Origin: Grifola frondosa
Taxonomy: Eukaryota; Basidiomycota; Agaricomycetes; Polyporales; Grifolaceae
DNA length: 64,000 bases
Assembly: GCA_001683735.1 (NCBI GenBank)
Contig: LUGG01000020.1
Span: 668,701-732,700, forward strand
Direction of reading: 5' to 3'
The notes below the pieces were generated by a model that was not told the origin of the DNA, searched no databases, and saw nothing but the letters and a program-made list of their open reading frames with translations. The translations under genes were made by a program, and so were the position numbers. Shown piece by piece: positions 1 to 64,000 of this stretch (its first letter is position 1; every line of letters starts with the position of its first letter).

Positions 1-83
1 GTGAGAGGGTGGGCATGTAAGAATCATACTATGGCATATGGAGATGGAAAGAGTTATCAATTGAGGGAAAATCAAGCAGACCA

Positions 84-2843
84 TCATGCTTCATCATCCC
101 AAGCTGATTCAATAGAGACTTCATGCTCCTGAGAAAACCTGACCTTATACTCGACATACGTTGCTAATAACCTGTCATACCCAACAGGATCATTAAGGCG
201 AACACATGCTGTATTGAGGTAGTCTTCTGCAAATTCCATGTGTTCGGATGCAATAGGGCCACCTAGCATTGTGCATGCTTTGTGGTGCCAGCTAGCCAGG
301 ATATTGATAAGCTAATGTAACCAAGGTATTAGGCCAAAATCAAGATCAAGGAGTTCAAATCACTTACAATTGTTGCCAAAAAAGCCGTTGAGTTTCTACC
401 ATAGTACTGAGGCAACTTTTGTCGATCAAGCTGCCAAATTCCATATCCCATTTGTACAAATGCCAAAAGAGAGTGTTTCCCCCTATGAAATGACAAGCGG
501 GCCTTCTGCCAGCAGGGATGGGGTACTGTTGCATGAAGTCGATCTGGCTGAAAAAGATGATGTCAATACCAAAGATAATTAAAGCTAATTAATCTGAACT
601 TACCTGTTGATCATCTTCGCCCTCTAGTACATGCTGCAAGAAAAGTTGCAGAGTTGGTCGTGGTGAAGGAGGTCCCAATCCATTGTTTTCTTCATCAGTT
701 AGAAGATGCTCGCAGATGCGAGCAAATTCTTTGCTGACAGGAATACTGTCAGAGTCGGATGGTATTTGATAAAAAAAGCCAGGAATATAGTGGGGAGGAT
801 CATTGGGGTAGGTAGGGCTAGGCTGTGAGCCCAAGAATGCCTCACATGTGCACGTGCCTCACTAAAAAAGTCATAATATCTATGGTGAAGCTATACAAAT
901 GGATGAATCAGTATTTGTAAAGTAAATAAGAGGCATAATTACATAGCCATTTACCAAATCCATCACTGGTGTGACTGGCATTACATTGGCTGCAGAATGA
1001 TTTCAGATTTAAATTCAACGAATAAAAACAAAACTTACTGATTATGGCTTGATCGACATCCATAAGTACCCTGGGCAAATTGGGACTATTCAGACCAGGT
1101 ATAACAATGGTGTTTGGTTGTTGTTCCAAGATAGTAGCTATGCATCAATACACAGGTGTGAAGAAAGTCCTGGGCAAGATTGGGAATTTTTTCGAATCCT
1201 TTATCTAAAATAATATGAGCACGCATATACTGGGCAGCAAGGTTAATAATATTGGTCCACGTTAACCATGGAACAATGGGGAAGGATTTGGAAGGCTTTG
1301 AAAAAATATAGCAGAAAACATTTCAGGGTGAAGATATAATTTGGACAATTGGTGGTTTAATGGTGTAGCAGAAAAAAGATGACTTGGAATGTTATGAGGA
1401 AATAGATCAACTATTGATTTTTAAATCAGAAAATATATCATATGTAGAATTTAAAACATACCAGGTCCCAAGTGGATAGGCACCAAGTGGTCCTCGTTGA
1501 CAGGCAATACTGCAATTAAAGCTATAAATAATGTTTCAAAAAAGAAAGTTGAACACTTACCATCAAGTTGCTCAAATTGACTAAGTGCTGGACCATCTTG
1601 AGTCTCCACTTGTGCTATTATTTAAATTTCTGTTAAAATTCTTTAAATTTAATAATTAAACTTACCATTGAACTGTGAAGCTGGATTTTACACGCAATAT
1701 TGATGGGGACCCTTAAAAACATGAAATTGAAACTTACAGATCCCTTGTTGTGCTATATTGTTCATATCTATTTGGGTTTGAGTTTGATATTGTAATGAGT
1801 ATAAATCAAATACTTACATTGACCTTGATAATTATATACAATATATACTGAGCATTATTAGTGTCTTTATAAAAGATTTAACACTCACTAATGGTTATGT
1901 TTCCCAATTGTGATGAAGCATCTATAACAAATTATTGTAATTATTGTAAAATATAAAGATTCAAACATACAAGAAAGCTGAAAAACTACTGAGGCTATAC
2001 AACCTTGAGCAAGTGTTTCAAAATAATAATAACATAAATACTTACAGAGAGATTGTTTTTGCATGGTCATGCTTGCTATAATCAAAGTGATATTTGTTAA
2101 AAATGATAAAAAATAAAGAAAAAAGTTTTTACATTTGACTTGATGAAGTTGGTAGACTATTTGAATTTAGAAGTATTCAAGATGTTATAATATAATAAGT
2201 ATCTACCCAACGTGTTATTGCCCTGATGGACAGCTATTAAAAGAAAGAAATATTGAAATTAGATTTACAAAAACTAATAGTAGTATACACTTACATAACA
2301 TTTGTTCAATTTGAGATACTATGAAAAATTAAATTAAAATGTTTTGAATAAATTGAAAATAGCACAATACTTACTCAATGTTTGTTGTTGCTGTATGATA
2401 CCTGTTCAATAATATTAGATGAACAATATCCATATGTTATAAAGTGAAGCCTTACCCTCTAGTTGTCCATGTTGAAATACTGTTCAATTGGTCATTAAAT
2501 AAATTAGCTGTAAAATCAGAAAATTCTTACTGATGTTTTGTTGTTGTTCAGAAAGTACTTCTATAATTGAGAATCAATAATGTTATTTTTTGAAATTCAA
2601 ATTGTACATACGAGATGGGTTGATGTTTTCAATTTCTGACAGATTGGTTAGCAAACAATAGAAAGATAATTGCTCAACATTACCGGGGAATAATTCATTC
2701 ATGAGCTCTTCATATCCTGGATCAATTGTGGAACCAGTTGCAGGTATGACTGTAACAATGTAAATAAAGTAATTTGTGGATATTGATTTGGACCTACAAT
2801 CCAATCCTTGCGAATAAAATATGTAGGAGTTCGCAGCATCCAT
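84..2843 (-). CDS. Microexon-rich gene encoding a Gln-rich protein of unknown function
   Basis: Reconstructed from consistent GT-AG introns. Exons (high to low): 2843-2798, 2749-2684, then thirteen microexons 2635-2612, 2560-2531, 2479-2456, 2401-2375, 2318-2295, 2233-2207, 2156-2133, 2075-2046, 1994-1971, 1921-1889, 1847-1818, 1767-1738, 1680-1666, then 1614-1561, 1509-1462, 1410-1039, 989-955, 890-604, 547-368, 311-84. Introns are 41-64 bp, mostly with GTAAGT-like donors. Exons 2-17 start and end in phase 1. Microexons encode 5-11 residue peptides such as QVLSEQQQNI, GIIQQQQTL and SVHQGNNTL. The C-terminal exons encode an ordinary globular-looking segment ending SIESAWDDEA. The 1410-1039 exon switches frame twice (one stretch reads in another frame) and 890-604 is one base short of phase, near CCCC runs; I read these as indel errors or unresolved introns. 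No family recognised. Confidence 0.72.
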
Positions 2844-3039
2844 GGTGAGTGGGCAGGGTTGTGAGGGAGATGATGGAGGCAGAAGTCAAGTTGGATACAA
2901 ATCAGATAAACACGCACAAACTAGACATGCGGACAAGTTCAGGCCGAAGAAGGCGAGATACAAGAGAATATTAATGTTTATCAGTCTGGTCATCCGCGCC
3001 ATCGAGATCTCTTCCCCAAACTATATCGCACCTCAATTT
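2844..3039. other. Intergenic stretch between the microexon gene and the SSD1-like relic
   Basis: Presumed promoter side of the minus-strand microexon gene. I see no convincing TATA box and no gene. Confidence 0.4.
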
Positions 3040-5300
3040 GCTGCGCTTGTTGAGCAGGATCAGGGAGACATCCTCGGGCCATCTGGTCGTCCGCAGCTTG
3101 CTCCTAACTTTATGTTTGGCACCACGAGACGTCCCAGTTGCATCGTGACTATGCGCCCCCCAATCAACGAGGAGGATGCAGGTTTCCATTTCCCTCAACA
3201 ACAAATGCCTCCCGGGTTTGATCTCCATGCTCTTGACCTGGTTCAAAGGCAGCCGGATGGCGAGGCGGAGATATCTGGTATTATGGCGAAGCAGGTGAGT
3301 CAGATTGCTTCGTTGCTGTTCATAACATGCCAAAGACGTCGTATTAGATTGCCTCTCTCACCAGCAGCTTGCTTTAAACCAGGTATTGTCGTTCCAGACG
3401 CCTGGGCTTGCACTGGACGTGGGACCACCCACCGACGTGTACACAACAGGTCCCGATGAGTGTAGGACTAGGTGATCCCAGTCTTGGTTTTATTGGTTTT
3501 TCCGCCAGTCAGGATGGATTCGACGATGGCTTCGCACCTCTTGTTAGTCTGGATGGGGCTTCTCAGCACAACCGCTGTGATTCCAGCTGGCGCATCAGTG
3601 AGTTTCAGTGCCTCTTCACAGGGAATAGTCTGACATGATAAATTTTCAAGATCGAGGCGTCGGTGGCATTCAGACAGGAAACAATTTCGCTGCAGATCTC
3701 GCTGAAGCCCAAGCTCAGCTACAGAGTCTCCAACAGTTCCGTGCTGCGGCAGGTGGTCCCCACCAGAAGATGGCATCATTCAGCTTCCCGAACATGTTGC
3801 CCAACACGATGGCCGCCAATATGATGAGTCTAGGACTCGGCGGCATCAACCTTCTTCCGCAGCAGCAACAACAGTTCCAATCACAGCTCCAACAGCAGTC
3901 TAACCAACCTCAGCGCAAGTCGCTGTTCGTCCTTATCTCCCTCAGGCTTCCTTGCCACTACTTCTTGTCGCTGGAAAACTTGTTATGGGTATCTTACGAG
4001 TCAACAAACGTAATCGTTCCGACGCATACGTCGCAACTGAAGTTCTAGACGCCGATATCTACATCTGTGGTTCTAAGAACCGTAATCGCGCTCTTGAAGG
4101 CGACATCGTTGCCGTAGAATTGCTGGACGTTGATGAGGTCTGGGGTACGGAGAAGGAAAAAGAAGAGAAGAAGAGGAAGAAGGACGAGAACTCTGTCTAC
4201 GACCTCAAGGGTGTTGCCGGGCGAAAGAATGACAAAAAAAGGACGACGTTGAGGCCGATGGACAAGGCCTTATGTTATTTGAGGACAGGAGTACGGGACA
4301 AGATAGTAAGTTGTTCTCAGTCGATTGACAGAACGTTTGTGCAGGGCTATTGATGATGTCAAAGCTCAGTTCGCCGGACACGTCGTTGCTGTCGTGGAGC
4401 GGATGCCTGGGCCTTTTCTGGGCCTTGGGGTTTGTTGCGACCCTCATCTGCTGCTATGAAGGAAAAGCAGGAGGCTGAGCATCGCGAGAGAGAGGCAGAC
4501 CGCGGCGACGAACCCAGGTGTCCTATCGAGCGACCAAAGATTGTTTGGTTCAAACCTACCACAAGCGTGTGCCGCTCATCGCGATTCCCACAGAACAGGT
4601 GCCTCCCGACTTCGTTCAGAACTCGGAAGTCTGTGCTGACAAGCTTTTTGTTGCATGCATTAGGCGTCATGCAAGATCACCGATCCTCATGCAATTCAAT
4701 GCGTTAATTACTCTTTACCAGCCAATCAGTTCACTTCATCCTTTCACATTGGTCGAGGAACTCGGACCATTTGGAGATATCCAAGTAGAGACCAGTACTC
4801 TCCTCAAAGACTGCAATTTCCCCACTGAGGACTTCAGCGAAAAGTCGTGAAGTGTTTTCCTCCTACCCCTTGGACGTGAGTTATGTCTCTTGTGTAGGTG
4901 CTTATTTGACCGGATGAATGATCAGCATTCCAGAACGCGAGCTCGATGTTCGCAAGGACTTGGCAAGGAACGGATCTTCACCATTGGTCCTGAAGATACC
5001 AAGAACTTGAACGATGCAGTTTCCATCAAGCTCAATGATGATGTTACTTATGACATCGGAGTGCACATAGCGATATTTCCCAAGCCTAACACGGCACTGG
5101 ATCCGGATGCCCGCAAGCGTGCTACGAGTGTGTATCTTGTGCAGCGATCGTGCCGATGTTGCCGCCCACTTTGAGCGAGCAGTTATGCAGTCTTGTTCCG
5201 GGTCAGAATCGTCTGACTTTCTCGGTTATCTTTACCATGACGAACGATGCGAAGGTTTTGAAGAACTGGTTTGGAAGGACCGTCACCAGGCCAGTCATAG
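3040..5300 (+). pseudogene. Broken SSD1-like gene (RNase II-like, cold-shock/RNB family)
   Basis: Pieces in changing frames resemble fungal SSD1, a catalytically inactive RNase II relative that binds mRNAs of cell-wall proteins. Seen: an N-terminal low-complexity part (FHFPQQQMPPGFDL near 3190), a Gln-rich tract (3858-3915), a cold-shock-like segment (LVMGILRVNKRNRSDAYVAT, 3978-4040), a charged KEKEEKKRKK stretch (4155), the part around RPIERPKIVWFKP (4520), and the start of RNB (YDIGVHIA near 5050, ARKRATSVYLVQR near 5110). At least six frame changes and several stops separate them, and the RNB domain ends after about 100 residues near 5290, so this is a truncated relic rather than a simple sequencing problem. 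Confidence 0.75.
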
Positions 5301-5311
5301 CGCTGACGTCA

Positions 5312-5480
5312 TAGATTTTCAAGATGGAGGAGTCGGTCGCCGGCATTGTCTAGACAGGAAACAACTACGCTACAGATTTCGCTCAAGCCCAAGCTCAGCT
5401 ACAGAGCCTCCAATAGTTCCGTCCCGTGGCCGGTGGTTACCACCAGAAGTAGCGCCATTCAGCTTCCCGAACATGCTATC
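5312..5480 (+). repeat. Diverged second copy of the 3642-3803 segment of the SSD1-like relic
   Basis: The stretch from ATTTTCAAGATGGAGGAGTC to AGCTTCCCGAACATGCT matches 3642-3803 of the same relic (ATTTTCAAGATCGAGGCGTC to AGCTTCCCGAACATGTT) at roughly 80 percent by eye. In the SSD1 order this piece belongs before the RNB domain, but here it follows it, so the locus has been rearranged or duplicated. Confidence 0.7.
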
Positions 5481-5487
5481 GCCTTGA

Positions 5488-6540
5488 TGGAACCCGAATT
5501 TTCCACTGTCTCCACAATCTATCTACGCTTGCGCTGCCACTATCGGTATCGTCGTCTGCTTCGCTATTTTGCCTCTCGCGTTCAAGTTTGAATTACCTCT
5601 ATTCATGGCTTTGATCATCCCCCCTCCCCCCCACCCCGCGAGTGCGGCGTCAGCGGCGTCAAGCAGCGCTCAGCCCAAGATCAAGGCAATCAAGGCAACG
5701 TCTGAGCATGCTGTCGAAGACGGCGTGCAGGTCAGCGCATCGTCAGGTATGGCAGGCCGCTGTGTCGTCCAAAGACGACCTCATTGCACTCCCCACATCC
5801 GGGCATGTCGTCGATGGGCCGCACAAACATGCACGCACGTACGCACATGCTCATGTGCTTCCCCGTGTGGCATGGGAAGGCCCTACGTTCACACACACAC
5901 CGCGCCGCCACAGCACCTGCAAGCAGGCCCGGATTAACGACTGGGTGCACCCAAATGGTCGTCTGTTGGTCATTGGCGAGGCTGCCTAAACCCGTCCTGT
6001 ACGTCCTGTACGTCCTGTACGTTCTGTACTGCGCTGACTCTCGTGTTGTTCTCACATCTGGATGCAGCCTGGTTCTCTATATGCGCTGAAAATGGCTGCA
6101 GGCGATGCGACCTCGCTAGGGCGCATCCTCGCGCACCTACACTGCAAGAACCAGATCAAGAGCTTCCTCAACGCCGTGCAGGAGATTCGCCAAAAGCCAT
6201 CGAGGTCACGCAGAAGACTGCAAATAGGAATATCTTCGCCGTGTCACTCCCTCCAGGCATCGCGGAGGCATGCGACAAGAGTCTGCGTGCCAAAGCGGCG
6301 GCAGGTGTGAAGGCCCTTGGCACCTCCTCCACCTAACTCGAAATGTTGAGGACATCTTCGCATATGATCCGACGAGGCCGACGACTGGTGGATCCAGTGG
6401 GGGGTCACGCAGGAGCGCGCTACATGCGTGGTCACCAAAGGAGAAGCCGCCATCAACATCAAGGTTAGTGAAGACTTGAAACGGCCGTCGCTGCAGCGGC
6501 TTGCAGCTAAAGAAAATTTAAATACAGAGGTATTTTCAAG
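5488..6540 (+). other. Degenerate sequence with short open pieces, no recognisable gene
   Basis: Contains a short hydrophobic piece (CAATIGIVVCFAILPLAF near 5535), four tandem 9-bp units CGTCCTGTA at 5993-6028 (the last with one change), and a piece reading NIFAVSLPPGIAEACDKSLR (6217-6285). None belongs to a family I know, and frames change repeatedly. Confidence 0.4.
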
Positions 6541-6560
6541 TATTTACCACCGGCTCTAAT

Positions 6561-6650
6561 GTCTCACGGTAGTCTGTTGGTTATGAAGTATCGTTGTGGA
6601 TGGGTTTTGTGATGCTGTCGATCAGGGTTCGAATCCTGCTGTGTACTAAA
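6561..6650 (+). repeat. tRNA-like sequence, possibly a tRNA-derived SINE head
   Basis: A perfect B-box GGTTCGAATCC sits at 6626-6636, with a weak A-box-like TAGTCTGTTGG at 6570-6580, the right distance upstream. The acceptor stem does not pair and the T stem is imperfect, so it is not a functional tRNA gene. AT-rich sequence follows. Confidence 0.3.
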
Positions 6651-6838
6651 TATTTTCATGATTTTTGAAACTCATGTCTCTATTTTCTAGCTTAAATCTC
6701 ACACCAAAGAACTAGGTATACATTCACCCTCCGGGTTTCAGCCCTGTCACAGCATTGAAACTGTCTGGCCTTGTACTCATCAATGCTATATAGACATTTA
6801 CTTCACAATGTTAATATAATTGATTTTATCAGCTGAAG

Positions 6839-7165
6839 CCAGTCAAAATTGCGAACATCATGGGCTTAGCAGATAAATTCATAAAATATACTAATAAGAT
6901 TGTTGTCAGAAGACGGATCTCTGCCATTCAGATGGTGGGTGGTCACACCAGTCAAAATTGCGAACATCATGGGCATAGCAGATAAATTCATAAAATATAC
7001 TAATAAGATTGTTGTCAGAAGACGGATCTCTGCCATTCAGATGGTGGGTGGTCAAACCAGTCAAAATTGCGAACATCATGGGCTTAGCAGATAAATTCAT
7101 AAAATATACTAATAAGATTGTTGTCAGAAGACGGATCTCTGCCATTCGGATGGTGGGTGGTCAAG
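6839..7165. repeat. Three tandem copies of a 109-bp unit
   Basis: Units start at 6839, 6948 and 7057, each with CCAGTCAAAATTGCGAACAT, and differ at only a few positions (for example CTTAGC/CATAGC, and CAGATGG/CGGATGG in the last). The open frame across them is a by-product of the period, as 109 is not a multiple of three. Confidence 0.95.
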
Positions 7166-7384
7166 CCTATGATAATTTCTTAGCATGCCTTAATCATTCA
7201 AATGAAGTTGAGAAGATTTAATCTCCACTCATCATTGTGAAAAGATGGTGATCCGCACTACTCTGACTTATGGAAATAATGTCTTTCCTCATAATTGTAA
7301 ACAAAACATTTCCCACTATCTGCAGATAGGGTTAGGGGTCTCAAATCAATCTGGTCATATCAGTGCCTCATTGTTTTCCTGATG

Positions 7385-7743
7385 TAGTGTTGCTGCGCAG
7401 CTAAGTCAGGCCTAAATGATATATAACTCATAACTTGTGTAATTTTTTAGCTATCATAGTGATCTTACCTTCATTCTAATGTCAAAGGGGAAAATGTTAT
7501 ACCTCATATTGATGGAGATATAGCCACAAAGCCGATTGCAAAGTCCAACTTTTTAGTCAGCTTTTTTACCAATGTAACTGAAATTGAAATACATTAAAGA
7601 TAATTATGCAAATGGTGGTGTTACATTCAAATACATATACATCTTAGCTATTAATTTCAATTGAGATCATGTCATTATCTGCAAAATTCATGTCAGAATA
7701 TCTAAAAAGCTGAAACAGGTGTGACTAAGCCATGGCAACACTA
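7385..7743 (-). mobile_element. hAT-type MITE, copy A (359 bp)
   Basis: Begins TAGTGTTGCTGC and ends GGCAACACTA, the inverted termini shared by five copies in the window. Flanks TCCTGATG and TTCCGATC match at 5 of 8 positions, so any 8-bp target duplication has decayed. It is 22 bp shorter than the others. Orientation taken relative to copy B. No coding capacity. Confidence 0.8.
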
Positions 7744-7915
7744 TTCCGATCCATGCTACAGCCTCCCCGCATACAGAGTGTGTGTGTGTGTGGTTTTATT
7801 ATTAGATTTTAGTTCGGGTCCCATTCGAGTCTTATCACCAATATAGCCCAAGTCTGCACAGAATTTGGTGAACAACTTCCCTGACTGAGTTTGTGACCAC
7901 TATGATAAGTGGGCC

Positions 7916-9075
7916 TCAATTCAACAATAAGGGAGCACTATCATACCATTGATATTCATTAAGTGTATCCTCCACAACGACATGCTCAGATGCCTTCTTT
8001 AAGTGCTTCTCAAGTTCACTCAGATCAATTTTTTCTTTCTTCTTGGGCTCGGAGGGTGGCCACATGTAGTATTTGTCAATGATCTGTTGGTTATCAAAGT
8101 CAGCTGCCATCAGCATAGTATCAATTTCTTCATCTTGTTCCTCAGCTATTTTCTGAAGGCTGATATTCTGTGCTGTGAGAAGGCTGGTGGCCACATTGAA
8201 TAGCTGTTTACAGTCCATGATGCCAGATAGAAACCAAGAGGTCAATAAATGGATGATTTGACAAGAGAGTCACCAATCATGGCAATGCCATATATGAAGG
8301 GTGCAAGGTGATCACCAAATGTGAAGATGATGCTGCCAGTTTCAATGTAATAGACACGAGCATCCCAACTCCTCTCCATAATCCACTACCATATGCCTAC
8401 TATTAATATGGAGGATATTTCAACCTCACTTTCTGACCCAGTTACCCTTCAGCTGCCAAAGCTGGGCCAACCACTGTGAGAAACCCATCAGAAACTTACT
8501 CTGATTGAATTTACCATGTCAGCATTGTCCTTCACATGTTGAAAGGTAACTCACCTCATCACCCATAGCACCAGCAAGACCACCCAGCTGAGCTTAAAGC
8601 TGAACTTAAACAGTACAGACTCCCTATATCCGAGAACAAGACCATCTTGATCTCGTGACTGCAAGCATTTGTGAAGCATTCAGAGAACTGAAAAGGGTGA
8701 GTAGCATGACTTTGCACAGCGTAGACTTACTCATGTACTTGGATCGGTAGACTCTTCAAAGGCTAAAGCCAAGCAGAAATGGGGGTGACATATCAGCATC
8801 AAGATCTAACACTTACTCAGCAAAGCATATTATCAAGAAATTTGGCGTGAGAGAGCAAGGTATCAAAGACCAGCCTAAGAAGAGTGGTGGTGAGAAACAA
8901 GCACCATGAGTGCTTTCAGAAGGCATGATCAGTGCCAACAGTGCATGGGTATGCCCAATTACAGATTTGATGCCATCTTGATGCAGCCATCTAAATAATC
9001 CTGCAGGTGGCTGAAGTGCTGCAGGTTCAGAACACACCAAACCAGCTTTGGGGTCATAGCAGTGATGCAAATGTG
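7916..9075 (-). pseudogene. Spliced gene or recent pseudogene, unknown function
   Basis: On the minus strand coding-like blocks are separated by plausible introns. The first block (9075-8816) is followed by a GTAAGT donor. Later blocks read AQLGGLAGAMGDE (near 8590), YYIETGSIIFTFGDHLAPF (near 8330) and a C-terminal block with DIIDKYYMWPPSEPKKKEK-like composition ending DSAPLLLN at 7916 (observed residues NQQIIDKYYMWPP). One single-base shift at about 8257 (ATTTATTGACC) breaks the frame between the last two blocks. No family recognised; it lies beside repeats, so it may belong to a mobile element. Confidence 0.4.
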
Positions 9076-9229
9076 AGAGAATCAGTGGCGGATGTCAGTG
9101 AAGTAGTGCAACATCTGGAATGACAGTTCTGACTGAGGCTGATCGAGGTAACAACCTTAATCTGGTATGTTCTATGTACTGCAAACACTGTCAGAACTCA
9201 CCTAATCAGTTCAGCTGCCAAATCAGAGC

Positions 9230-10160
9230 ATGACAACCTGACAGTTCGAATGCAAGCTCATGCAGTTCATGAGAGGTCTCAGAGACACCATCAATGACAG
9301 GTTTGACTATCTTGACTTCAGGATCAATGTACTTGCACCATCATCCAGCATAGTGTTGCCTCTGATGATCACCTCTCAGCCCAACATCCCACTACCTATC
9401 AACGGCAATACCTCAGTGGTGCCCCAGCCTCTTACCTGTCCTTTACCAGGTTCTCAACTTTCCCCCTACAATCAGATCCTTCTTCCATGGCACAAGAGGT
9501 TATTCCATGCAAAAATCTCATGATTCTTAACATCGAAGGATAAGAGCTCACATTTGACAGGACCAAGGTTCCAAACCCACCTCCCATCAACTTCTTGAAC
9601 AACATCTCACAATGTTTCACCAAAGTGGCACTCTTTGGACCTCCTCAAGGTGAATGGTCGAGACATTTCCATCAAATATTGGAATGCTTCTATAAGAAGC
9701 AAGTGGGGATCAAGGATGGGGCATGGTCCATTACTCCAAGTGAAATGGGGTAACTGGAAGGTGAGTGTGATCTCATGTTTGGAGCCATAGCTGATAGACT
9801 CACCTCCTCCCTCTTTGCACTCTTTTTCATCATGGTTGAGGAGCACGAGAAGTTTAACACAGAATAGCAATTCAGGTTTGTGCACAGCAACAAGGATGGC
9901 AGCTGCATGTCATATTAACAAATCCTCAATCAGCTACAAGACGGACATGGCAAGGACAATGATTGTGATGTCGCAGCCACACTCACATTTTTCAGCAGCA
10001 ACTTAGCTCATTCAGATGTGCACAGCATGTTCTCATACAAAAAGTGCAGCATATGGTCAGTCTGCACCAAGAACCAGGTGATCATGAGAAAGTGATGACA
10101 GCTGCTCAAGCAGCATCCCAATATTGCAGAAAAGTGGGAGGCCATGCAGGCGTGAGACCC
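9230..10160 (+). pseudogene. Degenerate unknown gene with in-frame stops
   Basis: One reading frame from about 9430 to 10157 keeps protein-like composition despite about six stops, for example PPPINFLNNISQCFTKVALF (9580), FVHSNKDGSCMSY (9875) and QHPNIAEKWEAMQA (10115). An upstream piece starts MQFMRGLRDTINDRFDYLDF (9260). I do not recognise the protein. Stops and changed frames indicate decay. Confidence 0.4.
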
Positions 10161-11896
10161 ATGAGATAGTGGTCCCACTGTGGGTGCATGAGTCCATTGC
10201 TGCATGTGATTGAGTCATGCTGCCTTATTATCGTGCTATGTGACATGCTTGATTTGCTTGATTTTTGTCTCTCTTAATTTGCCCGTACTTGTAAAACTCA
10301 TTATTAATGTCTATGAAAACTGTTTATTTCATGTATAATTTTATCTTACTGTCTATGTAAGTACAAAATGATGCTGTCATTCAAACCTCGCATGTTCTCT
10401 TTAACTGATAGCTTCTCTGCACTTTTCATCCTCATTTGGCGAGCAGGCTTTTTCGATTTCAAGATTTGCATTCACTAACATCGGGGGTCCCAATGGAGCA
10501 GCTGCACAGAGGGAGGCCAGAGAGACATGGGAAGGGGACTGCAATGCAACAAGAAATGCACATGACAGAGACTGTCAATCTAGCAGAGGAAGGTGTGCGG
10601 TGAGTCACCTTTTGAGATGTTGCCTGATGTGTTGCCTGATCAATGACCCCCCCCCCAGATGGGCATCAATGTTGCCAACTGTGCCACTCAGTCTGCTCCT
10701 GCAGAGCTGCATTGTCCCCATCAGCAGCAAAGCACCTTTATGCTCTCAGTTCTGGTGCAGCCACAGCAGAGTCTCAATGTACCTGTAGTCACTGGACTGC
10801 CCCATGCTCACTGTCATGACACAATAGGATAGCTTCAAATTTGACTACAATGCACCTATCCATGTGCTGGATGAGTAATCTGACACCAGCGGCACACTGC
10901 ACAACATGTCACTGGACATGGTGGAGGAGGAAGATGAGAAGCATAAGCAGGCTGAGTAGGCCGGGGAGGTGCAGGATAGGAAGCAGAAGGGATGTGCAAA
11001 GGGTGGCATATCACCGAAACCTGAGGGCATGACAGACGCAGCTGGTGAGGAGGGCCCGGTAGGGGGGGAAGCTCTTTAAGATAAAGTGGATACCAATGGA
11101 GTGTCTTCCATTCCACTACACATGCCATCTGTGCAACTCCTAAAATCATGACTATGAGGTGAAAATTGCATGGGATGAAACTAAGTTAAAATTCTTCATC
11201 GGCCAGGCTTTGCTCAATGAGGGGAACAAGCTAAATGAGTTGTATTCCATGTCTCAGTACCATATCGAGGACAATGGTGAGCCAACATGTTATTACTAGA
11301 AACTCACTGTGTGATGCCAAACACATGCTTTGAGAGAGCAGTGAGAGGGTGTGAACTAACTGTTACAAGGCAAACTTAATCTCAGGCATTTACATCTCAA
11401 TTTAACTTCAGTGCAAGCACTGTATTATAATCACATTGTGGTAGTGCCAGAAATGGCACTGGTAGATTCACATAATATGCCCATTTCAGGCTCAGACTTC
11501 CATATCCTTCCTATTTGACACTCTCAACATTCACACTCAAACCATCGGTAGCTCACACCATATCCTCTCGATGACGATATCTCAAGATATGTGACTTTAT
11601 GGGTAAATGGCTGTATGGTCTCAGGAACTCACCAGCAATGAAACATGCATGCGACAGACATGCAGAGATGTTAGCAGGGCTAGGCATTTGGTTAAAGAAT
11701 ATATTCAGGATCTTGCTAGTATATTTTACCACATTTTATCTTGCTTCACTATTCCTTTTCTCTTTATATTCTTGGGTGGCTGATGGTTTAGAGATGCCGA
11801 ATGCAACAGCATTGACAACAGCATGTGTGCATATCCCTGCTTGGTTTGGGGGTAGTCATTGCACATGTAAATAGGGCTCTGCACTGCATTGCTTGT
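10161..11896 (+). other. AT-rich and degenerate coding-like sequence, no identifiable gene
   Basis: Short open pieces, such as one near 11157 reading YEVKIAWDETKLKFFIGQAL, suggest another decayed gene between about 10490 and 11300. A run of nine C lies at 10650. Nothing else can be supported. Confidence 0.3.
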
Positions 11897-12277
11897 TAGT
11901 GTTGCCATGGCTTAGTCACATCTGTTTCAGCTTTTTAGATATTTTGATCTGGCTTTTGCAGATAATGACATGATTTGAATTGAAATTAATAGCTAGAATG
12001 TATATGTATTTTAATGTAGCACAACCATTTGCATAATTATCTTTAGTATGTTTCAATTTCAGTTACACTGGTAAAAAAGCTGACTAAAAAGTCGGACTTT
12101 GCAATCTGCTTTTTGGGCATATCTCAATCAATACAATGTATAACATTTTGATCTTTGGCATACATATGCTGCTACACCTCAGCTATAAAATGAATGCAAG
12201 ATCACTGTGATATCTAAAGATTTGAACAAGTTATGAGTCATATATCATTTAGGCCTGACTTAGCTGCAGCAACATTA
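11897..12277 (+). mobile_element. hAT-type MITE, copy B (381 bp) with perfect TSD
   Basis: Starts TAGTGTTGCCATGGCTTAGT and ends GCTGCAGCAACATTA. Flanked by an exact 8-bp duplication TTGCTTGT at 11889-11896 and 12278-12285, the size typical of hAT elements. No ORF; it needs a transposase in trans. It lies 18 bp from copy C in the opposite orientation. Confidence 0.93.
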
Positions 12278-12295
12278 TTGCTTGTTGACCAACTC

Positions 12296-12676
12296 TAGTG
12301 TTGCTGCAGCTAAGTCAGGCCTAAATGATATATGACTCATAACTTGGGCAGTTTTTCAGATATCATAGTGATCTTACATTCATTTCATAGCCTATGTATA
12401 GCCACATACTCTTGCCAAGTATCAAAATGTTATACCTCATATTGATGGAGATATAGCCACAAAGCCGATTGCAAAGTCCAACTTTTTAGTCAGCTTTTTT
12501 ACCAATGTAACTAAAATTGAAACATATTAAAGATAATTATGCAAATGGTGGCATTAAATTCAAATACATATACATCTTAGCTATTAATTTCAATTAAGAT
12601 CATGTTATTATCTGCAAAATTCATGTCAGAATATCTAAAAAGCTGAAACAGGTGTGACTAAGCCGTGGCAACACTA
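12296..12676 (-). mobile_element. hAT-type MITE, copy C (381 bp) with perfect TSD
   Basis: Same termini as copy B in inverse orientation. The exact 8-bp duplication ACCAACTC lies at 12288-12295 and 12677-12684. Its internal sequence is very close to copies A, B, D and E. Confidence 0.93.
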
Positions 12677-12684
12677 ACCAACTC

Positions 12685-13606
12685 TGTTGCGTGAGGCTGA
12701 CCAACCCCGATGCATCATGCCTTTTTTGGCAAGGACTCTTAGATATGCCTTATAGATATCGATAACGATGTGCGTGCCTGACAGAGGTTGCAACGGGAGT
12801 TCATGCGTAATAGGCCCGGTTTTGACAGTGTCTTGTATCCCCCCATCTCACTCATTCTTCACTAAAAATCATCTTCTCTTGACTTGGAATCCTATATTTC
12901 TGTAAGAAAAGGGCTCTGTTGAAGTGCAACACCCCCTTGGGCTCTACTGAAGTGCAGTATCCCAATCATCAAGTTGCTGAAGTGTACCTTTTCGACAACT
13001 CGACATCCGCGCTACCGTGCGACCACCACCTCTCATACTCCACCTACAGACCTTGGCAGCCACCGCTGGGTCTCGTTCTCTCACGCTACGTATTCTACGC
13101 TACCACTTCTGGACTTATCCGACCAGAACCCAACCTCCCTGTATTCGCACGCAACTTCCACAATGTTACGAAAGGGCCTGATTGGCTTACGGAAGGACTT
13201 ACAACTGGGTTATAACCGGTAACCCCTTATAAGGTAAATTCAAAAGTTCCAACATAGTATCTATATCCTCAAGAAATTGGTCTTTGATGAGAGGTGCTTG
13301 GGAAGAACAGGATTTAGCTTTTTTATATACATGATAATATATTATTAATGGTCTATAGAAGGTTTTTTTTTTCATTTTGAAGTCACCTCCAACAAGATTT
13401 GTGGGCCCTTCTTGGCCGCGGATGTGATCGGCAACTGCGCAGAACGCCGCGAAGACGCGCTATGAGTCGCTCGCTACTCCTCACATCAAGTTTTGCGGCC
13501 CCGGTGTGCTTGCTACTACGACTCATCTCCCCTTCATGTCGCGACGCCGTCTCAGGAGTCGCTCATACAACACCTTGTTCCTTTTCCTCTGTAAAAGCTA
13601 GTCACC
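12685..13606. other. Intergenic region upstream of EF2
   Basis: Contains short direct repeats of GGGCTCTxxTGAAGTGCA at about 12909 and 12938 and an AT-rich block at 13310-13380. Short open frames at 12919-13222 show no family signal. The last 200 bp should hold the EF2 promoter and 5' leader. Confidence 0.4.
13425..13461 (+). promoter_or_regulatory. 37-bp motif shared with the PLC-like gene upstream region
   Basis: Reads TGATCGGCAACTGCGCAGAA then CGCCGCGAAGACGCGCT and ends about 145 bp before the EF2 start codon. The same sequence minus one CGC occurs at 18575-18608, about 187 bp before another start codon. Confidence 0.5.
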
Positions 13607-16659
<3,053 letters not shown>

Positions 16660-17004
16660 GGAGAGGTTTACAGAAGTATCTTGTGCCAATGTGCCACCGT
16701 GTCTTATCTGTGTCTGTTGTCCCTTGTTAGCCCTCCATACAATTGTTGTACGCTCGTGATGATCATTCGAATGCATTTCCCTCTATCTATCTTTCTTAAC
16801 ATGAAAGATATAATGAAGCTTTACTAGAAATGTTGGGTGTGTAGACGTTGTGACTTCGCGGAAGCGATCGATTGTGAGTTCCGCATGACATGTCGGACGC
16901 GAAGGCATATGGCTTGACTCGGACTCGGAACCGTGCTTGGTACAAATTAAATGCCCCTCTTTCGACTGGATTGAACATTCCTACTTACATTCTACATTTT
17001 CGTG

Positions 17005-18184
17005 ATGTCCGAGATCGATATCGCAACTGCAGAAGGTGTTCTTGCGTACCTATCTAATACCCCTTTCGCGGCTGTGGAAGCGACTAGCCTTCCGGGCGGC
17101 TTTGGAAACTACACCTTCCGGATCCGTCTCCGCGAACAATATGGCAGTCGCAATACCTTGGTACTCAAGCACGCGAAACCATATCTTCCAGGATCGAGAC
17201 AGTTTCCGATCTCTCTGGACCGTCAGGCGAGTGCACAGTTTGGACATTATAACCTTGAGCTTAACGATTCGGTGATGCTGTTCAGCTGTATGAGGTCGGT
17301 GCGTTGAGACGAATGAAAGAGTGGCTACCCGAGGGCTCGTTGGTGACGGTGCCTGAGGTGCATCTGTTCGACCAGGGCGCGAACGTGATCATCATGGACG
17401 ACTGCGGCGAGCACGTCGTCACGCTCAAGCAGTTGCTGCAGAGCGCACCTCCTTCCGGCGCGCCGCACTTCGGCCAAATCGGGATCGCGCTCGGCGAGTT
17501 CCTTGGACGCTTGCACTCGCGGGGGAAATCAGACGCGGAGGCACTACAGTTCTTCGACGGCAACGCGCAGGCACGGAGGCTATCTGCGTTCGTCACCTAC
17601 GGCAGGCTCGTTTCCAATCTCACGGACCACCAGCTGCCTGCACTGTCGAACCCGCCTCTGAAGGTTCCGAAGGCCACGCTCGATGCGATCTCGAGGATCG
17701 CAGCAGAGGTCGCGCAGCGAATGATGACAACGCGCGACACGGTGGTCATGGGGACTTCTGGCCCGGGAACGTGCTGGTCGCCCTCAAGGGGAACACGTAC
17801 GGAGGGGCTGCGGAGATTGAGCGCCTGTATGTGGTGGACTGGGAGCTGGCCAAACCTGGGCTGGCGGGCATGGATGTGGGTCAGTTCTGCGCAGAACTGC
17901 ACTTGATGCGCGTGTTCCATGCGGGAAGCGCAAGCGCAGCATCGGCCGTTCTGCAGGCTTTCCTAGAGTCGTACCGCAGGGAATCCGAAGTCGACGTCGA
18001 CACCGCGAGGACCGCGATCGTGCACGTTGGTGCTCATCTCGTAGCGTGGACACCTATTGTCCCGTGGGGCAGTAAGGAGAAAACGAGAGAGGTTGTACGG
18101 GAAGGCATAGGTTACTTGGTCGATGGCTACGAGGCGTCGGAGGATTATATTGCGCAGTGTCTTCTTGGTCTTCTTCTTCCATGA
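17005..18184 (+). CDS. Aminoglycoside phosphotransferase (APH)-fold small-molecule kinase
   Basis: APH/methylthioribose-kinase-like protein with exons 17005-17226 and 17286-18184. The intron is of the GC-AG type (CAG|GCGAGT, branch CTTAAC). N-lobe: PGGFGNYTFRI glycine-rich loop near residue 28 and LVLKHAKPY with the ATP-binding Lys. C-lobe: catalytic HGDFWPGNVLV and metal-binding VVDWELA (near 17835). A single missing base at 17746/17747 shifts the frame between RDTVV and HGDFWPGN; both sides are well conserved, so a sequence error is likelier than decay. About 370 residues. The substrate cannot be told from sequence; fungal members of the family are mostly uncharacterised. It starts about 345 bp after EF2 on the same strand. 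Confidence 0.85.
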
Positions 18185-18794
18185 TTCCTTGGGGTCGGCA
18201 GTCGCCATCGCGAGGAGAACAAAAGGTTTCACTGCTGTTTCAAAAGCTTTCGTTTCGCAGAAAATAGACCTCCCGCCCGTAGAGATTATTACAGGCGTGG
18301 TCCTTCATGCAAATGGGTATATAAGCGTGTGCCTGGGGTACTTTTGCGGTATTGCCCTCAAGTATGTCATCAGTAATTAGGATACTCTCGGAATTATGAA
18401 TCTTTTTGAGCTACATGCGGGTTCTATGCTTTGCGAACGTCGGCTGCGAACTTGGGACATTTCTTGTGGCGATTGGTTGTGAGGGAGGAAGGCTGCGGAA
18501 AGATGGAAGACCAATGGAGAAACAATATGGATTGCCTAATTGAGCGACGGATGTATATACCGGAAGCACATGGGTGATCGGCAACTGCGCAGAACGCGAA
18601 GACGCGCTAAGACGCGCCGCGGATCGATTCGGCCGTAGTCTCAGGCTCGGCCAGCAGGCTCAATTCTTGGGCGGTGGCAATGACCTCTTCCCTTTCATTA
18701 CTCACCCTTTTGTTCGACAACACTGGGTCTTTTCGTCCGTTGCATCTCTCTATTTGCTCTCTATCATATCCACATCACTAGCATCTTCTCGGAA
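18185..18794 (+). other. Intergenic region between the APH-like and PLC-like genes
   Basis: No gene is supported. Holds the shared motif at 18575-18608 and the presumed promoter of the downstream gene. Confidence 0.5.
18575..18608 (+). promoter_or_regulatory. 34-bp motif shared with the EF2 upstream region
   Basis: TGATCGGCAACTGCGCAGAA then CGCGAAGACGCGCT, identical to 13425-13461 except for one missing CGC. Contains the palindrome CTGCGCAG. It lies at a similar distance upstream of a start codon in both places. Confidence 0.5.
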
Positions 18795-20328
18795 TGCACA
18801 TCTCTACCAAGCATCTGACGCAGGGCGTTCTCTCATTACTTCTCTCCTCTGCTATCCGTGCCGCTGCGCATGCTGTCTCGCCTAGTCGCCGGGCTACAGT
18901 CTGCAATGGCCATTCTGAGGTGATGACGCTTGGCATATGACTTGCATGCCCGCTCATACCCGCTACACCAGTTATGCGATCGAAGCTTTGCCAATGTCAC
19001 GTTCGTCGGGGCCCACGATTCCTATGCTGTCGGCACGAACAACCGTACGCACACAAATCACCGCCCCGCTTGTATTTGATAACGAGACTCGTCTAGTTGC
19101 CGCGAACCAGGATTATAATGGTATGTTCTGCTTCTATATATTACGCTACGCGAGTGCTGAACGTTTCTGAAGTGACGCAACAATTGAATGATGGTGTGCG
19201 GATGCTGCAGTTGCAGGCCCATAATAGCAGCGGCGTCATTGAGCTCTGCCACACGTCGTGTGTGAGTTACTTGGCCTGCCGTCTTTCAGGCAAATAATGT
19301 CCGCCTGCAGATACTCTTAGACGGTGGTACTTTGGAGGATTATTTGACGAAAGGTCAGCTTCGCTTAATCACCCGCAATGAGTGACCGTTTCAGAATTTT
19401 CTCATGAGTTATTTTCGTGCCTGATTTGATCAGTGAAGACTTGGATGGACAGCAACCCCAATGATGGTAAGCTCAGTCATGCGTCTCAACGGTATCATTT
19501 TTAATGTCAACTATTCTCAGTTGTTTCCCTCCTGATCGTCAATTCAGACAACCTTGCTCCCTCACTGTACAATGCTGTATTCCAATCAGCCGGTATAGAC
19601 ACGTTAGCATATTCGCCATCTCAAGCGTCATTGCCTGCCAGCAGCTGGCCAACGCTTGGGTCGCTCATCGATTCTGGGAAGCGGCTCGTAGCTTTCCTCA
19701 CTACCACTGCAAATTTTACGAGTGTGCCATACCTCATCGACGGTGAGCTCCATTTTGCACACCTGTATATCGACAACCTGACGATAAATAAACTGCAGAA
19801 TTTTCGAACATGTGGGAGACTGCATATGACCTTACAGACGCTACCGCGTTCGACTGCAACGTCAACCGGAGCAACGGTGATACCACCACGCAAATGTTCT
19901 TGATCAACCATTTCTTGGATACAATAGTCGCCGGTTTCCCAGCTCCCGACAGCGCGCAGGCGAACACGACGAATGCCGTCAGCGGGGTGGGATCGCTTGG
20001 CCAGCAAGTCGAGACGTGTGTGGCCCAGTACGGCAAAAATCCCAACTTCATGCTCGTGGACGTGAGTCGCAAATTTCCACGCAGGGCAAACGTGTGCTGA
20101 CCAAGTGCCCGTCAGTTCTATGAGTATGGGAATGGTTCCGTGTTTCAAGTAGCCGCTACTGCAAACGGCGTGACCTATGATCCCACTACACCAGTCGCGG
20201 CCGCAGGAGGACCGACAAGCTCTTCAGGATCCAACGGAGCGTCTGGTTTACGGATAACGAACATTCATCTGACGGCGTCCCTGGCGGTAGTTGGAGGTCT
20301 GCTATTGGGTTCCATCGCCATTGTTTGA
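18795..20328 (+). CDS. Secreted PLC-like phosphodiesterase, probably GPI-anchored
   Basis: PI-PLC X-domain-like TIM-barrel protein. Nine exons: 18795-18919, 18972-19044, 19097-19120, 19173-19261, 19311-19353, 19434-19466, 19521-19742, 19799-20061, 20116-20328. The start gives a signal peptide (hydrophobic GVLSLLLSSAIRAAAHA). The barrel begins FVGAHDSYAVG, with the His of the PI-PLC active-site region, followed by QLNDGVRMLQLQAH, ELCHTSC, YLTKVKTWMDSNPNDVVSLL and MFLINHFLD. A Ser/Gly-rich linker precedes a C-terminal hydrophobic tail (LAVVGGLLLGSIAIV), which fits a GPI signal or a membrane anchor. About 360 residues; all junctions keep the frame. The substrate is unknown; many fungal members lack the full catalytic set of bacterial PI-PLC. 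Confidence 0.88.
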
Positions 20329-20605
20329 GGAGAAATTTCACATTTCATTTATCACGCACGAACTTGCGCATCTCACCGTGTATCTACATGCTCCTGGACC
20401 ATCACTACTATCGGGACAGTACTCATCATCATTACATCGGCGCTCAGCCATAATCTCCACAAATGCTCTGTTTCGATGATCGTGACGTGACTGAGTGTGA
20501 CACCCGATCGAGAAAGTGTGTGCGTGCAAACCAGTTTGGGCCGAACATTGACCGAATGTGATGTGGTATTGCTGAGCTCATGTCTTGCTGTCGACCTGAA
20601 CTACT

Positions 20606-21821
20606 ATGAGCTTTCAGCACTTCAGACTGCACCCCGTAGCTCCGCCCCCACATATCCCCCATGGCGTAGGCAATCCGCTCGCTTCTTCGTCCCTTTCCGA
20701 CGCTTTTGGGCAGCCACCTCACAGCGACCTTATCCCGTCTACGCTGCAGCACCATTCGCACGTCCAAGAAGAACAGAAAAAGGCACCGTACGGGTCGGGC
20801 GACGCAGATGATGGGTACACGCTCGTGTTCGAGTCTATGGAGGCGTTCCAGGCGTGGAGGCTGCAAGAGGAAGCAGAGAAGATGGTCGAGTTCGTGAAAG
20901 GCGACACGCACGGGTCGAAGGCTGTGCCGCCACGGTTCAAGGATCACACGAAGCTTGTATGCGCGCGCCATACACGCAGCGGAAGGAAGAAGTATGTGAA
21001 GAAGTTCCCGGATAGAGTCAGAAAGGTGCCCAGCAGAAAGGTGCGTGCGTCTAGCTTATTGTATTCGGTGGCCGCAGCCGTCCGTTCTTGGTACACCCAC
21101 TCAATGTAATGATAAGGTAGCTTGAAGGAGTGGGCTGCCCAGCGTCCATCAGCTACAAAACCTATTTCCACACCGAACAAGTCCGCGCTTGTTGTGAGTT
21201 GCGATCATGCAAGGCTCGCATCGACCCGCAATCTGACGATCGCGCCTTTCGCAGATATTTCAGAGCACTCGCATGAGATTGGGCCTGCCAATCTGCCGTT
21301 CACGAAGCGAGGGCGCAAGGCTCAAGCAGAGCTTGAGAGCCGCAACCGCACGAGGGTTCGAAGTCGTGCGCCGAGAGACAGTCCTTCCCCAGCCCTCCTT
21401 CTACCACATCCCCCACCTCCGATACCAATGCCGTCGCGGGACCTTCGTCCGTGCCTTCCCCACGGATGCCTCCCATACCCAGTCAGCTGTGCCTCCACCG
21501 CCCATCCCGCCCACCTTCCAAGCTGCCATCTCCATGCTAGCGCCGCTCCCTCCCCTCCCGCCGCCTCAGCCTCCTTTAGACCTGTCCCAAGAGCGCTGGG
21601 ATCGGATGGGCGTCCTGTTCGGAAGCGTTCGACAACACGCGAGGTCGTTTGAGTATCCTGGTCCGTCCATCGCTGCGCTGGAAAGCGTGTTAATTCGCTT
21701 ATATCTGGAGAGCCCCGTTGGAGTTGCCATGGGACTAAACTCAAGTGCACTGGATCCCATGGCCGGAATGACACTCGATGGATTGCAGGGTGACGGGGTC
21801 AATCCTGGTGTCGGAGGCTAA
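20606..21821 (+). CDS. Basidiomycete protein with a possible zinc-binding (WRKY/GCM1- or FLYWCH-like) segment
   Basis: Exons 20606-21040, 21121-21193 and 21255-21821. The N-terminal half is Pro/Ser-rich and then reads YTLVFESMEAFQAWRLQEEA. The segment across exons 1-3 has VCARHTRSGRKKYVKK, GVGCPASISYKTYF, VRACY and EHSHEIG, a C-C-H-H spacing like WRKY/GCM1 or FLYWCH fingers; this is inference from spacing only. After KRGRKAQAELES the frame changes, apparently twice, through a Pro/Ser-rich part (21330-21500). It ends in a clearly coding frame with ERWDRMGVLFGSVRQHARSF and a conserved-looking YPGPSIAALESVLIRLYLES. Probably one gene with two indels. Function unknown. Confidence 0.6.
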
Positions 21822-21983
21822 GCAGATAATTGTGGACCGCAGAGAAACCGACTAATTTTATTGGGTCTCGTATTTGTATTTTGTACTCATGAATCTGACA
21901 GTCGTTTCATGGTCTTATGGGTATTTTGGTCGAACTTGTTGCCAATCTTATTATCTTCATCAATTTCGTGGCACAAAAGCGTG

Positions 21984-21993
21984 ATCACGTGAT
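21984..21993 (+). promoter_or_regulatory. ATCACGTGAT palindrome (E-box) before UTP11
   Basis: A perfect 10-bp palindrome with a CACGTG core, 107 bp before the UTP11 start codon. bHLH factors of the Cbf1/Pho4 type bind such sites in fungi; use here is inferred. Confidence 0.4.
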
Positions 21994-22100
21994 GTGCTTG
22001 TTTTCGCGGGACACGCTCAGCGGCTCGAGTGACAAGACTTTCTTCAGCTCATCGCGCTGTGTAACGTTCATATCTATAGTCATAACTTCTCTTGGCAGCT

Positions 22101-23330
22101 ATGTCTTCACTGCGGAACTCGCTTCACAGGCGTAACCACAAGGAGCGTTCTCAGCTCTCTCACCGTGCGCGGCTAGGCATACTTGAGAAGCACAAGGACT
22201 ATGTCCTCCGTGCCCGCGACTACCACTCCAAACAGGATAGGATCCAACGCTTGCGGCAGAAGGCAGCAGACAGAAACAAGGATGAGTTCTACTTTGGGAT
22301 GGTTAAGCAGAGGACCAAGGTGAGTGCTTGCGACCTCAATATGTGGACGTTTGCTGAGTTGTGGACTATGCATCTAGGGCGGTGTGCATGTACAAGATAG
22401 AGGGAACCAGGCTTTACCGGTGGATATTGTGAAGGTGCTGAAAACGCAAGATGAGAATTATCTGCGCACCATGCGAACTGCTGGGCTGAAGGTACGGAGG
22501 GTCTGCCGGTTATGTCTCTGCTTTTGAACATACTCTTTCTATCCAGAAAATTGACAAGTTGAAAAGCCAATTGAGCGCGCTTGCGAATTTAGTACATCCC
22601 GACTTGCTGGAGGCAGAAGGTACGGGAGAAGACCGACTGGATGAGCAGGAGTTGGAGGTACTTCGAGGAGCGGGCGTGGTTGCTACACCTACCGCTGGAC
22701 GTAAACGCAAATCGAGTTCTATACGCAAAAGAAAACATTTGATTTTCGCCGAAAATGAAGACGAAGGTAAGCTATTCCTTCGAGTTCGGCACATTAGGCT
22801 CAATATTACATAGCGAAAGCGTATTCTTCGTCTTCGAAGACTCACACATCCGCGGAGGATCAAGACCAGACGGGAAAATCAGAAGACGTGCTCGACTTAG
22901 GCTGGAAGACTCCGGAAGAGAAGGGGCGGAAAAAGAAGCGATCCAGGTCGGCCATGGAACTGGATGGTGAGGATGCTTCTTTGGACCTTGCGACTGCAGA
23001 AACTGCTACGGTAAGTCACACGCTCGTGCATATTATTTGGAAGGACCTAACCACCATACTGGTAATCATCAGGGACATCGTGCACGACTGCTTAAAGAGC
23101 TATCAGCACGGTTAGCACGCGATAAACAACTGCGTTATGCCGAGAGGGAATTGGAAATGCAAAAATTCTTGATGGGCAAAGGTGCCTCCCGAAAACTGCA
23201 GGGGGTGGAAAAGGTGGAAGGTAAGGAGGATGGTGATGAGGATGAAGATGCGCCCCAAAACAAGCAAAAGGTCGACGAGAAGACCTGGAAGCCACGGATC
23301 TACAAGTGGCGGCTCGAGAGGAAACGATAG
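22101..23330 (+). CDS. UTP11: U3 snoRNP-associated protein UTP11
   Basis: Nucleolar component of the small-subunit processome, needed for 18S rRNA maturation. Exons 22101-22319, 22378-22491, 22547-22766, 22814-23010, 23073-23330, all in frame. It starts [20 protein letters not shown] and has [20 protein letters not shown], then [30 protein letters not shown], a charged acidic/basic middle, and the C-terminal [17 protein letters not shown] with [14 protein letters not shown]. About 335 residues, somewhat longer than yeast UTP11 because of the charged insert. No frame errors. Confidence 0.93.
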
Positions 23331-23533
23331 CCAGGTGGAGCAGGGAATTAGATTCTTCTCCTTCCCACCCGAATATTGATTACTTGAGTCCCCCCATCGT
23401 GCGAAGTGCTTGTTCACAATTTTCTATAGCAACGTTTACAGCGCACAGTAAGTTATTATCACTCCGTTTCAGCCTGACCATGTGTAGATTGTGCGTTGTT
23501 TGTCTTTGTCCCGAAATGAGACTCAACGCCAGA

Positions 23534-23562
23534 GAAGGTTCACCAATGTTCTGCGAAGGTTC
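23534..23562 (+). promoter_or_regulatory. Two GAAGGTTC heat-shock-element cores upstream of HSP20
   Basis: GAAGGTTC occurs at 23534-23541 and 23555-23562, each a perfect GAAnnTTC dimer, about 180-210 bp before the HSP20 start. A TATA-like CATAAAAG lies near 23670. Typical HSF1 target arrangement. Confidence 0.6.
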
Positions 23563-23741
23563 TGCATTAATGTTCTGACCTGCACTAGTTCAGACTCGTT
23601 CCCTCCAGAATCATGAAGCTTGGTAATGTCATTTTGATGCAATTAGCTGATTCAGCACGTCGCTCGCAACATAAAAGACCTCTGCTTGGGGGCATTCTCT
23701 CTTCAGTCAAAAAAAAAAACACATCACATCGAATATCCTCT

Positions 23742-24338
23742 ATGTCTCTTATTACATCGCTATTTAGGGACCCGCTTATCCCAAGCTTCTTTAACGAGCC
23801 TGTTACTACTGCCGCCGATCGTCTCTTCGACGACATGTTTACTGGCCGTCTCGTTGACCTGAACAATCGTCTTGCTACTGCTGGTGGCACCCGTCCGCTC
23901 ATGCCAAGGTCTGTCTCTTATCGCGGTCGTTTCATGCTATCTGTTACTTACACTGCGCTGTAGATTGGACCTTCACGAAGATGCCGAGGCTAACACAGTC
24001 ACTGCGACGTTCGAGTTGCCCGGACTCCGCAAGGAGGACGTGCAGATCGACCTCAACAACCACGTACTGACCGTCTCCGGCGAGTCCAAGGTCTCTGGCG
24101 AGCGTTCCGAGGACGGATACACCATCCGTGAGCGGAGATTTGGCAAATTCTCTCGTTCGCTCACGTTGCCTGCGGGCGTAGAAGTGAGTAGCATTTGCGC
24201 GTACTGATATCGCGATGGCTTGCTGACTATGATTACCAGAACGATCAGGTTAAGGCCTCCTTGGAGAACGGTCTCTTGAACGTAACATACCCTAGGTCAA
24301 CGCCTGAGACGACGCCGCAAAAAATTACCATCTCTTGA
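23742..24338 (+). CDS. Small heat-shock protein, HSP20/alpha-crystallin family (copy 1)
   Basis: ATP-independent chaperone that holds unfolding proteins. Exons 23742-23908, 23964-24183, 24240-24338. N-terminus MSLITSLFRDPLIPSFF, DRLFDDMFTGR; the alpha-crystallin domain includes DLHEDAEANTVTATFELPGL, LTVSGESK, ERRFGKFSRSLTLPAGV and the closing ENGLLNVTYPR; it ends KITIS. About 161 residues. The domain matches the minus-strand copy at 27354-27924 closely and the intron positions are the same, so the two are paralogues. Confidence 0.95.
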
Positions 24339-24742
24339 GGTGGTATCGGCGTGGACAGTTCCCATACCTTTATGAAGTAGCCTTTGGGCTTTATGTCTAC
24401 CGACTATTTGATATATCCTGTTCCGCTATGCGTTGTACTTGTACGTCGTCGTCGTTTTTTGTATTGGTAGTTGTAGTGTAGCCTTAAGAGATTTTATACC
24501 AAACCAATTGTTCATGTCTGCGGCAGGAATATTTCCACATCAAACAGCACGCCTCTTTGGGGTATGAGAAAGCATCTAGGATGCTTTTCGGATAACATCT
24601 ACAATCATTGTAACTGTACAAATTCAATGAACTACCAGGATATCGGGATACAAGTCGATAGAAAATGCTCACGTAGATAGGTAGCAACACATCAGATGCT
24701 CTTACACTGCCAAGATTACAGTAATCAAGACTTGCCTGCCGT
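24339..24742. other. Convergent 3' region between HSP20 copy 1 and LSB5
   Basis: Both neighbours end here. No gene seen; expected to hold the two 3' untranslated regions. Confidence 0.5.
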
Positions 24743-26762
24743 CTACCACACCATCTCACGTCTTCCCGAGTTAACAAAACCGGACGTGCCGACACCCTCC
24801 CCTTCGACATCTTCCTCTTGATCGACGAACGGATCAGCGAACGGGTCCTCCTCTTCGAGTAGTCCTTGTTTCAGGTCCTTCCGAACATCCACTTCCTCCT
24901 CATCAGAATCATCGACGAACCCACGCTCATGGGGATGAACGTTAGAAGCAGTGGACGTGGACGCTTTGCGGGCGTGCGTCTCCTCATCAGAGGACTGGTA
25001 GTCACTGAAGTCGGAGAGGGAGCCCCGTCGCCAGTTGTCATCCGACGAAGACCCCGGTGCAGAAGGCCGCAATGGCGGAGGGAGATTCCTGTGTCGTTCA
25101 ACATTAGTATGTAATCAAAAGCAATCAAGTGCGAGTCACAGACTTCTGGTCAGAGCCCAATGCCCCGAAGTTGAGATCCTGAAGGTCGGGATGATTGTAT
25201 CCTGCGTGCTCTTCCTCTGTGTCGTTTCTCAGGTTGGAAGAGCCTGCGCGACCAATGGACCGCTGAATGGCCGCACGTTGCTTCTCCTGAAGCTTGCCAA
25301 GTTCTGAATTCGAAATCTTCGCATTCGCCAGACCTTCCTGCACAGCTTGAACGTCTTGTTCCGTCACCGTGGGTTTGGTGAGCTGAGAAAGCCGTCAGAT
25401 ACAACAATCAAAATCAAATCATACAACGTGCCATATCGTAACTTTGAAGCGCAGTGATGATTCGGTCATTCGTCTCGATCAAAGTCCCAATCATGTCTTC
25501 ATTCTCCACAAGCTGCCAATCAAATTAATCAGTCGGCGAATGAGTTTTTGCAATATACAACAGTAACGTGCATCATACCTGTACATATCTTACGATCTGT
25601 TTCCTTGATTGCTTGGCCTTCGTGAGACATTCTTGCACTCGCTCATTAGCCTCCAAACTGTCATGTTCGGTGTTCACTAGCTATGAGGTTGTGAGATGTA
25701 GAATGCGAGATGGAGAACAAGTGCTCACCGTCATAGCATTGACTAGATTATTCGATGCTTGCGTAGCGTTAGCGACGGCCGTCAATATCTGTGACTTTTC
25801 CTACACATGTAGAATCATACCGAAGCCGGATCAAGGAATGGACGCGTTCATATCAATTTATGGAACGGACCTCTTCAAAATTGAATGCCTTCCGGTCGAC
25901 CTTGCTCTGAGTGGCCTTCCGCTTTCGTCTTTGCTCCTCCTTTTTCCGTTTCTCCTTCTCTTCCTTAGCCTTACGTTTCTCCTCTTTCTCCTTCTTTTCC
26001 GCATCCTCCTTCTTCTTCCGCTCGTAGGAAGCAATGTTGGAATCAAAGCTGAACTGCGGATCATCGTACGATGGCTTCTGGGTATGAGTACGGACTTCAG
26101 GTCCTTTGCACTGCTTGTAGAGGTTGGCCACAAGAGTCATGGATGGATCGTCTTTGAATTGATTATGCCATCCAACCAGGACGGAAAGCAATTTCTTCTT
26201 GACCTTCGGATCCGTGGTAGCATCAGACGAAAGACCCCGTATCGCATCGGTGAGCTGAGAATCAGCAAAGGACGCTGGAGCCAAGTTCAAATAACGTGCT
26301 ATAAAGGGAAGACATAGCACGCACTTTGGAACTTGTGACCGCCATTCTCGACGATGGCTCTGAGAATCTGAGGCGCAACTTCAAGATTAATGAAGACGAA
26401 TTGGGGGTAAAGCACACACCACAAGTGCACGATACTGCTGATGGCTGTTTCCGTGCTTGAGTTTCTTACGGATCGCTCGTGACACCTCCGCGGGTCCCGT
26501 AGCCTGGATGTTAATAGAATCTACCAACTCCGGAATGCTTGAGGGAAGTTCAATATTAGCTCTCATTGAACAGAAGGCATTGCGTACCCGTCATAAGCCT
26601 CATCTTCATAACTGCTGGATGTCAAGATCTCGACCCATTCGGTGATGGACGACTAGAAGACATGGATTGGGATGAGCACAGAGAGGGTCTTACGAGACGT
26701 ACATGCGGCTTCTCGCGGCCGAAGGCAGAGTAAGCTTGCTTTGCGAGATGCATGGCGGACAT
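24743..26762 (-). CDS. LSB5: VHS/GAT-domain adaptor, LSB5 type
   Basis: Endocytic/actin-patch adaptor with a VHS domain followed by a GAT three-helix bundle. Exons traced: 26762-26703, 26652-26588, 26537-26423, 26368-26325, 26298-25871, 25800-25729, 25680-25579, 25512-~25427, 25382-25140, ~25093-24743. It starts MSAMHLAKQAYSAFGREKPH. VHS: SSITEWVEILTSSSYEDEAY, SINIQATGPAEVSRAIRKKL, ILRAIVENGGHKFQ, KKLLSVLVGWHNQFKDD. A long KEKEEKRKAKEEKEKRKKEE coiled stretch follows, then the GAT part (QASNNLVNAMTLVNTEHD, IETNDRIITALQSYD, LTKPTVTEQDVQ). The tail is acidic. The donors after 25427 and at 25140 are not clean (a GC donor or a one-base error). It could also be called a GGA/TOM1-like protein, but the lack of a gamma-ear favours LSB5. 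Confidence 0.85.
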
Positions 26763-27353
26763 GATGGGGAGAGGGAGAGTTGTGTACGGGCTGTCGAGGT
26801 TCTGCCTCCGGGTGCGCTTGTATCATATCGCGGCCCGCACATGACGTCGATTTCAGCTTTGCCTCTAACGCTCTTGCCACCGCCTCCATCTCTTCCTCCA
26901 TCGCAATTATCTGTGGCATGTTCTTCTGACATTCAAAGCATCTCAGCCTTACGACTCTAAAGATCTGTCTGACCGCCAACTGCTCCCAGTCCAAGCATGT
27001 ACGATATCGATAAGCTGAGCCGAACCTCGCCGTCACGGTGTCAATCACCGCTTTTCGCAGTTCCGACGACGAATTCAGGTTGTCAGCTGTCTAATCTTCT
27101 GCGCTTGCAAGATCAAATTGTGCGATGTTCATATACGAGGCACAGCATATGCGCAGCGCGCAAGACACAGCAGATGAGTGCTTTCAACGGACCGCTTGAC
27201 CTTCAGCAAGGACGCTTGAACTTTCAAGCACACAGGTACAATAAATACAGATCATGGTTGCAATTGCTGGATAATACAACTCGTACAGCTACACGGTGAG
27301 CTTCAAGGCATCCATCGCTTGTTATGCTATCAATACATGCAACGCCACAACGC
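26763..27353. other. Region between LSB5 start and HSP20 copy 2 end
   Basis: Upstream region of the minus-strand LSB5 gene and 3' side of the second HSP20. Short frames show no protein signal. Confidence 0.4.
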
Positions 27354-27924
27354 TTAGGCGATGGTGATTCTCTTCGTCTCGGCTTGAGGAGTGGATCTGG
27401 GATATGTGACCGTCAGAACACCACTGTCCATGTTGGCCTTGATATCGTTCGGCTAAAAAGTTCTGGTAAGCGCTACATCACACGAACCAGTAGCTTGTGT
27501 ACTTGCCTTCGCACCCTCGGGCAGGGAGACGGAGCGGGAGAACTTTCCGTAGTGTCTCTCGCGGACACTGTACCCGCTCTCCTCGCGCTCACTCGAGATT
27601 TTGGACTCGCCCGAGATGGTCAGGACATTGTTGCGCACTTCGATCTGCACATCGTCCTTCTTCAGGCCGGGCAGCTCGAACGTCGCGGTAACCGTGTTGG
27701 CCTTCTCGTCCTCATGAAGGTCCATCCTGACGATGCACGGTGAGTATGAAGTAGGTATCATCGATAGCGCAGACGGACCTCGGTCTCAACGCGCGAGGCG
27801 TCGTAGGCACAGGTGCCAGAAGTGGCCCAGCGGCCGTCGCGCGAGCGAAGGCATCGTCGAACAGACGGTCGAAGTCAGAAAGAGCGAAGGCGGGCTCAGC
27901 AAACCAGCGGTTGACCAACGACAT
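27354..27924 (-). CDS. Small heat-shock protein, HSP20/alpha-crystallin family (copy 2)
   Basis: Exons 27924-27779, 27726-27507, 27452-27354. N-terminus MSLVNRWFAEPAFALSDF, DRLFDDAFARATAAG. The alpha-crystallin domain includes MDLHEDEKANTVTATFELPG, LTISGESK, ERHYGKFSRSVSLPEGAK and MDSGVLTVTYPR; it ends RITIA. About 154 residues. The second intron uses a GC donor (AAG|GCAAGT...TTTTTAG, 27453-27506). It is a paralogue of 23742-24338 in inverted orientation. Confidence 0.95.
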
Positions 27925-28007
27925 TTTGCTATAATAAGAGTGTATGAACTGTAGATGTGGGTTGTTTGCGGATAGGAGTATGATGTTCTCTCCCGTCCGC
28001 CCCGGCC

Positions 28008-28113
28008 TTTATACCTGAGGGGATTCGTCCGACGTCATACACTGTTGCTGCGTGAAGTCATGGCTGCAGGACCAGAAAGAGCCTGGAACTTCCAGGCTGT
28101 ATTCGAACGATGG
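28008..28113 (-). promoter_or_regulatory. TATA box and heat-shock-like motifs of HSP20 copy 2
   Basis: On the minus strand TATAAA lies at 28013-28008, 84 bp before the start codon. Further upstream, plus-strand GGAACTTCC (about 28085) and TTCGAA (about 28104) resemble imperfect heat-shock-element units. Confidence 0.55.
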
Positions 28114-28713
28114 TGAAGGTTGGAGAAGGGATCGCAGGTGACGCTGTGCCCCTCAACGTTCTCGATCACTGAGCTAGAAACATACCGTGATGGCTGGGTC
28201 TTGTTGCGGCCACTAGGATAGCGAACTGTGTCACTTTCGTGAACCCTAGGCTGGCACGAGGTGTATGACACTCTAGCATGCTAATCTCAGTGAATAACAC
28301 GCATTTCTTAGAGGTTGTGAGGTGCGTACTTACGACCCAGCAGTCTTCATTCCACCAGGACTAACGTTCTTCCAAACAGGAATGATGTAACGATGATTTG
28401 GCTCTTCCGCTAGTACTTACTTCCGACTGTACACGACCATTGTCTGCTGAGGGGAAAGAACACCATAGACGTGGTCCAGATTGTTTTCTCCAGTATAGAA
28501 GTGAGTGAACTCGCCGGGCCCGTGATAGCTCCTAGACCTGGTCAAGAACTTCCATCTCGGCGGCTGGACTGAACACTGTCAATTCCTTGGCGGATGAAGA
28601 TCGTGTCGGACCCATACAGTATGTCATGAGAACGGAGAGCCAATGAATAAAACTAAGCTGAGATGTGGGATAAGTTGAATAATTTCACGCAATAGGTACA
28701 ATCTAGCGCCTCC
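28114..28713. other. Gap between HSP20 copy 2 promoter and the SerRS 3' end
   Basis: No gene or repeat is supported in this 600-bp stretch. Confidence 0.4.
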
Positions 28714-30340
28714 CTAAATCCAACGAATTATGTCCCTTAAGCTGCCGCCAATCCAAAAAGGTTGCAATGCACGAGGAAGGTCAATACCGACCACCGCGCC
28801 AAAGTCGTCAAAGCGAGCGCCGTTTTCTAACAGGGCGACAATGAGTCGCGGGATCGCCGCGGCAGTACCGTTCAGCGTGTGTGCAAATGGAAGGGGTGCT
28901 GGCGCCGACTGTTCCGAGGAGGGTGAATCCGCTGACGAGGCACTAGAGCGTTGGTAGCGAATATGCAGGCGACGCGCCTGATAGTCAGTGCAGTTCGATG
29001 TGGAGGAAATTTCTCCCCAGCCACCCCGACCAGGCATCCACGCTTCGGCATCATATTTACGGTATGCACTGGCACCGAGCTCCTCGGTGGGCATATCCAA
29101 CACTCTGAATCACGACAGTTACGAGCGACAGCAATGACAGCAACGTTATATTGGCATACCTGAATGGTATATCCAACCCCTCGAAAATCTCCATCTGAAG
29201 ACGCCTCAAGTGTTCCATCATCTCCTCGCTACCCTCCGCCTTCGTAATCGCAAATAACTCTAATTTTGTGAATTGATGCACTCGGTACAACCCCCTCGTA
29301 TCGGCGCCACGGGCGCCAGCTTCCGCACGGAAAGCGTGGCCAAGCCCAACCACTTTGATTGGAAGCCTCTCTGAAGGGAGAATGTGGTTCGCAAACATAC
29401 CTGCGAGCGGAATCTCAGCAGTGCCCGCAAGGACGAGTCCCGGATGATGATGAGGCGTGACGGGCGCCTCCGAGGATCCGTCGATATGATACATCTGGGA
29501 GGTAGCTGGGTCCTCCAGTGGGTCCCGCGGCTGGAAACCACAGCGACGAGCGATATCGGCTCGGACAACGTCGGGTGTGGTAACAGGAGTGAAGCCATGT
29601 TTAATCGCGATGCTAAGTGCATAGCTGACAAGGGCCAGCTCGAGCAGAGCACCTTCGTTCTTCAGGTAGTACCACGAAGAGCCTGTTACAGTAGCCCCCG
29701 CCTTCAAGTCGAGGAGATCGAGTGCGTTACAGATAGAGACGTGATCCCTCGAAGTAGAAGCCGGTAAAGGTGGGGGACCATGCGAAGAGAGGGTTTCGGC
29801 TACAGATTCCGGACCGATGGGTGAGAGGGGATGCGTATCATTCGGGATGGCTATGGCGAGTTTGAAGAGCTGTTCTTCGACCTCCGCTACTTGAAGTTCG
29901 AGCTCTGCGATCTTCGCCTTGAGCTTCTTGGCATCTTCAAGAGCGGCCTGTTTGAGTGCAGTGTCCTGTGACGCAGCGCGTATCCGTTCTCCTATGACAG
30001 AACGAGAGTGACGCTGGGCATTGAGGCTCTGGGATAGCTCCTTCTGCTGCTCGTACAGCCTAGCTACAGATTGAACGCTTCCGACTGGAAGAAGCACTTT
30101 ACGGTTGAAAGCGTTATGCGATTTGTAGACGACGTTCTCCGAGATGTCTCTGTAGTCCAGTCGTGGTTTGGGTAATGCAGTTGATGTCTGCGGCCTTTCT
30201 GGCCCTGACGAATATCTGCGTACTCTTGCACCTCGATGGATTATTACTTCAAACCCCAGATCAGCAAAATACATCGACTCACAGATACGACTAACGAGGC
30301 CCGCCCTTTGCAATGAATGGTAAACGGGAGCCATGGGCAT
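28714..30340 (-). CDS. Seryl-tRNA synthetase, probably mitochondrial
   Basis: Class II aminoacyl-tRNA synthetase charging tRNA-Ser. Exons 30340-29160 and 29104-28714, one 55-bp intron. The N-terminus (about 50 residues, [20 protein letters not shown] then [11 protein letters not shown]) is rich in Arg/Ser and suits a mitochondrial presequence. The coiled-coil arm spans about residues 95-175 ([15 protein letters not shown] ... [20 protein letters not shown]). The catalytic core has [28 protein letters not shown], motif 2 [35 protein letters not shown] and motif 3 [20 protein letters not shown]. About 523 residues. The tail after motif 3 is short and lacks the cytosolic basic extension, which supports the organellar form. 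Confidence 0.92.
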
Positions 30341-31335
30341 TTTAGTATCGGTTTGAGCATTCAGCGAGGTGGGCGTTAACCTCCACGTTCCAGAAGCGGG
30401 ACGTGTCAGTCACATGATCTTAACGCGATCGGTACGCAACTTGACTTAAGATAGAAGACCCATCAGCAAATTGGTCATTCCAAGGGTTTCGCCCGCCGCA
30501 TGGTGGCCCAGGGTGCCCCGACAACCACCCAAATAGGCACCCAGGGTCCCCCCTCTCAAGTCTCCCTGGGAAGGCAAGCACACTTGTTGCCGCTTGTCTT
30601 CCATTATCTTTTGTCTTCACTCTCTCAAATCTGCTTTACCAGCTATTGTTTCTGTGTCTGCTATCTTCTGGTGCTGCGAACAATGAATCTATACTAGTAT
30701 GCTATCTGCTTATTTACTGATGTTGTTGCAGTGACACTCCCAGTCTCACAGGATACAATGAAACATCATGTGAAACTATTGATGTCGATGCAGTGATACT
30801 TGCATGCAGGGGACATGGATTCTGATAATATCTGCTTAAAAGAGGTTGAACTTGCAGAGCACTCACACTGCAGGATGTAGGCATAGATTGGTGTAGCGGC
30901 ATTGGTGTGGCACAGTGCCTCCATCACTTGAGCATGGCAGAGTGTAAATGTAGGTGAGCACCCTCACATTCAAGGTTGCATCGAGCAAGCTAATATTTAA
31001 GTTGCGGGCAGGTTGGGAGGATCGGCTTCAATTTCTGAAGTAAGTCTATGTCTATGAATGTCTAATTTTTGAACATCTTATTTATAAACTACCTCTAGCC
31101 ATAGACAATGAGTGCACACATGACCTGATGATGGCATCGGGGCAGCAGCTGTTCTGAAGACACAGACCGAGGGAGGTGGTCCAAGCAGTCTTAAAGTTCT
31201 TGAACATGCCCGTTTACATACTCTTTTCATTTCTTTCACCTGTACAATACATGAGATACATTTCTGCATTCTATGTTTTGTTCATCTGCTCTTTCCAAAA
31301 AAAAAACATATCGAGTTTCCGTGGGCTGCCTCACA
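30341..31335. other. Upstream region of SerRS and unassigned AT-rich DNA
   Basis: An open frame begins MVAQGAPTTTQIGTQGPPSQ at 30500 but its hydrophobic remainder and lack of context do not support a gene. The rest looks like decayed repeat DNA. Confidence 0.35.
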
Positions 31336-31716
31336 TAGTGTTGCCATGGCTTAGTCACAGTCATTTCAGCTTTTTAGATATTCTGACATGAGTTTTGCAG
31401 ATAATTACATGATCTCAATTGAAATTAATAGCTAAGATGTATGTGTATTCGGGTGTAACACAACCATTTGCATAATTATTGTTGTTATGTTTCAATTTCA
31501 GTTTTATTGGTTAAGAAGCTGTCTAAAAAGTCGAGCTTTACAATTGGCCTTTTGGCCATATTTCCATCAATACAAGATATAACATTTTTCCCTTCAGCAT
31601 GCACATGTCGCTATATCTAGGCTACAAAATGAAGATAATATGACTATGATAGCTAAAAAATTGCACAAGTTATGAGTCATATATCATTTAGGTCTGACTT
31701 AGCTGCAGCAACACTA
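31336..31716 (+). mobile_element. hAT-type MITE, copy D (381 bp)
   Basis: Starts TAGTGTTGCCATGGCTTAGT and ends GCTGCAGCAACACTA; same length and orientation as copies B and E. The flanking octamers GCCTCACA and ATCAAAGA do not match, so the target duplication is lost or one side is rearranged. Confidence 0.88.
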
Positions 31717-31914
31717 ATCAAAGAATAATAAAATTTAAAACAATAAATCAAAAACAATACTATTAGCAGAACAATAAAAACCAAATAATAAATATTTTTA
31801 GTACAATAGTCTCTTTACAATAAAAAGCATATCCATTGTAGTCTATATGAAAATATAAACAATAAACATGTGTTTTAAAAGGTTCAACAATAACCATCTA
31901 TTATTGTGCATAAC
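31717..31914. other. AT-rich spacer before the Gypsy nest
   Basis: A/T-rich sequence without a gene. The last five bases, ATAAC (31910-31914), are the left target duplication of the Ty3/Gypsy element that follows. Confidence 0.6.
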
Positions 31915-32252
31915 TGTAACAAGTAACCCAAAACCACGACGGAGTAGGCTTACTCCCGGTGTTGAGGCTTGTACGCGATGATTTCGGTAAGCAAAAGCTG
32001 GTAACGAAAGCATAGTGTTCAATGAAGTTGAACGAGCTGACGTTCCAGGTAGCAAAACCAATCTTAAATAGCAAAGTCCATTTGCATATGTATGGTTACT
32101 ATCCCACAATATTGCCTTACTCATCCGCTCACTAATCCGTGTCATCAGTATGACACTCGTTCCTCTATCTGTCACCTGATCTTGCAGGTGATCAACGCAA
32201 CGCATCCTAGCGCCTACTGGGTGTCTATGTCCAAATCGGGAAATTTGTTACA
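31915..32252 (-). repeat. Gypsy-1 LTR (3' end of the element)
   Basis: 338 bp; near-identical to 59698-60035. On the minus strand a purine tract GAAGAGGGGGTAA immediately precedes it, as expected for the 3' LTR. Confidence 0.95.
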
Positions 32253-32268
32253 TTACCCCCTCTTCAGG
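32253..32268 (-). promoter_or_regulatory. Gypsy-1 polypurine tract
   Basis: The minus strand reads GAAGAGGGGGTAA next to the LTR start TGTAACAAAT, the usual plus-strand priming position. Confidence 0.7.
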
Positions 32269-32398
32269 CGAGTTTCTCCGGACGAGCTTCGCAACCAACG
32301 ATTTTGCCTCTTGTCCAAATCCCTGGCGGTTTATCGATGACAGTATAGTTGATCAACGGTTGGAAGTGCATGTCGTTCATCGATAATTGGCTAATTTG

Positions 32399-35300
32399 TC
32401 ATGGAGCGGAGGGATGTGTTCGATGGAAATCAGCGACGAGATTGGTGGCATTGTCAAGATTGGAGTGGGGTTCCCATGAATTTTCAGACTCGGGGTATCC
32501 TACCCATTTCATGAGGTATTGAAGACAATTACGAAACATCCGCGAATCGAGAACCTTTTCGACCTCGTACTCGGGTTCTCCTTCGATGATGACTGCCGGA
32601 GGTTTCGTCGGCTTCCTGCCTGGAATTTGATCCATCTTGTGGATGGACAACAACGATGCATGAAATACGGGGTGAATACGCCAGGTTCGAGGGAGTTTAA
32701 GCCTGAAGTTGAGCGATGAGACTTGTTCGAGAATTTTGAATGGTCCATGATGTTTCGTGCTCAGCTTCTTGCTTGGCTGCTCGGTACGGATATTGTGAGC
32801 ATCTAACCAGACTAGATCACTGACTTTGAACTGAGGTGCGTTCTGTACATGTTGATCGTAGTAATGTTTCATATGATCCGCTGCGGTTGTAGCGCCGCTC
32901 GTGATTCCTTTCGAGCACTTTCACGTTCGTGCATTAAGGTGTCTAAGTTTGGGTGTCATACCGCTGTGACAAGATCTGGCATCGCTCACGGATGATGTTC
33001 TAAGTCCGCGTAAAATGGAGAAACCTTCATAGACCTGTGAGCTTGATTATTGTACGTGAATTCTGCTTCGATAAGCTTGTCGTGCCAATCATCCTGACAG
33101 AAATTGCAGTAGATGCGCAGATATTGTTCGAGTTCCTGGTTTATCCGTTCCGTCTGCCCGTCTGTCTGTGGGTGATAAGCCGTGGACATCACAGAGGTTA
33201 TTTCGAGGATTTTGCACAGCTCCTGGAAAACTCTTGATGCGAATTGAGTTCTGCAGTCCGAGATGATTTTCTTAGGGAGACCATGCTGTGACCAAATCTC
33301 TCGATAGTATACCTCGGCAACTTCTTGGGCGTTGATCGTACCATGGACAGGAAAGAAGCATGCTCATTTTGTCATTCGATCAGCGACCACCATAATCGTG
33401 TCATGTTCACTGCTTTCTGGCAGTCCCGTAATCAAATCGACCGTTGTAACATCCCAAGGTTGGTCTGGAATTTTGTTAGGCTGGAGAGGACCGTACGATT
33501 GTCGAGGGAAGGTTTGTTATGTTGACAAGCGTCACAGCCGTCGATGTAATTCCGGACATATACTGAGAGCCCTGGCCACCAGTAGTTACAGCTGATGAGC
33601 TCGTACGTCTTCCAGCATCCTGGATGACTGGCGGTAGGATGGTCATGATGCAATTGAACGATTTCCTTGCAAATAGCGTCATCCTTTGGTACGTAGACCT
33701 TTCCTCGGTACAACAGTAAGCCGTTGTCCATGTTCCAGTCTTGTAGACCAGCAGTGAGTTCACGTGGACCATGGGCCATCACTTTTTGTATCAGCTCCGT
33801 CGCGATCTCATTGCGTGTGAGAGCCTCACGAATATGATCAAGTAGAGATTGGTCGGGGACAATAGATGCATAACCGGGTTGGATAGCGCGGGTTTGAAAG
33901 TATTCTGCCTTCAACACAACCTTGTCCCTGTTGTCTAAGGTGACCCCCTCTTCATGGTCGGTTCTATGCGATAGCGGATCAGCTCGTTGCATAGTTTTCC
34001 CCGGACGACGGTGAATCACGAAGCCGAATTGGGTGAGACAAAGTGACCAACGAGCCTGTCTGCGCGTGAGATCTTGAGCCTTTCGAAAATATTCAAGGTT
34101 CTTATGATCTGACCGAATTTCAATGGGGTGGGGGCCTCCTTCGAGATAATGCCGATATTCCTCCAGGGCACGAATAATTGCGAGCAATTCTTTGTCGTAA
34201 ATTTCATAATTGTGTTCATGTTCATTCAGCCCTTTGGAATAGAAGGTGACCAGGTGCCAAGCTCCTTCTCCATCTCGTTGTTCAAGAACGGCACCTGTTG
34301 CAAAATCCGAAGCATCTGTCTCCAATCTAAACGGCTGGTCTAAATCTGGAAGTTTTAGAATGGGTGCTGAGGTGAACGTGCATTTCAAAGTTTCAAAAGT
34401 GTTTTATTGTTCTCGTTCCCATTGCCATTTACAGCCTTTCCAAGTTAGGATGTTCAACAGCTTAGAAACGTCCGCGAAGCTTTGAATGAAGTGTCGGTAG
34501 AAATTTGCGAAACCTAGAAAGGCTTGGACTTCCTTGACAGTTTTGGGTGCTGGCCAATTGAGAACTCCTTCGACCTTCTTCGGATCCATGGAGACGGAGT
34601 TCTGCGAGATAATCATGCTGAGGTAGTCAATAGACAGCTCTTTGAACAAGCATTTCTCTGGTTTCAAGAATAAGTCTCTGTCTTATAAGCATTTAAGCAC
34701 CTCGCGCGTGAGACGTCGATGTGTACGAAGGTCAGTGGTAAAGATAAGAATATCGTCAAGGTAAACCACCACATGCCCTTTGAGGATGAGATCTTTCAAA
34801 ATCTCGTTCATCATGGCCTGAAACATTCCTGGAGAACTGTGAAGACCGAAAAACATGACCATTGGTTCGAATAAGCCTCGGTGTGTCCTAAAGGCTGCCT
34901 TCCATTGATCACCATCCTTGATCCGTACGTTGTTGTACCCCCAACGTAGGTCCAGCTTCATAAAATACTGGGCACCTTTCAGTTGGTTGATCAAAGAGCT
35001 GATACAAGGGAGCGGGTAGCGATTTTTGATCGTGACTGCATTCAGCTTTCGGTAGTCCTGGACGAGTCGAAGAGATCCATCTTTCTTCTTCACAAAGAAG
35101 ACTGCTGCACCGACAGGGCTCTTGGATGGATGAATGTAACCTTTTCGGAGGTTCTCCTCCAAGAACTCATCCAGTTGACGGGTTTCTTCCGGTGACAAGG
35201 GGTAAACCTTCGAAATGGGTGGCAAGTTTTGGTCCGGCATCAGGTCAATTGCATGGTCATAAGACTTGCTCGTAGGGAAGCATTCACTGGCTGTCTTGGA

Positions 35301-36199
35301 GAAGACGTCCTCGAAGTCATGAAGGTGGTCTGAAATGATCTCCTTCCATTCCTTCTTCTGCTTTCCTGCTTGGGCTGCTTCTTCGATCTCCTGTGACCTG
35401 GTGTATTTGGCGCAGATTTCTACCCATTGGTCCAAGATGGCATTAGATTCAGGGTCGTGCGAGTCGACTTCGGACCAAGCTACCGTGTCCTTGTAAAACT
35501 CCCAATATCGCTTCGAATAGCGGTATCCTAGGGGAACTTCATCATCCACACGAATGAATTCTTCTTCTAGTTCCATTCGTTCTTCCCAAGCAGGCCGCGG
35601 TGGGGCTGTCATGTCATTTGTCTCGGCTATACGAAGTTCTTTCATCGATGCCAAGACTCGGTCAACTTCCTCCATAGTTTGTGGTCTCTTCTTTTCCTTC
35701 TTCGCGAACCTCGGTCCGCATTCTTGTGGGCACCTAGTAAACTCCAATGTTCCTGCGTCCCAGTCTATCTCCGGATTGTGTTGTTGAATGTAGTCGAGGC
35801 CGATGATCAGGTCTCGATCACCTACATTGGTCACCAGCATGGGGACCTCTGTCTCATGATCTCCTATCTTCAATTTCAACACTGTATAGACTTGGATCGG
35901 TCCGCCTTCGTTTTCGGATCGATCTGCATTGTAGATGACTAGGGTTTTTTGAGTGGCTTCACTCCAGCGTTGTGCTTGTGCACGAAGTCTTCGTGAATGA
36001 ATACTGAGAATGCTCCAGAATCTAGAAGCACCTGCATTTTTACGGATCCCTTGCTGCCGCTTACAGTAACTGGGAGATCAAAATTCTGACGACTTTTCGA
36101 TGTCTCACTTACACTAATACAATTGTAGCAGTTGCGAGAGAGAGAGGCCTTCATGTCAGCAGGGACAACATGAGGCCATTCTAAAAATTCATGTCCCAT
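32399..36199 (-). pseudogene. pol: Gypsy-1 pol: protease, RT, RNase H, integrase, chromodomain
   Basis: Minus-strand order. Retropepsin with LLDSGAFSVFIHEDF (about 36030) and DLIIGLDYIQQHNP. Reverse transcriptase with SPVGAAVFFVKKKDGSLRLV, a conserved RTHRGLFEPMVM-like core and the catalytic YLDDILIF (near 34755). RNase H with LETDASDFATGAVL, YDKELLAI and SDHKNLEYF. Integrase with a zinc module (HHDHPTASHPGCW ... CDACQ) and the DDE core in pieces (SDCRTQFASRVFQEL; NQELEQYLRI). C-terminal chromodomain EYEVEKVLDSRMF ... WVGYPESENSWEP, ending at 32399. Stops or frame changes near 34683, 34404, 33432, 33360 and 32940 break it. The chromodomain places it in the chromovirus group. Confidence 0.92.
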
Positions 36200-36522
36200 G
36201 ACGACGACATTCCAATCGCTCCTATTTCCTCGATCTTGGTGGATGATTCAGGCTCCCTAGCAGTTTCCTTCTGCTTGCCCTTGTCAACTGCTTTCTTCTT
36301 CTTCTCCTCGACAAGTTCCTGTCCTACAAGATGAATTAGCTCGTCGATGCTCATGTTGCGGATCGACTTTCCGGCGGGCTTCTTGTCTGGGCATGCATTT
36401 GCCAGATGGCCCATTTTACCGCATACGAAACACGCGCCCTTTGCGTGTGCCACGGCGCGGTCAACGTCCATTGTGTTGGGGTCGCGGGCATGAGTTGGGG
36501 CAGAGTGAGACGAACTCTGCAC
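36181..36522 (-). pseudogene. gag: Gypsy-1 gag zinc-knuckle segment
   Basis: Carries a CCHC knuckle (ACFVCGKMGHLANACPDKKP) followed by a Lys-rich linker (EEKKKKAVDKGKQKE) leading to the protease. It is cut from the rest of gag by the MITE at 36523-36903. Confidence 0.88.
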
Positions 36523-36903
36523 TAGTGTTGCCACGGCTTAGTCACACCTGTTTCAGCTTTTTGGATATTCTGACATGAGTTCTACAGATAATGACATCAC
36601 ATTAATTGAAATTAATAGTTAAGATGTATATGTATTTGAATGTAACACAACCATTTGCATAATTATCTTGAATGCATTTCAATTTCAGTTACATTGGTAA
36701 AAAAGCTGACTACAAAGTCGGACTTTTCAATCGGCTTTTTGGCCATATATCCATCAATACAAGGTATAACATTCTGATATATGGCATGATTATGCGGCTG
36801 TATATAGGCTATAAACTTAGTGTAAGAACACTGTGATATCTGAAAAACTGCACAAGTTATGAGTCATATATCATTTAGGCCTGACTTAGCTGCAGCAACA
36901 CTA
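36523..36903 (+). mobile_element. hAT-type MITE, copy E (381 bp), inserted in Gypsy-1 gag
   Basis: Starts TAGTGTTGCCACGGCTTAGT and ends GCTGCAGCAACACTA, with an exact 8-bp duplication CTCTGCAC at 36515-36522 and 36904-36911. It splits the gag coding region, so it moved after Gypsy-1 arrived. Confidence 0.96.
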
Positions 36904-38257
36904 CTCTGCACATGGGCATGATGATAAGCAGCCATCTTTGGCTGTTGCGAGGATGATCTGGGGTGTGCGTAGGTGCCGCAGGCCTGATCTACTCGTTGGG
37001 CCTGTTCGAGGTACTTCTCCCAGGTGGCCGGTTGCATCTCGTGGCCAGCGTTGCATCCCAAATTGATTGCTTGATTTGGGTTCGAAGGAGTGAAAGAAGA
37101 GTCTGCTGATTGTGGCCTGACAAGGGGGCCCATCGGCAGAAATGCTCAGCATAGGACTGCACCGCTCCATCATTGCGAAGATGCATCAGTGCCTGCTGTG
37201 CATCGAACTGTGAATCAAGACGTCCGTATTGTTTGAGGAATTCTTCTTTAAATTCCTCCCATGTACCGACGTTAGTATCTTGGTTGAATTTGTCACTGTA
37301 AGATGACACCCAGTCTAAGGCTCCTTCTCGGAGCGAGCCGAGAATTAATGCGATGGGATCTTTTGAATGCTCGACTTCATAACAGACGAAGTATGTCTCC
37401 CACGACTTCATCCACTGTTCCGCCATTGTTTCCTTCGTCGACTTTGCGAAGGACGTGGGCGGCGAGAGTTTGGGCTTACGAATAGTGCCCTCTTGCAGTG
37501 CGGCGGGCCTTTCGTAGTCGGGAGCAGGGACATCAAGTGACATGGAGGAGAGAGTAAAGGAGGTCGTGGGTCTGGGATTGGGGAGGCGGACCGGTAAGAA
37601 CTGGTGGGGCTCGAATGTTTGCTCGAACAAGAGCGTGGCCTTCCTCGGGACGGAGGGTGTTCAAGAGCGAGGCATTGAGCCCTGAGACTCTTGACTGACT
37701 CTCTCAATGAAGCGATGTCATCCCGGAGTTCCTGGGCGACCTGGTCGGCTTGAAGGGCCTTCGCCTCGGCTTTCGATGCTCTGTCCGCCAGAGCGACTAC
37801 GTCTGCGATACGGCTCTTGTTCTCATTCTCGAGGCCGTTCACTCGACCTACTTGGGCATTCACCGATCTGCTTAGAGAGATCGAGTCTTCCTCGAGTTCC
37901 GTGATACAGTGGATATGATTGGTCAGGCCCTCCCGGAGAAGGTTCGTTACCACCCTGGTTACGAATGCTTCGAGTTCCTGTTGGGCCTGAGTCTGTGGAG
38001 GAGGAGGAATGACCATGGTTTCCATGGGTGTCCACGGATTCTCGGACGACCTGGCTACGTCCATGAGGTTCGTCTGGATTGGCGAGAGTCGGGGCCGCAG
38101 ACTGAAGATTCGCTGCTGTGGGGGGAGTTCTTGTGACTCGAATACGTACCTCGGTGTAGGTTTGGAGGAGGTAGTAGAAGAGTCCAACGATGCAAAGGAT
38201 CGAGATGATGATGACGACAGTTTGGGTGACGATGAGAACAATCACCGGGTTGGACAT
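36904..38257 (-). pseudogene. gag: Gypsy-1 gag with an N-terminal membrane-type segment
   Basis: The first ATG (38257) opens MSNPVIVLIVTQTVVIIISI followed by LCIVGLFYYLLQTY, a strong transmembrane-type helix. A frame change then leads to a Gag frame with MDVARSSENPWTPMETM, a long coiled coil (about 37960-37690), and after another frame change the retrotransposon Gag core (AEQWMKSWETYFVCYEVEHS, EGALDWVSSYSDKF, FKEEFLKQYGRL). The core meets MITE copy E. Membrane segments are unusual in Gag; whether the helix is really joined to Gag depends on the frame changes being errors. Confidence 0.7.
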
Positions 38258-38457
38258 GAGTCACAAGCAAAGTTCTTTTTTTCTCAGGCGTTGTCGTGCA
38301 CCAAAATGGATTGGTACTCGAACATGGCAATGTGACCATTGATCAGCACATCTCAAGTCTGGCACCACTAGCATCTCATACTCATTAGGAAAGGATGTCA
38401 ATATTCCAGTAATCCTACAAAAGAAGTACTACACAGAATCAGATCTATACTACTTCT

Positions 38458-38841
38458 TCAGGCCCAAAAGAAATCCTCATCCTCCCTAAATATAGTAGTC
38501 AAGAGATGGGATGTACCAAGGCACCGAATCACATAAAGGCGTTTGCGATATAATCGTGGAAACCGAGTATGGAAACGTCGCAGATTGAATAATGTGCGGA
38601 GAGGGACATGGTCATCATTAGTAATGCGCCAAAGAAGTTGCTCGAGATAGCTCTCCCCGAGATAGAGAATGAACCGGTCAGGATAACCGATATGTACCGA
38701 ACGGCCATCACTCCGAAGTCGTCCCAGTACTCGAATATCATGACGAATCTGCCTAGCCCCGATGTCGAGTGCATCAGCAACAGCCCGAGAATGAACGATG
38801 AAGTCGTAGCGAGTTTCAGCAGAGAGTTCAAAGAAGGACAC
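38458..38841 (-). CDS. Antisense 127-codon ORF inside the LTR
   Basis: Opens MSFFELSAETRYDFIVHSRA and ends EDEDFFWA. In the other LTR the same frame is cut by a one-base difference (GCGCCAAAG here, GCGCCAAG at 56461). Composition is Arg- and aromatic-rich; no family recognised. It may be a chance frame; it does not overlap the U3 promoter. Confidence 0.3.
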   Translation of the reverse strand: MSFFELSAETRYDFIVHSRAVADALDIGARQIRHDIRVLGRLRSDGRSVHIGYPDRFILYLGESYLEQLLWRITNDDHVPLRTLFNLRRFHTRFPRLYRKRLYVIRCLGTSHLLTTIFREDEDFFWA

Positions 38842-39170
38842 TATATCAATCGAAATGGCTGATCAGTAGCTTGCTCAATTAGTTACGATGAGCAAACTAC
38901 GCAGGCAACTGACTGTTGGAATAAACGTATTGCGATACAAATCAAATCTATTCCAACTATAAAGTCAACAACATTTCATCGATATACTTATCACCAATAA
39001 TCCTATAACATACCTATTGTAGACACAATTGGCAATGTTAGGTGGCAGCAAAGTCAAGTGCTAGTCACTTATCAAAAGGATTACGCAGTGTCAACCATAT
39101 CGAGAATATGTCACGTGTTATGACCTATACCCATTAATTTCGAGCAACAAGGCTTATACGAATATGGTCA

Positions 39171-39569
39171 ATGTCGATTACATTTCGTCATTATATCCTC
39201 ATTTATTTCGTCCACTGTCAGTTACTCCCAACTTTCGTCATGATTCCAAGCAGTTCTCTATATGAACACCCTCTCTCTCAAAGTGTCACTTATGAAGACA
39301 CTAACACATTAGAAGAGGAGACTATAGCAGAAGAAAGTGAGAAATCAGAAGAGCATATCGATGAAGAATTAGAAGATGGCCTTTACGCTCCCCCACCCAA
39401 GCCGGTAATACAAAGACCTGCAGGAAAGAGAGCATGGCAGAAAAGGAGTTATCAGATTGGTCAGAAGATAGGATGGAAACCACATCATCGAGACAGCATA
39501 CCCTTGCGAGTTTCCATGATGAAGAAAATAATGATAAAGAAGCAAGCTGCAAAAGAAAGTGCAGGATAA
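39171..39569 (+). CDS. 132-codon ORF inside the LTR, identical in both copies
   Basis: Opens MSITFRHYILIYFVHCQLLP (hydrophobic), then an acidic middle (EEETIAEESEKSEEHIDEEL) and a basic end (MMKKIMIKKQAAKE). The same protein is read at 57006-57404. No promoter or family is apparent. An internal ATG (39240) would give a soluble acidic-basic protein. Confidence 0.35.
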   Translation: MSITFRHYILIYFVHCQLLPTFVMIPSSSLYEHPLSQSVTYEDTNTLEEETIAEESEKSEEHIDEELEDGLYAPPPKPVIQRPAGKRAWQKRSYQIGQKIGWKPHHRDSIPLRVSMMKKIMIKKQAAKESAG

Positions 39570-39747
39570 TTAGGGACACATCTATGCTATGCAAAGACTT
39601 ATCCCATTCCTCTCTATTTGCACACATTTGTCATTACTCAGCACATTTCACCAAATCCATATCATATAATCTGGATTGGATCAGCAAATGGACACTGTGG
39701 CAACTGTGACATGGACAAATAGACCTGTGGCTTCATATTCATGAACA

Positions 39748-39901
39748 TTCCGGAATAACCTAGCAGAGAAGAAGTTTCCGGAACCTTCCAGAAGATACAG
39801 TCTTCAAAAGAAGGACTTTAATCGAAATTTCTACTTCAGAATGTCCTGGAATAATCCAGAAGCTCAAGGAAATTTCCAGAATATTCTGACAGATTCCAGA
39901 A
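39748..39901 (+). promoter_or_regulatory. Cluster of heat-shock elements in the LTR
   Basis: Perfect units: TTCcgGAA at 39748-39755, TTCcgGAAccTTCcaGAA at 39776-39793 (four alternating pentamers), TTCcaGAAtaTTC at 39874-39886 and TTCcaGAA at 39894-39901. Degenerate units lie between (around 39835-39860). All are 240-400 bp upstream of the LTR TATA box. In the 3' LTR the four-unit site is shortened by one base. Confidence 0.75.
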
Positions 39902-40097
39902 TAACATAGGATCATGGAGAACATCCTAGGACTTATAGAACCTGGGAGAATTGTCCAGAAGGAGACAGAACTGTGCAGAAAATACTAGCAGGTTAGAGAT
40001 GCTTCCAGCAACTTCCAAAAGCCATTCGTCAGCAGGAAAATTGGTGGATTGGTAAGCATTGGGAGTGGATTGGTAAGCAAGAAGGGGATTAGTCAGC

Positions 40098-40127
40098 CAT
40101 AGAATAGAATAGAATAGAATAGAATGG
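40098..40127 (+). repeat. Short TAGAA microsatellite upstream of the LTR TATA box
   Basis: Pentamer repeats of ATAGA type just before GGAAGGATTCAGGAGGGTAT; present in both LTRs. Confidence 0.7.
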
Positions 40128-40142
40128 AAGGATTCAGGAGGG

Positions 40143-40149
40143 TATATAA
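40143..40149 (+). promoter_or_regulatory. LTR TATA box
   Basis: TATATAA in the context GAGGGTATATAAGGGCG; sets the U3/R boundary about 30 bp downstream (near 40175). Repeated in the 3' LTR near 57978. Confidence 0.75.
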
Positions 40150-40310
40150 GGGCGAGCGAAAAATCGCCCAAATCATTCGAATATATTCTTCCCCCCCAGA
40201 TTCCTCCCTCAGTAGCACTCCCTCACAATTTATATTCTTTCTCTTAACTTGAGGCACATCAGAAGTATTGCCTAGGCCCATCTGCTTACTAAGTATTGAC
40301 CTGGATTGTT

Positions 40311-40582
40311 AACTTGCCAAAGCAAGAGACTTTGGAAGTGCAAGTTCAGGCAAAAGGTTGAAGATTGTCAAGACCTTTGTTAGGACAGAGTTCTGTCGCA
40401 AAGGAAGTTACCTAAATTGTCAACTGTCCAGACAAGAGATTCTGGAAGCACAAGGTTAGGAAAAGAAGATCAGAAGTTACTGACCTAGATTGTTAGCTTG
40501 CCAAAGCAAGAGACTTTGGGAGCGCAAGTTTAGGCAGATTAGTTGTCAGACCTTTGTTAGGACAGAAGCCCTGTCGCAAAGG
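40311..40582 (+). ncRNA. Array of five predicted RNA hairpins in the LTR leader
   Basis: Order A-B-A'-A''-B'. A type: 40311-40346, 40422-40457, 40495-40530, each with the loop CAAGAGA (40323, 40433, 40507). The inner stem is CCAAAG/CTTTGG in A and A'' but CCAGA/TCTGG in A', a compensatory change. The outer stem is AACTTG/CAAGTT in A, AGCTTG/CAAGTT in A'' and weak in A'. A 5-nt bulge (AAGTG, AAGCA, GAGCG) sits on the 3' side. B type: 40374-40404 and 40551-40582, with CCTTTG/CAAAGG and GACAG/CTGTC stems and variable loops. It would be transcribed, about 140-410 nt after the predicted start. A structural prediction from pairing by eye. Confidence 0.65.
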
Positions 40583-41085
40583 CACAGGTGAGCAGTGTTA
40601 AGAAAGAGTTTGTTATTGTTTGGATAGTTGTCCTGTGAGTGGATTGAGGAGTATAAGTCTCTGGAAAGAAGTCCAGGAGCATTTCCCCATTCACCAGGCG
40701 GAATTCGTCGTAGTAGCAAAGTACTGCACCAAGGCAGTGACTTTGTAGGAAGTTTGTAGTGTACTGACAGAGCAAGCTATTTAAGTCAAGCCTTGCTATT
40801 GTTTCTAGTCCCCATAGGTATATTTGAGTAATCGAACACCGTAGAACGAAACCACAGAGCATTGTGATCCTTGTGAAAAGTAGAAAGTACGCTTTCACAA
40901 CCGAACTCGACTGAGCCTCTGTCCGGAAAAGTAGGAAACCCCGTCAAGCTTGGTGCACCCGTCATTTCTAGGAAATAACCCCTCGCTATAAAACAAATAT
41001 TACTCTCGTCAGATAGTCTTTTGATTGTTTGGTAAAAGTAGTGGTTGTTTAATACCGATCGCTGGAAATACACGACAAGGAGAGT

Positions 41086-41103
41086 TGGAGCCCACCGCGA
41101 GGG
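41086..41103 (+). promoter_or_regulatory. Probable primer binding site of Gypsy-2
   Basis: TGGAGCCCACCGCGAGGG begins 8 bp after the LTR end; the leading TGG fits the CCA end of a tRNA. I cannot name the tRNA. A 12-bp match (TGGAGCCCACCG) also occurs at 46874. Confidence 0.55.
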
Positions 41104-41197
41104 TCGAAAGTTATTGAAGACAGTTGTAAAGACATACCTTTTCACAAGTTCAGTCAATCCCTGTGATTACGCCCAAGGCTATACGTAGTTCGTTGCT

Positions 41198-43112
41198 ATG
41201 TATACCAACACGCAGAATTCAAACGCAGGCAGTCCTTTAATGGATAGTCAGTTTACGTCAGTTTCAAGTATGAAGTCAGTCATGGACATGCCAGTCGAAG
41301 GCACCAAGACTGCCCCAAAGCGGTTTAAAGGAGATTCTGCAGAAGTCAGACCTTTCCTTCGCCACTTTGAGAAGTTGGCCACTTTGCATAGGCTTACCCC
41401 GGCAGAGAAATGTGAAACGGTTACAGATTATTGTTCACGTACGGTGAGAGAAACCATAGAAGGTTTCTCCAGTTTTAGGAATGGAAATTGGGATCAGTTA
41501 AAGGCGAACATTGAGATCTATTTCAATGCTGACCTTGAGTCAAAGAGGTTCCGCATAAAGGATCTTCAAGCCTTTGTTGCCCAGTTTAGACGAGAGAAGA
41601 TATATGATTTGAAGGATTGGAGAAGATACTTGAGGAAGTTCATCCGGATTGCCGGATGGTTGAAGGGTCAAGCAAGGATCACGGATTTCGATTAGCTTAT
41701 TATCTGTGGACCGGAATTTATTCCCCATTCCGCAAACAGCTAGAAGCCCGGATTCTTTTGACAAATCCAGCACATGATATGTCCCAGCCATTTGAGCCAG
41801 ATGCGATCTCTCGAGCTGCGGAAAATCTATTGGGTTCAGATAGGTTTGATACGGAAAGACTAGGCTCTGAAGACATCTACGACCATGACTTGGTTGATGA
41901 CGATGATTCAGATGATGAAGACGATGATAATGACAGGATTGAAAGGAATATGAAGGCAAAGAAGCGATTGGTTAAGGAGAAGGGTGGAAGGAATGTTAGG
42001 TCCCACCAGAAGCAGAAGGATGATGACGAAGATGATGAAGATGATATTCCTATTAGCCATGGAGTGGTTAAGAAGGAAACTAGCAAGTTAGGCAAGCCAT
42101 TGGGGAAAGTGACGAAAGGATTGCACCCCACTAAGGCAGAGAATGAGATGGATAAGCTTGTGTCACAGATGAAGGAGTTATCCTTGGAGGACCCACAATA
42201 TGGAATATTGTTCCTTCGAGCTACGCAGTTGAACCCCCTGGCCGCGGAATGTCTTCCTCGACCCCAGATTAATCGGGTTAATGCACCTCCTTCAATGGAT
42301 CAGTCTAGTCGACCAGACCCAATCGTTTCCTTGCTAACAGACCATATCCCATGGGATGTTTTGCTTGTGGAGAAATGGGTCATGTCATGAATAACTGTTC
42401 AAAGTTACAGGAATTAATGACAAAGGGTCATATTTTGAAGAACTATCGAGGAAGGTTTACTACAAAGAATGGTGTCCCAGTTTATAAGAATCCAGATGAG
42501 AATTGGATTCAGGCATTTAAACGGGTAGCTCCTGAAGTAAACTACCTTGTATGTGACGACAATTCAGAAGATGAAGATCAGGATGATGATGATGAGTCCG
42601 ATGTTTTGGTCTTTCCGGTAGAGAAAGTCCCAAGGGAAACTCGTTCTTATCGCAATCAAGTCAGAGATGGTTATCAAGGAAGCGCAGGATATAAAGGAAA
42701 GCAGAGAGAAGTTTTACCACAGCAGAAGCAGTCACCACCTCATTTTGCTTCGTCAAATCGGGCAGGAACTTCTACAGTACCTCAGGTGCCAATGCAGAAA
42801 TTGACTCCGATTGATGTTCAGGCTAGGAACTTCAATCCCGATAATGACATGGATATATTAGATGACCCATCTGCATCTAATAACAGGCATAATAAGGAGC
42901 AAGTGACAGAGCAGACTCGACCAGCAGCACGTACTTCAGTTTTAAGCAGAGAAGTGGATCCAGTATCAGTTCTTAACAAGATACTTAACACTCCACTCAC
43001 CCTATCCTGGGAGAAGTTGTTGGAGTATCCAGAGATGTTGCTCAGCAGTTACAGAATATGTTGCGAGTTAAGAAGACAGATGTATTACCAGGTCCTTCAT
43101 CGAATTTGGTAA
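41198..43112 (+). CDS. gag: Gypsy-2 Gag with CCHC zinc knuckle (three frames, probable indels)
   Basis: Starts MYTNTQNSNAGSPLMDSQFT. The Gag core is FKGDSAEVRPFLRHFEKLAT ... ETIEGFSSFRNGNWDQLKAN and FRIKDLQAFVAQFRREKIYD. The frame then changes near 41640 into an acidic region (many D and E, 41885-42060) and again near 42360, where the knuckle CFACGEMGHVMNNC appears. The tail is Gln/Pro-rich. The same protein continues across single-base shifts, so a single intact gag is plausible. Gag packages the element RNA in cytoplasmic particles. Confidence 0.8.
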
Positions 43113-43582
43113 CTGCAACTCGAGGATCACTGATTCGGCTGTTTATGGAATGTAACCGGAAGCCTGTCTCATTTATTGTGGACACCGGTTCACAGTTGAA
43201 CATTATCAGTGAGAAGATATGGAAGTCAGCAGTTTGCTTGCCGATGAACAAGTCAAAGGCGATTTCTATGAGCGATGCAAATGGAGGTCGAGGCGAATTA
43301 CTAGGGTTGGTAGAGAACGTACCACTCAAGATTGGCCATATCGAGACCAAGATCAATGCATATGTGGCATCTGATCCTCCATTTGATGGTTTATTAGGAA
43401 GACCCTGGCAACAGGATAATGGTATAGGAATTGCTGAAAGAGATGATGGTACATACCTTACGTTCCGTGGACAAAATGGTTACCCGGAATCAGAGTTATT
43501 GGTATCCCCAACTCCGTCAGCAAATTCAGCAGTATATGCATCTTTAGCAGAAGAACCCGAGGAGAATTTGCTACATGAATAG
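43058..43582 (+). CDS. Gypsy-2 retropepsin-like domain 1
   Basis: Aspartic protease signature FIVDTGSQLNIIS, catalytic Asp at 43181-43183, with the C-terminal partner motif FDGLLGRPWQQDNGI (about 43382). Flanked by gag upstream and an acidic Glu/Ser-rich linker downstream. Retropepsins act as dimers to cut the Gag-Pol polyprotein. Confidence 0.85.
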   Translation: MLRVKKTDVLPGPSSNLVTATRGSLIRLFMECNRKPVSFIVDTGSQLNIISEKIWKSAVCLPMNKSKAISMSDANGGRGELLGLVENVPLKIGHIETKINAYVASDPPFDGLLGRPWQQDNGIGIAERDDGTYLTFRGQNGYPESELLVSPTPSANSAVYASLAEEPEENLLHE

Positions 43583-43769
43583 TTGAAGAATCGATGAGGA
43601 TTACTCTGATATACCTGATTTAGAGGATGTCAGCGATGTCTCATCTGAGGAGATTAACAACTCAGCCGAAGAAGCAGATTCCCTTAGTGACGGATACAGC
43701 AATCATACAAGTTCTACCTCATCACAGTCTTCTGAAGAAAATGAAGCAGACATTGAAGAAGCTGAAGAT

Positions 43770-44696
43770 ATGTCGACCTTACAATCTAAGGAGGCATCTA
43801 TGCTGTACTCAAAAAGGAAGATAGATGATGAGCCAAATATGAACCATGTGAATCATGATGAAGATGATGTGGATGAAATGCTATATAATAGCTTAGCACT
43901 TCAGCTCAGAGCTCAGAACCATGATCTGAAGCCGATATCAACAGGACCATGCACACTTTTAGCAGAACGTGGCCTCGAGTTTCAGGATTATCGACTCGGA
44001 CCATATGGACGAACCTTTTTATTAAGGGATGTTCAGTTCTTTGACCAGAAAGGTGGACTTTGTGGAAATGCAATTGTCAAAATGCTACCAACCACGTCTA
44101 CTAATTTGGAGTATTGCTCTATGGAGAAGGGTCAATCAGGATCAGTTATGATGCTTAAAGCAGAGAATCCAAGACCGCTTACCTTCCCAGAACAAGTTCT
44201 GAAATGGTCTATGTCCAATACGCCTCCACTCATTACAGTTCCAGTGCAACTCAACAATCATGTTATTCCGTTCCTTATTGATACAGGTTCACAGCTCGAT
44301 TGTATCTCAGCTGATATATGGAAAGCCTTGGGAGGAAGTAAAGAAAGGACATTGCCGATGAAGCTATCAGATGTATCCGGAAAGCCGCTAATCCATTATG
44401 GGATTTGGCCAGTACAGATATCACTAGGATCAGTAGTAACTCGAGCAAACCTTTATGTTGTTGAAGGATTAGCAGTTCCAGCGTTATTTGGTCAGCCATG
44501 GCAGAGACGTAACAATCTTCTTTTGAAGAACAAGCCTGAAGGAGTCTATGTGGAGATAAGTTCAGATGACGGAAGCAAGACCTTTGGAATGTTTGTACCA
44601 GTACGGAAGCACAGGCAGCTGCTTTATCAAAACCGGCTTCGTTATGTGCTAGTATTCAAGTCTCAGAAGGACTTGAAGAAGCAGTACCAGTTATAG
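43770..44696 (+). CDS. Gypsy-2 retropepsin-like domain 2 with a preceding FLLRDV module
   Basis: A second aspartic-protease signature, FLIDTGSQLDCIS (Asp at 44280-44282), with partner motif VPALFGQPWQRRNNLL (about 44475). Upstream is a module reading LEFQDYRLGPYGRTFLLRDV (43975-44034). The two proteases share DTGSQL and G-P-W motifs but differ elsewhere, so they are old duplicates, not a recent tandem. Confidence 0.8.
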   Translation: MSTLQSKEASMLYSKRKIDDEPNMNHVNHDEDDVDEMLYNSLALQLRAQNHDLKPISTGPCTLLAERGLEFQDYRLGPYGRTFLLRDVQFFDQKGGLCGNAIVKMLPTTSTNLEYCSMEKGQSGSVMMLKAENPRPLTFPEQVLKWSMSNTPPLITVPVQLNNHVIPFLIDTGSQLDCISADIWKALGGSKERTLPMKLSDVSGKPLIHYGIWPVQISLGSVVTRANLYVVEGLAVPALFGQPWQRRNNLLLKNKPEGVYVEISSDDGSKTFGMFVPVRKHRQLLYQNRLRYVLVFKSQKDLKKQYQL

Positions 44697-44716
44697 ACTT
44701 CAAGGATCTGGATAGT

Positions 44717-46056
44717 ATGCAAGCAGTAATGAAGAACAGTTTGGAATTAGAAGATCAAGCTAGAGAGAGTCAGGAGGTTCAAACCGAACCAAGTTCGCCA
44801 GTTGTTTGGAATGCAGTCAATTGGGATGGTTTACGCTTCAAACCTCTCAAATCCGGAGCATATCAGCAGACTGAGGATATTCATGATTATATATCACGCA
44901 CCTCATATGAGCATCTATTGTTGAAGTATTGGGTTCAATACGGTCACACTCGTGGACCAGTTCAACCAACTTTAGGCTCTATTACGGCTCGAGAATCTGA
45001 TTATCTCATAATGAGAGATAGTTGGAATACGGGGTAGGAATACAAGAAGATTTATTCCTATTACGTGATGTCAAAGTATCTATAAATGGTGTTGAAAAGA
45101 CTGGTCATGGTGTATTTCAAATGATTTACTTGCCAGAGACCGAGAAGTCTTCATCTACCTTATGTGATGCTGAAGTCCAAACCACGGAACCAGATGTGTC
45201 AGAATTAGAAGATGATAAGAAGGAAATAGAGATTGAAGAATTATGTGCGGGTATTTTGGTCTCGAGACCTGATACGCCCAAGATAATTCTGAAGATTCCT
45301 GCCGAAGCTACTCATAGATGTGAAGTTGTTAATGGACAACAACTTTGGGTACCGATCGATGAGAAAATGTTGGAACCTGTGCCCGCACCAGGATCTCCCC
45401 CATTTCATCCATCCCATACCACAGCTATAAGAATGAGCAAGAATTTTGGAGTATGCATCCTGAATGATTATGCAGACGAGTATATCACTCCCATTGAGTT
45501 AGACCCATCTATTATCTGGCATACCGATAAGGATGTACCGGTCAATCGGGTAGGAAAACTCACTGATAATCCAGCATGGGATATGTGGAGAAGAAGACAG
45601 TTAATGAAAAGCAAGAAATCGAATACGACAGCTGCACCACGGAATAAGCGTAAACCAGGACAGAAAGTGATTTATTCCAGATATACTGTCAGAGGCGGTG
45701 AAGAATCAATAGAGATAGGTGACTCTGACAGCGAGCCAGACACACCAGAGAAGACACCTGTAGCTTTACCCGATGCAGCAGAACCGTTATTTCAGGAGAA
45801 TAATCAAGAAGGCATTCACGAGGGTCAATGTTCTTCACCCTCTGATCTTAAAGTATCAGATGATGAAAAGGCAGTTCAGACCGGAGAAGTGAATGTAGTC
45901 ATGATATCACCAAAGAAGCGCAAACTCAAGGAGAATGCACAATATGGTCGATATCCAGATGGCCGATGGTATGAAGTTAGGGAATATTGTGGTCCCATAG
46001 AAGTCCGAACGTTAAGCAATCAGTCTGACATTGAGTCAGACCATTCAGATTTATAG
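44717..46056 (+). CDS. Gypsy-2 unknown ORF region with a second FLLRDV module
   Basis: Two frames, 44717-45037 and 45022-46056, appear to be one protein broken by an indel near 45030. It has QEDLFLLRDVKVSINGVEKT (45046-45105), matching the module before protease 2, then a Pro-rich and charged part (HTDKDVPVNRVGKLTDNPAW) with a Ser/Glu-rich end. No known family. Confidence 0.6.
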
Positions 46057-47576
46057 ACAATTTGGATTACGATCGGAGCTATGGCCAAGGGTTAATGGAC
46101 AAGGTTTACAGCAAGAAGTTAGATCGAAGGAACATACCGAATGGAAGTTATTGGACCCCACGGATGTTTTGCAGCATCAGATATATCAAAAGTTTATTCT
46201 TGAAATTTTCCTAGGCATTCAAGGTTTGGCACCGAAAAGATGACGTGACCATTCGAATTCTAGAAAACAAGTACATTGATATGTCTATGTGGAGCCCATC
46301 TATACTATCCCTACGTATGGCGAACTAAGAATACAGTTGCCATGCTATGGAAGGATAAGATCAGATTGAAGAAGGAACAGTTCAGCTTACGGAAGTTTTA
46401 TGGCATCAGTATTGTCACCCACTTGGATGACAACACGCCTCATCCCTAGAAGTATATTAGCAGAGATAGACCACAGCAGATTGAAAGAAACTCACATCGA
46501 CCGTTTCCACTTCAATTACTTTCCCAGTAACAACCCCCGTCTCGTTCAGATAGCCGACAGTGCTATTGACCTGTATAACATAGAAGTTAGTGACTTGGGG
46601 AAAGGGAAAGAATGGTAATTGAAGAGCCTACTTCGATAGGCATAGGTGATGGTGGAAGGAAGGAAGAGTGAAAGTGGCGATTTAGAATTTTCCTTCAACT
46701 ATAAGGGAATTTCTGAATGACAGTTTACATCATTAGTTTTGATGTATACTCACGTCAAAAGTAATCAGACATATTGGTCTGATTGACGCTCGAGAAGCCC
46801 ATATATGAAGAAGCCTTAAGAAGTTATTACGTTCGGGAAATGCCGGTGTCAGACAGTTGAAGATAAGAAGATCTGGAGCCCACCGATATATTGGATATCC
46901 AATGGCAGGATTAATCACGGAATGCCCGATTCGGTACACGTTATTAGAAGTTTAGCAGTTAACCTTCGCACAGAAGTAGGGACAATATTCAGACCATAGC
47001 CACTGAGTGCATGGAAGTTCTGAAGTCCGTCTGTGAATAGGAAGGGTCAGTAAGAAAGTCAGTAAGAACACGTGTATTAGACGATGAAGAGGACCGTATT
47101 TTTCCATATGCATTCGGGATAAATATTGTCAGGAGGAGGTTAGCCAGTATTGAGTTAAGCAGCAGAATTAAGCATACGCCGGGTGTATCCGAAAATAGAA
47201 GACAAGTACCAGGATAATGGAGCTAAGGCACCCTGAGGAGCAGGATTGAATATACAAGGCTTATTGTCATTCCAGAATTTTCCGATAAGCTCAAGAAGAG
47301 CAAGTTGGAAATTTATTTTCAAGTTATTAAGTTAACTTGTTCCGCCGCGAATTATAGTCGAAAGTTAGGATAGCAGCATGAAGGATGATGAAGGATGCCG
47401 ATGAACATTCGTGTTTTTCTTTTTTGTTTAACAGTTTTTCAAGTTTGTAAAAGAAACAGAAGAAAGAATTGATGAAGATGCCCGGATACATAGAAGTCAA
47501 GGTTTGGAGCTATGAGCTAAATATTTCGAAACGCGGCTATCGAGTTATGGACGCGTCACCCGACAGTAATTAATTC
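46057..47576 (+). other. Degenerate continuation of the Gypsy-2 first coding block
   Basis: Open pieces in changing frames (KEHTEWKLLDPTDVLQHQIY at 46111; RFHFNYFPSNNPRLVQIADS near 46507; DRIFPYAFGINIVRRR near 47093) suggest more coding sequence with many indels or decay. It ends at the first TAACTGTGGGGCG motif. Confidence 0.4.
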
Positions 47577-47590
47577 TAACTGTGGGGCGA
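47577..47590 (+). promoter_or_regulatory. Polypurine-tract-like motif, copy 1 (internal)
   Basis: TAACTGTGGGGCGA, identical to the tract that precedes the 3' LTR (56113-56125). Here it is followed by AATATATGG. Confidence 0.7.
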
Positions 47591-48166
47591 AATATATGGA
47601 CGATGGAGGAACGTTAAGTATGGACGCGTAGCTAAATACAATCGGAAACGATAGAACCAGCATGCGGCTGTACAGGGTGAAGAAGAAAAGACTAGAAGGA
47701 TGAAAAGATAGTTAGTAAAGGTTAGGAAGATTAAGCAAGGAGCAGCCGTACCTATATGACGGAAGACGGCGCAAGGAAGGAGACGGCCGAGCACGTTGCA
47801 ATATCTAGGAGACTCTCCGCAAGGTAACGCGTGACTGGCTGCCGAAGGAAACAGTGTTAAGAAGATTGAAGAAAAAGATATGATAGGAGATGAATGACTT
47901 AGCTGGTTAGGAAAGGTATCCGCGCGCGCAGACTCGGGCATCGTTGAACGCGTTGAGCGCATTCAGCGCCCGCAGCCTGGAAGTGCAGCAAGGACCCAGA
48001 GATACCCGACGCGGAAGATGACGGGGCAGATATACTGCGCCCGATGGCCGACGTGTCGCGCTTGGAAAGCAGAGAGGTTAGCAAGTAGAAGAAGAAGGAA
48101 ACCGGATGAACAAGCATACCTAGAGCACGAAGTATTCAACCTAGCGCACAGCAGCTAGCAGACGAG

Positions 48167-49451
48167 CTAAGCGTGCCGACGTTCGTGAACGTTGAGCTCA
48201 GCGATCAGCTCGCAGGTGCAAGACGCGTTGAGCAGTGAAGGTATGAGAAGAAGGGGGACAGGAAGTGAGGACGACAGATTTCTTGCCGGCTTATATAGCC
48301 TGCAGGAAATCCGCCTAGAAATTATGAGATCAGTAAAGAAGCATCAAGAATTAGGAAGAACGTACTTGAATCGAATGCGTCGAAGGTACGAGATGCGCCG
48401 AGAAAGTGCACGGCCAGCGTAGCCCGACGGTTCGAAGGGTATGGAAACAGCTAAAAAGAGGTCGGATTGAGCCAGAAGAAGATAGAGGGATCCCGTGGCC
48501 ACGAGAATGTTCAGGAAGACGCGACGCGCGTCGTCTTGGAACGATCGGACGCAACGCGTCAGCGCTGCGGAGATCAGCTGGTTGTGAGATGAATCAAGAA
48601 AGATCGAGAGAGCTCACCTTCCGGAGGATTCCAGAATAAGTAGCGGGCAGAATTGGCCGCCGTCCGAGAGTCCGAAGAAGACTGAAGCAGGGTATAGGAT
48701 ATGCCAGAAGAGAGATGAATGGTTCAGAAGATATGAGAACTGCCTGGAAGGTGTACGCGTCAGCGTGAAGTACGCGTCAACACCGCAGTGACTGAACGAC
48801 GCGTCAAAGTTCGTATCAGGCTGAACGTTCGATCAGGAGTGACGCGTACGCGTACACCCCCGATCGACGAATAGGCAGAAGGAAAGAAGAAGATAGTAAA
48901 GGATGAACTTACCGTAGAATGGAGTACCGGGCAAGAGTGCCCGAAGAAGTGTATCCGCTGGAAAATCTCGAAAGTTAGTATGAAACGTAGGCGTTTGAAG
49001 GCCGAAGTATGCAGAGATCGAGCGCATCACGGAAGCATCTGTAAGAGATCGAGGAGAAGGAGTTAGATCGTCGGGATATCCGAGAAATGAAGGGACCTAC
49101 ATTGTGGATCAACAAACAGAGGCGCGTCCGCGTGATGTTGCAACGCCGGATTAGGCAGGTCTTCTAGTTGAGGACGCGCTAAGGGAAGAACATAGCTGAA
49201 GAGTGGCGAGGACTCGAGAATGAGGCAGAAGGATCCTGAAGGCACCTGACTAGGTAGGGAATTAGTATAAAAGGCGGAAGGGCGAACGGCAAAGTATCTG
49301 TACATACCAGTAAAATGCCCATTATTCCTCCCCATCCTGCAGTCCCTCCAGTCTCTCCTGCAGCGGAACGCCTCCGCTTCTCCCACATCATCGAGCCCTT
49401 CCGCGATGCTCTCCACGCATGCCACTTCGCTTCCTCATATGACGTCTCCAT
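48167..49451 (-). CDS. Putative spliced antisense gene in the Gypsy-2 cargo block
   Basis: Minus-strand exons 49451-49308, 49245-49101, 49038-48913, 48739-48618, 48577-48366, 48314-48167 join through GT-AG introns (62, 62, 173, 40 and 51 bp; donors GTATGT, GTAGGT, GT AAGT, GTGAGC, GTACGT). They keep one open frame of 299 codons including the stop. Pieces read VPSGSFCLILESSPLFSY, ISAYFGLQTPTFHTNF and FLNILVATGSLYLLLAQS. No family recognised. The first exon is antisense to the plus-strand ORF at 49315, so only one may be real there. The minus strand is pyrimidine-rich, which raises the chance of false splice sites. Confidence 0.35.
48755..48853. promoter_or_regulatory. Cluster of ACGCGT (MluI-box) hexamers
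   Basis: Five ACGCGT at 48755, 48772, 48799, 48842 and 48848. Others nearby are at 47551, 47624, 47827, 47948, 48223, 48554, 50737 and 51184. ACGCGT is the core bound by MBF-type cell-cycle factors in fungi; function here is inferred. Confidence 0.45.
49266..49272 (+). promoter_or_regulatory. TATA box of the cargo ORF at 49315
   Basis: TATAAAA in the context TTAGTATAAAAGGCGG, 49 bp before the ATG at 49315. Confidence 0.6.
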
Positions 49452-50232
49452 CGACGCGACCGAAGCCTACCTGTTACCCATGCATGCGCTCTCGTTCAGC
49501 AATGCCCCGAACCAGCTGTATTCGACGTTCCTCCTGCGCAACGCCGTTATTCACACCGACGGGCACGATATCCACTTTGACGGAGTCCTCATGGCTGATA
49601 CGACCGACCCGATCCCGATCCTGAACAGCATGCGTCCCGGTGGACCGCCGCCTCCTCCCAGTAGCGGAGCAGTTCGCGTTGAAACGGACACCGGCGACGA
49701 AGCGCACGTCGTTATCGGACCCCTTGTCCTTGGACCGGAGGGTGAGCCCACTGTGTTTCCCCGCCCAACCGTCCTCTCGACCTCTATTCCGATGCCTCCT
49801 GCAGCGCCGCCGATCCAGCAGACCGTATCACCCGCCTTACCCGATAACTTCAAGATTATTACCAAGGTACTGCTTCCACCCGCTAATCCTACGATTACCG
49901 AAGCTTACAAGTACCTACCTAAGGAGAACACAGTTGTGAAAGATGGATGGACCATAGAGATAGATAGCACACCGTATGAAGTGAAAGGAATGGTGCGCGC
50001 GCGCTCAGCGGCCCCAGAGCCCGAAGGTTTGGATAGCCCGCCGCCGAGCCCGCTCACACCGCTGACGGACGGTACCCTCGTTGAAGAAGTAGACTTTGAC
50101 GTGCCGAAGACCCGGTATGAGCTACGCCCGCGCAAGCTGCCGCGGACGAACTATCGAGATCCTCCCGGTACGTACCCTCCGTTCGGCCGCAAAAGGAAGC
50201 CGAAGGCGCGGACTAACAACCCGCCGCTGTAA
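49315..50232 (+). CDS. Gypsy-2 cargo ORF A, 305 residues, unknown
   Basis: Intron-free ORF opening MPIIPPHPAVPPVSPAAERL. The first 100 residues look globular (RLRFSHIIEPFRDALHACHF, ALSFSNAPNQLYSTFLLRNA, DIHFDGVLMADTTDP). The rest is Pro-rich and ends basic (KTRYELRPRKLPRTNYRDPP, FGRKRKPKARTN). GC content is well above the surrounding element. It has its own TATA box and is followed after 19 bp by ORF B. It could be a captured host-type gene or an accessory structural protein. No family recognised. Confidence 0.6.
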   Translation: MPIIPPHPAVPPVSPAAERLRFSHIIEPFRDALHACHFASSYDVSIDATEAYLLPMHALSFSNAPNQLYSTFLLRNAVIHTDGHDIHFDGVLMADTTDPIPILNSMRPGGPPPPPSSGAVRVETDTGDEAHVVIGPLVLGPEGEPTVFPRPTVLSTSIPMPPAAPPIQQTVSPALPDNFKIITKVLLPPANPTITEAYKYLPKENTVVKDGWTIEIDSTPYEVKGMVRARSAAPEPEGLDSPPPSPLTPLTDGTLVEEVDFDVPKTRYELRPRKLPRTNYRDPPGTYPPFGRKRKPKARTNNPPL

Positions 50233-50251
50233 AGAAGGTAAAGAGAATAGG

Positions 50252-50500
50252 ATGGCACGACGACGAGCCCGGTCTCGCTTTGCAACGCGAGGAGCGCACG
50301 GGCCTCGAGCATCTTCTCGTCGTCCCGGTGCGGCTGTGGACCAAGGCCGAAAGAAGGTTCGTTCGCCCGTCCTCAGTTCGTTTAAACGCGCCATTACCGG
50401 CCGCGTCGGACACGGTGAGACAGGAGACGGCACGGACGACGAATATTATCCTATGAGTTTTGCGGATGATGAGTCAGAAGCTGACATTGTTATTGATTAA
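50252..50500 (+). CDS. Gypsy-2 cargo ORF B, 82 residues, basic-acidic protein
   Basis: Starts MARRRARSRFATRGAHGPRA. The N-terminal half is strongly Arg-rich and the C-terminal half acidic (DGTDDEYY, FADDESEADIVID). It starts 19 bp after ORF A, so it may be a second cistron or a frame-shifted extension. The basic half could bind nucleic acid (inference). Confidence 0.45.
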   Translation: MARRRARSRFATRGAHGPRASSRRPGAAVDQGRKKVRSPVLSSFKRAITGRVGHGETGDGTDDEYYPMSFADDESEADIVID

Positions 50501-50603
50501 AAGGAACGCACCGTAAGATACCTTCAATGTATCTTTGAAAGCGAGATCTTGTCCTGTACAATAGTCTTGTAAATTCGGACAAAATGTATCTGAATTTATT
50601 GAC

Positions 50604-51039
50604 TTACCTAGCGTACTCGACGAGCAAGCGTCCGCGTGCGTCCCGCCTCAAAGACTCCATATGCCCGAGAATCGTTGGCCAAGGAAGCCGGAAGCTAGAG
50701 ATAGAAGAAGATAGGCAGCAGAATGAAGCAAGTAGAACGCGTGCAAGATGTGCGCAGATGAAGCCAAGAGAGGTCGAGTGCCAAAGAAGGACCAGGAGAT
50801 AGGCAGAGTGAAGAAGTTGATAGAGAGCCAAGGACGCAGTCAGCGCACACAACGCTGTGCGAGAATCGACGTGGCAGACGTTTAGAAGTCCTGTGGGACA
50901 TCTAACCGTCGACGCCACACGAAAGACCTGCAAACAGACCCGAAACAGCAGTAATGTTAGAAGAAATGAGCGTACTCACCAAGCCAGCTTCAACGAGAAC
51001 GTTGAAGCACGAACGCGCTTGTGCGTACCATAGCAGGAC
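50604..51039 (-). CDS. Second putative spliced antisense ORF in the cargo block
   Basis: Minus-strand exons 51039-50980 and 50927-50604 join through a good intron (GTGAGT, CTTCTAAC branch, TTTGCAG; 52 bp) and stay open to a stop at 50604. A strong acceptor (CTCTTCTAG) precedes the first exon and a GTAAGT donor overlaps the stop, so more exons are possible. Leu/Ser/Cys-rich, for example LCALTASLALYQLLHSAYLL. No family recognised. Confidence 0.3.
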
Positions 51040-51200
51040 CTAGAAGAGAGAGACGAAGAACAAGCAGCAGTATGTGAGAAAGGGCGAAGGGCAGAAACAA
51101 TAGAGACGACCGATCAGGGAGTAATCGACTTCCAGATAGCCAGCAGGAAAGAGCATGTCACGCCGTTTAGTCACAGAGACAAGACGCGTCGCGGTGCGCG

Positions 51201-51222
51201 GTCACGTGACTTCCGCGCGGAA
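51201..51222. promoter_or_regulatory. Two abutting perfect palindromes
   Basis: GTCACGTGAC (51201-51210, E-box core) is directly followed by TTCCGCGCGGAA (51211-51222, E2F/MBF-like GCGC core). Just upstream is ACGCGT at 51184. Looks like a compact regulatory site. Confidence 0.5.
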
Positions 51223-51514
51223 ACTGTGAAGTCAAGCCCGACACTTACTGGGCAAGACAAATCACATTCTGCACACTATTGTGACAGACCTTTTCAGGGT
51301 TATTTTGGTCAAGGATTTTATTGAGATTGTCCTCGAAACCCCCAGAATTTTAGATTGAAGAAGAACAGCATTCTTTTACCAGAAAGCAAGTACCAGAATG
51401 TACTGAAATGCAGAGAATCTATTTGCAAGTACCAGAACATTCTAGGAAAGTTGAGACAATTTTCCACAAGATTCAAGAAAGTTATAGAAAGGCCTAGTCA
51501 TTTATTTGGACGGG

Positions 51515-51522
51515 TATATAAA
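51515..51522 (+). promoter_or_regulatory. TATA box of the small ORF at 51567
   Basis: TATATAAA in the context CGGGTATATAAACC, resembling the LTR promoter (GGGTATATAAGG), 52 bp before the ATG. Upstream is a GAAcaTTCtaGGA heat-shock-like site at 51435-51447. Confidence 0.6.
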
Positions 51523-51566
51523 CCAGAATCCATCTATCAGACTATACCTATCCCTTTCCCCCCACT

Positions 51567-51845
51567 ATGGCTTTGACTCTTTTGGAAGAGACTCTGGCTG
51601 ACAAAGAATTGAGGAAAGAGTTCATAAAGAGATTGATGAAGAGAATGGGCCAATTAGAAAGGAAACGTGAGAAGAGAAAGCAGATAAAGAAGAATAGAAC
51701 TAGGAAAGAGGTCATGGAAGATATGATGCAGAATATGCGACGTGATCGTCGACTGCGGCAGAAAGAGATTGATAGGACCATGTTCCATTCAGATATGAAT
51801 AGTCAACAATTACTTCAGCCCAAAACTGATTTAATTGTTGCCTAA
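51567..51845 (+). CDS. Gypsy-2 cargo ORF C, 92 residues, highly charged helical protein
   Basis: Starts MALTLLEETLADKELRKEFI and continues with an unbroken Lys/Arg/Glu-rich run (RMGQLERKREKRKQIKKNRT) expected to form a single helix or coiled coil. It ends SQQLLQPKTDLIVA. It has its own TATA box and is followed 32 bp later by a second polypurine-like motif. Function unknown; it could be an RNA-binding or scaffold protein. Confidence 0.6.
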   Translation: MALTLLEETLADKELRKEFIKRLMKRMGQLERKREKRKQIKKNRTRKEVMEDMMQNMRRDRRLRQKEIDRTMFHSDMNSQQLLQPKTDLIVA

Positions 51846-51876
51846 ATCTGATTAATGATCCTTCAGTTAAAAATTT

Positions 51877-51890
51877 TAACTGTGGGGCGA
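51877..51890 (+). promoter_or_regulatory. Polypurine-tract-like motif, copy 2 (internal)
   Basis: TAACTGTGGGGCGA, identical to copy 1 over 14 bases, followed by TTGGAGCATATATG. It separates ORF C from pol. Confidence 0.7.
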
Positions 51891-52108
51891 TTGGAGCATA
51901 TATGAAAGAAAGAAAGAAGGAAATGAAGAATTGAGGATAAGAATTATTGCAAATGGTTTCTGTCCTCTATGACAATAAACTGGACCTCAGTCATTTGTTT
52001 ATAGCCTTTATTAGCTCATTATAGCTAATATTCCTGCAAATTTGACACAACCCAACAACCACTAGCAATATTCTTATTCGCCATCAAGGAAAGCAGAAGT
52101 CAGAAAGA

Positions 52109-55100
52109 ATGCCGATTAGAACACTTGAAGCTCGATTAGGAAAGGATTATAGTCAAGAAGCATTGATATCCAAGAACCCAGTAGGAATGGCGATGACGAA
52201 GTCAGATGCTGATCAAGTATTTGGGGTATACAAGCCGGTAGCTCAAAGAGTTAACCCAATTCCCGGAGTATTTCCACAAGATGCACGTGTCATCAGAAGG
52301 TTTCCCGAGGACCCCTTACACAATCTACCATTATTATCGCCAAACCCACCGAAATTTATACCCACGAAGAAGTTGACATTGGAAAGAATAGAAAGCATGC
52401 AAATAAATAAAGATAAATTTATGTGGCCAGAAGAAGAAGAATTGTTCAAGCACATTCTAAGATTGAATGAAAGGGTTCTAGCATTTGAAGAAAATGAAAG
52501 AGGAACGTTTAGAGATGACTACTTCTCTCCATATATCATTCCAGTTATTCCGCATATCCCTTGGGTGGATAGAAATATACCAATACCCCCTGGAATTAGA
52601 GAGAAGGTCATAGAATTGTTGAAAGGAAAAATAGAAGCAGGAGTCTATGAAAGGTGTCAGTCATCGTACAGATCCAAATGGTTCTGTGTCTTGAAAAAGA
52701 ATGGAAAATTACGGATCGTGCATGACTTGCAACCATTAAATGCAGTGACCATTCGAGATGCAGGAGTACCCCCAATATTGGATGACTTTGTTGAACCTTT
52801 TGCAGGACGGCAATGTTATTCAGTGTTTGACTTGTTTTGGGCCTTTGATGCTCGAAAAGTTGATCCGACTAGCAGAGATATGACCGCGTTTTTGTCACCA
52901 TTAGGCCTACTACGTATTACGTCTATGCCTATGGGATTCACCAATTCGCCAGCTGAATTTCAGGCTTGCATGACATTTGTTTTGCAAGATGAGATTCCTC
53001 AAACAGCGAATATATTCATTGATGATTTGCCAATCAAAGGGCCAGTATCTCAGTATTTGGATAAGTCAGGAAAAGCCGAGACATTAAAGGAGAATCCAAA
53101 AATCAGACGATTTATTTGGGAGCATGCACAAGATGTGCATCGGATCATGCATAGAGTTGGACAAGCAGGGATTACCTTTTCAGCAGCGAAAAGTCAAATC
53201 TGCTGTCCTGAAGTTGTGATTGTAGGACAGAAGTGTACGCAGGAAGGTCGAATGCCGGACCATGACAGAGTTGATAAAATTCAGAATTGGCCCCGTCCGT
53301 CCTCCCTTAAGGATGTTAGAGGATTTCTTGGATTATGCGGAACAGTTCGAATATGGATTCAGGACTACTCCAAGCGTATTCAACCTCTTAAAGAGTTGTT
53401 ATACAAGGATGTTCCCTTTTCATGGAATCCAGATCGAGAAGAAGCATTTGAGAAGATGAAGATGATAGTTGCTTCAGCCCCGGTGCTTAAGCCTATTAAC
53501 TATCAGTCAGAAAACCCAGTCATATTAGCTGTCGATTCAAGCAAATATGCAATAGGGTTTATTCTGTATCAGTTAGATGAGAATGAGAAGCGTCGACCGG
53601 CCCGTTTTGGATCACTTCCTATATCCAAGACGGAGGCGAACTATAGCCAGCCCAAGCTAGAGCTTTATGGACTGTATCGAGCCTTACGACATTGGAGATT
53701 ATATTTGGTTGGAATTAAGACCCTACATGTTGAGGTTGATGCCAAATACATTAAGGGGATGCTTAATGACCCAGGACCTACAACCAAATGCTACTATCAA
53801 TCGTTGGATTCAAGGAATCCTAATGTTTGATTTTAAGCTAATCCATGTACCGGCCAAGAAGCATAAAGGACCAGATGCATTGTCACGAAGACCCTTAGGA
53901 GACGGAGAAGTTGTAGAAGCAGATGATGATGAATGGTTGGATAACATTGCCCTGTATGCAGGACTCTGCCCAGAGCAAGCTCGTGAAGAATTTGCAAAGC
54001 GCATAAGCCATTTCAGGATTCAGAAGCTAGTGTTTTCATATCAGCCACTACATCTCAGGATCAGACCTTACAGAAGATATACAAGTTCTTGGACACTTTG
54101 GAAATACCTGTATTTCCTAAGATATCTGAAAGGTCTCGATTCCTTCGAAAATGTCAGAAGTATTTCCTTAAAGAAGGAAACATGTTTCGCCGATATACGA
54201 AGCGAATGCCAGTGAGAATAGTATTTAGAGTTGATGAACGAAGAAGGATACTTGAAGAAGCCCACGAAGAGTTAGGCCATAAAGGAGAGCATGCTACGTT
54301 CGAGACAATAGTAACAGGTTCTTTTGGCCGTTCTATCACTCAGACGTCCGGCACCATGTGCAGTCTTGTCACGAATGTCAGATACGGAATGTCAAGAAAG
54401 TGGAAATACCTATCACAATATCCACCCCAGCTACATTATTCACAAAAATGTACATGGATATTATGTTTATGCCTCCAGCGCATGGGTATACTTGTATTAT
54501 AGCATGCAGAGATGACCTATCTGGAGTCTCAGAAGGTCGAGCATTAAGAAGTGCATCAGCAAAAGAAGTGGCCAAATTTTTCTGGGAGCAGATAATTTGC
54601 CGATATGGAGCAATTGGAGAGATTGTAACAGATAATGGAAGTGAGACGAAAGGTGCCTTTCAATTATTGGTCAAGAAATATGGTATCCCACATATACGAA
54701 TATCACCATATAACTCAAAGGCCAATGGAGTAGTTGAACGAGGACACTTTACGCTGCGAGAAGCATTAGTGAAAGCATGTGCTGGTCAGATAACACGTTG
54801 GCCAGAGCTTTTGCCTCATGCTTTATTTGCGGATCGAGTTTCTATTAGAAGAGCTACCGGATTTAGCCCTTACTATTTGTTGCATGGAGTCCACCCAGTA
54901 TTGCCTATGGATCTCCGTGAGGCTACATTCATGGTAGAAGGATTTCAGAAGGGAATATCTTCAGAAGATCTTCTAGCGCTTAGAATTAGGCAGCTTGAAA
55001 GGAAACCTGAAGATGTTGAGAAAGCAGCAGAGGTATTGAAGAAAAGCAGGATAAACTCAAAGGCCTATTTCGAGAAGAAATTTGCCCATCGCATGCAGAA

Positions 55101-55503
55101 GTCGTCATATAATCCAGGTGACTTAGTCTTGGTACGGAACTCCACGATCGAAAAGGAGATGAATCGCAAGCATAAACCAAGATACCTGGGACCATATGAA
55201 GTAGTTCGACGGACACCGAGAGGAGCATATGTAGTACGAGAGATCAATGGAGATGTAGCACGAGAAAGTATTGCAGCATTCAGACTACTTGCCTATCATC
55301 CGGCAGCAAATATTCTCGATATATTGCCAGCAGATTCATTGGATCAAATTCAAGGTCCAGCGATAGACCAGTCTCAGGGAATACAAGAAGAATATCTATG
55401 GGACCCAGAACCGGATGAGGACATGAACAATGAGGAATCAGACTCAGATGATGAACCAATAGGACATAGGACGAGGAATCAGCTGCAAAGAAATAGAAGA
55501 TAA
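52109..55503 (+). CDS. pol: Gypsy-2 pol: reverse transcriptase, RNase H, integrase
   Basis: Starts MPIRTLEARLGKDYSQEALI. Reverse transcriptase: SSYRSKWFCVLKKNGKLRIV, SVFDLFWAFDARKVDPTSRD, FTNSPAEFQ and the catalytic NIFIDDLPIKG, an FIDD box in place of the usual YxDD. RNase H: LAVDSSKYAIGFILY, KLELYGLYRAL, VEVDAKYIKGML. Frame changes near 53790, 54090-54215 and 54360 interrupt an integrase with zinc-finger residues (AHEELGHKGEH ... CHECQ) and D-D-E residues in MDIMFM, VTDNGSETKG and ANGVVERGHF. The C-terminal part has PGDLVLVRNSTIE and KPRYLGPYEVVRRTPRGAYV but no chromodomain. The breaks look like indels. Confidence 0.9.
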
Positions 55504-56112
55504 AGCTTAGGATCACACTAGTCGAGCATTCGCCAGGGTACCAGTTGCCAAATCCTATTTGAATGTCGACCAGAATAAACAGCTATAATGTATCTAATAT
55601 ATAGCTGGATATGTGGTTATAAGTTTATGGAAGAAGAAAAGATAGAGATAGGGAGACGCACCAATAAATATCCCATACACGAGGATATGAGACCGTCTCC
55701 AAGGATCGGCATCCCTAGATATCATCCTGATAGATCGTTATCAAGTTCGTTTAGAAGATCGTGCAATATAAAGTTATGAGTATACGCACCTTGGTCATCA
55801 CTCAAACGACGACTATCGGATATACCCAAAAGGATAGCCTTATGTCTACCAAGCATAGAAGAAGTCAGTATGAAAGGATAATAGAATAGAAGAAGCAAGT
55901 ATGCGTACGGTGCATGTTACATGGACTCGAACCAGGAGAGGATGTAAAAACTGCACAAGAGGGGGGAGGATGAAACCTCCCAACGATCTGTGATCAGAGT
56001 CTCGCAGTTAATATAGAAGACTGACCGGATCTTGCCGAAGAAGACCGACTATATGGAAGCTAGCAGTTTATGTAATGATGTTAATTGAAGAAGACGGCTG
56101 AGGGCAGCCGAG
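55504..56112 (+). other. Non-coding tail between Gypsy-2 pol and the polypurine tract
   Basis: No ORF of note. A purine-rich AAGAGGGGGGAGGATGAAAC lies at 55956. It leads to the tract at 56113. Confidence 0.5.
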
Positions 56113-56127
56113 TAACTGTGGGGCGGA
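56113..56127 (+). promoter_or_regulatory. Gypsy-2 polypurine tract (copy 3, functional position)
   Basis: TAACTGTGGGGCGGA directly abuts the LTR start TGTCG at 56128, the expected plus-strand primer site. Confidence 0.85.
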
Positions 56128-58912
56128 TGTCGTGCACCAAAATGGATTGGTACTCGAACATGGCAATGTGACCATTGATCAGCACATCTCAAGTCTGGCA
56201 CCACTAGCATCTCATACTCATTAGGAAAGGATGTCAATATTCCAGTAATCCTACAAAAGAAGTACTACACAGAATCAGATCTATACTACTTCTTCAGGCC
56301 CAAAAGAAATCCTCATCCTCCTAAATATAGTAGTCAAGAGATGGGATGTACCAAGGCACCGAATCACATAAAGGCGTTTGCGATATAATCGTGGAAACCG
56401 AGTATGGAAACGTCGCAGATTGAATAATGTGCGGAGAGGGACATGGTCATCATTAGTAATGCGCCAAGAAGTTGCTCGAGATAGCTCTCCCCGAGATAGA
56501 GAATGAACCGGTCAGGATAACCGATATGTACCGAACGGCCATCACTCCGAAGTCGTCCCAGTACTCGAATATCATGACGAATCTGCCTAGCCCCGATGTC
56601 GAGTGCATCAGCAACAGCCCGAGAATGAACGATGAAGTCGTAGCGAGTTTCAGCAGAGAGTTCAAAGAAGGACACTATATCAATCGAAATGGCTGATCAG
56701 TAGCTTGCTCAATTAGTTACGATGAGCAAACTACGCAGGCAACTGACTGTTGGAATAAACGTATTGCGATACAAATCAAATCTATTCCAACTATAAAGTC
56801 AACAACATTTCATCGATATACTTATCACCAATAATCCTATAACATACCTATTGTAGACACAATTGGCAATGTTAGGTGGCAGCAAAGTCAAGTGCTAGTC
56901 ACTTATCAAAAGGATTACGCAGTGTCAACCATATCGAGAATATGTCACGTGTTATGACCTATACCCATTAATTTCGAGCAACAAGGCTATATACGAATAT
57001 GGTCAATGTCGATTACATTTCGTCATTATATCCTCATTTATTTCGTCCACTGTCAGTTACTCCCAACTTTCGTCATGATTCCAAGCAGTTCTCTATATGA
57101 ACACCCTCTCTCTCAAAGTGTCACTTATGAAGACACTAACACATTAGAAGAGGAGACTATAGCAGAAGAAAGTGAGAAATCAGAAGAGCATATCGATGAA
57201 GAATTAGAAGATGGCCTTTACGCTCCCCCACCCAAGCCGGTAATACAAAGACCTGCAGGAAAGAGAGCATGGCAGAAAAGGAGTTATCAGATTGGTCAGA
57301 AGATAGGATGGAAACCACATCATCGAGACAGCATACCCTTGCGAGTTTCCATGATGAAGAAAATAATGATAAAGAAGCAAGCTGCAAAAGAAAGTGCAGG
57401 ATAATTAGGGACACATCTATGCTATGCAAAGACTTATCCCATTCCTCTCTATTTGCACACATTTGTCATTACTCAGCACATTTCACCAAATCCATATCAT
57501 ATAATCTGGATTGGATCAGCAAATGGACACTGTGGCAACTGTGACATGGACAAATAGACCTGTGGCTTCATATTCATGAACATTCCGGAATAACCTAGCA
57601 GAGAAGAAGTTTCCGGAACTTCCAGAAGAATACAGTCTTCAAAAGAAGGACTTTAATCGAAATTTCTACTTCAGAATGTCCTGAATAATATCCAGAAGCT
57701 CAAGGAAATTTCCAGAATATTCTGACAGATTCCAGAATAACATAGGATCATGGAGAACATCCTGGACTTATAGAACCTGGGAGAATTGTCCAGAAGGAGA
57801 CAGAACTGTGCAGAAATACTAGCAGGTTAGAGATGCTTCCAGCAACTTCCAAAAGCCATTCGTCAGCAGGAAAATTGGTGGATTGGTAAGCATTGGGAGT
57901 GGATTGGTAAGCAAGAAGGGGATTAGTCAGCCATAGAATAGAATAGAATAGAATAGAATGGAAGGATTCAGGAGGGTATATAAGGGCGAGCGAAAAATCG
58001 CCCAAATCATTCGAATATATTCTTCCCCCCCCAGATTCCTCCCTCAGTAGCACTCCCTCACAATTTATATTCTTTCTCTTAACTTGAGGCACATCAGAAG
58101 TATTGCCTAGGCCCATCTGCTTACTAAGTATTGACCTGGATTGTTAACTTGCCAAAGCAAGAGACTTTGGAAGTGCAAGTTCAGGCAAAAGGTTGAAGAT
58201 TGTCAAGACCTTTGTTAGGACAGAGTTCTGTCGCAAAGGAAGTTACCTAAATTGTCAACTGTCCAGACAAGAGATTCTGGAAGCACAAGGTTAGGAAAAG
58301 AAGATCAGAAGTTACTGACCTAGATTGTTAGCTTGCCAAAGCAAGAGACTTTGGGAGCGCAAGTTTAGGCAGATTAGTTGTCAGACCTTTGTTAGGACAG
58401 AAGCCCTGTCGCAAAGGCACCAGGTGAGCAGTGTTAAGAAAGAGTTTGTTATTGTTTGGATAGTTGTCCTGTGAGTGGATTGAGGAGTATAAGTCTCTGG
58501 AAAGAAGTCCAGGAGCATTTCCCCATTCCAAGCGGAATTCGTCGTAGTAGCAAAGTACTGCACCAAGGCAGTGACTTTGTAGGAAGTTTGTAGTGTACTG
58601 ACAGAGCAAGCTATTTAAGTCAAGCCTTGCTATTGTTTCTAGTCCCCATAGGTATATTTCGAGTAATCGAACACCGTAGAACGAAACCACAGAGCATTGT
58701 GATCCTTGTGAAAAGTAGAAAGTACGCTTTCACAACCGAACTCGACTGAGCCTCTGTCCGGAAAAGTAGGAAACCCCGTCAAGCTTGGTGCACCCGTCAT
58801 TTCTAGGAAATAACCCCTCGCTATAAAACAAATATTACTCTCGTCAGATAGTCTTTTGATTGTTTGGTAAAAGTAGTGGTTGTTTAATACCGATCGCTGG
58901 AAATACACGACA
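56128..58912 (+). repeat. Gypsy-2 3' LTR
   Basis: 2785 bp. Compared with 38292-41077, about a dozen differences are seen, nearly all one-base indels (for example CTCCCTAAA/CTCCTAAA, GCCAAAGAAG/GCCAAGAAG). Carries the same ORF (57006-57404) and hairpin array (from 58146). Confidence 0.95.
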
Positions 58913-59697
58913 GCGTGCGGAGAGGATACAATTGGTACACGATACTAAGGCCTCACCGTTCCCACCCTACAGCCAATACTTCTCGCAGTACTGCACGTTT
59001 GTCTCGAACAGACGTTTGGCGAGATTCGCCATGTTTGTCACCGAATTAAACACGCTGTCTTGAGCGTGGTAGATCTGACGAAAGGTGAAATGGAAGTGGA
59101 TTAAATCAAAAATCTCCCACAAAGGGAGGGGACCGTTGTCGTCGAGGTAGAGAAACACCTTCTCCAGGTAGACGGAGAGGAGGTGGAGGGTGAGGCGCAT
59201 GTCGTATGGGATGCAGCGGGCCGACTGGTGGAAACGAAGGTCGTCGACATGCTTGCGGTCGTGCCAGAAGCTGAACTGATCGAGTCCTATGGCGATGAGG
59301 ACTGCAAGGGAAAAGCCTAGGACACACGCGGTGTCATTGGCGACGGGGTGATGACGAACTCCTGGGGCTTCCAGTCATTCTTGGTCTCGACGTAAAGGGC
59401 ATGGGTTTCTTCGAAGTGCTCGGCACTTCGACGTTCAAGCGCAGCATCCGTGGGGTTCCAGGCAATCTTGGTAGGAAACTCGTTCCTAGGGATGGGGAAT
59501 AGGAGGGGGAAAGCGGGCACTTCTCCTATGAAGTGCGCGGCTCTGGTGACAACCTCGGCCACCTCATTCTCGGTGACGGTTTCAGCTCCAATGACGGGGT
59601 CATTGTGCGCAACGACGGTGACCCAACCACCTTCCTGGTAGCGAGTGATGGAAGTCACTGAATGGCAAGGGGGACCGGTAAGTAAGCTCATTCAAAC
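58913..59697 (-). pseudogene. Gypsy-1 leader ORFs upstream of gag
   Basis: The minus strand, just inside the 5' LTR, opens MSLLTGPPCHSVTSITRYQE (59691) and runs to 59317 (FPLLFPIPRNEFPTKIAWNP). In an overlapping frame a second piece (from about 59340 to 58967) has VLGFSLAVLIAIGLDQFSFW, a possible membrane helix, then LDDNGPLPLWEIFDLIHFHF and ends NVQYCEKYWL. They may be one protein with an indel. Not Gag, Pol or any family I know. It is separated from gag by the Gypsy-2 insertion. Confidence 0.55.
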
Positions 59698-60035
59698 TGT
59701 AACAAGTAACCCAAAACCACGACGGAGTAGGCTTACTCCCGGTGTTGAGGCTTGTACGCGATGATTTCGGTAAGCAAAAGCTGGTAACGAAAGCATAGTG
59801 TTCAATGAAGTTGAACGAGCTGACGTTCCAGGTAGCAAAACCAATCTTAAATAGCAAAGTCCATTTGCATATGTATGGTTACTATCCCACAATATTGCCT
59901 TACTCATCCGCTCACTAATCCGTGTCATCAGTATGACACTCATTCCTCTATCTGTCACCTGATCTTGCAGGTGATCAACGCGATGCATCCTAGCGCCTAC
60001 TGGGTGTCTATGTCCAAATCGGGAAATTTGTTACA
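59698..60035 (-). repeat. Gypsy-1 LTR (5' end of the element)
   Basis: 338 bp, matching 31915-32252 with about three substitutions. Followed by target duplication ATAAC at 60036-60040. Confidence 0.95.
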
Positions 60036-60040
60036 ATAAC

Positions 60041-60235
60041 CTCAGTGTTATTGTCTCCAAGTATACTGTGCTTATACAGTTGGTGACATATCTTCAATCA
60101 AATGTAATGATAGATAGTGCTAGGTTGTAATTTTATAAAATGGTAGTTATTTTTTATATTCTCATCATTTCTTTTATCTGCTGTTTAATCAAATGGTTAA
60201 CTTTGAGGTATCTTTTCTTCAAATTTTTCTTAATC

Positions 60236-60287
<52 letters not shown>

Positions 60288-60809
60288 AATAAAGTTTAAT
60301 TTTTTGAAAATGACAAAATCCATGCTGAAAAAATTATAGCAATTGAAAATATTAATGTAAGTCAGACTATTATTATACAATTATTGTTTTTCTAATGCTT
60401 GATCTGATTTATGGAGTATGTGTCCTTACCATTCAAGTAAATGATAAGAAAGGTACATGTGTTAAACTTTCATGGGTTTATCATTATTATTTCAAGTATT
60501 TCTGATTTTTTACTTTTTATAATTATAGCATGTTCAATGCTTTTTCCATTTTTGATTTGTACAAGCTTGATTTATATTTTCTTCTATCATGTAAATCTAC
60601 ATCACTTAGGTTCTTTTAAAAATTGTAAAATTAAGAAACAAAAATCATACTTTCAGAATTTGAACAAATGAACTTATAAAAAAGATGAAAATAAAACTTT
60701 CTTCCCAGAATTTCTTTTTCAACATTCCAACCCAATATACTTACCTCTCTCATCAAGCATGTTGAGCTTTGATTTTTCTGTATTTTTTTATTAATCAATA
60801 TACAGGCAT
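60041..60809. other. AT-rich intergenic DNA
   Basis: Contains a TA dinucleotide repeat of 22 units (60241-60284). The open frame 60441-60671 is a hydrophobic by-product of A/T richness. No gene supported. Confidence 0.5.
60241..60284. repeat. (TA)22 microsatellite
   Basis: Uninterrupted TA repeat. Confidence 0.95.
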
Positions 60810-61906
60810 GTCACCCTAAATTCAGTGGGTACAACATCTTCACACAGGAACATTTCTCATCTGCTATGCTGTCTGACATTATCATGCAGGGTGCTGCCAG
60901 CACACAATTTACTCAGTTTATGCTTCCCACTAGTTCTAACACTGTTGGCTGTGCTGCTATGTAGTGCACCTCTAGCATCTCTATGCAATTCACATCTCCT
61001 GCTCATCCTAACACTATCAGCACTGCTGCCATACAGCACTCTGTCTTCATGCAATTTACTTGGACTGTCCCCCCTACTAGTATCTATGTATCAAGATCTG
61101 TTCACACTCAGTCCACTTCTTCACTTGTTTTGTCATCCATGGGTTCCTCCAATTTATCTTCCAGTTTATCAATTGAACCAATGTCCTCTCATGCAGACAT
61201 CACCTCCATTTGTGGATGTCATAAATGGCAACAAAGTGTGACATTGCAATGTCACAAACCCTATCAAATTCCAAGTGCAAGTTCAAGCATTTCAGAGAGT
61301 GTCTCGGAGTTAGTGTCAGAGGCAAGAGATGCACTCAAATATATGGGTGACTCCAGTTTGAGCAGGGCTTTAATAAAATCTTGCACATTGGAGCTGACCA
61401 TACAGGATCACATAAGATAGCATGAGGTGAACAAGTAGCAGTGCAAGGAGAAGCAGGCAGAGTATGACAGGGAATGTGTGCATGAGGTTAAGTTGATCCA
61501 AATCTCATTGAAGCACAAGGAGGTTGCCTACAAGGGGTTGAAAAAATAGTGGAGGATGGTCAAACTTGGCATGCCTGTTGAATTGGTCTTCTAGTGGCCT
61601 GCTCAATTGTTACCCTCTGATTCATCATTGTCCTTCCCTTCTCCTCTGTCATTATCATTCTCATTTGGTCCCCTTGTCATTTTCTTCTGGCACACCTTCA
61701 CCATCTGTTTTAGGCCCCAGTTATTGCTTGCATCTCATGAATGTGGTTCTTTCTCATTATTTGCATCTAGTCCTTCCTCATTCTTTGCACCTGATTCATC
61801 ATATGATCTGTCATCATTTATTGAGCATACTGCTAATTATGGTCCATGCTGGAATGAAGGTTATTTTAAGCAGGGTGAAGACAACATGCTTGATATCATA
61901 TAGTTG
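60810..61906 (+). pseudogene. Degenerate gene, probable partner of the PIF/Harbinger transposase
   Basis: Pieces in several frames: SSAMLSDIIMQGAASTQF (60850), SSLSRALIKSCTLELTIQDH (61350), EYDRECVHEVKLIQISLKHK (61460) and SFIEHTANYGPCWNEGYF (61815). Ser/Thr/Gln-rich followed by a charged helical part, the composition of Myb-like helper proteins of Harbinger elements. The assignment rests on position beside the transposase and composition only. Stops throughout. Confidence 0.35.
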
Positions 61907-62159
61907 TGTATGGTTCTGGTGTACCTTGTATCATTTGCATGATGAATACATTGTATGTTGAGGCTTTCAGAACAAATGGGCCAAGTAAAGTAGAAAGAAA
62001 ATAACTGCTGCAATGCCCACAATAGCAACAATGCATGTATAAGTGTATCCCTGAAGTGTTTGCCATCATTGTGAAGATTGGGTTCAACTATACTAGATGA
62101 CATATCAAAAGGTTCACCACAGTAAACATGATAATTTGAAGGAGTTTCTTCTTATATCA

Positions 62160-63530
62160 TTATTCTCGTTATTATTTTACCCTCAAAATCTAGAATAAGA
62201 TTATATAAAATAATGTAACAATGGATCCATACAATGGCCCATTTATGCCACTTTTCAAGCTAATTTGAATTTGCAATTTCCACAATGACTTAAAACAGCC
62301 ATTAAGCAACTCAATTGTGTGCTTTATGTGAACACAGATAGATGATAAATTATGATTGAATGTCTTCTAATTAGCAATAAGAACACCATTTGTCAACTTT
62401 TTGAATGAAGTTACACACTTTAACTAATAAAATGAGTTAGCAAATAAAAAAAAATCATTTTTCACCAGATTTCAAACAGATATATGGAGTCCACCCAAAT
62501 TCACTCTCCAGGACCAAGAAGATAGAGCATGGTCATGATAAATATGTGTCATTGTAAATAGTTCACTATTATGCATATTGCCTGCATTCTCCATGATATA
62601 ATCAATAAATTGTAAGGTCGGAAGAAACATGACAACCTTTAAATCAATGAGTAATTATAATTGAAAATTTGTCACATTACATACCTGGTATTCAAGGAAA
62701 ATGCCACATTCTTTCCAAAAAACACATCTTTAACAGCATGCCATCAACACTCAGGTATCCATTCTGCCGCATCTCACAACCAACTTTACTTATTACCCAT
62801 CTCTTCACTACTCCTATCTCAGTGTGAAAAGGCTAGTGGAGAGCATGATTATGCTGACCAATAAGTGCAGACATGACCTGTCTAGTACAATTATCCATAG
62901 TACCTAATTGATAATCTAATCAGCAATATTATTGTAGATTAAAAACAAATTCATACGAGTAGACACTTCAGCCCACTTGTTGATGTCACTAACTGTGACA
63001 TTATCATAACTGCCAAAGCAATAAAGTGTCATGGTGAGCTGGTCCCAGATGGACATCTGAGCTTTTTTGAATTATTGTGAAAAATTGGATAATTTTCAAT
63101 ATATGATAGAATATATTCGAATTTGGTGAAAGCCATCCAAACAAGATGCTGAAGGTCATGGGGGCTATAATCAAAGTGCCAGAAGAGTAATAGTAGGTGA
63201 GATATCTGAAAAATAGGCTGTCTGATGTTCATAACATATTGACAAAGGATGTCATCATGAAGAGCAGAATATGATGTGATAAGTTTTTTGGTGTTACCAG
63301 AGTGTCAGTGATCAAGCATTCATGAAAGAGTGTGAGAGGGCAAAATTAATAGAGATAACAGTGTGTGGGTGGACAAGTTCATCTGGATCATCAAAAATAT
63401 CTAGATTTGTTGAAAGGTAGGAACAGAGGGGAGGAGCATATTCTTGAAGGATATTTATAGATAAAAACACACTAAATGGAATAAGTGCTACACTCATGAA
63501 GTTATCAACAACATAGGTCCACAACTGGCA
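62160..63530 (-). pseudogene. PIF/Harbinger (HARBI1-like) transposase relic
   Basis: Read on the minus strand through stops and frame changes: LQHLVWMAFTKFEYILSYIE (63160), DQLTMTLYCFGSYDNVTVSD (63020), NGYLSVDGMLLKMCFLERMW (62760, first catalytic Asp), FLPTLQFIDYIMENAGNMHN (62630), GEWIWVDSIYLFEIW (62510, second Asp) and FNHNLSSICVHIKHTIELLN (62360, the Glu) followed by GCFKSLWKLQIQI. This order matches DDE_Tnp_4 nucleases of fungal Harbinger elements. Many stops show it is dead. I did not find its terminal repeats. Confidence 0.75.
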
Positions 63531-64000
63531 ATCTGTAGGAGGTCATCTGGAAGGCATAGTTGCTGAGTTGGAGGATAACTTGAGGCCTTATTGTATATTG
63601 TAGGCTTTTAAAAAAATTTCTTATAAAGGTATAATATCTGTTCTCTTAGTTGATACGTAATGGAGTCCATGTTTATTGAATGTGACTCAGACTGCATTCA
63701 GTAAGCATAATGGACCTAAGTCAGAAGATCTCTTAATTTGATTTTCTCAACATTGGCAGTTTTTCAGATTAATTTTTTTGATGTCAGGAGGTCAATTAAA
63801 CATTGCCAATGATGGGCACTTTAAACTTTAAATAGTGCTAATGATGAATGTTGTACAATTTATGAATTAATGAGATGACCTGTGATGGGCAATATGTGTT
63901 CCTTAAGCACATGATCTCTAGTATAATGTGAAGAGAGTAGTTCTACTAAGGTTTTTTAATAGTTTTAATACTGGAGTAAATTAACACATGACATCCAATA
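63531..64000. other. AT-rich end of window
   Basis: No gene or repeat supported. Confidence 0.4.

Follow-up and report, generated by a model that had tools for sequence, protein, structure and literature searches.

The window, a stretch of 64,000 nucleotides at C18:668701-732700 of the 39.1-Mb genome of Grifola frondosa, carries on its minus strand a gene for which we adopted a 22-exon model running from 2843 down to 84 (window positions). Exons 1-17 were placed by reading the sequence and comprise exons of 46 and 66 nt, thirteen microexons, and exons of 54 and 48 nt. Exon 1 (46 nt, 2798..2843) holds the start codon at 2843-2841 and ends in phase 1, and the NCBI protein models P0001-P0003 begin with identical residues. 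Exon 2 (66 nt, 2684..2749) is symmetric in phase 1, and exon 2 of a paralogue on C2, described below, is likewise 66 nt long and ends with P-E. The microexons, exons 3-15, extend from 2635 down to 1666. Sequence reading, NCBI models and a splice search all place exons 3 (24 nt, EIENINPS, 2612..2635), 4 (30 nt, QVLSEQQQNI, 2531..2560), 5 (24 nt, IFQHGQLE, 2456..2479), 6 (27 nt, GIIQQQQTL, 2375..2401), 7 (24 nt, ISQIEQML, 2295..2318), 8 (27 nt, SVHQGNNTL, 2207..2233), 9 (24 nt, VYQLHQVK, 2133..2156), 10 (30 nt, SSMTMQKQSL, 2046..2075), 12 (33 nt, YASSQLGNITI, 1889..1921), 14 (30 nt, YMNNIAQQGI, 1738..1767) and 15 (15 nt, SSQFN, 1666..1680), as well as exons 16 (54 nt, 1561..1614) and 17 (48 nt, 1462..1509) that follow the array. 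Two microexons have competing acceptors and their lengths are uncertain: exon 11 (1971..1994) is 24 nt in P0001 and P0002, the splice search prefers 18 nt, and 15 nt is possible; exon 13 (1818..1847) is 30 nt as read here (IYIVYNYQGQ), of which all three NCBI models take the last 6 nt only (1823-1818, SQ).

The 16 introns between exons 1 and 17 are 41-61 nt long and all GT..AG. Exons 2-17 form a run of 16 consecutive exons whose lengths are multiples of three, with phase 1 on both sides, so that each starts at codon position 2. The thirteen-microexon array at 1666..2635 is confirmed on the minus strand as a preliminary description had given it, in positions, lengths and introns, and its boundaries hold for all but exons 11 and 13. 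The symmetric run is longer than was claimed there, with exons 2, 16 and 17 also symmetric in phase 1. Against the means given for G. frondosa strain CH1, 217 nt for coding exons and 63.6 nt for introns (PMC12028448), the exons of the window gene are extreme for the species and its introns are ordinary.

Exons 18-22 encode a conserved C-terminal domain. Exon 18 (1410-1039, FPHNIP...DQA) begins the domain; the frame is broken here, and the NCBI models treat part of this exon as intron. Exon 19 (989-955, 35 nt) passes from phase 1 to phase 0. Exon 20 (890-604) contains a difference near 845 that shifts the frame of the window copy, and exons 21 (547-368, 180 nt, PDRLHATV...FLATI) and 22 (311-84, 228 nt, LINILASW...WDDEA) complete the domain, with the stop codon at 86-84. 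Exons 19, 21 and 22 were placed by the NCBI models and by reading the C-terminal part.

Comparison with chance expectation

Several introns of the window gene have weak donors (GTAATG, GTAGAT and GTAAAA), as might be seen if AT-rich non-coding DNA happened to hold a series of splice-like sites that a person and a gene predictor both over-read. The chain was assessed by dynamic programming, with scores for donors, acceptors and branch-like motifs, all phases allowed and the exon 1 donor as starting point. The splice weights were generic ones of our own, fixed after the gene had been inspected, which also leaves some room for a chance reading. In this phase-blind search, 16/16 internal exons were multiples of three in phase 1, as the preliminary description had stated for the microexons, and the sole disagreement with the manual model was exon 11 (18 nt vs 24).

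The longest symmetric phase-1 chain comprised 15 exons, compared with at most 2 in 1000 dinucleotide shuffles. With six pairs of thresholds, the chain of the window gene was 5, 5, 15, 15, 16 and 16 exons long, the best shuffles reached 2, 2, 2, 4, 5 and 8, and 0/300 shuffles equalled the observed chain at each pair. The genomic background consisted of 209,425 bases on both strands, drawn from the window and 15 loci that include near-identical copies. Only the window gene (15), its copies on C32 (15) and C13 (8, where exon 11 interrupts the chain) and the paralogue on C2 (5) had chains of at least four; elsewhere in this background, a relative on C10 reached 3 and all others 2 or fewer. Considering that no shuffle attained the observed chain and that nothing comparable lay outside the family in this background, a chance origin appears extremely improbable.

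A genome-wide scan with a flanked-microexon pattern returned 241 and 53 matches, compared with 209 and 181 in the control, and was dominated by GTAAGT tandem repeats.

Copies in a duplicated segment

The window gene is present three times, within a segment of some 28-32 kb at ~99% identity that lies at 647-676 kb on C18 (with a gap near 663-666 kb), at the end of C32 and at the end of C13. Since telomere-type repeats were absent from the stretches examined around the copies, we do not describe the segment as subtelomeric. The longest aligned piece of C18 and C32 has 87 gap openings and 50 mismatches and the next has 33 and 47, and gap openings exceed mismatches in many, not all, of the long aligned pieces of the segment. 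Over the 3-kb gene region, the three copies differ in 15 columns, of which 10 are gaps and one falls within an array exon. In the window copy, exons 18 and 20 are both broken in frame. The C13 copy has a 1-nt deletion in exon 11, and its frame is broken in the C-terminal exons as well. In the C32 copy, exon 18 is fully open, with a 171-codon frame without a stop.

Three G. frondosa proteins, A0H81_14209, A0H81_11676 and A0H81_10050, are annotated on C32, C18 and C13, respectively. Of the 13 microexon peptides, the NCBI models P0001-P0003 carry 12, 12 and 11 in full, respectively; exon 11 is absent from P0003, the model of the C13 copy. There are no isoforms among these three deposited models.

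A divergent paralogue on C2

When the C-terminal protein was compared with the genome, weak matches appeared on C2 and C8. The C2 locus at 95.7-98.4 kb (95725-98360) has the same five C-terminal exons with an open frame, and its C-terminal domain is 27% identical to that of the window gene over 361 positions (E=6e-30). Upstream lie a start exon, a 66-nt exon, eleven small exons and then exons of 204 and 30 nt. In the adopted model, the small exons measure 24, 21, 24, 27, 24, 9, 21, 18, 30, 24 and 27 nt. Two of the boundaries in this model are our judgement: exon 4 was read as 21 nt (15 nt in an automatic symmetric search) and exon 14 as one exon (split in that search). The best phase-blind chain at C2 was not uniformly symmetric and scored 92.3 vs 85.6 for the symmetric chain, the C2 chain has the same length in phases 1 and 2, and exon 11 there depends on a poor acceptor (GAG). 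Our preference for the symmetric model over the higher-scoring free-phase one was guided by the resemblance of exons 1-3 and by the C-terminal frame, and is again a judgement. As modelled, the recently triplicated window gene and the C2 gene share one architecture: the start exon and the exon of 66 nt are followed by small exons, 13 of them in the window gene and about 11 in C2, and then by the five C-terminal exons.

BLASTP gave no alignment at E<=100 between the first 185 residues of the window protein and the first 196 of the C2 protein, arrays included. Boundaries were compared in an intron-blind MAFFT alignment, using the 6-nt form of exon 13 and our own C2 exon model. Nine boundaries fell in the same column, whereas shuffling the C2 array exons into other orders gave a mean of 3.5 (P=0.0006), and 11 fell within one column, compared with 7.4 (P=0.044). 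In the array only, seven boundaries coincided vs 1.2 for random cuts (0/5000). Exons 2, 3, 5, 6 and 7 are equal in the two genes, with 66, 24, 24, 27 and 24 nt. The exon pattern thus appears to have been kept between the window gene and C2 despite a sequence that is near unrecognizable, and exon boundaries common to both loci also speak against a chance string of splice-like sites.

Decayed relatives

Two further copies of the C2 type were found, at C18:620.6-622.7 kb (88%) and C10:128.2-129.4 kb (77%), so that this type is represented by one copy with open C-terminal exons and at least two decayed copies. In the main aligned piece of C2 and the C18:620k copy, C>T and G>A account for 122/176 changes, with 30 reverse transitions. 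Changed sites number 54/549 in exons 2-15, 73/734 in the C-terminal exons and 45/775 in introns, counts for which the exon ends are partly approximate. Considering that the exons are more altered than the introns, the C18:620k copy seems to have been without coding constraint. The C10 relative has stops inside its C-terminal match, and a relative on C8 lacks an open exon chain. At exon 8, C2 has 9 nt where both decayed copies of its type read as 21 nt, a difference of 12 nt or four codons.

These relatives would suit a family that is a decaying, repeat-associated gene or remnant, unexpressed and with an exon pattern inherited from a once active ancestor. So would the window gene, which has frame breaks and sits in a duplicated segment whose three copies are nearly identical, two of them lying at contig ends. 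The differences among the three copies point in another direction, as 10 of 15 are gaps and one lies in an array exon, which is what assembly errors or very recent copying would give. Furthermore, exon 18 of the C32 copy is fully open and the C-terminal exons of C2 are open throughout. Taking these observations together, we consider it improbable that the family is such a remnant.

The encoded protein and its relatives

The peptide encoded by the array contains 24 Gln among 114 residues. The preliminary description of Gln-rich peptides therefore stands, while the motif proposed for them, hydrophobic-x-Q-x-x-Q-x-L, fits some of the exons only. In the window array, hydrophobic residues recur every 3.4 positions (p=0.010 in 2000 shuffles with the 30-nt exon 13); the periodicity is weaker with the 6-nt exon 13 (p=0.059) and reaches p=0.09 in C2. 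An AlphaFold prediction, made with three closely related sequences, was a poor model with a mean pLDDT of 33.2, in which helices at 50-82 and 87-120 cover the array, where pLDDT values of 50-59 were the model's highest. A mean pLDDT of 33 was too poor for a fold search, and none was run. A hydrophobic N-terminus is absent as judged by hydropathy only, the best 12-residue means being 0.77 in the window protein and 0.57 in C2.

No Pfam family scored above its cut-off for P0001 or the C2 model, NCBIfam gave no match at E<=1, and the PDB sequences gave two matches only, both with E 0.4. We rejected the candidate of a transposon gene: no transposase or polymerase domain was found by Pfam in P0001 or the C2 model, and no copies of the window gene were found beyond the duplicated segment, its three copies being a lower bound.

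The preliminary description had also proposed a search for homologues of the C-terminal domain. With the C-terminal query, three proteins were obtained at E<=1 among 1535 candidates, and all three were Grifola's own, with none outside the genus. The C2 query gave no protein match at E<=10 among 1440 candidates, and the C2 locus therefore seems to be unannotated. A profile search in which 7997 candidates were scored was uninformative, as it failed to recover even the known Grifola proteins. A single scan of viral contigs with the two-sequence alignment detected no relative. As the searches run returned no homologue outside Grifola, conservation of the pattern would rest on two lineages within one genome.

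Origin of the array

The exons and introns of the array were each compared among themselves. Exons resemble one another a little more closely than shuffled ones do (mean score 10.7 vs 9.65, sd 0.27), and introns show no such excess (14.3 vs 14.2 shuffled, sd 0.4). Likeness of exons without likeness of introns fits an old duplication of exon modules better than intron insertion, although CAA repeats alone could account for the likeness of the exons. The introns are uniform in size, which might be expected if introner-like elements had cut an uninterrupted coiled-coil exon many times. The same phase occurring 16 times is not expected from random insertion, and the introns are unlike one another. 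Origin by intron insertion thus seems very unlikely, and we rejected it on the lack of mutual likeness among the introns.

Splicing and putative function

The microexons were initially proposed to form a combinatorial splicing cassette. Skipping different sets of the 13 symmetric exons would in principle let one gene make up to 2^13 stalk variants. All of the exons are frame-neutral, and the competing acceptors at exons 11 and 13 would add further choices. In addition, five of the 16 introns (1, 2, 9, 10 and 16) are multiples of three without an in-frame stop, so that their retention would be tolerated as well. However, duplication of modules alone would leave the same symmetry. In fungi, an intron of ~50 nt is usually recognised as a unit. 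Short introns promote intron definition, and they make retention more likely than skipping. Because of this, constitutive inclusion would be likelier than combinatorial skipping. The exons are symmetric and their combinatorial use is possible; that they serve as a skipping cassette we regard as unlikely. A wider form of this proposal is that combinatorial use of an array of 11-13 frame-neutral microexons lets one locus supply a whole repertoire of coiled-coil stalks, which might differ, for instance, in self-association or in the specificity of recognition, with selection maintaining the architecture of the array while its sequence turns over. This we hold to be doubtful.

We instead consider it somewhat probable that the genes are genuine protein-coding members of a small, fast-evolving family of G. 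frondosa, in which a Gln-rich and probably helical stalk is built from frame-neutral modules that are constitutively spliced. In this family, the microexons would be spliced constitutively by intron definition, with the ~50-nt introns as the units recognised by the spliceosome, so that the size of the exons would hardly matter. Together the microexons would encode a Gln-rich, mostly helical, coiled-coil-like stalk that may enable self-association, and the C-terminal domain may perform partner-specific work inside the cell. This division of function between stalk and domain is inferred. Since each exon is frame-neutral, modules of the stalk could be duplicated, lost or resized by multiples of three while the protein survives, which may be why the pattern of the array outlives its sequence.

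Comparison with known microexon genes

Parasitic flatworms and aphids are known to have genes with microexon arrays, and the proteins that these genes encode are secreted. Schistosome MEG genes contain runs of short exons of 6-81 nt, mostly multiples of three; their introns range from 100 to almost 5000 nt, their exons are mostly of 15 nt and their proteins have an N-terminal signal peptide (PMC10526429). The resemblance to schistosome microexon genes noted in the preliminary description holds for exon anatomy, as the window gene has 13 microexons of 15-33 nt, each a multiple of three. It does not extend to the introns, which are 41-61 nt long, to the exon size, which is mostly 24-30 nt, or to the N-terminus, which shows no hydrophobic stretch or evident signal peptide.

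In terms of exon phase, the bicycle genes of aphids come closer than MEG genes do. Bicycle genes contain numerous internal exons of unusually small size, almost all of which begin at codon position 2, and the "phase 2" of the paper that describes them corresponds to phase-1 introns in the terms used here (PMC9168663). Exons 2-17 of the window gene start at codon position 2 in 16/16 cases. Bicycle proteins diverge past the reach of similarity searches while their exon structure is still recognisable (PMC9168663), and in the Grifola family the exon structure likewise appears to outlast the sequence, with seven array boundaries coinciding vs 1.2 in a comparison with one paralogue under our own exon model. 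The differences are also clear. Bicycle genes number hundreds in galling aphids (476 in one genome), encode putative secreted effectors and in many cases carry two CYC motifs (PMC9168663). The Grifola family is a handful of loci in a wood-decay fungus, has a C-terminal domain of its own and shows no evident signal peptide, and inspection by eye found no C-Y-C motif in the protein sequences examined. No common origin with bicycle genes is suggested by this analogy.

Among fungi, the SP7-like effectors of arbuscular mycorrhizal fungi are secreted, contain repeats and form a family that was traced by exon-intron structure, with a single conserved intron ahead of the first repeat (PMC11333574); unlike them, the Grifola gene has a microexon array and shows no hydrophobic N-terminus. 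Xlr2 of Trichoderma, a transcription factor, contains a single regulated microexon, and the abstract of that paper states that functional microexons were previously undescribed in filamentous fungi (PMC11121469). Trichoderma thus offers a microexon likewise from a filamentous fungus, but a single one rather than an array. The annotation paper on Ganoderma lingzhi remarks that long-read alignment easily misses very short exons (PMC11590231). That no microexon array had been described in a fungus, as supposed at the outset, agrees with the literature covered: none appeared among the matches listed, judged by titles and the beginnings of abstracts in a collection with few subscription journals.

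If the array is what it seems to be, a microexon-array architecture would have arisen where introns, not exons, are usually deemed the recognised units. This fungal case would also have arisen without a role in secretion, and yet in the codon phase of the bicycle genes. The window gene and its C2 paralogue form a natural test case for two questions: whether conservation of exon architecture is possible without conservation of sequence, and how many frame-neutral modules can be added to a stalk or lost from it.

Probable mobile elements in the window

Window positions 38632-58912 contain very long direct repeats, which matched in five stretches of 218-300 nt each with 100% identity at a spacing of 17,834-17,835 nt. 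Gypsy-like gag/pol open frames, read by eye at 41-55 kb, are flanked by these identical repeats. The region is probably a recent LTR element whose size, roughly 20 kb, is unusually large. A second Gypsy-like element was recognized by eye on the minus strand at 32399-38257, where the open frames read include those of integrase and reverse transcriptase as well as gag-like ones.

Surroundings and introns of the microexon gene

Just upstream of the minus-strand microexon gene, broken frames at 3635-4353 lie on the opposite strand and presumably resemble part of an SSD1/RNB-type protein. Within the duplicated segment that contains the gene, a 109-bp unit is tandemly repeated in three copies with 98% matches (6839-7164). 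A dispersed repeat of about 380 bp was located at 7385-7744, in several places in locus L053 and in locus L028, and one copy is contained in the decayed relative of the gene at C18:620k.

Splice-site pattern searches of the genome were swamped by GTAAGT-rich tandem arrays, with spacings of about 453 bp on contig C6 (G000:C6:1841301-1844232) and about 80 bp on contigs C4 (G000:C4:2217191-2217516) and C5 (C5:2125002-2125407). In the microexon gene itself, intron length is a multiple of three in 10 of the 16 introns; since introns 1, 2, 9, 10 and 16 (between 2797 and 1510) are of such length and also lack an in-frame stop, their retention would leave the protein open.
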